Shown in pieces: positions 1 to 51,993 of a stretch of 51,993 nucleotides of DNA; the first letter of the stretch is position 1; each line of letters begins with the position of its first letter. Source of the DNA: Desulfobulbaceae bacterium (lineage in GTDB: Bacteria; Desulfobacterota; Desulfobulbia; Desulfobulbales; Desulfocapsaceae); assembly GCA_004796425.1 (NCBI GenBank), contig QZLB01000167.1, forward strand, positions 1 to 51,993. The letters are read 5' to 3'. The notes beneath the pieces are model-generated. The model ran no database searches. It was not told the DNA's origin and saw nothing but the letters and a program-made list of their open reading frames with translations. The position numbers and the translations under genes are program-made.

Positions 1-483
1 CCATTACATCTGTTCAAAGACGGCCGAAGCCTTGACCAGTTCAGCATCAATCACTTCATCGGCCCGGCAATAAAATTCCAGCTGCCAACAAACTGCTCTG
101 CAGATGATCAGGTGGCGCTCTTTAACACGCGAAAAAGTGAACTGGCAGAGGCGGACTTTATCCTGATCCAGACCAACTGGAGTGATAATTGGGGAAAGGC
201 ACGTTATTATGCCGACTTTCCGGTTCTGTGCCATGAGGTGATGAGTCTGCTTATCGCCCAGTCACCCAAAGGTGTCGGTCTTGACGCCATATCCGCTGAT
301 CCTGTCGATACGACACGTTTTGAAAACCATCGGAGACTACTGGAAAATGATATTCTGATCATTGAAAACCTGACCAATCTCTCACTGCTCCCCAATTCCG
401 GTTTCTCTTTCTCCTGTATCCCACTCAAGATTAACAACAGTGATGGTGCGCCCGTTCGAGCAGTGGCATCCATTGAGACATAG
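1..483 (+). CDS. Cyclase-family protein, C-terminal part (5' end outside window)
   Basis: Frame 1 is open from the first base to a TAG at 481-483, so this is the 3' end of a longer gene and an internal GTG at 112 is not its start. About 160 residues are visible. The pattern matches the C-terminal half of the putative cyclase / kynurenine formamidase-like family (PF04199): a hydrophobic strand ending in QTNWSDNWG, then KGVGLDAISADP, then HRRLLENDILIIENLTNL, and the closing DGAPVRAVASIE, which corresponds to the family's final DGSPVRAxA strand. The metal-binding HxGTHxDxP motif would lie upstream of the window. The substrate cannot be inferred. Family assignment is from the motif order, known only from memory. 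Confidence 0.8.
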   Translation, partial: PLHLFKDGRSLDQFSINHFIGPAIKFQLPTNCSADDQVALFNTRKSELAEADFILIQTNWSDNWGKARYYADFPVLCHEVMSLLIAQSPKGVGLDAISADPVDTTRFENHRRLLENDILIIENLTNLSLLPNSGFSFSCIPLKINNSDGAPVRAVASIET

Positions 484-555
484 ATCGAGATTATTTGGTT
501 TCGCTCAACAATAATTTGCTTGACCATTGCTACTTTTTTGGATAATCCCTAACAC

Positions 556-710
556 ACAAGGTTGTCATTGCGACACAAGAGGGAATCCTGTGCAAATCAG
601 GAACGGGCCCGCCGCTGTAACCGGGGACGTATTCTGCAAAAGCCACTGGCAGAGCATGCTGGGAAGGTGCAGAACAACGGTAGATCCGGAAGTCAGAAGA
701 CCTGCCTTGT
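556..710 (+). ncRNA. Cobalamin (adenosylcobalamin) riboswitch aptamer
   Basis: The aptamer is bounded by a P1 stem, ACAAGG at 556-561 pairing with CCTTGT at 705-710. Inside it lie the hallmark segments in order: GGGAATCC near 581, CGGGCCCGCCGCTGTAACCG at 604-623, GCCACTGG near 642, GGGAAGG at 661-667, and a B12 box AAGTCAGAAGACCTGCC at 690-706. These match the consensus of the cobalamin riboswitch class. Downstream are further hairpins (723-747 and the tetraloop stem 779-790), which could form the expression platform. Confidence 0.96.
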
Positions 711-815
711 AACAAAGCACGTAACATCCTCGCGGAGTTGGGATGTTGGTCTGCGTCTGTGGTGACAGGGCCCCCGGACCAGGAAACTGGATTCGGACAG
801 GAACCGTATCCCATA

Positions 816-831
816 CCTTTTGATAAAGGAG
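816..831 (+). promoter_or_regulatory. Hairpin that sequesters the Shine-Dalgarno of the small riboswitch ORF
   Basis: CCTTT (816-820) pairs with AAAGG (825-829) around a TGAT loop. The right arm is the Shine-Dalgarno AAAGGAG of the ORF starting at 837. This is what a translational on/off switch under the upstream cobalamin aptamer would need. How it couples to ligand binding is inference. Confidence 0.5.
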
Positions 832-836
832 ACACC

Positions 837-1022
837 ATGGACCGACGGGAAGAAACTCACACCAAGCAATGTTTACTCACCACCAGAGACTGGGACACCT
901 ACCAGACCATTATGCGCACCTGCATCAATCCAGCGCAATTTCAATCGCCTGATCCCTTGGAGCAAGCACCGAATAAGGTGATCCCCACTACCAATAAATC
1001 TTCGACAATTAACACTCATTAA
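837..1022 (+). CDS. Small unknown protein (61 aa) under a cobalamin riboswitch
   Basis: The start ATG at 837 follows a strong Shine-Dalgarno AAAGGAG with about six bases of spacing, and the riboswitch leader runs straight into it. The product is 61 residues and hydrophilic. It has two cysteines (QCLLTT near residue 12 and MRTC near residue 29) and a Ser/Thr/Asn-rich tail ending in STINTH. There is no signal peptide, membrane segment or recognised domain. It is the only gene between the riboswitch and the converging metal transporter operon, so it is the sole candidate for B12 control here. It could be a real small protein, a leader peptide, or the stub of a longer gene lost by deletion. I do not recognise it. 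Confidence 0.55.
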   Translation: MDRREETHTKQCLLTTRDWDTYQTIMRTCINPAQFQSPDPLEQAPNKVIPTTNKSSTINTH

Positions 1023-1040
1023 CTCAAGTGCTTACCCCTG

Positions 1041-1074
1041 GGACCCTTATGGAATTACTTTTCCATGGGGGTCC
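1041..1074. terminator. Hairpin between converging genes
   Basis: Arms GGACCCTTATGGAA (1041-1054) and TTCCATGGGGGTCC (1061-1074) form 14 pairs, two of them G-U, around a six-base loop. It lies just after the small ORF and overlaps the stop codon of the converging permease gene. No clear U-tract follows on either strand, so its role as a terminator is tentative. Confidence 0.45.
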
Positions 1075-2303
1075 TGACTGGGACTGCCAAGACGTTCATC
1101 CAGGTACTCGACTGTATTGCCATCACTGATATGCTCCAGATGGTGTGCCGTCGGGTGGAGTTCTTCTTTGGGCGTACCGATGGTTTCCAGATACGCTTCC
1201 CACAAACGATGCGCTCTGAGCACCTTATTGGCCTCGGCCAAACCTTTGTCAGTGAGCAGATAACCGGTCGATGTTTGCTCGATAAATCCTTCATCACCCA
1301 TATACTCAAGTGCCTTACGGATTCCCTTGCCACTTTGCACATATTGACGGATCACCTCAAGGGGAGTGTCCTTTTCGTAGCGAAGGATGGTGGTGAGAAT
1401 ATCTTCAACAACCTGTTGAGGAACGAGTTTTCGTAGTCGCATCCAGCGTGCCAACAGACCATATTTGGGGGCAACAGCCAGCACCACCAGAAACTGCAGG
1501 GTACAGAACAGCATGATTGCACCACCCCCAGCCGAATCGAGCCAGACGCAGAGATAAAGTCCTCCGATAACACTGGTCACGCCAAACAGAGCCGACAACA
1601 TCATCATCCGGTCAAGCCGGTCAGAAAGCAGATAAGCGGTTGCCGCAGGAGTAATCAGCAGGCCGACGACCAGAATGACCCCGACCATACTCACCGCGCT
1701 CACCACCACAAGCGATACACAAGTCGTGAGCACATAATCAATCAATAACACCGGCAAGCCGATGGAAGCCGCCATCACCGGGTCAAAGGTTGCGAGTTGA
1801 AAATGCCGGAAAAATAGAATCAGGATCGTCAAGACAAAAGCCGCCACCAGGGCACTGACCCAGAGGTCGGTATCGGCGACACCCAATATATCGCCCATGA
1901 TGAAGTGCATCAGGTCGATATGGATGTAATGCCGAAATATAGAAACCGCCACTACTCCCAGGGCAAATATCCCGGTGTACATAATACCGATGGCCGTATC
2001 CTCCTTGACACGGGAAATGCGGGATACAAAGCTGATCAATGCCACCGTCGCGATCGCCGCCAGTAATGAACCCAGCAACATCCCCGGGGCATGCGCTTCG
2101 GCACCAAACAATAGCTTCATTACGAGATAACCGCCAGCGACACCGGCAATCATTGCATGGGAGAGTGCATCTCCTAAAAAGGCCATGCGCCTCAACACGA
2201 CCAGGCAACCGACCACACCCGCCACAATCGCGACAATCGTCCCCCCAATCAATGCCTTCTGGAAGTACACTTCACTCAAAGGGGCAATAAACAATTCATA
2301 CAT
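1047..2303 (-). CDS. Metal ABC transporter permease fused to a C-terminal DtxR/MntR-type repressor domain
   Basis: Residues 1-285 are an ABC-3 family inner-membrane permease (ZnuB/MntC/SitC class) with about eight hydrophobic segments and the LGDALSHAMIAGVAGGYL region typical of the family. Residues 295-418 are not permease. They form a winged helix (QQVVEDILTTILRYEK to GYLLTDKGLAEA) followed by an iron-dependent-repressor dimerisation domain with the conserved RAHRLWEAYL (His365) and HHLEH (Glu390, His391) metal ligands, ending DPHGKVIP like DtxR. The same layout is known in chlamydial YtgCR, where the repressor half is released by proteolysis. The start overlaps the ATPase stop by one base. 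The ligand set suggests Mn or Fe. Self-regulation of the operon is inference. Confidence 0.93.
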   Translation of the reverse strand: MYELFIAPLSEVYFQKALIGGTIVAIVAGVVGCLVVLRRMAFLGDALSHAMIAGVAGGYLVMKLLFGAEAHAPGMLLGSLLAAIATVALISFVSRISRVKEDTAIGIMYTGIFALGVVAVSIFRHYIHIDLMHFIMGDILGVADTDLWVSALVAAFVLTILILFFRHFQLATFDPVMAASIGLPVLLIDYVLTTCVSLVVVSAVSMVGVILVVGLLITPAATAYLLSDRLDRMMMLSALFGVTSVIGGLYLCVWLDSAGGGAIMLFCTLQFLVVLAVAPKYGLLARWMRLRKLVPQQVVEDILTTILRYEKDTPLEVIRQYVQSGKGIRKALEYMGDEGFIEQTSTGYLLTDKGLAEANKVLRAHRLWEAYLETIGTPKEELHPTAHHLEHISDGNTVEYLDERLGSPSQDPHGKVIP

Positions 2304-3064
2304 TATTTCTCCCCTCCTTTGATGATATCACTGAAAATTCGCAGTTTTCCTTCATACACCTTACTGAGCAATTCCTCGTTCAAGACCACCTGCGGTGTGC
2401 CATACGCGTACATTCGTTGCTTGATCAGGATCAGTTTATCAAAGTACTCGGCTGCCGTGGAGAGATCGTGATGGACGACAACCAGTGTCTTGCCGGATTT
2501 TTTTGCCCGCTCTAACACGTCCAGAATCGCTCGCTCAGTTGCGGCGTCCACCCCTGCAAACGGCTCATCAAGCAGGAGAATATCGCTACCCTGAGCCAAG
2601 GCTCGGGCCATAAACACACGCTGCTGCTGCCCGCCGGAGAGTTCTCCGATCTGCCGATCACCAAAATCCTGCATCCTTACCATTTCCAGGGCTTCAGCAG
2701 CCGCTTCACGGTCGACCCGACTTGGGTTGGTATACCAGGGAATCTGTTGGTAGCGCCCCATCAGGGCAACTTCGCGGACCGTGATAGGGAAATCCCAGTC
2801 GACCGCGCCACGCTGAGGGACATAGGCAACTTCTCCCTTGGCCTTTTGGGCGCTCTTGCCATTAATTTCAACTGAGCCAATATCTGGCTTAATAAACCCT
2901 AAGATGGCTTTAATAAAGGTCGACTTCCCGGCACCATTGGGGCCAATCACTCCAACCAGTTGATCCGGCTCTATGCCAACACTCACATCAAGCAGCGCCG
3001 GTCGTGCATGATAACTTACCGTCAGATGTTCTACCGTGATTACTGCAGGCTTATCAATGGTCAT
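2303..3064 (-). CDS. Metal ABC transporter ATP-binding protein
   Basis: About 253 residues form a complete ABC ATPase: Walker A GPNGAGKST, a Q-loop at YVPQRGAVDWDFP, signature LSGGQQQR, Walker B ILLLDEP, and an H-loop VVVHHDL. The family is the ZnuC/MntB/SitB type that energises Mn, Zn or Fe import. I chose the ATG at 3064 (protein beginning MTIDKPAV) because AGGAGG lies nine bases upstream. A longer frame to 3190 would run deep into the upstream gene. It overlaps that gene's end by 11 bases and abuts the permease, so translation is probably coupled. Substrate is inferred from neighbours only. Confidence 0.93.
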   Translation of the reverse strand: MTIDKPAVITVEHLTVSYHARPALLDVSVGIEPDQLVGVIGPNGAGKSTFIKAILGFIKPDIGSVEINGKSAQKAKGEVAYVPQRGAVDWDFPITVREVALMGRYQQIPWYTNPSRVDREAAAEALEMVRMQDFGDRQIGELSGGQQQRVFMARALAQGSDILLLDEPFAGVDAATERAILDVLERAKKSGKTLVVVHHDLSTAAEYFDKLILIKQRMYAYGTPQVVLNEELLSKVYEGKLRIFSDIIKGGEK

Positions 3065-3578
3065 GCTGGTCGCCCTCCTGGTCCTGATAACTGAAACTGA
3101 CACTGCCGGACACCAGCGCACCACCGTCACCCCAGACAGTCTGATCAACAATCCCGGTGAGCCCTTCAAACAATTGCAGCCTGATACCATGATTGAGCAT
3201 GCTCTCAGAGACGGGTGGGCTCGCCTTCACAAACAACTCATTGTTACCTTGCAAAACCCCCTGAATATCTGTGAGAGTTACCGTCTGGCCTCGGCTCAGA
3301 TCACCCGGTGGAAGCTCAAGCATACTGCCATTGAGTTTGATTAGCAGATTGCGCTCACCACTATTGTCCCCAGTGGAAAGGGCAAAGGGATCCGGCTCGG
3401 AGGAGAAGGTCGAGGTGATCTGCAGAGAAAAACTCCGATCTACCCGCAAATCAACCACCTGTGTACTTTCAAGCTTACCGAGTCGTGCATCACGGTTCTG
3501 TACATAGAACCATAGGCCACCGACAATGACCAGCCAGATCAGACCGACCAGAACGAATCTCATGAACGAGTTTTTCAT
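3054..3578 (-). CDS. Unknown membrane-anchored protein within the metal ABC operon
   Basis: The protein has 174 residues. An uncleaved N-terminal membrane segment (about residues 7-27, FVLVGLIWLVIVGGLWFYV) is followed by a soluble, probably periplasmic domain of about 145 residues, rich in beta-strand patterns and without cysteines. It ends in an acidic, His-containing tail (QEGDQHDH). The gene overlaps the binding-protein gene by four bases upstream and the ATPase gene by 11 bases downstream, so it is cotranscribed and translationally coupled with them. I do not recognise a family. Its position and tail suggest an accessory role in metal capture or docking, which is inference only. Confidence 0.8.
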   Translation of the reverse strand: MKNSFMRFVLVGLIWLVIVGGLWFYVQNRDARLGKLESTQVVDLRVDRSFSLQITSTFSSEPDPFALSTGDNSGERNLLIKLNGSMLELPPGDLSRGQTVTLTDIQGVLQGNNELFVKASPPVSESMLNHGIRLQLFEGLTGIVDQTVWGDGGALVSGSVSFSYQDQEGDQHDH

Positions 3579-4501
3579 CTCAGTGCATTCACCATTAGTA
3601 GTACATTTTCCCTCATCATGCCAATATAGGTTTCACCGGCACTTCCCTCTGGTCCCATGGAGTCTGAATATAATTCTCCGCCGATGGCAACGCCGGTTTC
3701 CTTGGCGATTTCCCGAATCTGTTTCGGGTTGACTGAAGTCTCAACAAAAATGGCCGGGGCTCCGGACTTCCTGATCGAGTCAACCACCAACCTGCGTCGC
3801 TGAGGGGTCATTCCTCCCCCAACCTCAGCACCGGTAGACCAGCCAACAGGGGCGATGGAGAGGAAATTGTTGTTGGCATTAAACTTATATTCGGTGCAGA
3901 AATAATTGAATGCGTCGTGGGTGGTGACCAGAATACGCCGCTCAGTCGGAATGAGGGCAACCTGCTCCCTCACCCACCCGTCAAGCACTCTAAGTTGCTG
4001 CAGAAAGAGCTTCGCCCTTGCCTCGTACTCCCATTTTCCATCGGGATCTATCTCGCTGAGCCCCCTGGTAATATTGCTTACATAAACCGTAACATTGCGT
4101 GGTGAAAACCAGGCATGTGGATCGGCTACCATTTCCCCTTCTTCCTCAATGGACAGTGGTTGAACGCCATTGGTTGTCGTCACAATCGGCTTTCCTGCAT
4201 CCTTGGCCAGAGTCGTCATCCAGCTTTTGCCTTCAAGGTGCATACCATTTTCAAGACAAAGATCTGCACCGAGAACAAGTTGCACGTCATCTGGGGTCGG
4301 CTGGTAGGTATGGGGGTCCGCTCCCGGTGCGAGAATCGAATGAACAATCATTCGGTCGCCTGCAATCTGCCGGGCAAAATCAGCAATTTGGGTAGTTGAG
4401 GCGACGATTGTCTTCGGGTTGTTTTCAGCCACAACCGTTAGGGGAATAGAGCACAATGCCAGGATGCCCAGCAACCGAACGAATCTTTCGAACATCTTCA
4501 A
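3575..4501 (-). CDS. Metal ABC transporter substrate-binding protein (ZnuA/MntA/SitA family)
   Basis: The protein has 308 residues with a Sec signal peptide (hydrophobic residues 8-24, cleavage near VVA-E). It is a cluster A-I binding protein (PF01297). The four expected ligand positions are visible: His in GADPHTYQPT, His in ADPHAWFSP, Glu in FVETSVN, and Asp in LYSDSMG. The His/His/Glu/Asp set, with no His-rich loop, is typical of Mn(II)/Fe(II) proteins more than dedicated zinc ones. Shine-Dalgarno AGGAG lies six bases before the ATG. It is the first gene of a four-gene operon running to 1047, preceded by a candidate promoter/operator at 4612-4645. Metal identity is not proven by sequence. 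Confidence 0.93.
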   Translation of the reverse strand: MKMFERFVRLLGILALCSIPLTVVAENNPKTIVASTTQIADFARQIAGDRMIVHSILAPGADPHTYQPTPDDVQLVLGADLCLENGMHLEGKSWMTTLAKDAGKPIVTTTNGVQPLSIEEEGEMVADPHAWFSPRNVTVYVSNITRGLSEIDPDGKWEYEARAKLFLQQLRVLDGWVREQVALIPTERRILVTTHDAFNYFCTEYKFNANNNFLSIAPVGWSTGAEVGGGMTPQRRRLVVDSIRKSGAPAIFVETSVNPKQIREIAKETGVAIGGELYSDSMGPEGSAGETYIGMMRENVLLMVNALR

Positions 4502-4611
4502 CTCCTATTGGGTAAGTGATGAATAGGCGATTTCTAAGACTGTCCCTCTGTCTTTGGAAAACAAAAAGCCCTCAATCTCTATTACTCAGAAGAACCCTAA
4601 TCTTCAACTGC

Positions 4612-4645
4612 TAATAATTATTAATCATAGTCATAACTCCTGCAA
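4612..4645 (-). promoter_or_regulatory. Candidate promoter with overlapping palindromic operator for the metal ABC operon
   Basis: On the minus strand TTGCAG (4640-4645) is followed after 17 bases by AATAAT (4617-4622). That -10 lies inside the perfect 12-base palindrome TAATAATTATTA (4612-4623). The element is about 110 bases upstream of the binding-protein start. A palindrome over a -10 is what a metalloregulator site looks like. Whether the DtxR-like domain of the permease fusion, or Fur, binds it is inference. Confidence 0.45.
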
Positions 4646-4944
4646 GTCATCCACTCAATTAGCTATCATAAAAAGAAAGACTATCTATCCTTGAATTGTT
4701 CCATCTTTGTACACCGTGCGGTGTGAAAATCGTCGTACCCCCGCTTGCTGCTTGACGGATCTCATTGTTTGGGTAAATCTTGGAGTTCACCCGTGCCATA
4801 CCATGCCAGTTGGGTGAGCTTCAAAGTAATCTATTTGCAATCACTGCTTTTTTTAGTTAAATAGAACTGAAACGAGGCCGTACACCGCCCGCAGCGAATG
4901 CACATATCGCGGCATAACCACTTTCTACGGGATCACATTTTATT
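4646..4944. other. Intergenic remainder between divergent genes
   Basis: The divergent gap spans 4502-4944 and the operator above lies within it. The remainder has no supported gene. A weak stem pairs AGTTCACCC (near 4784) with GGGTGAGCT (near 4814) across a long loop. A possible -35 TTGACG at 4752-4757 has only a poor -10 after it. No clear Shine-Dalgarno precedes the ATG at 4945. Confidence 0.4.
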
Positions 4945-6015
4945 ATGGCAAAACCACTGATTAACTGCCCAAAATGTAAAAAGAAAATCACCAACAGGTT
5001 CGAATGTCGAAATTGTGGCCTGATTTTTGACCGTTACTTCAAGGCGGAAGCCCGAAAACAAGAGATCGAAAAAAAACGTGCCGCGCAAAGAGCGAGAATC
5101 ACCAGAATCTTCTCAGTGATACTCGGTTTGATCGTGGTGGTTGGGGCGGCCGGTGCTGGCTATTATTATTACCAGAACCAACAAGACTCTCCAGCGTCGA
5201 ACCTGGTAGCAACTACCACTACACTGCCAGCCACAGGGCAGGACGAGCCTCTCGCAGATTCTGATGAAGCGATTATTGCAACCGTGGCAGTACAAAGTCC
5301 CTGGGGTCGCGGCACCGGTTTCTTTGTTGATGAAACCAGGCTGCTCACCAGCAATAATATTATTACCTTTGATGCAGACCAACTCGAGAGCGACCGGCAG
5401 AATTATGAAGCGTTCAAAACCCAGTTTGAGGAAGCTAATGCCAATCTGAATAGTGCCAAAGAGCGATATGAAAGCATGGCTGACGGACCTGAAAAAGAAG
5501 GGCTCCTGGAAATAATCACCGATGGTGAGCAACAGGCACAAGCCGCAGAGCAAGAGCTGGCAAGATTGGAAAGCATATACAGTGACGCGGAAAGCCTCAC
5601 TGACAATCCAGTTATCACCATCACCTTCTCGGATGGCACAACTCAAGAGGTTGAAGCAAACACAATACAGAACAGTCAGGAACTAAACCTGGCGATGATC
5701 AGTGTCTATGGTATTGCCGTTGAACCTTACCAGATTGCCCCTCCCGGCAGTGTCTTGGAGGAGGGTGAAGAGTTGAGGATCGTCGGGCCGAGCCGCACTA
5801 CGATTTCTACCAATTACACCGGTACTACCAATCTTCCTGAGTTTTCCGGATCTATTCTGCTGCTTGGTAATTCGTTCAGTTCGTCATACAGCGGAAGTCC
5901 GGTAGTCGATACTGAAGGATTAGTCCGGGGTATCGCATTTTTTTCAGCAGATGCGCCTGCTGGAAGTGGTACCGCTATCCCGGTTGATATCGCAGCCCAG
6001 GAGTTTAATTTCTAA
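4945..6015 (+). CDS. Membrane protein with N-terminal zinc ribbon and degenerate trypsin-like domain
   Basis: The protein has 356 residues. A zinc ribbon opens it (Cys8, Cys11, Cys21, Cys24), then a basic linker, one membrane segment (about 55-75), a Thr-rich linker, and a trypsin-like fold. GRGTGFFVDETRLLTSNNI aligns with the family's GSGF...LTNAHV block, placing Asn138 where the catalytic His should be. ELNLAMISV places Asn248 where the Asp should be. SYSGSPVVDTEGLVRGI keeps the Ser (about 316). A strongly coiled-coil insert of about 70 residues (145-215) splits the protease fold. The domain is therefore probably a non-catalytic binding or sensing module. The gene ends directly against the converging dehydratase gene with no gap. 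Confidence 0.75.
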   Translation: MAKPLINCPKCKKKITNRFECRNCGLIFDRYFKAEARKQEIEKKRAAQRARITRIFSVILGLIVVVGAAGAGYYYYQNQQDSPASNLVATTTTLPATGQDEPLADSDEAIIATVAVQSPWGRGTGFFVDETRLLTSNNIITFDADQLESDRQNYEAFKTQFEEANANLNSAKERYESMADGPEKEGLLEIITDGEQQAQAAEQELARLESIYSDAESLTDNPVITITFSDGTTQEVEANTIQNSQELNLAMISVYGIAVEPYQIAPPGSVLEEGEELRIVGPSRTTISTNYTGTTNLPEFSGSILLLGNSFSSSYSGSPVVDTEGLVRGIAFFSADAPAGSGTAIPVDIAAQEFNF

Positions 6016-8376
6016 TCAACAGGTTTCCTGCTGAGTGCGGCTGATAATCTCCTCCTGGTGATCACGATCCAGGTTAACAAAGTAGTCGCTGTAACCCGCC
6101 ACCCGCACCAGCAGGTTTCGATATCCGTCCGGCTCTGCCTGAGCCTTTCGCAAAGTTTGGGTATCCACAATATTAAACTGGATATGATGGCCACCAAGCC
6201 GAAAGTAGGTTTTCACTAGAGCTGCCAATTTCTCAAGTGACCGATCGGTTTTCAGAATATCTGGCAGAAAACGCTGGTTCAGCAAAGTACCTCCTGATTT
6301 TATCTGATCCATTTTGGCCAATGATTTTATTACCGCCGTCGGACCGGACCGGTCAGCCCCGTGTGAGGGTGAGGTACCATCTGATTGCGGCAAGCCAGCC
6401 TTTCGGCCGTTTGGTGTAGCGCCCAGCATTTTCCCGAAATAGACATGACAGGTTGTTGAGAGCATATTGAGGTGATACCCGGTGCCCTTGGTATTTGGTT
6501 TCCCATCGATTGCCGCAAAGAGAGACTGATAGACCCGACGCATCAATTCATCGGCACGATCGTCATCATTGCCAAAGAACGGGGTGCGATTCCACAATTT
6601 CTGACGCAGTACTTCAGTCTCTGAAAAATTTGTCGCAAGCGCCTCGAGCAACTCTGGCCAGCTCACCTCACCGCTGTCAAACACATGGGTTTTAATGGCC
6701 GAGAGACTGTCGGTTATGGTTCCAATACCACAACATTGAATATAGTTGGTGTTATACCGGGGACCACCGTCATAATAATCTTTTCCTTTAGTAATACAGT
6801 CTTTGATCACCACGGAAAGAAACGGGGCCGGGGAATATTTGGCATACATCCGCTCGATGTAATTATTCACCCGTATTTTTAATCCAATGATATGATTCAG
6901 CTGTTTTTCAAAGGCTTGATAAAAATGGTCAAAATCTGAAAATGATTGTGGCTTGCCGGTACTGATCCCCACCAACTCACCCGTCAGCGGGTCTACACCA
7001 TCATGTAAGGTAAGCTCCAGGATTTTCGGTACATTCAGGTACCCGGTAAGGATGTATGCTTCTTTCCCAAAGGCTCCGGTCTCTATGCAGCCGCTGGTAC
7101 CACCTTCACGAGCATCTTCAAGACTTTTACCCACCCTGACCTGCTCCATTACCACCGCATCCGAGTTAAAAATTGATGGATAGCCATAGCCTTTTCTGAT
7201 CACCTCCAACGACTTCTGCAGGAAGCGGTTCGGGGTTGTACTGCTGATATGGACACTTGGCTGAGGTTGCAACAAATGTAATTCATCGGAAACTTCCAGG
7301 GCAAGATAGGACAACTCAGAAGTCGCCTCACTGCCATCAGGCTTTACACCACCAAGGTTAATTTGAGTGAAATCATTGTAGGTTCCCGACTCCTTGGCAG
7401 TCACACCGACCTTGGGAGGCGCCGGATGATTGTTGACTTTGATCCACAGGCAGGCAAGGAGCTCTTTGGCACGCTCCCGGGTTAACGTACCATCCACCAA
7501 ACCTTTATCATAAAACGGCAGCAGATGCTGATCAATATGCCCCGGGGTCATCGCATCCCACCCATTCAATTCCGTAATGGTGCCAAGATGTACAAACCAA
7601 TACATTTGTATCGCCTCGTGAAACGTGGACGGAGCGTACGCTGGAATACGCTCACAGATCTGTGCAATCTCGAGCAATTCCTGACCACGCTGCGCATCCT
7701 GTTCCTGAACTGCCATTTCCCGGGCGAGTAGCGCATGCCGCTGAGCAAAGGTAATGGCTGCCTGGCAACAGATTTTCATTGCCTTCAACTGTTCGTAGCG
7801 ATCTGCAGCAGACCCGTCATCCTGGTAATCCAGCCTTCTGATGGCTGTCTCAATCCGCTCGATATAGTCATGCATTCCATAGTGATAGATCGATCCGTCC
7901 AGGGCGGTGTGTCCCGGGGCACGCTGTTCCATAAACTCGGTAAAAAGACCTGCACGGTACGCTTTCTGCCAGTCATCAGGTACTTCAGTGAAAATGCGAT
8001 CCCGCATGGACCGACCTTGCCAGTAAGGAACCACCCGCTCCGCGTAGATCTGAATATCAGCTTCCTCTATGCGATAAGGAGCCATTTCCCGCTGGTTGAG
8101 AATCTGCAAATCCTCTTTTGAATGACAGGTGAGCTCAGGGAAGGTTGGTACCGCACGTGGTCGGGGACCTCGCTCTCCAACAATCAGTTCGTCATCACCG
8201 ATGTATATCTGTTTCTTTTCGCACAGGTAGTTGAAAAATTGTGCGCGCATCACCGGAATTGAATATTTGCCATTATGCTCCTGGTAAAATTCAGTTTCAA
8301 GCAGGGCCCGCTCTATTGAAAGTGTTGGTGTCTGTGAAAAACTTTGATCACGCAATCGCGCAATTCGATCATTCAT
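6016..8376 (-). CDS. hypD: Glycyl-radical enzyme, probable trans-4-hydroxy-L-proline dehydratase
   Basis: The protein has 786 residues and is a complete glycyl-radical enzyme. The thiyl cysteine and catalytic Glu are in GGTSGCIETGAFGKEAY, and the C-terminal radical loop is RVAGYSDYF. Features remembered for hydroxyproline dehydratase (the HypD of gut clostridia) are present: FTEFMEQRAPGHT, the GCxETG active site, and TGY downstream. The reaction would convert hydroxyproline to pyrroline-5-carboxylate. Close relatives include isethionate lyase and other lyases, so substrate specificity is less sure than family. The ATG at 8376 has GGAGG five bases upstream and lies two bases from the activase stop. 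A longer frame starting at 8427 lies inside the activase gene. The symbol is a homonym of hydrogenase maturation hypD, also present here at 44114-45205. Confidence 0.85.
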   Translation of the reverse strand: MNDRIARLRDQSFSQTPTLSIERALLETEFYQEHNGKYSIPVMRAQFFNYLCEKKQIYIGDDELIVGERGPRPRAVPTFPELTCHSKEDLQILNQREMAPYRIEEADIQIYAERVVPYWQGRSMRDRIFTEVPDDWQKAYRAGLFTEFMEQRAPGHTALDGSIYHYGMHDYIERIETAIRRLDYQDDGSAADRYEQLKAMKICCQAAITFAQRHALLAREMAVQEQDAQRGQELLEIAQICERIPAYAPSTFHEAIQMYWFVHLGTITELNGWDAMTPGHIDQHLLPFYDKGLVDGTLTRERAKELLACLWIKVNNHPAPPKVGVTAKESGTYNDFTQINLGGVKPDGSEATSELSYLALEVSDELHLLQPQPSVHISSTTPNRFLQKSLEVIRKGYGYPSIFNSDAVVMEQVRVGKSLEDAREGGTSGCIETGAFGKEAYILTGYLNVPKILELTLHDGVDPLTGELVGISTGKPQSFSDFDHFYQAFEKQLNHIIGLKIRVNNYIERMYAKYSPAPFLSVVIKDCITKGKDYYDGGPRYNTNYIQCCGIGTITDSLSAIKTHVFDSGEVSWPELLEALATNFSETEVLRQKLWNRTPFFGNDDDRADELMRRVYQSLFAAIDGKPNTKGTGYHLNMLSTTCHVYFGKMLGATPNGRKAGLPQSDGTSPSHGADRSGPTAVIKSLAKMDQIKSGGTLLNQRFLPDILKTDRSLEKLAALVKTYFRLGGHHIQFNIVDTQTLRKAQAEPDGYRNLLVRVAGYSDYFVNLDRDHQEEIISRTQQETC

Positions 8377-8377
8377 A

Positions 8378-9286
8378 TTAACCTCCAACCTGTACTTCAA
8401 GTCCACGCAGTCGAAAGGCTTCGACAACTGCAGTTATTTTCTGTTGATCTGGTATCCCGATATCTGAGCCTGCATATTGCAAACCGAGTTTTTGATATTT
8501 CCGACTCCCGGTTTGGTGATACGGTAACACATCGATCCGGGTGACCGACTCTAATGCTTCAACAAAGGCTGCCGTTTCCCTGATATTTTCATCACCATCG
8601 TTAAACTCAGGGATCAACGGGAACCGCAACCGTATCTTCTTGTCCATCTGGACCAGCATTCGGATATTTTCATGAATCGTTGCGACCCCCACCCCGACCG
8701 CTTCCTGATGCGCTTCTTCAGACATATGCTTGAGGTCTACCATAAATAGATCCGTATGTTCTGCAATCGATTCGACAACCCGCCGATCGGCAAAACAACT
8801 GGTATCCACCGCTCGATGAATCGAGTGATTACCGCACCCTTCCAAAAGTGCCTTCAGGAACTCTGGCTGGAACAACGGCTCACCTCCCGAGAAGGTTACC
8901 CCACCTCCAGATTCTTCATAAAACGGCAGATCTTTGAGTAGCTGAGCCATCACCTCTGGCACGGTAACCTGCACACCTGTCGATTGACGGGCCAACGCTG
9001 GACACGCATCAACACATGTCAAGCAGAGTTGGCACCGTCCCAACTTTTCGTTTTGTCCCAGATTTACAGAACCAAGGGCGCCATGCGGACAAACCTCAAG
9101 GCAGGTTCCGCACTCAATACATTTCTCCCGATCATGAACAACCAAAGAATCAACATGTAACCCTTCCGGATTATGGCACCACCGGCAACGCAGTGGACAC
9201 CCCTTCAGAAATACGGTTGTCCTGAGATTCGGTCCATCATGCATCGAAAACGGTTTGATCGCAAAAACAACTCCACCACTCTTCAT
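8378..9286 (-). CDS. Glycyl-radical enzyme activating enzyme (radical SAM)
   Basis: The protein has 302 residues. The radical-SAM motif CPLRCRWC (Cx3Cx2C) near residues 30-37 binds the SAM-cleaving cluster. A ferredoxin-like insert follows with two cluster motifs, CIECGTCLEVCP and CQLCLTCVDACP. The glycine-rich SAM site is TFSGGEPL. This is the architecture of PFL-activase relatives with two auxiliary clusters, which install the glycyl radical on the partner enzyme. The gene lies immediately upstream of the dehydratase gene and is cotranscribed with it, so that enzyme is its likely substrate. No clear Shine-Dalgarno precedes the ATG at 9286. The leader there is AT-rich, with TATAAA only a few bases away. 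Confidence 0.93.
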   Translation of the reverse strand: MKSGGVVFAIKPFSMHDGPNLRTTVFLKGCPLRCRWCHNPEGLHVDSLVVHDREKCIECGTCLEVCPHGALGSVNLGQNEKLGRCQLCLTCVDACPALARQSTGVQVTVPEVMAQLLKDLPFYEESGGGVTFSGGEPLFQPEFLKALLEGCGNHSIHRAVDTSCFADRRVVESIAEHTDLFMVDLKHMSEEAHQEAVGVGVATIHENIRMLVQMDKKIRLRFPLIPEFNDGDENIRETAAFVEALESVTRIDVLPYHQTGSRKYQKLGLQYAGSDIGIPDQQKITAVVEAFRLRGLEVQVGG

Positions 9287-9373
9287 ACCGATTTATAACA
9301 TTAAATCTTATTATTAAAAACAGACAATAAATCGAATCCATACAGAAGCTGCATTATCTCTTTTCCTTTTTAC

Positions 9374-9379
9374 TATAAT
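9374..9379 (+). promoter_or_regulatory. Possible -10 for the gene at 9438
   Basis: A perfect TATAAT sits 58 bases before the ATG at 9438 in the AT-rich divergent gap 9287-9437. No good -35 is visible at 16-18 bases, so this is a weak call. Confidence 0.3.
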
Positions 9380-9437
9380 GTGCAATAATTTAGACACTTA
9401 GTCACGAAACTCAAGCCGAACATACAGGAAAAACCGA

Positions 9438-10442
9438 ATGGCGACGAAAAAATCTCTCATCGATAACGAACTGATGAAAGAAATTATCACCATCAGAACT
9501 GACACCTTGTTCAGAATGCTGGAGCAGGAAAAAATCGGATATTTTCCTGGTGCCGACGAGGAGGGAGCCACCGGTCGCTATGATAATAAAGGCGCCATTT
9601 TTATCCCGGGCGGGTTGGTCTATCAGGATGTTGATGAGCGCTTTATTCGCTACGAATCTTTTGGCAAGCTGAGCGGCGGCGAATTTCGCCAAAAAATCCG
9701 AGAGGCAATGCGGTATGACAATGCCACCCTACTCTATCCCGATGGTATTGCTGCCAGTATCAACCTCGATGGAGGCTTTTTTTCCAAAGCTGCCCGCAGG
9801 ATCTACACCTATAAACGGGCGGCCTATCGCCGGGTAAAACGAATCAGCAACAACAACGCCATCGAAATTACTGCCGATGATATCATCAAATCCCACTGCC
9901 CGACCTATTTGAGACCCCCCTACGGGGCACGCACCAGGATCAGTACCTGCATTTCAGTCGGTTTGATTGATCAGCCGATGTATTTTGCCTACAACAAAAC
10001 TGAATTGAACTTTTCTCATAAACAATCGCAACGATTCATTGATGACCTCGACCGAACCAGAGACCACGCAATTTCCTCCGATGATACGATCTTATACCCA
10101 CCCTGCATCGTGGTTTGTCATGATACCCGTTACAAAGAAAACAATTTCACCGGGCTCACCAGGATCCTTGGTATCGGTAATTTCGGGGAATTCGCAACCT
10201 TCACCTTCGAAGCATATAACAAGCAGCTTTCCAGTGAAATTAAGCGAAAAAAGATATCTTTCTGCGAAGATGACTGGTTTGCCATCCATCAGGGCATACC
10301 AATCTATGGTATCCTCAGGATATACGCCAGGACTAATCCAGGAAAACGCTCAAAGCAGTACTCCATGCATGTGATCTCGCCGGAAGATGATATCGGACTT
10401 AATCTCCAACGGCCACCGGGTCACGGATGTAATTGCGATTAA
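9438..10442 (+). CDS. Unknown protein, possibly with a DisA_N (diadenylate cyclase)-like core
   Basis: The protein has 334 residues, is soluble, and has no signal or membrane segment. A Shine-Dalgarno AGGA lies about nine bases before the ATG. The stretch LYPDGIAASINLDGG followed about 60 residues later by YGARTRISTCISVGL resembles the DGA and RHR motifs of diadenylate cyclases, but the spacing is longer than in classical CdaA/DisA and His is replaced by Thr in RxR. The C-terminus ends in a short Cys pair (GHGCNCD). It converges on the HerA-like ATPase gene with a 22-base gap. The function is unknown. The cyclase-like reading is a hypothesis only. Confidence 0.7.
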   Translation: MATKKSLIDNELMKEIITIRTDTLFRMLEQEKIGYFPGADEEGATGRYDNKGAIFIPGGLVYQDVDERFIRYESFGKLSGGEFRQKIREAMRYDNATLLYPDGIAASINLDGGFFSKAARRIYTYKRAAYRRVKRISNNNAIEITADDIIKSHCPTYLRPPYGARTRISTCISVGLIDQPMYFAYNKTELNFSHKQSQRFIDDLDRTRDHAISSDDTILYPPCIVVCHDTRYKENNFTGLTRILGIGNFGEFATFTFEAYNKQLSSEIKRKKISFCEDDWFAIHQGIPIYGILRIYARTNPGKRSKQYSMHVISPEDDIGLNLQRPPGHGCNCD

Positions 10443-10464
10443 TCATCGCTGTATCAGAGCTCAA

Positions 10465-12861
10465 TTACGAGCCATCATCGAGCCGGGGCGGCACCATCTC
10501 CCACATCAGCAGACAATTGACATCATAGATATCACTTCGCCTGGGTTTTATGGTAAACTCCTCAACGACAACCCGTTGCGGATCATACTGCTCAGCCAGC
10601 TCACTGATTGCCTCTTGTTGCTCCAGCTGAAGATCTGCAATTTCCTGCTGAAGCTGCTCGATCTTTTCCTCTGCCCGACGTACGTCATCTTTTTCCCGAG
10701 CCATTTGCCCGGCTTTTCTAATACCGCTGGCGGTCCGTGAAATAGTCGAACTGCTGATCGCTTTTCTACCCAAAAAAGCTCCCAGAACTGCAGAACCAAT
10801 GGCGAGCAATGTATCCGCTTTCTTTGCAGAAACGTCACTCTTTTCTTTTTCTACCCGATGTAATGCCGTCTGTAATTTGCTTTCCAACCGTTCATGTTTA
10901 ATCTGAAATTTCTCCATAAGCTTCTCTGCAGCCGCCTCTCTTCGCTCACGTTGGACTGCGCTAATGCGGGCAGAGAACTCGGACGGGAGTTCACCCGGAC
11001 GAGACTCAAGCTTCAGTTTCGGTGCCCGAAGCAGGACCAACCGCTGCTCCTGATAGAGCAGATCTGCATATTCCTTTTCAAAATGTTTAAACGATTTCAA
11101 CTGACTGAAATTACCAGGCAGCGGGTAATACCGGCTTTTTGGCACTGCTGAATCCGACAACGCTCCAGACAGTTGATACGCTTGAGCGTCATCTCGCCAG
11201 TTAATCGACCCAACGGAATTATCGAGATAGACACGACTGCCAATTTCTTCTACCTGATCGATATTTCTGCGCGCATTATAGAACCGGACCTTAGCCGAGC
11301 AAACGAGCCACGGTTCAAAAATCATCTCCGGTGCCGCCACCGGTACGGTCAGGTATTTTTGTGGCAATGTCTCACTCAGAATGGGCTTATCCCCCGCTCC
11401 TCCATGCTCCAGCTGTTCCGTGGCGGAATCCTCCGAGTGCGTCGACACACCCATTTCTCCGGCGTCTCCTTTGATTTTTTCCAGATCATGGATGGATATC
11501 GGGCCTTTCAAATAAGACATGACCCATCGAGTCTCGAACATTTGCGGTTCATTGAGATGGGCCGATTTAAGGAAAAACTGCCGACTCTTCATGTTGGTCA
11601 ATGCGTTTCGCACCGCTGTCTTATCAATGGACCCCTTACTGGCCCCGACGATACCATCGAGCACTTTGTTCTGATCTTGGCTCGTCTGGAGTCTACCGAT
11701 GAACCAGGTACCGATATTAGAGAGTCCTTTGTAATCAAGATCTACCGGGTTCTGGGTAGACAATACCACACCCAGGCCATAGGCCCGTGCCTGCTTGAGC
11801 AGGATCATCATGGGCTCTTTGGAGGGAGGATTTGAAGTGGGAGGAAAGAAACCAAATATCTCGTCCATATACAAGAGTGCGCGAAGCGTGGAAGTCCCCT
11901 GTTGCCGACGCATCCAACCAACCAGCCGGTTGAGCAGCAGGGTAACAAAAAACATCCGTTCGGACTCTGAGAGATGAGCAATTGAGAAAATTGAGGTCCG
12001 TGGTTTTCCATCATTACCATAGAGCAGTGCCTGGATATCCAGCGGTGGCCCTGAAAGCCAGGATTCAAATGACGGACTGGCAAGAACGTTATTGAGCATC
12101 ATGGCAAGTTTCATGCGGTCCGACTGGGGAAAAAAACTGGCCATGGGGAAGACCCCGACTTTCTCAAATGGTGGGTCAACAATTTTTCCGATCAACGTCT
12201 CTAGATCGACATCTTGACCATTACGCCAGTGGTGCAGGAGTATGGAGCTCAGCAGGATGTGCTCGCGGCTGGTCAGCGGGTCTGCCTCCAGACCAACCAA
12301 AGAAAGCAAGCCGGTGACCGAGGCACTCACCATTGCATTCAAGGTGTCCAGATCATCGAGAATCTGCTGATCTGGTGCTTCAAAACCGGACAGGATCGAC
12401 ACCGGAATTCCGTTATCGCTCCCCGGGGTATAAATCGAGATCGCTGCTTTATCCTGCAGCTGCTGCAGACGCTCCTTGCCTTGGCCCCAGGAGGCGAGCC
12501 CATGTTGCCAATTACCTGCAACTTCCCTGGCATATTCAGCAACTGCCAGGTTTTTCCTGGCTGCATCAGCCGGATCAAGCCATGGTTCGAAATCTTCGGG
12601 TCTGAGTTGAGGAAAAAGCAGGGCCAGATTTGCCATGTCACCTTTGGGGTCAATAATAATCGAGGGGATATCGTCCATCATCGCCTCCTCGATCAGCCCG
12701 ATTCCCAAACCGGTTTTCCCACTGCCGGTCATACCTATGATTACAGCGTGGGTGGTCAAGTACTTGTTCTTGTATAACAGCGGTGATACTGTTTCCTGAC
12801 CATCAAGCGTTTTGCCCAGATAAAGCAGCCCCAGTTTTTCATAGTGTGTAGAATCCATCAT
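10465..12861 (-). CDS. HerA/DUF87-like AAA ATPase with C-terminal coiled coil
   Basis: The protein has 798 residues. Walker A GMTGSGKT lies at about residues 43-50, with IIIDPKGDM just after it and Walker B LLYMDEIFGF near residue 330. ARAYGLGVVLSTQNP and a WFIGRL segment match the HerA/TraG-like helicase-type ATPase fold. The last 200 residues contain a long basic/acidic coiled coil (RRAEEKIEQLQQEIADLQLEQQ region) interrupted by a short Ala/Gly-rich hydrophobic stretch (LLAIGSAVLGAFLG). The start is ATG-ATG at 12861 after a GGGGGT ribosome site. The biological role is unknown. Relatives are annotated only as ATP-binding proteins. It stands alone between a convergent and a divergent neighbour. 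Confidence 0.85.
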   Translation of the reverse strand: MMDSTHYEKLGLLYLGKTLDGQETVSPLLYKNKYLTTHAVIIGMTGSGKTGLGIGLIEEAMMDDIPSIIIDPKGDMANLALLFPQLRPEDFEPWLDPADAARKNLAVAEYAREVAGNWQHGLASWGQGKERLQQLQDKAAISIYTPGSDNGIPVSILSGFEAPDQQILDDLDTLNAMVSASVTGLLSLVGLEADPLTSREHILLSSILLHHWRNGQDVDLETLIGKIVDPPFEKVGVFPMASFFPQSDRMKLAMMLNNVLASPSFESWLSGPPLDIQALLYGNDGKPRTSIFSIAHLSESERMFFVTLLLNRLVGWMRRQQGTSTLRALLYMDEIFGFFPPTSNPPSKEPMMILLKQARAYGLGVVLSTQNPVDLDYKGLSNIGTWFIGRLQTSQDQNKVLDGIVGASKGSIDKTAVRNALTNMKSRQFFLKSAHLNEPQMFETRWVMSYLKGPISIHDLEKIKGDAGEMGVSTHSEDSATEQLEHGGAGDKPILSETLPQKYLTVPVAAPEMIFEPWLVCSAKVRFYNARRNIDQVEEIGSRVYLDNSVGSINWRDDAQAYQLSGALSDSAVPKSRYYPLPGNFSQLKSFKHFEKEYADLLYQEQRLVLLRAPKLKLESRPGELPSEFSARISAVQRERREAAAEKLMEKFQIKHERLESKLQTALHRVEKEKSDVSAKKADTLLAIGSAVLGAFLGRKAISSSTISRTASGIRKAGQMAREKDDVRRAEEKIEQLQQEIADLQLEQQEAISELAEQYDPQRVVVEEFTIKPRRSDIYDVNCLLMWEMVPPRLDDGS

Positions 12862-12987
12862 TTATCGCACCCCCTCAGGTGATCGTTATCTGTTGCAGCT
12901 AAGATAATCACGCACCCATTTGATTAGCAAGAAATTAACGAGATTTCGAGTCATTCAAGAATAATTGTCTGAGCAAACATCTTTACT

Positions 12988-13016
12988 TTGAACAAGCACC
13001 GGGAAGTGGTTATAGT
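12988..13016 (+). promoter_or_regulatory. Sigma-70 type promoter of the apbE-nqr operon
   Basis: TTGAAC (12988-12993) is followed by exactly 17 bases and TATAGT (13011-13016). Transcription would begin near 13023, leaving a leader of about 105 bases before the apbE start. It lies in the 266-base divergent gap after the ATPase gene. Confidence 0.65.
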
Positions 13017-13127
13017 GGTCAGCATGTTGTCAAATCGACTGATCTGAGCGAGATCAATTATGATTGTCCCAAGAGTCAACAAAACGGATTTCGAAACTTA
13101 CAGCCATTCAGATATAAAACGAGTGAA

Positions 13128-14159
13128 GTGAGTAATCAGCAAGCTCCCCTGCAGAGAAAAAAGTTTAATAGGCGCACTGCCCTGGCCATTGGAGCCATCT
13201 CCATTGCAGCTGGGGTCGGCGGTTATATAGGGTTTTCACCAAAGAGTCGGACTACCGAGTTCAAGCAGGCCCAGCCGATGATGGGTACCATTGTCAACCT
13301 GACCGTCTGCGGGGCAGATGAACAGCGATGCCGAGCCGCAATATCGGCCTGCCTGAACAGAATGGAGCAACTCTCCCAGATGATGAGTACGTATGTTCCC
13401 GACAGCCCGATCTCTCAACTCAACCGGGCCGGCTCTTTAACCAATGCTCCCCCTGAACTGATAGAGGTTTTCAAACTTTCGCACAAACTGAGTGAGTTGA
13501 CCGAAGGCGCATTTGACCCGACGGTAAAACCGCTGCTCGGTTTATATCGAACAGTAAAGAAAACAGGGACGATACCCGAAGTCGAGGAAATACAGGAAAT
13601 ATTGAAACTTATTGACTATTCCAAGATAGTCATAGAGAACGAGACAACAATTCGTTATGCGATCCCAGGTATCCAAGTTACTCTTGACGGTATTGCAAAA
13701 GGTTATATCGTTGATCAGGGTGTCCGGGTTCTGATGGACAAAGGTTTCCATAATGCCTATGTGGAGGCTGGTGGCGACCTCATGACAATCGGTAAGAAGC
13801 CTAATGGCAAACCGTGGAAAATCGGTATCCGCAACCCCAGAAGTGATAACTTGCGCAAGATGGACACTATCGACCTCTCAGATCGGGCCATTGCAACCTC
13901 CGGAGATTACCTGCAATATTTTACCGATGATAAACGTGCCCACCACATCATCAATCCCAAGACAGGTTTTTCACCAATCAATACCGCATCCAGTTCGATT
14001 ATTGCTCCAACGGTTGCCATGGCTGATGGGCTTGCTACCGCCACCATGGTTCTTGGTCCGCAGGCGGCCACTGAACTGGTCGAATCCCTGCCAGATTGTG
14101 AAGGTTATTTTTTTGATAAGGAACTGAACAAATATTCTACCACAGGATTTTTTAGCTGA
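13128..14159 (+). CDS. apbE: FAD:protein FMN transferase
   Basis: The protein has 343 residues. ApbE attaches FMN covalently to Thr residues of flavoproteins, here surely NqrB and NqrC. Family motifs are visible: QPMMGTIVNL near the mature N-terminus, LDGIAKGYIVDQGV, VEAGGDL, TSGDY, HHIINPKTG and ADGLATATMVLG. The N-terminus has NRR followed by a hydrophobic stretch, so export by Tat or Sec to the periplasm is likely. The start is a GTG at 13128 with only a weak ribosome site. It is the first gene of the nqr operon and ends one base before nqrA, which fixes its role as the NQR flavinylation enzyme. Confidence 0.95.
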   Translation: MSNQQAPLQRKKFNRRTALAIGAISIAAGVGGYIGFSPKSRTTEFKQAQPMMGTIVNLTVCGADEQRCRAAISACLNRMEQLSQMMSTYVPDSPISQLNRAGSLTNAPPELIEVFKLSHKLSELTEGAFDPTVKPLLGLYRTVKKTGTIPEVEEIQEILKLIDYSKIVIENETTIRYAIPGIQVTLDGIAKGYIVDQGVRVLMDKGFHNAYVEAGGDLMTIGKKPNGKPWKIGIRNPRSDNLRKMDTIDLSDRAIATSGDYLQYFTDDKRAHHIINPKTGFSPINTASSSIIAPTVAMADGLATATMVLGPQAATELVESLPDCEGYFFDKELNKYSTTGFFS

Positions 14160-14160
14160 A

Positions 14161-15510
14161 ATGAAGAGTATATCACTCACCAAAGGACTTGATGTTCCGA
14201 TCGCAGGGAGTCCCGAACTTACCGTGACCAGCAGCAAGACCGTGCGACACGTTGCCTTAATCGGTGATGACTATCCTGGAATGAAACCGACAATGCTGGT
14301 GAAAGTCGGTGATAAAGTGCGGGCAGGACAGCCGCTCTTTGAAGACAAGAAAAGTCCCGGTGTATTTTTCACTGCCCCGGGCAGTGGCGAAATAGCCGCC
14401 ATTAATCGGGGAAAGAAACGAAAGTTTGAGTCGATTATCATCGAACTCAATAATGAAGACCCGCTGAATTTCTGTAATCCTGAATCGAACCCCGCAGAAT
14501 TAGGCGCTGGTGTACTTCGCGATATCATTATCAAATCCGGGCTCTGGACCTCGTTTCGCACAAGACCCTACGGCAAGGTCCCATCGATTGACACCAACCC
14601 GGCCTCACTGTTTATCACGGCGATGGATACCACGCCACTGGCACCTGATCTGGAAGGTATTATCGATTTAGGCCGGAATGATTTCTTAATTGGAATCAAC
14701 GCACTGCAAAGCTTTGTGGAAACCGCGAACATCTTTATCTGTACCGCTCCGGAACAACAGGCACTTACCGAGGAACCTCCGGGTACGAAACTGGTGAGCT
14801 TTGGCGGCCCGCACCCGGCGGGATTACCATCAACCCATATTCATTTTCTTGATCCGGTAAATGAGAGTAAAACCGTCTGGCATATTGAAGCACAAGATGT
14901 GATCGGGATCGGCTTTCTACTCCGGACCGGTCGCATACCGATGGAAAAGATCATCGCCCTTTCCGGCTCTGGTGTTACCAACCCGCGCCATATTCGAACC
15001 CGCATTGGTGCTTCACTCAGAGAACTTTGCGTCGATGAGACGACAGGCGAGGATCTCAGAGTGCTGAGCGGCTCAGTTCTGGATGGTCGGGAGGCGTGTG
15101 ACATGCTTGCCTACCTTGGTCGCTATCACCAGCAGCTCTGCTGTATCCCGGAAGGGACCGGCAGACAGTTTTTTGGTTGGCTGCGACCTGGCAATGATCG
15201 TTTCTCCGTTACCAGAGCATTCCTCTCATCATTTCTGAAACCTTCGAATATGGTTCTTGATACCGCGGTCTGGGGTGGTGATCGAGCGATTTTCCCATTG
15301 GGTACCTATGAGAAAGTGATGCCACTTGATGTCGAACCGATTTATCTGCTGAAAAGCCTGGCATCGGGCAATACTGAAAAGGCAAAAGCACTCGGTTGTC
15401 TGGAACTGGTAGAAGAAGATCTCGCACTCTGTTCGTATGTGTGTCCCGGCAAAAACGATTTCGGTCGGCTCCTCCGCCAGACCCTCACCTCCATCGAAAC
15501 AGATGGATAA
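14161..15510 (+). CDS. nqrA: Na+-translocating NADH:quinone reductase subunit A
   Basis: The protein has 449 residues, the usual length for NqrA. The N-terminus KGLDVPIAGSPE, the block DDYPGMKPTMLVKVGDKVRAGQPLF, and TAPGSGEIAAINRGKKR are characteristic of NqrA and separate it from the distantly related RnfC. It lacks the ferredoxin cluster motifs RnfC carries. NqrA is a peripheral cytoplasmic subunit contributing to the quinone site. The ATG at 14161 lies one base after the apbE stop. The operon order A to F is intact. Confidence 0.97.
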   Translation: MKSISLTKGLDVPIAGSPELTVTSSKTVRHVALIGDDYPGMKPTMLVKVGDKVRAGQPLFEDKKSPGVFFTAPGSGEIAAINRGKKRKFESIIIELNNEDPLNFCNPESNPAELGAGVLRDIIIKSGLWTSFRTRPYGKVPSIDTNPASLFITAMDTTPLAPDLEGIIDLGRNDFLIGINALQSFVETANIFICTAPEQQALTEEPPGTKLVSFGGPHPAGLPSTHIHFLDPVNESKTVWHIEAQDVIGIGFLLRTGRIPMEKIIALSGSGVTNPRHIRTRIGASLRELCVDETTGEDLRVLSGSVLDGREACDMLAYLGRYHQQLCCIPEGTGRQFFGWLRPGNDRFSVTRAFLSSFLKPSNMVLDTAVWGGDRAIFPLGTYEKVMPLDVEPIYLLKSLASGNTEKAKALGCLELVEEDLALCSYVCPGKNDFGRLLRQTLTSIETDG

Positions 15511-15519
15511 CCTTTCCGT

Positions 15520-16731
15520 ATGGTTATGAACTCGCTAAATAAATTTTTTCTCAGTCTCAAGCCACATTTCGACAAGGGCGGCCGCCTGGAACGCTACTAC
15601 CCGCTTTATGAGGCGACGGATTCCTTCTTGTTTTCGACCACCAAGTCGACCCCGGAGGCACCCCATATCCGCGATGCAATTGATCTTAAGCGCATTATGA
15701 TCACGGTGATTATTGCCCTGATCCCCTGTACGATCATGGCGTTGTGGAACACCGGATACCAGGCGAACAATGCCCTTACAACCCTTGGTGCGATGCCGGA
15801 GGGTTGGCGAGGTGCAATCATGTCGCTGGTCGGTATTGACCCTCAGTCGTTGATTTCCAATTTTGTCCATGGTGCACTCTATTTTCTCCCGATTTACCTG
15901 GTCGTAGTGATCACCGGCAGTGTCTGGGAATTATTATTCAACCTGATCCGCGGGCATGAGTTTTCTGAAGCCTTTCTGGTAACCAGTCTCCTGCTTCCGC
16001 TGACCCTTCCCCCGACGATCCCGCTCTGGCAGGTTGCGATTGGTACAAGTTTTGGGGTGGTATTTGCCAAAGAAGTGTTTGGCGGCGTTGGAAAGAATTT
16101 TATGAACCCGGCGCTGGCCTGCAGAGCTTTTATATATTTTGCATATCCCGCCCAGATGTCTGGTGACAAGATATGGGTAGCGGTTGATGGTGTCAGCAGT
16201 GCGACGCCGCTGGGAGCTGCTGCCGCCGTGCAGAATGGTGTGCCGACCCAGGCTTTGGACATTACCTGGTGGCAGGCGTTCCTCGGCATCATGCCAGGCT
16301 CCATGGGGGAGACCTCCACCCTGGCTTGTCTGATCGGCGCCGCGTTGCTGCTGATTACCGGCATTGCCTCCTGGCGGATCATGCTCTCGATGCTGCTCGG
16401 GGCAGTTGTCACCGTCTTCTGTTTTCAGCTTGTTCCCGATCCACCTTCCGCCCTCTATGCACTTCCGGCATATTGGCACCTGGTGATTGGGGGCTTTGCC
16501 TTTGGTCTGGTGTTTATGGCAACGGATCCGGTTTCGGCCGCTCAGACCCAGACCGGTCAATGGTTCTATGGTCTGCTTATCGGTTTCCTGACAATTTTGA
16601 TCCGCGTCGCCAATCCGGCATATCCCGAAGGGGTAATGCTGGCCATCTTGATGGGGAATGTCTTTGCCCCACTCTTTGACTATCTGGTAATTCGCGCAAA
16701 TATGAAAAGAAGGACCCTGCGTCATGGCTAA
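15520..16731 (+). CDS. nqrB: Na+-translocating NADH:quinone reductase subunit B
   Basis: The protein has 403 residues and is an integral membrane protein with about ten hydrophobic helices. It carries the sodium channel and covalent FMN. The flavinylation motif is visible as DGVSSATPLG, with the FMN-accepting Thr preceding Pro-Leu. The N-terminus LRPH-like segment (LKPHFDKGGRLERYYPLYEA) matches the family. An alternative start two codons later (15526) cannot be excluded, and no strong ribosome site separates the two. It overlaps nqrC by eight bases. Confidence 0.97.
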   Translation: MVMNSLNKFFLSLKPHFDKGGRLERYYPLYEATDSFLFSTTKSTPEAPHIRDAIDLKRIMITVIIALIPCTIMALWNTGYQANNALTTLGAMPEGWRGAIMSLVGIDPQSLISNFVHGALYFLPIYLVVVITGSVWELLFNLIRGHEFSEAFLVTSLLLPLTLPPTIPLWQVAIGTSFGVVFAKEVFGGVGKNFMNPALACRAFIYFAYPAQMSGDKIWVAVDGVSSATPLGAAAAVQNGVPTQALDITWWQAFLGIMPGSMGETSTLACLIGAALLLITGIASWRIMLSMLLGAVVTVFCFQLVPDPPSALYALPAYWHLVIGGFAFGLVFMATDPVSAAQTQTGQWFYGLLIGFLTILIRVANPAYPEGVMLAILMGNVFAPLFDYLVIRANMKRRTLRHG

Positions 16732-17509
16732 TGAACATCCTCTAAAACCATTTTATTCGGTTCTGGTACTGGCGTTCGCCTGTTCCGCCCTGGTGGCGAT
16801 GGCGGCAGTCGGCTTGAAGCCTTATCAGCAGGCAAACAGGTCATTGGATCAGAAGAAAAACATTCTCTCCGCTGCCGGCATTTTCAATCCCGAAGAACCG
16901 ATTACCGAACAGTTTTCACGGATTGAAACACGCATCCTTGAGCTTGCGACCGGAGCATTTGTCCCCACCGAACAGGTTGACCCGACTACCTACAACCAAC
17001 TGGAAGCGGCCCTGACTGACAGTATGGGATCAGAACTGACAAAAGAGACAGATCTGGCCGGTATCAGAAGGTTGGAAAATTATTCACCGGTTTACCTGGT
17101 AACCAGTAATGGTGAGCTTGAGCAGATCGTTTTGCCAGTCCGCGGTAAGGGACTCTGGTCCACTATGTATGCCTATGTCGCAATCGAATCTGATCTGAGT
17201 TCAATCAGGGGGGTCTCGTTCTATGAACATGGTGAAACCCCCGGGCTCGGTGGAGAAATTGCCAACCCGATCTGGCAGGCTCGCTGGCAGGATAAACAAA
17301 TTTACGGGGAAAGCGGCGACGTTGAACTCGAGTTTGTGAAAAATCGCGACCAGTTCCCACCGGAATCACAAATCCACCTGATTGATGGGATTTCCGGCGC
17401 CACCCTCACTACCCAGGGGGTAGATAAACTTATGAAATTCTGGTTCGGAGAACATGGTTTCATGCCGTTTCTCGCCCGGCTAAGAAAGGAGGGGTACACC
17501 AATGGCTGA
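16724..17509 (+). CDS. nqrC: Na+-translocating NADH:quinone reductase subunit C
   Basis: The protein has 261 residues with one N-terminal membrane helix (about 10-30) and a periplasmic FMN-binding domain (FMN_bind). The covalent FMN site is [10 protein letters not shown] near residue 225, modified by Apb[12 protein letters not shown] and [14 protein letters not shown] are further NqrC/RnfG-family blocks. It overlaps nqrB and nqrD by eight bases each, so the three are translationally coupled. Confidence 0.97.
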
Positions 17510-18125
17510 AACAAATAAGGAACTGCTCGTTCGCTCGATTTTCAAGCGTAACCCCATCACCCTGCTGGTACTTGGAATCTGTTCCGCACTGGCGGTAACC
17601 GGGCAGATGTCAACCGCTTTTGTCATGTCAATCTGTGTTACGGTGGTAGTTGCCTTCTCTAGTTTAACGATCTCGATAGTTCGATTCCAGATCCCGAATA
17701 CGGTGCGTATCGGCATTCAAATTATGGTCATCGCAACCCTGGTAATTATCGTCGATCAGATCTTAAAAGCCTTCTATTATGAACTCTCCAAACAATTGTC
17801 TATTTTCGTCGGTTTGATTATCACCAACTGTATTGTTATGGGACGGGCTGAAGGGTACGCCATGTCAAACCCGCCCATACCCAGTTTTATTGACGGAATC
17901 GGCAATGGACTCGGTTATGGGTTCATCCTAATGAGTGTCGCATTTGTCAGGGAGTTATTCGGTTCAGGCTCAGTGTTTGGTTACGAAGTTTTCAAACTCT
18001 CCACCAACGGTGGCTGGTATATTGCCAATGGCATGCTGGTGCTGCCTGCAAGTGCCTTTTTCCTAATCGCACTGATCATCTGGATTATTCGATTTCTTGA
18101 TCCCGAACAGCAGGAGAAGAGTTAA
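17502..18125 (+). CDS. nqrD: Na+-translocating NADH:quinone reductase subunit D
   Basis: The protein has 207 residues, with six membrane helices of the NqrD/RnfE family. The two cysteines that ligate the intramembrane iron shared with NqrE are present: Cys27 (LGICSALAV) and the one in [15 protein letters not shown]. It starts within nqrC (eight-base overlap) with ribosome site AGGAGG in the end of that gene. Its stop shares one base with the nqrE start. Confidence 0.97.
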
Positions 18126-18730
18126 TGCACTATCTTGAAATCATCTTCAGATCCATTTTCATCGAGAACCTGCCGCTCAGCTTTTTCCTGGGAATGTGTA
18201 CCTTTCTGGCGATTTCCAAACAGGTAAAAGCGGCGCTCGGGTTAGGGCTTGCAGTTCTTGTTCTTACCGCAATTACCGTCCCACTGAACAATGCAATATT
18301 GAATCAGATGCTCAAACCAGGTGCCCTGGAGTGGCTCGGGCAGCCGGACATAGACCTCACCTTTCTGGGGTTGTTAATTTACATCGCAACCATTGCCGCG
18401 GTTGTCCAGATTCTTGAAATGGTGCTTGATCGCTTTCTGCCAACACTTTACAACACCCTGGGTATCTTCCTGCCGCTACTGACGGTGAACTGTGCCATAC
18501 TCGGCGCCTCGCTTTTCATGGTTGAGCGGGACTATACCCTCCTGGAAAGCACCGCCTATGGTATCGGTGCAGGCAGTGGGTTTCTGCTGGCAGTCGTGCT
18601 GCTGGCAGGTATTCGTGAAAAATGTGAGTACGCAGATCCTCCCGCACCACTGAGAGGATTGGGACTTACCTTCATTACCGCGGGACTGATGGCACTTGCA
18701 TTCATGAGTTTTGCAGGGATGAGTTTGTAA
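18125..18730 (+). CDS. nqrE: Na+-translocating NADH:quinone reductase subunit E
   Basis: The protein has 201 residues, with six membrane helices of the NqrE/RnfA family. The iron-ligating cysteines are in [10 protein letters not shown] and [13 protein letters not shown], completing the NqrD/E iron site. [18 protein letters not shown] is the conserved C-terminal loop. The ribosome site AGGAGA lies at the end of nqrD. The 44-base gap to nqrF is the widest inside the operon. Confidence 0.97.
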
Positions 18731-18774
18731 TCGGGAACCAGAACGATACGATTGAAATCAGGAGTATTATTTGA

Positions 18775-19995
18775 ATGAATGAGATCATTTTCGGAGTTTC
18801 GATATTTCTCGCCATCCAGTTGGTGCTTGTCACCCTGATCGTCATAACCAAGAAATCGTTATTACCGGATGGGGACGTCACCATCCTGGTAAACGATGAA
18901 AAGGAACTGACCGCGCAGCCTGGTGGCAAGCTTCTCACCTCACTGGCTGACCAGGGTATTTTTCTCTCCTCCGCCTGTGGCGGTGGCGGAAGTTGCGCCC
19001 AGTGCCGCTGCATTGTCAATGAAGGGGGCGGCGCAATTCTCCCCACCGAAGAATCTTCGATTTCCCGCCGTGAAGCCCGAGAGGGGTATCGGCTCGCTTG
19101 CCAGGTACCTATCAAGCGCGATTTAAAAATTGAAGTACCGGCAGAAATGCTTGAAACACGGAAATGGGAATGCGTCGTTGAATCGAACAACAATGTGGCA
19201 ACCTTTATCAAGGAATTGGTTCTCAAGCTCCCGGCTGGCGAAAATGTAGATTTCAAGGCCGGCGGGTATATTCAAATAGAAGTTCCCCCCCATGTGCTTG
19301 ATTACAAGAATTTTGACATCGACGACCGCTTTCTCAGTGACTGGACGAAGTTCAAGATGTTTCAATATAAATCCCATGTTCATACCCCGGTTACCCGCGC
19401 CTATTCGATGGCCAACTATCCCGAAGAGCACGGTATTATAAAACTTAACGTAAGGATTGCCAGTCCACCGCCTGACGGACCGGACATCCCTCCCGGACAG
19501 GTATCTTCCTATATCTTTAATCTCAAACCAGGAGATAAAGTAACCATCTCCGGACCGTTTGGTGAATTCTACCTCGAAGATGGCGAAGAGGAGTTGGTTT
19601 ATATTGGCGGCGGCGCCGGAATGGCCCCCCTGAGAAGCCACATTTTTGATCTTTTTAAGCGAATAAAAACTGGCAGGAAGGTATCTTTCTGGTATGGAGG
19701 TCGCTCACTCAAGGAAGTCTTCTACCGCGAAGAGTTTGAGGCAATGGATCGCGAGCATGACAACTTCACGTTTCATCTTGCGCTTTCTCAACCGCTACCA
19801 GAAGATAACTGGGAAGGGTACACCGGCTTTATCCACCTGGTACTCTATGATAATTATCTCAAGCATCATCCAGCACCTGAGGATATCCACTACTATATCT
19901 GTGGGCCACCCATGATGCTTGACTCGGTGATGAAAACCCTCGATAATCTTGGTGTTGAGCGCGAGTGTATTCATTTCGATGATTTCGGAGGTTGA
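18775..19995 (+). CDS. nqrF: Na+-translocating NADH:quinone reductase subunit F
   Basis: The protein has 406 residues and is the electron input subunit. An N-terminal membrane helix (4-24) is followed by a 2Fe-2S ferredoxin domain with [14 protein letters not shown] and the fourth Cys in LACQVP. Next comes a ferredoxin-reductase FAD domain with RAYSMANYP, then an NADH domain with [11 protein letters not shown] and ICGPPMM. Electrons pass NADH to FAD to 2Fe-2S to the membrane subunits. AGGAG precedes the ATG. Confidence 0.97.
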
Positions 19996-20001
19996 ACCTG
20001 T

Positions 20002-20184
20002 ATGTCTGAACTCCTGGTAGTATTTCTGATCACCGCGCCGCTGCTGATCGGCGCAGCAGCAGTGATCAATTTCTGTAAAAGACGCGTCGCCAAGACCCGC
20101 CACCCCTTAAGTGGAATGTGCCATAAAAAAGGTGGTGCAATGTGCACATCCTGCAGTTCGGCACTGTCTGGCAATCAAAAGTAA
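20002..20184 (+). CDS. nqrM: (Na+)-NQR maturation factor NqrM
   Basis: The protein has 60 residues with one membrane helix (about 4-24) and a Cys-rich C-terminal tail, FCKRR then MCHKKGGAMCTSCSS. That Cys pattern matches NqrM, a small protein needed to deliver iron to the NqrD/NqrE site. It starts six bases after nqrF, with GGAGG overlapping the nqrF stop. Finding apbE and nqrM in the same transcript shows the operon is self-sufficient for NQR assembly. Confidence 0.92.
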   Translation: MSELLVVFLITAPLLIGAAAVINFCKRRVAKTRHPLSGMCHKKGGAMCTSCSSALSGNQK

Positions 20185-20214
20185 GCCTCTTTTAACCCTC
20201 TCACTGCTTCATAC

Positions 20215-20250
20215 GGTGTACCACAAAAGTCGTGTGGTCACCTTTCTATT
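20215..20250 (+). terminator. Rho-independent terminator of the nqr operon
   Basis: GGTG-T-ACCACA (20215-20225) pairs with TGTGGTCACC (20233-20242), ten pairs with one bulged T, followed by TTTCTATT. It lies about 30 bases after nqrM. Confidence 0.75.
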
Positions 20251-20380
20251 GTCTCTCTATCCTCCCTAGCCTTGTACCGGAGCCCGTAAATCCTGCTCAT
20301 TGGATATTTAGAGCTTCCAAAGTGTTGTGCTCAATTTTTGTTTCCTTTTTTTAACATTTAGTAAATTTTCATGATACCAT

Positions 20381-20409
20381 TTGACATATATATCAATCCA
20401 CAGTATTGA
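20381..20409 (+). promoter_or_regulatory. Sigma-70 type promoter for the Lrp-family gene
   Basis: A perfect -35 TTGACA (20381-20386) is followed after 17 bases by TATTGA (20404-20409). The -10 lies within a short direct repeat TATTGAGTATTGAG, a possible self-binding site. The start ATG is at 20448. Confidence 0.6.
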
Positions 20410-20447
20410 GTATTGAGCAACAATATCCCAGGAACCAAGGAGTCGTC

Positions 20448-20891
20448 ATGGAAATAGACAAGCTTAATCTTGAAATTATCCGCCACCTGAGAAATGGCCG
20501 CAAGTCCTACCGGAAAATAGCCGAAGACCTGGAGATTACCGAAAACACCGTCAGGTCGAGAGTGAATAAGCTGGTCAGCGAAGGAATTTTAAATTTCACT
20601 GGAAATGTCGATCCCGACGCGTTGACTGGTCACCGAATGCTTTATCTCGGTGTTAAACTCAGCGACCTGGACCTGGCGCAAAAAGGTGATGACTTTTGCA
20701 ATTTACCCGGGGTGGTTTCTGCCGCGGTGGTGACAGGAAGATACGATCTGATATTGCAGGTATTGCTCAATAACGACTTTAACCTGCTTGAATTTATTAC
20801 TGAACACGTTTCACAAATTGAAGGTGTTCAGACCGTTGAAAGTTTTATCGTGTATAAAGGGTACAACCTGAAGGTGCCCTACATTTTATAG
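20448..20891 (+). CDS. Lrp/AsnC-family transcriptional regulator
   Basis: The protein has 147 residues. An N-terminal winged helix-turn-helix (LNLEIIRHLRNGRKSYRKIA, then TENTVRSRVNKLVSEGIL) is followed by an AsnC-type RAM ligand-binding domain (GVVSAAVVTGRYDLILQV). I chose ATG 20448 because AAGGAG lies just upstream and the mature family begins at this point. A frame open from 20406 adds only a non-conserved tail. It sits 70 bases upstream of alanine dehydrogenase, and such Lrp relatives often control ald in response to alanine. That link is inferred from position. Confidence 0.92.
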   Translation: MEIDKLNLEIIRHLRNGRKSYRKIAEDLEITENTVRSRVNKLVSEGILNFTGNVDPDALTGHRMLYLGVKLSDLDLAQKGDDFCNLPGVVSAAVVTGRYDLILQVLLNNDFNLLEFITEHVSQIEGVQTVESFIVYKGYNLKVPYIL

Positions 20892-20961
20892 GTTCTTAAC
20901 GCTCAAGGCTGCTGCTCTAAAAACGGCCGCACTCGCTCATGCCCAGAAAAGAGGAGAAACC

Positions 20962-22074
20962 ATGATTGTCGGAATACTCAAGGAAATCAAAGTCGCAGAA
21001 AATCGAGTAAGTATGACACCAGCCGGAGTTGAGGTCATGTCGCACCATGGCCACTCAGTTCTCGTCGAGCGGAATGGAGGCTCCGGAAGCGGCTATAGTG
21101 ACGCTGAATATAAAGCTGCCGGGGCTGAAATCGTTGAAACACCCCCAGAGATTTTCGAACGTGCAGAAATGGTCATGCATGTCAAGGAACCGCAACCATC
21201 AGAATACCCGCTGATTCGCCAGGATCAGATTGTCTTTACCTATCTGCATCTCGCCGCAGACGAGGGCTTGACCAAAGCATTGATCAATGCCGGATCGGTA
21301 AACATTGCCTATGAAACCATCCAGAAGCGTGATGGATCCCTTCCCCTGCTCACCCCCATGAGCGAGGTAGCCGGTCGTATGGCAGCACAGGAAGGAGCCA
21401 AGTATCTGCAGAAACATCATGGTGGCGGCGGTGTTTTGCTCGGTGGTGTACCGGGCGTACAACCAGGCATCGTGGTGGTAATAGGCGGTGGCGTTGTGGG
21501 TATCAATAGTGCGAAAATTGCCTGTGGTCTTGGCGCTCAGGTGTACTTGCTCGACACAAATCTGGAACGGTTGCGCTACCTCAGTGAAGTAATGCCGAGC
21601 AACTGTTTTCCGGTGATGAGCAACACGCCGACCCTTAAAGATTTGCTCCAGAAAGCGGATCTGGTAATCGGTGCGGTATTGATACCTGGAGCAAAGGCGC
21701 CAAAGTTAATCAGCCGGGAGATGCTCGGGTTGATGAAAAAAGGTTCGGTACTGGTTGATGTCGCGATCGATCAGGGAGGCTGCTTTGAAACTTCGCGGCC
21801 AACAACCCACGCAGAGCCTGTCTACGAGGTTGATGGCATCGTCCACTACTGTGTGGCAAACATGCCCGGTGCGGTACCCCAGACGTCAACGAAGGCGCTG
21901 ACCAACGCCACCCTTCCTTACGCCCTGGAGATTGCCAACAAAGGATGGCAGAAAGCCTGTATCGAAAATGATGAGATAACACCAGGAGTCAACGTCATAC
22001 AAGGGAAAGTGGTCTACCGTGGTGTCGCCGATGCCTTCGGGCTTGACTATAATTCAATGGATCAGTTTCTTTAA
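20962..22074 (+). CDS. ald: Alanine dehydrogenase
   Basis: The protein has 370 residues, the family's normal length. It interconverts L-alanine and pyruvate plus ammonia with NAD. Visible marks are the N-terminal GILKEIKVAENRVSMTPAGV with the substrate-binding Arg, MHVKEPQPSEY (Lys), TYLHLAAD (His), the NAD-binding glycine motif VVVIGGGVVGINSAK, DVAIDQGGCFETSRPTTH, and MPGAVPQTST. GAGGAG precedes the ATG. It is likely cotranscribed with the upstream Lrp-type regulator. Confidence 0.97.
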   Translation: MIVGILKEIKVAENRVSMTPAGVEVMSHHGHSVLVERNGGSGSGYSDAEYKAAGAEIVETPPEIFERAEMVMHVKEPQPSEYPLIRQDQIVFTYLHLAADEGLTKALINAGSVNIAYETIQKRDGSLPLLTPMSEVAGRMAAQEGAKYLQKHHGGGGVLLGGVPGVQPGIVVVIGGGVVGINSAKIACGLGAQVYLLDTNLERLRYLSEVMPSNCFPVMSNTPTLKDLLQKADLVIGAVLIPGAKAPKLISREMLGLMKKGSVLVDVAIDQGGCFETSRPTTHAEPVYEVDGIVHYCVANMPGAVPQTSTKALTNATLPYALEIANKGWQKACIENDEITPGVNVIQGKVVYRGVADAFGLDYNSMDQFL

Positions 22075-22090
22075 AATGCTGATCCATTGA
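22054..22090. terminator. Perfect inverted repeat over the ald stop codon
   Basis: TCAATGGATCAG (22054-22065) and CTGATCCATTGA (22079-22090) are perfect 12-base arms around a 13-base loop that contains the ald stop. No U-tract follows, so it may act as an mRNA 3' end stabiliser or, with the next hairpin, as a terminator. Confidence 0.5.
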
Positions 22091-22100
22091 GCAGAAACAC

Positions 22101-22132
22101 ACCGCCCCTGAGCCAAACGGGCTGTGGGCGGT
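22101..22132. terminator. GC-rich hairpin between convergent ald and prfB
   Basis: ACCGCCC (22101-22107) pairs with GGGCGG plus T (22126-22132), with an inner AGCC/GGCT stem. The minus-strand side leads into GTGTTTCTG after prfB. It probably serves transcripts from both sides. Confidence 0.5.
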
Positions 22133-22143
22133 TAATAGACGCA

Positions 22144-23254
22144 CTATTTTTGCCAGAGCAGATAGGCCTTGATAAAAGGATCAAGCTCCCCGTCCAGCAC
22201 CGCATCAACATTACCCATTTCATACTCGGTGCGGTGATCTTTGATCATCCGATACGGTTGCAGAACGTATGATCTGATCTGGCTTCCCCAGCCAATTTCT
22301 TTTTTCTCGCCGTGAAGCCCCTGCTGCTGTTCAGCCTGCTTCTCTCGCTCAAGCTCGTAAAGCTGGGACATCAGCATTTTCATAGCCATGTCCTTATTGC
22401 GGTGTTGCGATCTTTCATTCTGGCACTGGACGACAATACCGGTCGGCAGGTGCGTGATCCGAATGGCTGAATCAGTTTTATTGACATGCTGCCCACCTGC
22501 ACCGCTCGATCGATAGGTATCGATCCGTAGATCTTTTTCTGAAATATCCACATCAACGGTATCATCAAGCTCAGGCATGACCATCACGGAAGCAAACGAG
22601 GTGTGCCGTCTCCCGCTGGCATCAAAGGGAGAGATTCTCACCAGACGATGAATACCAAGCTCAGATCTGAGGTGTCCGTAACTGTATTTGCCCTTGAAAA
22701 AAATGGATACACTTTTAACTCCTGCTTCATCGCCAGGCAGAATATCGAGGATAGTCGTTTTTAATCCCTTTGTCTCCGCCCAGCGCAGATACATCCTCAG
22801 CAGGATATCAACCCAATCCTGAGCCTCGGTCCCTCCCGCACCAGCATGGATTGATACAATGGCATTGGAACTATCATGCTCTTCACTGAACATGCACTGC
22901 AGTTCGGTCATACCGATATCTGCTTCAATTGAGGAAAGATTCTGTGCAACCTCTTGCTCCGTGTCAGAATCCTTCTCTTCCACGGCCATTTCAAGCATTA
23001 ACTCCGCTTCCTCAATTTCACCCCAGGTTCGCTCCCAGGTCTCTATAATATCCTGCAATTGACCCAGCTTTTTCTGGGTTCTCTGAGCAACAGCTCCATC
23101 ATTCCAGAAATCAGGAGCCAATACCTGCCGTTCGAGTTGCTCAACCTCTTCTTTTTTTCTGGCTAAGTCAAAGATGCTCCTTCAAGGCCTGCATACGACC
23201 TTTCATATCTTTGAGTCTTTGAAACGTTACCGCTGCTCCTGTTTCTTGTGCCAT
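22144..23254 (-). CDS. prfB: Peptide chain release factor 2, with programmed +1 frameshift
   Basis: The protein has 369 residues after frameshift. The zero frame begins ATG at 23254 and reads 28 codons to CTT at 23171-23173, then TGA. Skipping one base joins it to the long frame that runs to 22144 and restores an N-terminus that reads EHL then DLARKKEEVEQLE. RF2 marks are the SPF tripeptide in RISPFDASGRRHTSF, which recognises UGA/UAA, and the GGQ loop in SSGAGGQHVNKTDSAIR, which triggers peptidyl-tRNA hydrolysis. AGGAAAGCGC precedes the ATG. The gene is intact and the stop is the classical autoregulatory site. Confidence 0.97.
23167..23182 (-). promoter_or_regulatory. prfB: prfB programmed frameshift signal
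   Basis: On the mRNA strand AAGGAG (23177-23182), a three-base spacer, CTT, then TGAC. This is the same arrangement as the E. coli site: an internal Shine-Dalgarno three bases before CUU-UGA-C. Low RF2 favours slippage to the +1 frame and raises RF2 synthesis. Confidence 0.95.
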
Positions 23255-23319
23255 GCGCTTTCCTGAATAGTTATGATTGCCCACCAAAGTCGGTGTTGAA
23301 AAATTTTTCTTTTATGTGC

Positions 23320-24888
23320 TCATTTCTTTGGCCTGAGTCTCGACCAGATCAGACAGCCAAAGAGGGCGAAAAGAGTCACCATTGCACACGCTGGTGCAAA
23401 CCGGAAACCCACTCTATTATAAAACGTTCTCTCTGATAATAAAGGTGTTTCCACTATCTGAGCCCAATCCACAAAAAGATCCGAGCGCATAATGATCCGG
23501 CCTAGGGGGTCAATCCCGCCGGATATTCCAGTATTAGCCGCGCGAACAGTGGCTTTGCGATTCTCAACGGATCGAAAAACGGTCATCGCCCAACTCTGGT
23601 ACGGGGCACTTGATTTACCATACCAGGCATCATTGGTCAAATTTATGAAAACATTGGCACCATTTTGCGACCAGGTTCTGCTGATCCATTCGAAAATTGA
23701 TTCGTAGCAGATCAACACACCGATTCTCATGGGTCCGGTTTCCAGTGTTTTCTCGACCGTTCCCGGGGTAAAATCACCCACCGATTCAACCAACGGTTTA
23801 ATAAAGGGAAGGTATTCCTGAAATGGTACATATTCACCATAGGGCACAAGCTGAGTCTTGTAGTATGAGCCTAGAAAATCTCCCTGAGATCCTATCAACT
23901 GGGCACTGTTAAAATACTCATAGGCCCGCTTCCCATCTTCCCCTGTAACAATATTGTACCATGGTGCACCGGTTAGCAAGGTTATTTCCACTGGTTTCAA
24001 GGTCGCAGTAATTCTCTTCAGCAAAGGATCATGTTGAGGATAAAATGGCACGGCCGTTTCCGGCCAAACAACCAATTCCGCGCCTTGTGCATCCAACTCT
24101 GTGGTAAGGTTGAGATACTTTTCAACTGTTTTTTCGCGCATCTCAGCGCTCCACTTGAGCTGTTGCTTTATATTGCCCTGGACCACACCAATTAGAGCTC
24201 TTGGGGCGACGGCTGTTTTTAACTCTACGTCCTTCCACCGATACCAGCTATAAATAAAGGCCGAATAAATGAGCAGGATCAGAAAAATCCCGGCAAAGAG
24301 TCTCTGGTCGAAAGAAAACTTTTTTGAAATCCAGGCGTAGATAACGAGGTTGCAGCTCAGCAGCAAAAAGGTGGCCCCATAATGCCCGGTAATATCAACA
24401 AATTGTATCGTTGCCGGTATGGACCATAAACCATACCCGAGATCCATCCAGGGAAACCCTCCAAACGCCCAGGAACGAACCCAATCCATGGCAACCCAAC
24501 TGCATGGAATGGTTACAAACAACAACCAGCCGGGAAGATATGTGCGCTGCCAGAAATATAAGAGTGAAAAAATCACCAGGTACCCCGCCATATAACAGCA
24601 GAGCAGGAGCATCAGGGGGACTGCACCAACCCAGGGTATCCCCCCAAAGGTAACCAGGACCGATACGATCCAGTAAAGCAGGAAAATATGAAGAAAAAAA
24701 CCGCAAAGAAAACCACGTAACGCTGCAGTTTTTAACGATTTAGCCTGATCGAGCCAAAATAGAAACGGAACCAGCGCGATGGGTAGCAGAAACCAGAATT
24801 GGAACTTACCGGGTAACGCAGACCAGAGCAAGAGCGGTGTGAGCAGAAATCCGGAGAGTGTGGATACTACCTTGTTATGGTTGATCAC
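23320..24888 (-). CDS. lnt: Apolipoprotein N-acyltransferase
   Basis: The protein has 522 residues. About six to eight N-terminal membrane helices are followed by a nitrilase-type periplasmic domain. The catalytic triad is visible: Glu277 in VVWPETAVPF, Lys344 in YYKTQLVPYGEYVP, and Cys394 in VLICYESIF. GNIKQQLKW and NLTNDAWYG are further family blocks. It adds the third acyl chain to lipoproteins, of which this window encodes at least two (the SCO1-like protein and the small lipoprotein). A final membrane helix lies near the C-terminus. Its start overlaps the corC-like gene by four bases. Confidence 0.97.
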   Translation of the reverse strand: MINHNKVVSTLSGFLLTPLLLWSALPGKFQFWFLLPIALVPFLFWLDQAKSLKTAALRGFLCGFFLHIFLLYWIVSVLVTFGGIPWVGAVPLMLLLCCYMAGYLVIFSLLYFWQRTYLPGWLLFVTIPCSWVAMDWVRSWAFGGFPWMDLGYGLWSIPATIQFVDITGHYGATFLLLSCNLVIYAWISKKFSFDQRLFAGIFLILLIYSAFIYSWYRWKDVELKTAVAPRALIGVVQGNIKQQLKWSAEMREKTVEKYLNLTTELDAQGAELVVWPETAVPFYPQHDPLLKRITATLKPVEITLLTGAPWYNIVTGEDGKRAYEYFNSAQLIGSQGDFLGSYYKTQLVPYGEYVPFQEYLPFIKPLVESVGDFTPGTVEKTLETGPMRIGVLICYESIFEWISRTWSQNGANVFINLTNDAWYGKSSAPYQSWAMTVFRSVENRKATVRAANTGISGGIDPLGRIIMRSDLFVDWAQIVETPLLSERTFYNRVGFRFAPACAMVTLFALFGCLIWSRLRPKK

Positions 24889-25772
24889 GACCCTTGCGCT
24901 TCCCCGGGAGCAACAACAATTTTGACTTTTTTAATTCTCCGCTTTCCTGCAGCATGCACGGTCAGGGTTGCATTGTCCAAAGAAACATTATCTCCCTCAA
25001 CACCGAGGCGCCCAAGGGAATGTATAATCAGCCCGCCCACTGACTCATATGGCCCTTCGGGGAGTTCAATGGACAGTCGCTCTTCCACATCTTCAATATC
25101 AACCTTTGCACGGACCACCCAGGTATTGTTGTCAAGCATTTCAAAATCGTCATCCTCAACATCATATTCATCATCGATTTCACCGACGATTTCTTCGAGA
25201 ATATCTTCGAGGGTGATCAAACCTCTGACTGCGCCAAACTCATCGGCAACAATTGCCATGTGGGTTTTATTCTTTTGAAATTCTCTCAGCAGATCCCCAA
25301 TGGGCTTATCTTCGCTGATGAAATATGCTTTGTTGAGATGAGCCCCGAGCCCACTGGTTACCATGTTACTGCGAGCGCACAGTTTCAGGAGATCCTTGGC
25401 ATGAATAATGCCGACAATTCGGTCTGTATTGCCCTGGTATATCGGGATTCTGGTTAACCCCTCATCAATAACTGCATCGACAATCTCATTAACCGGGGCT
25501 TCGACGTCAAAACTGATAATTTCAACGGCAGGGGTCATAATCTCTGCAGCCACCGTATCCCGAAAATCAAAAATGGAATTGATCATTCGTTCTTCAAGGC
25601 TGGTAATCAATCCCTGTTCCTCACCCTCTTCGAGCAATTCTTGGATCTCATGCTCAAGCGCTTCAGTGGTATCAGGAGCCTTGCCAAACGGTATCAGGTC
25701 GCGCAACCGCCTAAACAGCGAATTATTCTCAGACTGGACCGAAGGAGGTTCATCTTCCTGTGAATTTTCCAT
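24885..25772 (-). CDS. corC: CorC/YbeX-type CBS-domain protein
   Basis: The protein has 295 residues with no membrane segment. Residues 60-200 contain a CBS pair (EIMTPAVEIISFDVEAPV, GLTRIPIYQGNTDRIVGIIH, then MAIVADEFGAVRGLITLEDILEEIVG). The C-terminal CorC_HlyC domain (TWVVRAKVDIEDVEERL and YESVGGLIIHSLGRL) completes it. An acidic N-terminus lies upstream. E. coli relatives sit in an operon with lnt, the same order as here, and act in magnesium/cobalt homeostasis or ribosome maturation. The exact role is unclear. Confidence 0.93.
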   Translation of the reverse strand: MENSQEDEPPSVQSENNSLFRRLRDLIPFGKAPDTTEALEHEIQELLEEGEEQGLITSLEERMINSIFDFRDTVAAEIMTPAVEIISFDVEAPVNEIVDAVIDEGLTRIPIYQGNTDRIVGIIHAKDLLKLCARSNMVTSGLGAHLNKAYFISEDKPIGDLLREFQKNKTHMAIVADEFGAVRGLITLEDILEEIVGEIDDEYDVEDDDFEMLDNNTWVVRAKVDIEDVEERLSIELPEGPYESVGGLIIHSLGRLGVEGDNVSLDNATLTVHAAGKRRIKKVKIVVAPGEAQGS

Positions 25773-26098
25773 TTTATCTTTTATAACATTAAGTTAAAAA
25801 CAAACGAGACCCGTTTTAGGATACTTGCAACCAGTAGAGTGCTTTTCTTTCGATATGAAGAATTTCTAGGAATCTTTCAGCTGAAAGTCAAGCGTAAAAG
25901 CTTCGAAATGCTACTAAAATAGATATCACTGCGATATTGTAATACTTTGCCTTATGTTTTTCTCTTTAAATTCTCGCCGCTCCTTACTATACTAGCTGGT
26001 TTCACTAATGATCGAGGTACGGTCGAGAATCACTACGATCCATTCGTCTGACTCGCGTTGTATCAATCACAAAACATAATATTATCAAGAGGTTTAAT
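25773..26098. other. Intergenic region between divergent corC and the biotin-carboxylase gene
   Basis: It is AT-rich with no supported gene. It holds a perfect 14-base palindrome CTTTCAGCTGAAAG (25874-25887), a small stem ATATC/GATAT around 25923-25937, and a candidate plus-strand promoter TTTAAA (25965-25970), 17 bases, TATACT (25988-25993). Confidence 0.4.
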
Positions 26099-27502
26099 GT
26101 GGAAGGGAAGGTGCTCATCGCCAACAGAGGTGAAATAGCCATCCGCATCATGAATGCCTGCCAGGACCTGGGACTGGAATACGTTGTTGTATACACTGAT
26201 GCCGACAAAGATTCAGAGCATGTCTGCCTGAATAAAACAGAAGGGGTTGATCAGAACGCCTGGAGAATCACCAGTTACACCGAACCCAACGATATTTTTG
26301 CCGTGGCTGATCACACGGGCTGCACTGCCATACACCCCGGTTATGGTTTTTTCTCGGAGGATTTCCGTTTTGCACGCAGAACAACCATCAGAGACCGGCA
26401 GCTGACCTTTATCGGGCCAAACTGGGAGGTTATTCGAGATCTGGGCGACAAAATCAACACCAAGCGGGTTGCGAATCAACTGGGAATTCCGACTATACCT
26501 GGAACAGATGCGCCGATTTATAACGAAATGGAGGCGGAAGAAATCGCCCTGGGACTGCTTGAGGAGCAACAGGATCACGGTATTGATGATCCCTCCATTC
26601 TAATCAAGGCTGCCGCAGGTGGCGGCGGTATGGGAATTGAGGAAGTTAATGATATCAAACACTTCAGAAGAGTCTACCGCCAGCTGCAAAACTACGCCAA
26701 ACGTCAGTTCGGAGATGGTGGTGTATTGATTGAACAATGTCTCCGGGATTATAATCACCTGGAGGTTCAACTGGTTTGCTCTCAATACAATGAGCGAATC
26801 CATTTCAGTTCAAGGAATTGCACGATTCAATCAACCGGCCGACAGAAACGCGTGGAGGCCGCGCCCGGTTTCCATAGTTCATGCTTCGATTATGAATTTG
26901 ACGAGCAGAAAGTGCTCGATCAGATCGTCAAGTATTCTTTGAAACTGGCCGATCATGTTAATTATGACAACGTCGGCACCTGGGAGTGGATTGTTTCCAG
27001 GACAGGCCAGCCCTACCTGCTTGAAGTGAACACCAGGATCCAGGTCGAAAATGACATTTCGGCAAGGATTTCATACCTTAACGGTAAGCAGCCCAACCTG
27101 ATCAGAGAACAGATACGTCTCGGGCTTGGAGAACGGATCGGTTTTAAACAGAAAGATATTGTTTTTAAAGGGGCCTCGATTGAGCTTCGCATTGTCGCCG
27201 AGGATACCAAACGCGGCTTTGCACCCTGGATTGGTTCAATAACCGAGTTTGCCTTTCCCCAGCATGACTGGTCCACCGTTTACAGTCATGTACCCTTTGA
27301 TCGACCGTATACCATACCGAGTGATTTTGACCCGAACCTGGCCCTGGCACTCATCTGGGCAGACAGTGTCGATGAAGCCAAGCAACGGGCAGCGCAATTC
27401 ATTGACGAAACACGTATCAAAGGCAAAGATTCAAGCGGTGGACCGATCATCACGAATCTTGACTACCTGAAGGACAACCTTGACCGACTCCTGACTTTTT
27501 AA
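26099..27502 (+). CDS. accC: Divergent biotin carboxylase (acetyl-CoA carboxylase AccC-like)
   Basis: The protein has 467 residues. An N-terminal NRGEIAIRI block, HPGYGFFSEDFRFA, the ATP-grasp loop AAAGGGGMGIEEV, and EVNTRIQVEN show a biotin carboxylase fold. Several usually strict positions differ: the canonical RIQVEHPVTE reads RIQVENDISA, RDCSxQRRHQK reads RNCTIQSTGRQK, and HAxExR reads ASIELR. The start is a GTG at 26099 after AGAGG, and the reading frame has no better ATG nearby. It lies 24 bases before the carboxyltransferase fusion. No biotin carrier gene is nearby. It probably still carboxylates BCCP, but the changes leave some doubt about substrate or carrier. Confidence 0.85.
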   Translation: MEGKVLIANRGEIAIRIMNACQDLGLEYVVVYTDADKDSEHVCLNKTEGVDQNAWRITSYTEPNDIFAVADHTGCTAIHPGYGFFSEDFRFARRTTIRDRQLTFIGPNWEVIRDLGDKINTKRVANQLGIPTIPGTDAPIYNEMEAEEIALGLLEEQQDHGIDDPSILIKAAAGGGGMGIEEVNDIKHFRRVYRQLQNYAKRQFGDGGVLIEQCLRDYNHLEVQLVCSQYNERIHFSSRNCTIQSTGRQKRVEAAPGFHSSCFDYEFDEQKVLDQIVKYSLKLADHVNYDNVGTWEWIVSRTGQPYLLEVNTRIQVENDISARISYLNGKQPNLIREQIRLGLGERIGFKQKDIVFKGASIELRIVAEDTKRGFAPWIGSITEFAFPQHDWSTVYSHVPFDRPYTIPSDFDPNLALALIWADSVDEAKQRAAQFIDETRIKGKDSSGGPIITNLDYLKDNLDRLLTF

Positions 27503-27525
27503 GAACAGGCAGCGATTATAGATCT

Positions 27526-29793
27526 ATGAATGAACAATTAAAAGAGCTCCAGAAGATAGAAGAGCGCATCAACTATCTCCATCAAATCAAGGATTACAGC
27601 AATTGGGGCAACCTTGACGGGTTTAAATCGTCATGTGAACAACTGCGGCAAAGTATCTACGACTACAGTGAAGAAAAAGTCGGAAGTGAAATACGCAAGT
27701 TGCACGACTCCATCTCTTTTCTTGAGGAGCGGGCTGAAGAACAGCTCACCCCGATGGAACGAGTCAGAATTGTAAGAAATATCCAACGTTTCAGCCTCAA
27801 GGACATTCTTGAGAATGTCTACGATGATTATACCGAACTCGGTGGAGAAGAGGATGCGAATATTGATCCGGCCATGGTCTGTGCCAAGGCAACCTTGACC
27901 CGTAAGGGAAAAAACAAACCCTACACGGCGACGGTCATGGTAATTGGTCAGGAAACCGGCCACGGAGAAGAGTTTAGAAACGGTGGATCCTGCAAGCCGG
28001 AGGGAAATGAAAAAGCACTTCGGTATATGAAAGTTGCAGAAACCGAAGGTATCCCTATCCATTTCTATATTTTCACCCCCGGTTCCTACCCTGTTGAAGA
28101 GTATCCCGGAGCGGCCCAGCAGATCGCTCGCAATATATACACCCTGGCCAAACTGAGAATACCTACCGTTTCACTGATTTCAGAGGGGGGGTCTGGTGGT
28201 GCCGAGGCCATCGGCCTGTCCGATTATCGAATGATGACCAGTCACGGCTATTACTCCGTTATCTCTCCTGAGGGTGCGGCGGCGATAGAGGGACGGGTCA
28301 AGGAGGGTAATAAAGTCCCCCGGGAGCTTATCGAGGTTTGTGCAGACCGGCTCCGACTGACCGCGCTTGATAATCTTAACCATGGTACCATTGATAAGAT
28401 TATTAAAGAACCACCATTGGGAGCCAGAAGAGACGATTTCGGTTTTTTCTCAAAACTCAGAACGGAAATGATAAGTGCCACTGACCGGGTAGTACTCTCC
28501 ACCAAAAGTTTTAAATCATTCAGGACCTGGGAAATTGGTAGAAAAAAAGCCAAAACCGAAAGCGGTGAGCTGGAAGTAGAGATCTCATGGGACCTTTCCA
28601 AAGACGAAACGGTACGATTACTTCAGCAGCGATCGAAGAAGTATCTGTCGATGGCAACCCATGGCTACATCGGTGAACCGGAAGCGGAAAAATCCTTGTA
28701 CAGACAGGCCCGGATCCTCAGCGAACATGCCTATTACACCCTGCGCTACGATATCCTGAAAAACCATAAAAGACAGGTCCATAAGGTGCTCAGTGATGTT
28801 TCCGGCGAAGGTTCGGTGATGTTCAAGCGAATCAGTGAGCCAATTTATAATGCGATTAATTTCTTGACCACGAGAAGAGAAAAGAAACAGGTTAAACTGA
28901 TCACTTATAGTGGGAACGGGCAAAGCAGCACCAGCCGGACCGATCCGCTCGAACTCACCGACACCTATACCAGCCCACTGGCCAACGAAGATCGTACGGT
29001 TACCTGTCCCAACGCAGAACAACATGGTTGTAAAGACCTCTGGATACCTGATCTCTATGGTGAATTTGCCGGTGTCTGCGAAACCTGTGGATACCATTTT
29101 CCTCTGGAATATCAATGGTATCTGGAAAACATTTTTGACAAGGGATCGATCCGCTTTTTCAACTCACACCTTGAGGCTCAAAACCCGTTGGGATACACCG
29201 GTTTTGAGAAGCGGTTGCAGATTTCCCGGGATAAAACCCGGAGAAAGAGCAGTAACATGACTTTTACCGCAGAAATAGATGGTATCAAAATTGTCACCAC
29301 CATTCTCTATTCTGATTTCCGGAATGGTACCGTTGGTTCAACCGAAGGTGAGAAATTTGTCCAGGCCTGCAGGCTCGCGCAGCGCAAAAAGCGACCACTG
29401 TTAGCCTATATCCACACGACCGGAGGAATCAGGATCCAGGAGGGTACCCTTGGCGTCGTGCAGATGCCCAAATGTACCATGGCCGTAAGAGAGTATATAG
29501 ACAGCGGGGGGCTTTATCTGGTAGTTTATGATAACAACTCATATGCTGGACCAGTGGCCTCATTCCTGGGGTGCTCACCCTATCAGTTTGCCATCCGTTC
29601 GTCACGCATCGGGTTTGCCGGACCACGGGTTATCCGTGAGACTACCGGGATTGATATTCCACCAGATTATCACTCATCCCGCAATGCACTGAAGCGCGGA
29701 CATATCCAGGGAATCTGGGATCGACGGGAGTTCAGGAAAAACCTGCACAAATCCTTACTCACCATGGGGAGCCCCAGTCTTTACTACCGCTAA
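27526..29793 (+). CDS. Single-chain acetyl-CoA carboxylase carboxyltransferase (alpha-beta fusion)
   Basis: The protein has 755 residues. Residues 1-300 are AccA-like: GQETGHGEEFRNGG, KPEGNEKALRYMK, TPGSYPVEEYPGAAQQIA, ISEGGSGGAEAIG, YSVISPEGAAAI. A linker of about 150 residues follows. Residues 480-755 are AccD-like, beginning with a zinc ribbon whose first pair is unusually wide (CPNAEQHGC, Cx7C) and second is CETC. Then come GTVGSTEGEKFVQACRLAQ, TTGGIRIQEGT, and GFAGPRVIRET. Normal AccA and AccD are separate subunits, so this is a fusion in alpha-then-beta order. It transfers carboxyl from biotin to acetyl-CoA to make malonyl-CoA. It forms an operon with the biotin-carboxylase gene just upstream. 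Confidence 0.92.
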   Translation: MNEQLKELQKIEERINYLHQIKDYSNWGNLDGFKSSCEQLRQSIYDYSEEKVGSEIRKLHDSISFLEERAEEQLTPMERVRIVRNIQRFSLKDILENVYDDYTELGGEEDANIDPAMVCAKATLTRKGKNKPYTATVMVIGQETGHGEEFRNGGSCKPEGNEKALRYMKVAETEGIPIHFYIFTPGSYPVEEYPGAAQQIARNIYTLAKLRIPTVSLISEGGSGGAEAIGLSDYRMMTSHGYYSVISPEGAAAIEGRVKEGNKVPRELIEVCADRLRLTALDNLNHGTIDKIIKEPPLGARRDDFGFFSKLRTEMISATDRVVLSTKSFKSFRTWEIGRKKAKTESGELEVEISWDLSKDETVRLLQQRSKKYLSMATHGYIGEPEAEKSLYRQARILSEHAYYTLRYDILKNHKRQVHKVLSDVSGEGSVMFKRISEPIYNAINFLTTRREKKQVKLITYSGNGQSSTSRTDPLELTDTYTSPLANEDRTVTCPNAEQHGCKDLWIPDLYGEFAGVCETCGYHFPLEYQWYLENIFDKGSIRFFNSHLEAQNPLGYTGFEKRLQISRDKTRRKSSNMTFTAEIDGIKIVTTILYSDFRNGTVGSTEGEKFVQACRLAQRKKRPLLAYIHTTGGIRIQEGTLGVVQMPKCTMAVREYIDSGGLYLVVYDNNSYAGPVASFLGCSPYQFAIRSSRIGFAGPRVIRETTGIDIPPDYHSSRNALKRGHIQGIWDRREFRKNLHKSLLTMGSPSLYYR

Positions 29794-29831
29794 AAATAGC
29801 GGCTCCGATACGAGTTACTATCGGAGCCGCT
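29791..29831 (-). terminator. Intrinsic terminator after the DsrE-like gene (probably bidirectional)
   Basis: AGCGGCTCCGATA (29798-29810) and TATCGGAGCCGCT (29819-29831) form a perfect 13-pair stem with an eight-base loop. On the minus strand it is followed by ATTTTTA, so it fits the gene ending at 29873. The plus-strand carboxyltransferase gene ends directly at it. Confidence 0.8.
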
Positions 29832-29872
29832 GACTGCAGCCCCACGCAATCATTCCGAAATCACTTTATAAC

Positions 29873-30220
29873 TTAGAACGTAATAATGGTGTATCCCTCT
29901 GCCATGTATGGCTCCAGAGATGGGTGCCCCATCATATCCCCATCAACCCTGAGCCCCAGCGCCACGGCATCATCAAAACTTTCCAGTTTCACGGAACATG
30001 CCTTACAGACACAATCGATCAGCCCCGCAGCCTTGACCTTTTGGAAGAGCGATCCAAAGGGGGCCTCCGGGTCTTTAAATGCGGATACCAGCTTCACCGC
30101 ACCACCTTCAATGACGACCTTGACTTCATATCCCTTGCTTTGATAATCAAGCGCATAGAGCAGTACATGGGTAAAGCACATCATTTCAGGGTTGTATGTT
30201 ACCAGTGCTACTTTCTTCAT
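29873..30220 (-). CDS. DsrE/F-like small sulfur-relay family protein
   Basis: The protein has 115 residues. The N-terminal strand KKVALVTYNPEMMCFTHVLLYAL, the strand EVKVVIEGGAVKLV, and the Cys block VCKACSVKL before the last helices match the DsrE-like family (one or two reactive Cys carrying persulfide, or uncharacterised relatives). I chose ATG 30220 over 30241 because GAGGAAAA lies directly upstream. Other DsrE proteins act in sulfur relay, but no dsr or tus gene is nearby, so the substrate is unknown. It is divergent from the SCO1-like gene and shares a 141-base promoter region with it. Confidence 0.75.
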   Translation of the reverse strand: MKKVALVTYNPEMMCFTHVLLYALDYQSKGYEVKVVIEGGAVKLVSAFKDPEAPFGSLFQKVKAAGLIDCVCKACSVKLESFDDAVALGLRVDGDMMGHPSLEPYMAEGYTIITF

Positions 30221-30361
30221 TTTTCCTCGCTCCTTCTCCATAAATCAAGTTTATCAGTGCACTAACGAGATGACTATTTGTCTTCTCAACAGTATAGTAA
30301 GCTGAGCATCGTATCTTGTACCACTTGTTCTTCAAAACGCTCACCACCAACAAAAAACGAT

Positions 30362-30964
30362 ATGAAAAACAATCTGGCTCTTCTACTGTACACCAGCCTG
30401 CTCTTCATAGGGTACTGCCTGTCCGGTTGTGGACTGCAGAACCAACCTGAACTGCCCATCCTGGGAACGATCAATTCTCCCTATACCTTCACCAACCAGA
30501 AGGGTGAGTCGGTCAGCCAGGCGACCTTTGCGGGAAAGGTCTATGTAGCTGATTTCTTTTTTACTTCATGCCCCACTATTTGTCCAATCATGAAAACCCA
30601 GATGGCTCGGATCTACAAAGCACTTAAAAATGAAGACCGTTTTCTGCTACTGTCCCACACAATCGATCCGGAACACGATACGGTCGAAGTGCTCAAGGAT
30701 TATAGCGACCGTCTCAATGTTTCTGCAGAGCGATGGCATATGGTAACCGGCAAAAAGAGTGAGATATACGATAACGCCATGCATTATATGCTGGCGGCGG
30801 CTGAAGATGAAAAGGCTCCCGGTGGGTTCATCCACTCCGGCTCATTCTGTCTGGTGGATCACCAAAGTCGGATACGTGGCTTTTATCGTGGTACCGAAAA
30901 AGAAGCGGTTGACCGGTTAATTAAAGACATCCATAGGCTTTTAGGTGAAGTTGCCCCGAAATAA
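30362..30964 (+). CDS. SCO1/SenC family lipoprotein
   Basis: The protein has 200 residues. It has a lipoprotein signal with lipobox LSGC (lipidated Cys23), then a thioredoxin fold with the copper/redox motif TSCPTICPIM (Cys70, Cys74) and the distal His in GGFIHSGSF (His158), the three copper ligands of SCO proteins. SCO proteins assemble CuA of cytochrome oxidase or act as periplasmic thiol-redox proteins. I chose ATG 30362 because the lipoprotein signal starts there. The frame open from 30278 adds a non-conserved tail. No strong ribosome site is seen. It overlaps the cytochrome gene by 20 bases. Confidence 0.9.
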   Translation: MKNNLALLLYTSLLFIGYCLSGCGLQNQPELPILGTINSPYTFTNQKGESVSQATFAGKVYVADFFFTSCPTICPIMKTQMARIYKALKNEDRFLLLSHTIDPEHDTVEVLKDYSDRLNVSAERWHMVTGKKSEIYDNAMHYMLAAAEDEKAPGGFIHSGSFCLVDHQSRIRGFYRGTEKEAVDRLIKDIHRLLGEVAPK

Positions 30965-31382
30965 ACGACTGGTGATCGGATCGGTTGCCGCCCTGATTGT
31001 TCTTTTGACTACTGCCACCCTGTTTCTGCTCAACAGAGCTGATTACCGCTCACATGAGGGGCAGGCGATATATCTTGAGCATTGTGGCCAATGTCACCAG
31101 GAAGACGGAGCGGGACTCGGGGATCTCTATCCCTCTATTCTTAATAGTCCTTATTTCGCTGAACAGCTCAATGAGCTACCCTGCCTGATCACTCGTGGTA
31201 TCCGCGGCTCTATCATGGTGTCCGATGGGAGCTACAATATACTGATGCCGCCCATTACCACGCTTGATGACCAGCAGATCATCCTACTGTCAGATTACCT
31301 GGTACAACGTTGGGGTAACTCGCATGGGTTCAGTATCAGTGCAGACTCACTCCCTACCAGCCTGACCCAATGTACACCATGA
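30945..31382 (+). CDS. Membrane-anchored monohaem cytochrome c
   Basis: The protein has 145 residues. An uncleaved N-terminal helix (about 10-30) precedes a class I cytochrome c domain with haem motif CGQCH (Cys47, Cys50, His51) and the axial methionine probably in LMPPITTL (Met101). Start GTG at 30945 lies inside the SCO1-like gene. The overlap suggests coupled expression. Together with the SCO1-like gene and the following lipoprotein gene it forms a three-gene unit of periplasmic redox proteins. Its electron partner is unknown. Confidence 0.9.
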   Translation: MKLPRNKRLVIGSVAALIVLLTTATLFLLNRADYRSHEGQAIYLEHCGQCHQEDGAGLGDLYPSILNSPYFAEQLNELPCLITRGIRGSIMVSDGSYNILMPPITTLDDQQIILLSDYLVQRWGNSHGFSISADSLPTSLTQCTP

Positions 31383-31813
31383 AACTTGTCCCTTACCACA
31401 ATCTCCTCTGGATCGGTTGCCTGATCATTATCTTCTGTCAACTCTGCGGATGTAGTAATCCCGACCGTCGTAAAAATGAACAACTCAGAGAGGAAATCAT
31501 ACAGGTCCATGACGAGGCGATGGAGAAAATCGGCTACATGTATCAGCTGGAATTATTTCTCACCGAACATCAGAATGAAGCTTCAGACGAATCGATGGCT
31601 ACAGAATCTATTGCCGCATTGCAGAAAGCGAACCGGGAAATGTTCAGCTGGATGCATGAATATCAATTACTTGCAGTGGGAAAAAATCTTCGTGATGACA
31701 ATGAATATCGGCTGGTTGAACGACAAAAAATCGGTGATGTCGCGCAACTCATTGACAATGCGATAAACCAAGCTGAATCTCTCAAAGAAGGCATAATCGG
31801 CAAAGGTGATTAA
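31379..31813 (+). CDS. Small lipoprotein of unknown function
   Basis: The protein has 144 residues. The lipobox LCGC (Cys25) follows a hydrophobic stretch. The mature part is alpha-helical and charged, with heptad-like segments (REEIIQVHDEAMEKIGYMYQ), so it probably forms a helical bundle. I prefer ATG 31379 (MKLVPYHN) over ATG 31370 as it gives a normal lipoprotein signal. It overlaps the end of the cytochrome gene. No known domain is recognised. Linkage with SCO1 and cytochrome c suggests a role in haem or copper periplasmic redox chemistry. Confidence 0.8.
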   Translation: MKLVPYHNLLWIGCLIIIFCQLCGCSNPDRRKNEQLREEIIQVHDEAMEKIGYMYQLELFLTEHQNEASDESMATESIAALQKANREMFSWMHEYQLLAVGKNLRDDNEYRLVERQKIGDVAQLIDNAINQAESLKEGIIGKGD

Positions 31814-32012
31814 CCGAAGCGATTTCCTGACTTGCTTTTTCACGGTTGACGCATTCAAGACACTGTGGTTTTCTTTGTCGCTTTATGAATGGATCGTTGT
31901 TATTTTTCTCAGCTGGAACACTGGATCGTCTAACAATGGATGTACTCAGGAAATTACCACACCAGCAAACCACTGAATGTATTACTGAGACAGCAGTATT
32001 AAGGATGAATTA

Positions 32013-32534
32013 ATGAAAACCATTTTTTTAACAATTATTTCCGGTCCCCATACTCCTGATATTTTATCGGAACTGGCTGCTCACAGTCGGGCCGCTGGAG
32101 CCGAGTGGCTAGTGAGTAAATTCATTACGCTTGATGGACATTTCACTGCAATGATGCGGGTAACCATTGATCAGGAGAAGGAAGAAGCCCTGAAGCAATC
32201 GCTTGAAGCGCAATTTGCCCAGCTCTCATTTTCCAATATATCAACCCCTTCAGATCAACTTTTGCCCGGCTCAACCGTAATCATGGAAATTGATTGTCTG
32301 GACCGGACCGGACTCACCCGAGACATTAACGAACTTTTTGCCTCGCGTGGTATCAGTATTGAAAATATGGAATCCACCCGGCATCCGATCGGTTCCATTA
32401 CCAGTACCGTCTACTCAACCCGGATTACGCTGTCCGCACCGAAACAGATCGACAGTACAGAACTTGGGCAGCAGATCGAGGCCGGCTCACCACAAGTCAA
32501 AGTAAAAATTATATCTGATGAAACGGCAGGCTAA
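32013..32534 (+). CDS. Tandem ACT-domain protein (GcvR-like)
   Basis: The protein has 173 residues with two ACT domains: residues 2-75 (TIISGPHTPDILSELAAHSR, AEWLVSKFITLDGHFTAMMRV) and residues 88-165 (MEIDCLDRTGLTRDINELFA, IENMESTRHPIGS). This layout matches the glycine-cleavage-system repressor GcvR and related small amino-acid sensors. It has no DNA-binding domain, so it would act through a partner. It lies 42 bases upstream of chorismate synthase, with which it may be cotranscribed, though gcv genes are not in the window. The ligand is unknown. AAGGATGAATTA precedes the ATG. Confidence 0.85.
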   Translation: MKTIFLTIISGPHTPDILSELAAHSRAAGAEWLVSKFITLDGHFTAMMRVTIDQEKEEALKQSLEAQFAQLSFSNISTPSDQLLPGSTVIMEIDCLDRTGLTRDINELFASRGISIENMESTRHPIGSITSTVYSTRITLSAPKQIDSTELGQQIEAGSPQVKVKIISDETAG

Positions 32535-32576
32535 CCTCATCAACCGTTTCTGATCAAGGTAGTAAAAGGAGATAAC

Positions 32577-33671
32577 ATGTCTAGTAATTTTGGTACGCTG
32601 TTTAAAATAGCAACCTTCGGTGAATCCCATTGTAAAGCGGTGGGTGTGGTGATTGATGGGTGCCCTCCGGGCATTCAATTGGGAGAAGACGACATTCAAC
32701 CACAACTTGACCGACGCAGACCAGGGCAATCAAAACTTACCACGGACCGAAGTGAAAAGGACCGGGTTACGATTCTCTCCGGTACTGAAAATGGTATCAC
32801 CCTCGGCAGCCCCATTGCCCTGATGGTTAATAACCTTGATCAGCGACCGGGTGACTATGGCGATATGAGTAGTATCCCGCGACCTTCCCACGCAGATTTC
32901 ACTTACATGGCTAAATACGGTATCAAAGCTTCCTCGGGAGGCGGTCGCTCCAGTGCCCGTGAAACCATAGGCACCGTCGCATCCGGTGCCGTTGCGATGA
33001 AAATCCTGAAAGAGCAATACAATCTGGAAATCATCAGTTGGGTAAGCGGGGTCGGACCATTTGCAGCATCGCCGGTTGATCCCGAGACGATTAGTCGGGA
33101 GGTAGTCGATCAGAATGATCTCCGCTGCCCGGACCTCAAGCAACTCGAAGAGATGCGACAGTATATCATGTCGCTCAAAGAAGAAGGTGATTCGACCGGT
33201 GGGATCGTTTCCTGCGCCATCAGGAATGTTCCCGCAGGGATCGGTGAGCCGGTCTATGAGAAACTTGAAGCCAAACTCGCCCAGGCCATGCTGGCAATTC
33301 CAGCGACCAAAGGGTTTGAAATCGGATCCGGATTCGCTGGCACCAAACTGCGAGGATCAACCCATAACGATCCTTTCACTCAAAAGGCAGGAAGACTCGG
33401 CACCGTAACAAATAACTCCGGTGGGATACAGGGAGGTATTGCCAATGGTGAAACCATTCACTTCAGGGTCGCCTTCAAACCTCCGGCAACAATTTCCCTG
33501 CCGCAGGATACGGTAAATTATGATGGTGAGTCCGTTACCTTAAAGGCCAAAGGACGCCATGATCCCTGTGTGGTGCCCCGGGCGGTCCCCATTGTCGAAT
33601 CAATGGCAGCACTGGTCATTATTGATATGATTCTCAGGCAGGAAGCACGAAAAGCGCTAAAAACCCTATAA
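32577..33671 (+). CDS. aroC: Chorismate synthase
   Basis: The protein has 364 residues. It makes chorismate from EPSP with reduced FMN. Signature blocks include [71 protein letters not shown], and RGSTHNDPF. Length is normal. AAAAGGAG precedes the ATG with good spacing. It starts 42 bases after the ACT-domain gene. Confidence 0.98.
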
Positions 33672-33777
33672 AATGGCAGATCCGGCTTCCGTCAACAAAA
33701 TTTATAGCGTGTTGCTAACAATCCAGGTATCCTTAGCTCTTTTTGGCTAAAAGCAATTACCCAAAGGAAGTCTGAGA

Positions 33778-35877
33778 ATGGCACATTCCCCAAATCGGCA
33801 ATTGAGCAATTTAGTGAAAAAACAGACTGCACTCAGCCGTTCACTTGATAAATTGTCCCCACCGGTCGGTCTTCTGCTGCTCATTTTGTCGGTCGTGATT
33901 GGTGCGAGTACTGGACTTGCTGCCGTACTCTTTATAAAGCTTATCGAGGTGATACAGAACATCGGCTATCATTCCCTGCCGGAGCTTCTACCATCCCTTG
34001 GTAAACTGGTTTATTTTATCGTTCCGGTAATCGGTGGGCTGCTGGTCGGCCCCTTGATCCTTTTTGCCCAGGAAGCGAAAGGACACGGCGTACCTGAAGT
34101 TATGCAGGCTTTAATCATCAGAGGCGGGCGTATCAGAGCCCGGGTTGCCGCAGCTAAAATCGTCGCCTCGGCATTGTGTATCGGTACCGGCGGTTCTGCT
34201 GGTCGTGAGGGCCCCATTGTTCAGGTTGGCTCGGCACTCGGTTCAAGCCTGGGTCAGGTTTTGCGGCTCTCTGATGAACGCATCAGAAATCTGGTCGGTT
34301 GTGGCGCCGCTGCCGGCATCGCCGCTACTTTCAACGCTCCCATTGCTGGCGTTGTCTTTGCCATCGAAGTACTGATGTGTAATCTGCAAGTACGCTCTTT
34401 TGGCAATGTGGTTATTGCTGCAGTATCATCGTCAATTGTCAGTCGGATATTTCTCGGTTCACGTCCGGCTTTCTCTGTCCCAATACATTCAATGGTCGCA
34501 CCGGCATCTCTATTGCTCTACCTTGCCCTCGGATTGATCGCGGCATTGGTAGGGATTCTGTTTATCCGCATGCTGAACCGGGCTGAAATCATTTTTGACA
34601 ATTGGGATTTTCCACAGGTTTTCAAACCCGCGGTCGGAGCTGCTCTACTGGGGGTGACCGGCGTACTCTTCATGTACCTACCTTCAGCAGAGGGTGCCCT
34701 GATGCCCTTTATGTACGGTTCAGGTTTTCACTTTATTGAAGAAGTGATGCTTGGTGGCTCAACCTTCTGGATTTTGCTGCTGTTGGTATTCCTCAAACCA
34801 CTCGCCACCTCCTTTACACTCGGATCTGGCAATTCAGGCGGTGTTTTCGCTCCCTCACTCTTCATTGGCGCGATGCTGGGCGGTGTACTTGGCATCATTT
34901 TTGAAAAATATTTCCCAGGGATTTCCGGTGATGCCGGCGCTTTCGCACTGGTTGGCATGGCAGCCCTGTTTTCAGCGACCGCGCGGGCCCCGTTGACCGC
35001 CATGCTGATTGTTTTTGAAATGAGCAATGATTATCTCATGATCCTGCCACTCATGGTTGCCGGTATAACCGCCTGTTATTTCGCCCAGTGGCTGCACCCG
35101 GAATCGATCTACACGATAAAACTCGCCAAACGCGGCATCAGATTCTCAGAAGGCCGCGATATGGATATTATGCAGGGGGTCAAAGTTGAAGAGGTGATGC
35201 GGACTCGCCTGGTAAGCATCAATAAAGACCAGTCGGTCTCAGAACTCATGGCTCTTTTTCAGGAGACCAACCTGCTTGGCTTTCCGGTGATAGCCGAAGG
35301 GAAGAGACTCTGGGGAATCATCACCCTGCAGGACGTCCATCGAGCTCAAGCCGAAGATAACTTCAACCCAAGAGATCTGAAGGTGGCCGACCTGGCTATT
35401 GAGGGACCGATCGCGGTGTATCCGGATGAACCAATCTGGGTGGCGATTCAGAAAATGTCACCCCGCGACCTGGCCAGACTCCCGGTCGTCTCCCGCGACG
35501 GCTCGATGCGCCTCGTGGGTATGATCAGTCGTTCCGATATATTACGCGCCTATGATGTGGGTGTTGTCAGGAAACAGCGTGGTCAGCTCGCCGAGCAGCA
35601 GACCTTACTCCGTTCACCATCCACAGAGACAGGATTTGTCGAAATAGCCATCAGTGAGGATGATGCCTGCTGCAATGTTTCAGTAAAGGATCTCCCCTTG
35701 CCTCAACATGTCAATCTGGTTTCAATCAAGCGTGAGGGCTCGATGATTATCCCTCGTGGGAACCATCAGCTCGAGCCCGGTGATGTGATAACCGTATTCG
35801 GTCAACTCGATGAAATTACTAACCTGAAAGAGTTCCTCAACACGGTAACACTCGCCAGCACTGACGAAGATAAATGA
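33778..35877 (+). CDS. ClC-family chloride channel/antiporter with CBS and TrkA-C domains
   Basis: The protein has 699 residues. Residues 25-440 form the ClC membrane core with GHGVPEVMQA, GSAGREGPIVQVG (gating Glu), GSGNSGGVFAPSLFIGA, and FAIEVLM, where the proton-pathway Glu suggests an H+/Cl- antiporter. A CBS pair lies at about 470-595 (VEEVMRTRLVSINKDQSV, then VADLAIEGPIAVYPDEPI). The C-terminus (about 615-690) is a TrkA-C/RCK_C domain (FVEIAISEDDACCNVSVKDL). The domain set implies ligand gating by nucleotides. AAAGGAAG precedes ATG. The gene converges on gltD with 20 bases between them. Confidence 0.94.
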   Translation: MAHSPNRQLSNLVKKQTALSRSLDKLSPPVGLLLLILSVVIGASTGLAAVLFIKLIEVIQNIGYHSLPELLPSLGKLVYFIVPVIGGLLVGPLILFAQEAKGHGVPEVMQALIIRGGRIRARVAAAKIVASALCIGTGGSAGREGPIVQVGSALGSSLGQVLRLSDERIRNLVGCGAAAGIAATFNAPIAGVVFAIEVLMCNLQVRSFGNVVIAAVSSSIVSRIFLGSRPAFSVPIHSMVAPASLLLYLALGLIAALVGILFIRMLNRAEIIFDNWDFPQVFKPAVGAALLGVTGVLFMYLPSAEGALMPFMYGSGFHFIEEVMLGGSTFWILLLLVFLKPLATSFTLGSGNSGGVFAPSLFIGAMLGGVLGIIFEKYFPGISGDAGAFALVGMAALFSATARAPLTAMLIVFEMSNDYLMILPLMVAGITACYFAQWLHPESIYTIKLAKRGIRFSEGRDMDIMQGVKVEEVMRTRLVSINKDQSVSELMALFQETNLLGFPVIAEGKRLWGIITLQDVHRAQAEDNFNPRDLKVADLAIEGPIAVYPDEPIWVAIQKMSPRDLARLPVVSRDGSMRLVGMISRSDILRAYDVGVVRKQRGQLAEQQTLLRSPSTETGFVEIAISEDDACCNVSVKDLPLPQHVNLVSIKREGSMIIPRGNHQLEPGDVITVFGQLDEITNLKEFLNTVTLASTDEDK

Positions 35878-35897
35878 TAGCAAGTGGTTGATCAAGA

Positions 35898-41782
<5,885 letters not shown>

Positions 41783-41920
41783 GACTGGCTCCTGGAGCGT
41801 TACATTACTTTTAGATCACACTGGGCTGGAATCACATCCTCAAAAGATAAGTCATACATAGAAGAATTTCCAGCAATAGACTGCTGATAGTCGGGGAAGG
41901 GAAATATACCATACCACAGA

Positions 41921-41965
41921 ACAACAAAAGCCCGCAATGACAAGAGTAACGTCATTGCGGGCTTT
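41921..41965 (-). terminator. Intrinsic terminator of the rhodanese gene
   Basis: AAAGCCCGCAATGAC (41927-41941) and GTCATTGCGGGCTTT (41951-41965) form a perfect 15-pair stem with a nine-base loop. On the minus strand it is followed by TGTTGTT after the closing TTT. It serves the genes ending at 41995. Confidence 0.85.
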
Positions 41966-41994
41966 AAGGAAAAAACGCGAAAGATTACTGGATA

Positions 41995-42531
41995 TTACTC
42001 GACAGTACCCACCGGATATTTGGCTCCTTTCCAGGCAAAAATACCGCCGGGATGTCTCAGCACGTTGGTGTAACCTAGCTTAACGGCCCACATGGCACCA
42101 TTATGGCTGCGGGTGCATTTGACAAAACCGCAATAAACCACGATTTTTTTATTCTTGTCAGGACCGAGCATTTTCTCAAATGCTTCCTGGGACTGACCTC
42201 CGGTTTCGTTGGCGTCCCATGTAGTCATCTCAGGAATCGGAAACAGAAAGCTTACAGCCCCCGGGATATGTGCCTTTTTGTAACTGGCCTCGTACGGCAT
42301 GGTATCGATAATCAGTAACTCTTCTCCCTTATCAATTGCTAGCTTTAACTCCTCCGTGGAGATAATACCATAGCCACCCCGTTCAACTTCTCGAGCCAAC
42401 TTGATCACTGCGGTCTCTTTCTCCACCTCCTGGGCGAACTTATCTTTACCCAAACCAAAAGCCATTGCTGAACCCGCTGCAATGCTCAGAAAAAATAGAG
42501 CACTCATCAGCCAAATCATCCTCTTAAACAT
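41995..42531 (-). CDS. Exported rhodanese-like protein
   Basis: The protein has 178 residues with a Sec signal peptide (hydrophobic about 6-20, cleavage after AMA). One rhodanese domain follows, with the IIDTMPYEASYKKAHIPGAV block and the catalytic loop at VYCGFVKCTRSHNG. The loop is longer than usual and holds two cysteines. The final PGGIFAWKGAKYPV is typical of periplasmic rhodaneses. ATG 42531 has GGAGG upstream. A longer frame adds only six residues. It follows the MauE-like gene by one base, so both act together, probably on periplasmic sulfane sulfur. Confidence 0.88.
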   Translation of the reverse strand: MFKRMIWLMSALFFLSIAAGSAMAFGLGKDKFAQEVEKETAVIKLAREVERGGYGIISTEELKLAIDKGEELLIIDTMPYEASYKKAHIPGAVSFLFPIPEMTTWDANETGGQSQEAFEKMLGPDKNKKIVVYCGFVKCTRSHNGAMWAVKLGYTNVLRHPGGIFAWKGAKYPVGTVE

Positions 42532-42532
42532 A

Positions 42533-42967
42533 CTAATCCTCCAAAACATGAGAGCGTGATGGTCGCGTGTACCACCATGAATAAAATAACGGTATCAGGA
42601 GCATTAAATCACGTAGGAGTGCAGTCCCAAGCCCGGAATAGGCGTCTTTTTCAGGATCATCAGCACCAAAGCAGCCGCAATCAACATCAAGCCCCATTGA
42701 TATACCGTATGCCAAAATCAAAATAAAAAGTGCAAGCATCGCTGCAGCTGATTTATATGCCCAGCGGTGCCCGAATAATAGACCGACGGCGGTCACCAGC
42801 TCCCAGAGCGGCAAGATGACTGCCATAAGGGGGACCATAGTTTCCGGGAGCAGGCCATACCCTGCAATGACCACACTGAACCCCTGGGTATCAGCAAGTT
42901 TCGGAATTGCAGCAAAAGCGAAAACACCGGCAAGGAGTATATTTGAAAGTATTGATAGAATTTTCAT
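42533..42967 (-). CDS. MauE/DoxX-like membrane protein
   Basis: The protein has 144 residues with four membrane helices and a conserved Cys motif between the third and fourth (LDVDCGCFGADDP). This is the MauE-type DoxX relative, a family tied to thiol-disulfide chemistry in the periplasm. I prefer ATG 42967 (MKILSILS) to the frame start at 43006, because the family begins with this helix. Cotranscription with the rhodanese gene suggests that both handle sulfur or disulfide electrons. The electron partner is unknown. Confidence 0.82.
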   Translation of the reverse strand: MKILSILSNILLAGVFAFAAIPKLADTQGFSVVIAGYGLLPETMVPLMAVILPLWELVTAVGLLFGHRWAYKSAAAMLALFILILAYGISMGLDVDCGCFGADDPEKDAYSGLGTALLRDLMLLIPLFYSWWYTRPSRSHVLED

Positions 42968-43100
42968 TTTCTGTCTTATCCTACGAGCGTTGAAGCAGAA
43001 TCGCACTATTCACGAATTTCTCCGATGCGTCAAATTGGAAGATCCGATCAATGCGCACCCACGTATCGGTTTTCTTCAGCCTTTTTTTACGGTTGAATTG

Positions 43101-43109
43101 TGGTATAAT
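43101..43109 (+). promoter_or_regulatory. Extended -10 promoter for the gene at 43156
   Basis: TGGTATAAT (43101-43109) is a perfect -10 with an upstream TG, the extended -10 form that needs no strong -35. The start codon is 47 bases downstream. Confidence 0.6.
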
Positions 43110-43155
43110 GGTTGAACCATAGAACATGTATTGAAAGATTGGAGGACTACCAGGA

Positions 43156-43488
43156 ATGGGCCGGGCAATCATCACCGCACTTGTTTTTTTTCTGATTTCA
43201 CTGACTGGAATCGGTTTGTTGGTCATGACTTTTTCTGGAACTTCCTTCGATGCGCAAATCAGAACCGGATTACGGGCACTGGGCACCTCTCTGTTGATGC
43301 TCGGTATCGGAGAATTGTTCAATCATCCTAACCTCCACAAACAACTCACCGCAGGCACCGATCCGGAAATGGGTGAGCCCATTACCCTCCCATGGCGCAA
43401 ACCCTGTGGCCTTGGCAATCTCCTGCTCGTCTTGTCGATTATTATGTTCTTTATTTCCCTTTCATACCTCTTCTTCCAAAAAGGATGA
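43156..43488 (+). CDS. Small membrane protein of unknown function
   Basis: The protein has 110 residues. Hydrophobic helices lie at about 5-27 and 87-107, with an amphipathic segment and a polar loop containing one Cys between them. No family is recognised. A GGAGGAC ribosome site precedes the ATG, and an extended -10 promoter lies upstream. It is divergent from the MauE-like gene and followed 175 bases later by a PilZ gene. Confidence 0.7.
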   Translation: MGRAIITALVFFLISLTGIGLLVMTFSGTSFDAQIRTGLRALGTSLLMLGIGELFNHPNLHKQLTAGTDPEMGEPITLPWRKPCGLGNLLLVLSIIMFFISLSYLFFQKG

Positions 43489-43663
43489 GCCCACCATCAA
43501 CGGTTTTATCTTCATCCGATCGATTGAAACGCCTAACCAAAGTTTGACTTCTGTTCCGAAATCGGTTCTAATTTAAGGGTGTCCAGCAGTGTGAATTCAT
43601 TTAACGGGACGTTGCATTGTCACCAGATGAAACAGGGCCGAGGGTAAAGGGGGAAAGATCACT

Positions 43664-44023
43664 ATGGATCTAATCGATAGGGCTGACAGCAGGAAGCATC
43701 CTCGAATGAACATCAGCCAGCTTGAAGCTGATATCTCTGATGGAAAGGGTTTCTATACCGGAAGAGTCCAAGATATTTCACGATTTGGACTGTCAATTTC
43801 CGATATACCCAGTCGGCTTGATAAGTCGGCCGATATATACTCCGTTATTCTTGATGGTCCGGGCACCCATTTCAAGTTGCTCGTCAGACCCGTCTGGGAA
43901 GACGCAGACGGCGATACAAAAACGATTGGCGCCCAGATAGAAAACAGCCCCTGGACCTGGACAGAATACGTCATGAAGCATGAACCTGAGTCGGTAGAAG
44001 AGGATTGGCGAGAAATCCATTAA
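43664..44023 (+). CDS. PilZ-domain protein (predicted c-di-GMP binding)
   Basis: The protein has 119 residues. The PilZ signature is present as RKHPRMNI (RxxxR) and DISRFGLSISDIP (DxSxxG), followed by the small beta barrel with VILDGPGTHFKLLVRPVW and GAQIEN. A single-domain PilZ protein acts as a c-di-GMP adaptor. The partner cannot be inferred. A GGGGGA site lies about ten bases before the ATG. Confidence 0.85.
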   Translation: MDLIDRADSRKHPRMNISQLEADISDGKGFYTGRVQDISRFGLSISDIPSRLDKSADIYSVILDGPGTHFKLLVRPVWEDADGDTKTIGAQIENSPWTWTEYVMKHEPESVEEDWREIH

Positions 44024-44113
44024 CCTCTGATCCTGGCACCAGCTTCATACCTCTCCGCGTTCCATCTCTTCAATGTTGCAGGAAAATTGTAGCGTGAAGC
44101 TCCGTCTGATCGT

Positions 44114-45205
44114 TCAGAGCCTGCCGAAGGTATACCTGAAATAGGATGCGCAAATGCCCTCCTGGGCAACCATGCATGGTCCGACCGGATGTCGGGAGGT
44201 ACAGGAAATGCCGAAGGCTGGACAATCAGTTGGTGTACCTTTACCTGAAATGATCTCGGCACAATTACACTGGATCTCTTCCTCACATTCAGCAAAACGA
44301 ACGTTGAACCGCTTTACTGCATCATAGATGGAAAGCTCTTCGCGAATGACAAATCCACTTCCCTCAATACTGCCAATGCCACGCCAGTCGGTTTCCACGG
44401 CAAAAAACACCTCGGAGAGCATTTTCTGAGTAACCGCTTTTTCCTCGCGTGACGTTATTCCGGCAAAAGGATTATTTTTGATTTGATGCCCATCCTGAAT
44501 CTGCGATACGATAGATATCAGACCTCTGAGAATTTCTGAAATCTCAAATCCGGCGACTGCGCAGGCCAGATGGTGCCGCCTGGCAAGATCAGCGTAGGCT
44601 TCTGTATCGGTTATTGATTCTATATGTGCAGAGCAGAGCAGTCCACGGATGTTCTGGTTGGGGTCCTTCATCAGGCTGTCAAGTGAAGGAGGAAGCAACC
44701 GAATTGAGGGAATCACACAGAAATTGGTGATTCCTTCCCGGGCCGCTTCAAGAATTGACTCGGCGACATCAGGGGCCGCACCTTCAAAACCAACGGCAGT
44801 GAACACCACAATCTTGTCCGGATATTTTCGGGCAAGATCAAGCGCTTCCATCGGTGCATCGACAACTTCCACCAGCGCCCCTTTCTGACGAATTGACTCC
44901 AGCGAATCCCTACTTCCCGGTACCCTCAGTAGATCTTCACAGGTCGCGGTAATGACATCGGGCTGCAACCCGATTTTAATAAACGCATCAATGTGCCCGG
45001 CTGGCATTACACATACCGAGCAACCAGGTCCAGAGACAATTTCCAGGTTTTCGGGAAGGACTTCATCAAGGCCATATTTGAGCAGCGTTCGGGTCTGGGT
45101 GCCACAGACAACCATGACCCGGAGCGGTCTCTCTACCAGAGAATGGAGCTCTTTGACCAGCTCATGAGGAAACTGCGTGTGTCCAGAGTCTCCGCCATCG
45201 CTCAT
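44114..45205 (-). CDS. hypD: Hydrogenase maturation factor HypD, atypical active-site motif
   Basis: The protein has 363 residues. HypD holds a 4Fe-4S cluster and helps HypC deliver the Fe(CN)2CO group to the NiFe site. GPGCSVCV (Cys62, Cys65) and the C-terminal cluster cysteines (CNCAEI, DCPAFGISC, GPCMV, GICASYF) are present. The usual CGGHTH motif reads CGTQTR: Cys34 is retained but the following His is Gln37 and the next His is Arg39, and GPGCPVC reads GPGCSVC. A shorter ATG start at 45205 has AAAGAGG upstream. A TTG-started form at 45232 is less likely. It lies near the mvh hydrogenase operon, its likely client. Confidence 0.93.
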   Translation of the reverse strand: MSDGGDSGHTQFPHELVKELHSLVERPLRVMVVCGTQTRTLLKYGLDEVLPENLEIVSGPGCSVCVMPAGHIDAFIKIGLQPDVITATCEDLLRVPGSRDSLESIRQKGALVEVVDAPMEALDLARKYPDKIVVFTAVGFEGAAPDVAESILEAAREGITNFCVIPSIRLLPPSLDSLMKDPNQNIRGLLCSAHIESITDTEAYADLARRHHLACAVAGFEISEILRGLISIVSQIQDGHQIKNNPFAGITSREEKAVTQKMLSEVFFAVETDWRGIGSIEGSGFVIREELSIYDAVKRFNVRFAECEEEIQCNCAEIISGKGTPTDCPAFGISCTSRHPVGPCMVAQEGICASYFRYTFGRL

Positions 45206-45289
45206 TCTATTGACCTCTTTGAATACTGCCAAGATACCGGTAAAGATATCTCGGCAGTATGGTGAAATAAACTAACGAACAATAAAGAA

Positions 45290-45541
45290 TCAGGCCTCTT
45301 CAGCCTCTTTCTTCATGTCTGCATATTCCTGAGACTCGGTGATCTTCTCGGCCTCAATTGCCGCAATGTCGGCTCTGGTCAGATGAAACATGCCACATGC
45401 GGGGCACGTACCATCAAACGTGTCACCAACCGCACGTGCTTTGAGCTCATCTATGGTCATGTGATCGACATTACCACATGCACCACTGGGGTTTTCAGCC
45501 CTGACTTGTGGCCGATTCGGGCGTTCCGTATTATCTGCCAT
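45290..45541 (-). CDS. Small Cys-containing protein of unknown function next to the hydrogenase operon
   Basis: The protein has 83 residues and is acidic at the end, with a central metal-binding-like CPACGMFHLT (Cys46, Cys49) and one earlier Cys (Cys22). GGAGG precedes the ATG with good spacing. It sits between mvhA and hypD, after a terminator and a perfect inverted repeat, so it may have its own promoter. No family is recognised. The location suggests a link to hydrogenase maturation or metal handling, which is inference. Confidence 0.75.
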   Translation of the reverse strand: MADNTERPNRPQVRAENPSGACGNVDHMTIDELKARAVGDTFDGTCPACGMFHLTRADIAAIEAEKITESQEYADMKKEAEEA

Positions 45542-45570
45542 TTTATACCTCCATCTATCCGATTATTCAT

Positions 45571-45596
45571 CGTACAGAATCATGAGATTCTGTACG
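45571..45596. repeat. Perfect 11-base inverted repeat upstream of the small Cys protein
   Basis: CGTACAGAATC (45571-45581) and GATTCTGTACG (45586-45596) flank ATGA. It lies 30 bases upstream of the ATG at 45541, after the mvh terminator. Tight loop and position suit an operator or attenuator more than a terminator. Confidence 0.5.
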
Positions 45597-45648
45597 AAAA
45601 GCAAGCAGGGAAAATTACTGACGACTCCATCACCTAAAACTATCATGC

Positions 45649-45682
45649 AGGATCCCAAAAGGAAATAGCCAATTGGGATCCT
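45649..45682 (-). terminator. Terminator hairpin after mvhA
   Basis: AGGATCCCAA (45649-45658) and TTGGGATCCT (45673-45682) form ten pairs, with a further GG/CC pair inside. It lies 15 bases after the mvhA stop. The U-tract is poor. Confidence 0.6.
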
Positions 45683-45697
45683 ATATAATTGTAACCT

Positions 45698-47146
45698 TTA
45701 GTTTTTGATAGTGTCAACCAGGTTTCCTTCTGCATCAACAATGTCAAGTGCCAGCGGGATGCCGCCATCCAGGCGGTGAGTAGCGCAGGACATTCAGGGG
45801 TCGTAGGCTCGGACCGCCATCTCTACCTTGTTGAGGATTCCCTGGTCGTAGTTGCCGTCTTTGATCAAGGCACTGGCTGCTTGTTTTACACTCATATTCA
45901 TCGGTCCGATGTTATGGGTGGTACCAACAATCAGGTTTGCCTTCTCAATGCAACCATTTTCATCAGTGGTGTAATCATGAATCAGTGTACCACGAGGTGC
46001 TTCAACGATACCCACACCGCGACCGGCCTTCGGTTCAACCTTGGCCCGCACATCGGTATCAGTGATTCCTTCCCAGTTCAGCAGCTCAAGTGTCCGCTCA
46101 CACGCATAGATCAACTCGATCAGTCGCGCGTAGTGATAGAGCAGTGTTGCCTGAGCCGGACGACCGAAGGCACTGCGGAATTCTTCAAGTGCTTCCTGTG
46201 CTTTCGGTGTTGCCATCTGGTCACAAACATTGATTCGAGCCAAAGTGTTTGCACGATAGATGCCTTTGGGGTTCTCAAGATCCAGGGAGAAACCTTCGTC
46301 CCAGGACTTGGCGTATGGCATTTTACCATACCCCCATGGCTCAACATGCTCACCAAGATAATCGAGGTAATCGTCTCCTTCAAAGTCGACGTAGGTTCCG
46401 TCGGGCTTCATTAGACGCTGCTTTCCGTCATAGATCCTGAAAGATCCATCGGCACGGTCAACGGTACCGAGAAACCCGGTCTTGATCACACCAAGTTCAC
46501 CGATCACATCAAGGTACTTATTGAAGACGTTGTTCTTGGCAAAATCGAGAGTAAACAGACCAAAATCAAGCAAGGTCTGGGTGTCCTTGAGCATGGCCTG
46601 TCGTTCTGCCTCTGGCAGCGGCTTGGAGAACCCGCCAACAACGGCTGCGATCGGATGAATTGCCTTACCGGCAAAACGATCGATCATCATCTGGCCGAGC
46701 TGACGCATCTTGACCACCTGGGTGGCAAGCTCCGGTGCAGCTTTAACAACGCCGATGACGTTTCTGACTGAGTAATCTGCATCAGGACCCAATACAAAAT
46801 CAGGTGCTGCAAGAAAAAAGAAATGCAGAATCTTGTCATTAATATGTGCCATTACCTGCAGCAATTCACGTAGCTTATGTCCGGTTGGTGTCGGTGTTAC
46901 ATCGAAACAACCGTCGACGGCTTTGTTTGAAGAGGTATGGTGCATCCACGGACAGATACCGCAAATACGATTCACGATTCGAGGAACCTCCTCTGCAGGA
47001 CGTCCCTCAATAAATTTTTCGAACCCGCGAAGAGACATCAGACTCATGTATGCATCATCAACATTTCCTGCATCATTGAGGTGCACTGAGATCCGAGCAT
47101 GTCCTTCAATACGGGATACCGGTTGTATATTTAATACCTTTCCCAT
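45698..47146 (-). CDS. mvhA: NiFeSe hydrogenase large subunit, F420-non-reducing type (selenoprotein)
   Basis: The protein has 482 residues including Sec451. The first Ni-Fe pair is in RICGICPWMHH. The C-terminal motif normally reading DPCxxCxxH is encoded as DP-TGA-MSCATH, with the TGA at 45794-45796 in frame and the reading continuing 31 codons to TAA at 45698-45700. The tail after His would be removed by the maturation endopeptidase. Reading stop as stop would remove a nickel ligand from an otherwise perfect gene, so selenocysteine is the better call. It is the hydrogen-activating subunit of an MvhADG-Hdr complex. It follows mvhG by one base. Confidence 0.93.
45761..45796 (-). promoter_or_regulatory. 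Candidate bacterial SECIS element of mvhA
   Basis: After the TGA (45794-45796) come 16 bases, then a stem of CCGCC/GGCGG (plus an A-C mismatch at its base) with loop TGGAT (45767-45771). The loop begins 22 bases after the TGA, in the range usual for bacterial SECIS elements. The mvhD element has the same spacing and the same loop. Confidence 0.65.
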
Positions 47147-47147
47147 T

Positions 47148-48092
47148 TTACACTTCCTCCTTCACTGCACTCTTTTTCGGACGCAGATTGCCATGAGCGC
47201 CGCTAAATCGCTGGATAGACCGGCGATCTACAACAGTGGTGAAATCAATTCCGTTACTGGCCAGTGCATTCATCATATCGAGCATCTGGTTGCCTTTCGG
47301 TCGAACTGATCCGAAACAGCCACGGCACGGTACTCGGGCTTCAATACAACTCGGAGCACCATATTTCGCACACCCTGCTGCGGTGACGGGACCCATACAC
47401 ATAAAGCCCTGCTCAAGCAGACAACGCATATCACTGACCGGTTTGTCCGGATCAAACTCAGCATTCTCGATATAACGCTTCACTTTGCTCACTTCGCCTT
47501 TGCCTTCTCGTCTGGTCGGACATGAATCACAAACCGATTTGGTCGGCAATACCGGATCCCGGTTTTCCAGCAGAGAAATAATAACTTCTGCGATATGAGC
47601 AGGGTTTGGCGGACAGCCTGGAAGCTGCAGATCGATTTTCACTTTCTCATCGAGCGCATAGGTTCGGTCCAGCAGTTCCGGTACACCCTGATCAGGTCTG
47701 GTTGCTCCCGGATCAGTCGACGGAGTCTGGTAAACCGCATCAAAGCTTGCTTCTGAGTCCTGGCCATTCATCAGGGCAGGAATACCACCCTGAGTTGCAC
47801 AGGAACCCAGAGCGATCAGGACCTGGCACTTCTTCCTCATCTCTTCAAGTACTTCGATATGCTCTTCATTTGAGACACCACCGGTTACAATACCGACGAC
47901 GGCTTCAGGAATCTGAAGGTGCTCACCTTCGTCTCCGCACTGTCCGAAATACTTGTGATCCATGATGACCGGAGCATGGACAATGTCCAGATGCTCGGTC
48001 AGAATCGGAACCAGCGCCTCACCAATGTTCAGGATTGCTATTTCGCAACCGGAACATGAGCTCAGCCATTCTAAAGCAGTTTTTACACCCAT
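47148..48092 (-). CDS. mvhG: F420-non-reducing hydrogenase small (iron-sulfur) subunit
   Basis: The protein has 314 residues. N-terminal LSSCSGCEIAIL binds the proximal cluster. LGSCATQGGIPA, PGCPPNP, and later cysteine groups (SVCDSCPTRR, QGFMCMGPVTAAGC, RVPCRGCFGSV) hold the other clusters of a NiFe small subunit. There is no signal peptide, so the complex is cytoplasmic. It carries electrons from MvhA to MvhD. AGGAGG lies in the gap after mvhD, good spacing to the ATG at 48092. Confidence 0.96.
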   Translation of the reverse strand: MGVKTALEWLSSCSGCEIAILNIGEALVPILTEHLDIVHAPVIMDHKYFGQCGDEGEHLQIPEAVVGIVTGGVSNEEHIEVLEEMRKKCQVLIALGSCATQGGIPALMNGQDSEASFDAVYQTPSTDPGATRPDQGVPELLDRTYALDEKVKIDLQLPGCPPNPAHIAEVIISLLENRDPVLPTKSVCDSCPTRREGKGEVSKVKRYIENAEFDPDKPVSDMRCLLEQGFMCMGPVTAAGCAKYGAPSCIEARVPCRGCFGSVRPKGNQMLDMMNALASNGIDFTTVVDRRSIQRFSGAHGNLRPKKSAVKEEV

Positions 48093-48103
48093 AATAGCCT
48101 CCT

Positions 48104-48520
48104 TTATGCAGCCTGAGCTTCATCATTAATGGGTCCCAGCTTCTTGACTCGTTCGGTCATTTCACTTACCGCCTTAACGAACTTGTCCGGCTCAGCTGAA
48201 GAAACCCAGGTTAATCCAAATCGTTCACTGTCATAGCCGAAATCTTCGAGAAGTTCGACAATCATGTTGGAACGGCTCATCGCTTTATAATTACCATCCA
48301 GGTAATGACATTCACCGAGGTGTCAGCCAAGAACCATGACGCCATCGGCGCCCTGGCTCAAAGCATTAACAATAAATTCCGGGTGAACCATTCCTGAACA
48401 CATTACTCGAATGATCCTCACATTGGGAGGATATTGCATCCTTGCTGTACCGGCAAGATCAGCCGCTGCATAGGAGCACCAGTTGCAGCAGAATGCAACG
48501 ATCTTTGGTTCATAACTCAT
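48104..48520 (-). CDS. mvhD: Hydrogenase/heterodisulfide reductase electron-transfer subunit MvhD (selenoprotein)
   Basis: The protein has 138 residues including Sec66. The frame from ATG 48520 is open to TGA at 48323-48325. Beyond it the same frame gives [19 protein letters not shown] and a normal MvhD C-terminus ending at TAA 48104-48106. MvhD relatives have Cys at the TGA position in GVxVLGCHxGxCHY. The N-terminal cysteines (AFCCNWC and VMCSGMV) bind the 2Fe-2S cluster. MvhD links the hydrogenase to HdrA. It starts 45 bases after hdrA with AGGAG upstream. An archaeal homologue, VhuD, is known as a selenoprotein. Confidence 0.93.
48290..48325 (-). promoter_or_regulatory. Candidate bacterial SECIS element of mvhD
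   Basis: After the TGA (48323-48325) come 16 bases, then stem ATTACC/GGTAAT (six perfect pairs) with loop TGGAT (48296-48300). The layout is identical to that after the mvhA TGA. Confidence 0.7.
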
Positions 48521-48565
48521 TGATCTACTCCTTAATAGGTAGAATTTTCCATTTCAACCTGCCGA

Positions 48566-51500
48566 TCAGACATCAAGTGCTGCCTTAATCTGGCTGCTGA
48601 TCTGATCCATAGTAAAGCCCTGTACCGCAACACCACGCTTCGGACAGGTTCCCTGACAGAGACCGCATCCTTTGCACTGGGCCTTGTTTACCGTGATATA
48701 TTTTGAAGCCACTGCACCTTCTTCTTCGGCTTCTTTCTCGACCAGCGTGATAGCGTTGTATGGACACACATCAAGGCAGAGTGCACAACCATCACAATAA
48801 TCAAGATCAGGCTCAGCTTTTACCGCGTCCAGGCTCACCTGAGTCTTGGACAGCAGGGTCGCCGCACGGGCTGAAGAGGCCAGTGCCTGAGCTACGGACT
48901 CCTCAATCGGTTTCGGATAATGGGCCAGACCGGCGACAAACATACCATCGGTTGCACAATCAACCGGACGAAGCTTCGCATGCGCTTCCTGGAAGAAACC
49001 GTCACTGTCAAGAGAGACTTTGTATAGTTTATTAAGTTTCTCGGCATCCGGATTACCGATGATTGCAGAGGCCAGGACTACCATATCGGCCTTAATGGTA
49101 ATCGGCCTATGAAGTACGTGATCCCATACCTCAACGTTGACCTGCTTTCCTTCAACGCTGACATTGGGCTTCCCGTGCAGCTCATAGTTGATGAAGATTA
49201 CACCAAGCTGACGGGCTTTTTTATACAACGCCTCACGTTGACCATAGGTCCTCATGTCACGATAGAGGATGTAGACCATGCGGCTCGGGTCTTCCTGCTT
49301 CAGCTCAATGGCAGACTGAACGGAATGGGTACAACAAACCTTCGAGCAGTACATCCGATCGCCTTCACGTGAGCCAACACACTGGATGAAAACAACCGAT
49401 TTTGAGGCTGCAACTTGCTTCTCTTTGAGCTCAAATAAACGATCAAACTCCAGCGCGGTTACCACGTTCGGGATCCGGCCATAACCGTATTCTTTCGGTC
49501 TCAGCGCTTGGCCACCAGTTGCAACAACTCCAACACCATGATCAATTGTCTTGGTCAAACCATCTTTGGTCGCGATGGTGGTAGTAAAGTTACCGACAAA
49601 GCCTTTGGCCTCGGTCACTTCAAAGCCCATGTGAATGATGATCTTCTCATTCTGCTGTACGTTTTCAATCAGCTTCTTGGTTTTGTCCTGGATGGATTCG
49701 CCCGACCAGGTGTGACCGAGATACAACGCATTACCACCGAGGGTATCTGTTTTTTCTACCAGATGAATTTCAAAACCCTGTTCGGCCATATTCAGCGCCG
49801 CGGTCAAACCGGTAACACCACCACCGATAACCAGTCCTTTCTGATTAATCGGTACTGAAATCGGCTGCAGTGAAACCTGACGGTCAACTTTTGCCACTGC
49901 CATTCTCACCAGATCTTTGGCCTTGGTGGTCGCGGTTGCAGGATCCTGTGTATGTACCCAGGAATTCTGGTTTCTGATATTGGCCATTTCAACCAGATAC
50001 TCGTTGAGTCCGGCCGCTTTCAAGGTCTCACGGAAAAGCGGCTCATGGGTTCGCGGTGTACAGGCAGCGACTACGACCCGGTTCAAACCTTTTTCCTTGA
50101 TCGTCTGCATCATCTGATCCTGGGTATCCTGGGAACAGCTGAACAGGTTTCTTTCCACATGTGCAACACCAGGCAGACTCTCTGCATACTCAGCAACGGC
50201 TTCAACATCAACCGTACCGGCAATGTTGGAACCACAATGGCAGACGAATACACCAGTTTTGGCTTCTTCATCAGTAACATTGCGCTCTTCCGGAAAGGTT
50301 TTTTCCTGGGTGAGCTCGCCACGCGAAGGCGCGAGGGTATCAGCAACGGCCGCAGCGGCTGCCGAGCCTTCCATAACTGACTGTGGAATATCTTTCGGTC
50401 CGGCAAAGGCGCCACAGGTAAAGATACCTGGCTTGGAAGTTGATACCGGCGTGAAGTCTGAGGTGGCGGCAAAGCTCTCATTGGTCAGCTTGATACCAGC
50501 AATTTCGCTCAATTGCTTGACATGCTCTGGAATCTGCAGGCCAACGGACAGAACCACCATGTCAAAGTACTCTTCAACCTGACGTCCTTCCTCGTTGATA
50601 TAGTGAAGTCTCAGATCGCCGGTGTCTCCTTCCGGTTCCACACCGTGGACCCGGCAACGAACAAAACGAACCCCGGAATCTTCCTGAGCCCGCTGATAGT
50701 AGCGATCAAAATCCTTGCCATGGGTTCTCATATCCATCATGAAGATGGAAGTTCGCAGACCCGGTACATGATCTTTGGCCATGACCGCTTCCTTGATGGC
50801 ATACATACAGCAGACTGAGGAACAGTAGCCGTTACCGCATTTATTCTCATCACGAGAACCAACACATTGCAGGAAAGCAACCTTGGTAATTTCTTTACCG
50901 TCAGAAGGCCGCACCAGATGTCCTTCGGTTGGACCGGATGCGGACAGGTAGCGCTCAAACTGCATCGCGGTTACTACGTTCGGATATCTACCAAAGCCCC
51001 AAACTCCTGCCTGGGTTGGGTCGAAGGTTTCAAAACCCGGAGCCAGTACAACTGCTCCGACATTAATTTCATGGGTTTTCTCTGTATCGTCAAAATTCAC
51101 TGCGTCAGCAGGACAGACCTTCTCACAGAAACCACAGGCGCCCGCTTTCTTAAAACGAATACAGTTTTCAGCATCGATCTGATACTTCAGCGGTACTGCC
51201 TGCGCATATTTTACATAGATTGCCTTCCGCTTTCCGGTTGCAGCATCATACTCGCTGTTAACCTTCTTCGGACATTTCGCGGCACATTCACCACAGGCAA
51301 TACATTTGTCCATGTCCACATAACGTGGACTTTCTTTTACGGTTACCTGGAAGTCTCCCGCATCACCAGCGATGTTGGTAACTTCACTCAGGGTCATCAA
51401 TTTAATATTTAAGTGCCGACCGCACTCAACCAGTTTTGGCGCGATAATTCACATCGAGCAGTCATTGGTCGGGAAGGTCTTGTCCAGTTGAGCCATGGCA

Positions 51501-51631
51501 CCGCCAATCGCTCCGGACTTCTCGACCAGGTAGACAAAATAGCCAGAATCTGCCAGATCCAGGGCTGTCTGCATACCTGTGATTCCGCCACCGACGATCA
51601 TTACCGATCCAACTTTTTTGGTGTCCAGCAT
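48566..51631 (-). CDS. hdrA: HdrA-type heterodisulfide reductase flavoprotein, long form (selenoprotein)
   Basis: The protein has 1021 residues including Sec61. It opens with an FAD motif ([17 protein letters not shown]) and NDCSM[15 protein letters not shown], where relatives have CSMC. The TGA is at 51449-51451 and the frame stays open for 960 codons after it. Then come two ferredoxin motifs ([21 protein letters not shown]), the HdrA-type N-domain again ([12 protein letters not shown]), a second FAD motif ([13 protein letters not shown]), and two C-terminal 4Fe-4S motifs ([24 protein letters not shown]). This is two HdrA-like modules in one chain. The flavin probably bifurcates electrons from MvhD. 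AAGGAG precedes the ATG at 51631. No hdrB or hdrC is in the window. Confidence 0.94.
51409..51451 (-). promoter_or_regulatory. Candidate bacterial SECIS element of hdrA
   Basis: After the TGA (51449-51451) come 19 bases, then stem TTGAGTGC/GCACTTAA (eight pairs, one G-U) with loop GGTCG (51417-51421), which contains the GU often seen in bacterial SECIS loops. The loop begins 28 bases after the TGA. Confidence 0.65.
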
Positions 51632-51729
51632 GACAGGTGTCTCCTTATAAATTGGTTATTCCACCAGTAGCTTCGGCAGAACATTTATCTATCGTTAATA
51701 CACTAACACTCATCTTATACAGGGTTGTG

Positions 51730-51993
51730 CTATTCAGCCTCGGAGGTCTCGGCAACTTCCTCTTTCTCCTGACCCGGATAGATCAGGCAGTCAGCTACCA
51801 GTTCCCACAAGTATTTTACTTCAAGTCCGAGATCATATTCCTGGTTCAATGACTTCATGATTTGGTCACGACAGTTATGGCAGGGAGTAATGATCAGCTC
51901 TGCACCGGTCTCCTGGATCTGACGAGCTTTGATTCGACCATAGAACACACGCTCGGGGCCGAAAGGCATTGCCCATGCGCCACCGCCCGCACC
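51730..51993 (-). CDS. CCG-domain iron-sulfur protein, C-terminal fragment (HdrB/HdrD-like; 5' end outside window)
   Basis: The frame is open to the end of the window and reads GAGGGAWAMPFGPERVFYG, which fits the end of a CCG (cysteine-rich) domain, then IITPCHNCRDQIMKSL, and an acidic tail ending AETSEAE. CCG domains bind the active cluster of heterodisulfide-reductase catalytic subunits and related proteins. An apparent ATG inside this frame at 51969 is internal, not a start. It lies about 100 bases upstream of hdrA in the same direction, so it probably belongs to the same operon and could supply the missing catalytic subunit or a related electron acceptor. Only 87 residues are visible. Confidence 0.75.
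   Translation of the reverse strand, partial: GAGGGAWAMPFGPERVFYGRIKARQIQETGAELIITPCHNCRDQIMKSLNQEYDLGLEVKYLWELVADCLIYPGQEKEEVAETSEAE

Follow-up and report, generated by a model that had tools for sequence, protein, structure and literature searches.

Which gene does a cobalamin riboswitch control when the only candidate behind it is a reading frame of 61 codons? We examined this question for a locus at one end of a 51,993-nucleotide stretch of a Desulfobulbaceae contig (QZLB01000167.1), hereafter called the window. A sequence-only reading had described a complete aptamer followed by a single small ORF, and had offered two possibilities for it: a small protein with a so far undescribed part in cobalamin physiology, or what is left of a lost gene. 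The Rfam covariance model RF00174 matches the plus strand with 120.1 bits (E 1.2e-29), well above the gathering score of 31.5, and the match spans model positions 1–189, which is the whole model. Thus, the aptamer is complete as described, but its start lies at position 542 rather than at 556. Binding of AdoCbl and a change in expression would be predictions from this aptamer match.

The aptamer ends 114 nt before the ATG of the ORF, and the strong Shine-Dalgarno sequence that had been claimed for the ORF is indeed present (Table 1). No other convincing gene follows on the plus strand for about 4 kb, leaving the ORF as the single candidate target. The neighboring gene was also correctly described as pointing the other way: it encodes a 418-residue ABC-3 permease on the minus strand, is convergent with the ORF and has its stop at 1047. 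This gene (1047–2303) codes for a metal permease with a fused C-terminal metal-binding domain of the iron-dependent repressor (DtxR) type, and is followed by genes for an ABC ATPase and then a substrate-binding protein. Judging from its predicted fold, the inverted repeat located where the two genes converge is a possible end-of-transcript hairpin. A search of the host genome gave no further good copy of the ORF. The host has a second, partial cobalamin aptamer (locus L091, G000:C163, 7528–7665, minus strand; model positions 45–169, 60.8 bits), which has no clear intact gene within about 600 nt on its 3' side and is possibly a decayed unit.

Table 1. Coordinates of the features at the small-ORF locus of the window.
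Feature	Position	Strand	Evidence
Cobalamin riboswitch aptamer, complete	542..723	+	RF00174 match
Stem-loop (ACATCC...GGATGT) directly 3' of the aptamer; probably part of the expression platform	724..747	+	sequence, minimum-energy fold
Terminator-hairpin remnant in the aptamer-ORF interval	772..796 (about)	+	fold; terminator of relatives at the equivalent place
Shine-Dalgarno sequence AAAGGAG, 5 nt before the ATG	825..831	+	sequence
Small protein of 61 aa (ORF with stop codon); conserved residues 1–30 (837–926), variable polar tail 31–61	837..1022	+	homology; predicted helices 3–15 and 19–30
Strong inverted repeat where the two genes converge, without U-tract	1037..1077	.	fold z -4.6

Homologues of the small protein were searched for without using the riboswitch as a criterion. 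A six-frame search with the single sequence gave matches in 35 of 97 relatives, and a profile raised this number to 61 (26 of 45 genera). With a wider profile, matches were obtained in 116 of the 258 genomes and 38 of the 69 genera of the order Desulfobulbales; roughly one in two genomes of this order has no detectable copy. The number of motif copies per genome is nearly always one. The members share an N-terminal pattern of approximately 30 residues, M-x3-E-x4-K-x6-[KR]-D-W-D-x-[FY]-Q-x3-R, in which M1, E5, K10, W19, D20, Q23 and R27 are nearly invariant. They are 30–64 residues long, and the shortest stop at the end of the second predicted helix. The cysteine of the window protein, which had been pointed out earlier, is present as C29; it is common in one subgroup of the family and not invariant.

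In a sample of 395 genomes from the phylum, matches were confined to the Desulfobulbales apart from two weak ones. One of these was part of a phosphoglycerate-mutase-like protein and the other was noise, and neither was accompanied by a riboswitch. A scan of public genomes with a narrow pattern (14 loci) returned solely records labelled Desulfopila, Desulfofustis, Desulfoprunum, Desulfosediminicola or Desulfobulbaceae/Desulfocapsaceae/Desulfobacterales/deltaproteobacteria. Such kinship labels place the window most likely in the Desulfobulbales, family Desulfocapsaceae.

The sequence-only reading had proposed to look for homologues downstream of cobalamin riboswitches in related genomes, and this is where they were found. 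In practically every ORF locus checked, RF00174 matched upstream of the ORF and on the same strand, with the end of the aptamer located 55–466 nt before the ATG (median 129 nt, 55 loci). The aptamer was weak in one locus (L088, 37 bits) and just below the cut-off in another (L129, 30.4 versus 31.5), and the upstream sequence of a locus at a contig edge (L071) was too short for the aptamer to be judged. The 97 relatives contain a total of 353 cobalamin riboswitches, as compared to about one copy of the ORF motif per genome. In seven related genomes, most of them finished, the other cobalamin riboswitches are mostly located about 80–210 nt ahead of ordinary genes, named from their sequences as CbiK, TonB receptor, BtuC-like and ThiC-like genes. 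Thus, one riboswitch per genome is reserved for the small ORF in these seven genomes.

Across species, the ORF has a conserved start, an open frame, a comparable purine-rich Shine-Dalgarno sequence before the ATG and a bias towards synonymous substitutions, as is characteristic of protein-coding genes. Entropies at the three codon positions were 0.80/0.70/1.43 in one group of members and 0.83/0.66/1.20 in a second group, such that the third position is the most variable, and dN/dS values of close pairs were mostly 0–0.5. Among the members, all six Arg codons are used for R27. The free third positions, the low dN/dS values and the codon usage at R27 argue that selection acts on the protein and not on the RNA.

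Neither the window protein nor any of 53 family members had a credible match among Pfam, NCBIfam and PDB sequences, and no description of the family was found in the open-access literature. AlphaFold2, run with 53 sequences, predicted a two-helix hairpin over residues 3–30 (pLDDT about 83), in which the D-W-D motif marks the start of the second helix. The tail was of low confidence, and the model as a whole reached a mean of 71.7 and a pTM of 0.34. No membrane segment was detected in the sequence of the small protein.

The interval between the aptamer and the Shine-Dalgarno sequence contains a strong intrinsic terminator in most relatives, consisting of a hairpin (GGGCCCCCgGAtCA...TGGtCcGGGGGC) and a U-tract, mostly with a folding energy of -15 to -35 kcal/mol. 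A terminator at or below -14 kcal/mol was present in 46 of 57 upstream regions, as compared to 46 of 570 shuffles, and longer or slightly weaker terminators were visible by eye in several of the regions that failed this cut-off. The clear exceptions are the genomes of genus g14, locus L072 and the window, where no terminator was called between the aptamer and the ORF. What had been overlooked in the window is a remnant of this hairpin, located at the place where the relatives have GGGCCCCCGGAYCA...TGGTCCGGGGGC and a U-tract. Its 5' arm and loop have been kept, but the match of the 3' arm has diverged and the U-tract has been lost. Since the terminator is reduced to a remnant, control in the window may be either translational or relaxed, and the loss of the U-tract suggests that it is possibly impaired. 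The hairpin at 816–829 (CCUUU/AAAGG), which had been proposed to hold the Shine-Dalgarno sequence, does appear when the energy is minimized, but shuffled sequences fold locally just as well (z -0.28), which makes it a weak candidate for a control element. In line with translational control, the start codon is paired with about 755–764 in the minimum-energy structure, although the z-score of the whole fold is only -1.35.

The genomic context of the riboswitch-ORF unit falls into several types. Copies that stand alone were observed in most Desulfocapsaceae, including the window, and in some other families. The gene next to them is either convergent, and these copies are conserved, or unrelated, such as those named from their sequences as FeoB, an Fe-S protein and a PanE-like protein. 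An intrinsic terminator on the 3' side was identified for 18 of 50 ORFs, as compared to 14 of 250 shuffles. A candidate regulated gene directly downstream of the ORF, absent from the window where the convergent gene comes next, is present in about 17 relatives of other families. It encodes a TonB-dependent receptor, and its start often overlaps the ORF stop by 4 nt. The receptors tested resemble BtuB models, with scores below the NCBIfam cut-off for B12 receptors. In six genomes (L038, L063, L065, L066, L067 and L130) the motif is fused to CbiK, the periplasmic-type cobaltochelatase (PF06180), as an N-terminal extension before a signal-peptide-like segment. In the two fusions that were analyzed with Pfam, PF06180 starts at residue 74 or 79, so that the motif is not part of the CbiK domain. 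The unfused CbiKs seen elsewhere, including that of the host, do not have the motif. Finally, five genomes, namely all four of genus g14 and one of g4 (L045, L054, L056, L057 and L064), have nrdJ 0.5–1 kb downstream of the unit and on its strand. These five adjacencies possibly represent a single inherited arrangement. Given that the g14 genomes lack the terminator and have nrdJ downstream, their unit may not be monocistronic.

We consider it likely that the ORF, under the control of the cobalamin riboswitch, encodes a small protein that is repressed by B12 and acts in trans in cobalamin physiology. A small protein of this physiology was one of the two possibilities raised by the sequence-only reading, and it agrees with the conservation across the order, the upstream aptamers, the B12-related contexts (TonB receptors and CbiK fusions) and the lack of the motif in CbiKs other than the fusions. 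The cobalamin riboswitch would govern a transcription unit whose sole gene codes for a helical hairpin of 30 residues plus a variable tail. In the relatives, the B12-bound aptamer would probably let the downstream hairpin terminate transcription ahead of the ORF, and at low B12 read-through would give an mRNA with a strong Shine-Dalgarno sequence from which the protein could be produced. We infer repression by B12, translation and action in trans: the direction of the switch from the order of aptamer and terminator and from known cobalamin riboswitches, and action in trans from the single copy, the conserved stand-alone units and the free-standing core of 30 residues. The product would most likely be a soluble partner that acts in trans during B12 shortage, in B12 uptake, in cobalt insertion or on a B12-dependent enzyme. 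The full version of this proposal, in which an autonomous and soluble hairpin of about 30 residues with a dedicated riboswitch is conserved across the Desulfobulbales, is made only in B12 shortage and tunes one of these processes in trans, seems to us somewhat more plausible than its opposite.

The position of the small ORF as the first ORF behind the aptamer and its 4-nt overlap with the receptor start in many loci of several families are as expected of a cis-acting leader peptide, and this alternative therefore keeps a minor but appreciable share of the probability. Such a uORF would couple the riboswitch to the translation of a B12 gene behind it, through termination-reinitiation or nascent-chain effects, and the stand-alone copies would be leftovers whose downstream gene has been lost. 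The six fusions to CbiK can be read in the same way, and termination-reinitiation has a precedent in the B12-riboswitch uORF of ppe2 in M. tuberculosis (PMC11260477). However, the stand-alone copies hold identical residues under purifying selection in many genera, and there is about one copy per genome despite several B12 operons, the other riboswitches driving genes without a small ORF. A variable tail after the motif and read-through into CbiK would also be ill-suited to a stalling peptide. The nrdJ adjacencies suggest another role, as a partner or brake of NrdJ in B12-dependent ribonucleotide reduction during B12 shortage, but in the other genomes, the window included, nrdJ lies at a great distance or on a different contig. 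Since NrdJ is nearly universal, its co-occurrence with the small protein is uninformative, and with the five adjacencies possibly being one inherited arrangement we regard this role as improbable.

It is equally improbable that the window ORF is the remaining start of a longer gene, or that the unit is decaying in the window. The lost U-tract and the unconserved tail (residues 31–61) would be consistent with decay, but the window copy retains all seven nearly invariant residues and an intact aptamer. For the family as a whole, a lost-gene stub is refuted by short relatives with the identical core that terminate at 30–64 residues. A truncated start of CbiK was likewise rejected, as the motif and the signal-like segment precede PF06180 and show no homology to the CbiK domain. 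With the motif outside this domain and missing from unfused CbiKs, the stub that had been offered as the second possibility fails. The least probable alternative is that the output is a B12-controlled regulatory RNA and that the ORF is incidental. Rli55/EutX is an orphan cobalamin riboswitch that ends in a non-coding RNA. Like this RNA and the antisense type, the Desulfobulbales loci have a target other than a gene for B12 transport, synthesis or an isoenzyme; unlike them, their conserved product is a protein. Orphan cobalamin riboswitches with non-coding or antisense RNA outputs are known (PMC9943018), but conservation here is at the protein level with free third positions, the ATG and the Shine-Dalgarno sequence are conserved, the ORF is in places fused in frame to a real gene or overlaps the start of one, and the neighbors vary between genera.

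A small ORF controlled by a riboswitch is already known as a kind, of which the Desulfobulbales family is a variant. The B12-riboswitch uORFs of ppe2 and metE in M. tuberculosis modulate downstream genes and are of limited or partial conservation (PMC11260477). They share with the Desulfobulbales loci a short ORF with its own Shine-Dalgarno sequence behind a cobalamin riboswitch and, in the receptor-coupled loci, a stop codon that tightly overlaps the start of the gene behind it. In contrast, these uORFs are always located ahead of a gene whereas most Desulfobulbales copies lack a B12 gene downstream, the Desulfobulbales proteins keep their residues across 38 genera, and the platform is mostly one of intrinsic termination rather than translational. 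For deltaproteobacteria, the passages on B12-elements in Rodionov 2004 (PMC545781) place them ahead of cbiK-cbiL, btuCDF and nrdDG, and list one for Desulfotalea psychrophila, which belongs to the same family as the host. Upstream cobalamin riboswitches are thus a shared feature, and these passages mention no small ORF.

Few riboswitches are as common as those for cobalamin, and function is assigned on the basis of what they control. The small proteins described here form a previously unnamed family that is conserved across one bacterial order. A conserved target of 30–60 residues, a length that most gene callers would miss, points to a layer of B12 physiology that has gone unnoticed in bacteria of the sulfur cycle. 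With one gene, one metabolite and cultured relatives (Desulfopila, Desulfosediminicola and Desulfoprunum), the system offers a ready handle on a B12-starvation microprotein.

Other arrangements of cobalamin riboswitches were also observed. ThiC-like genes, recognized from sequence, directly follow a cobalamin riboswitch in five loci (L143, L155, L156, L157 and L162), and their products may make the lower ligand of cobamides anaerobically rather than take part in thiamin synthesis. L084 (2470–4686) and L031 (1220–1914) each have two or three cobalamin aptamers in tandem, on a single strand and in a stretch of about 2 kb at most; one of them precedes the small ORF, and in L084 another precedes CbiK. 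In L069 (6909–7555), two cobalamin aptamers are arranged back to back as a divergent pair on opposite strands.
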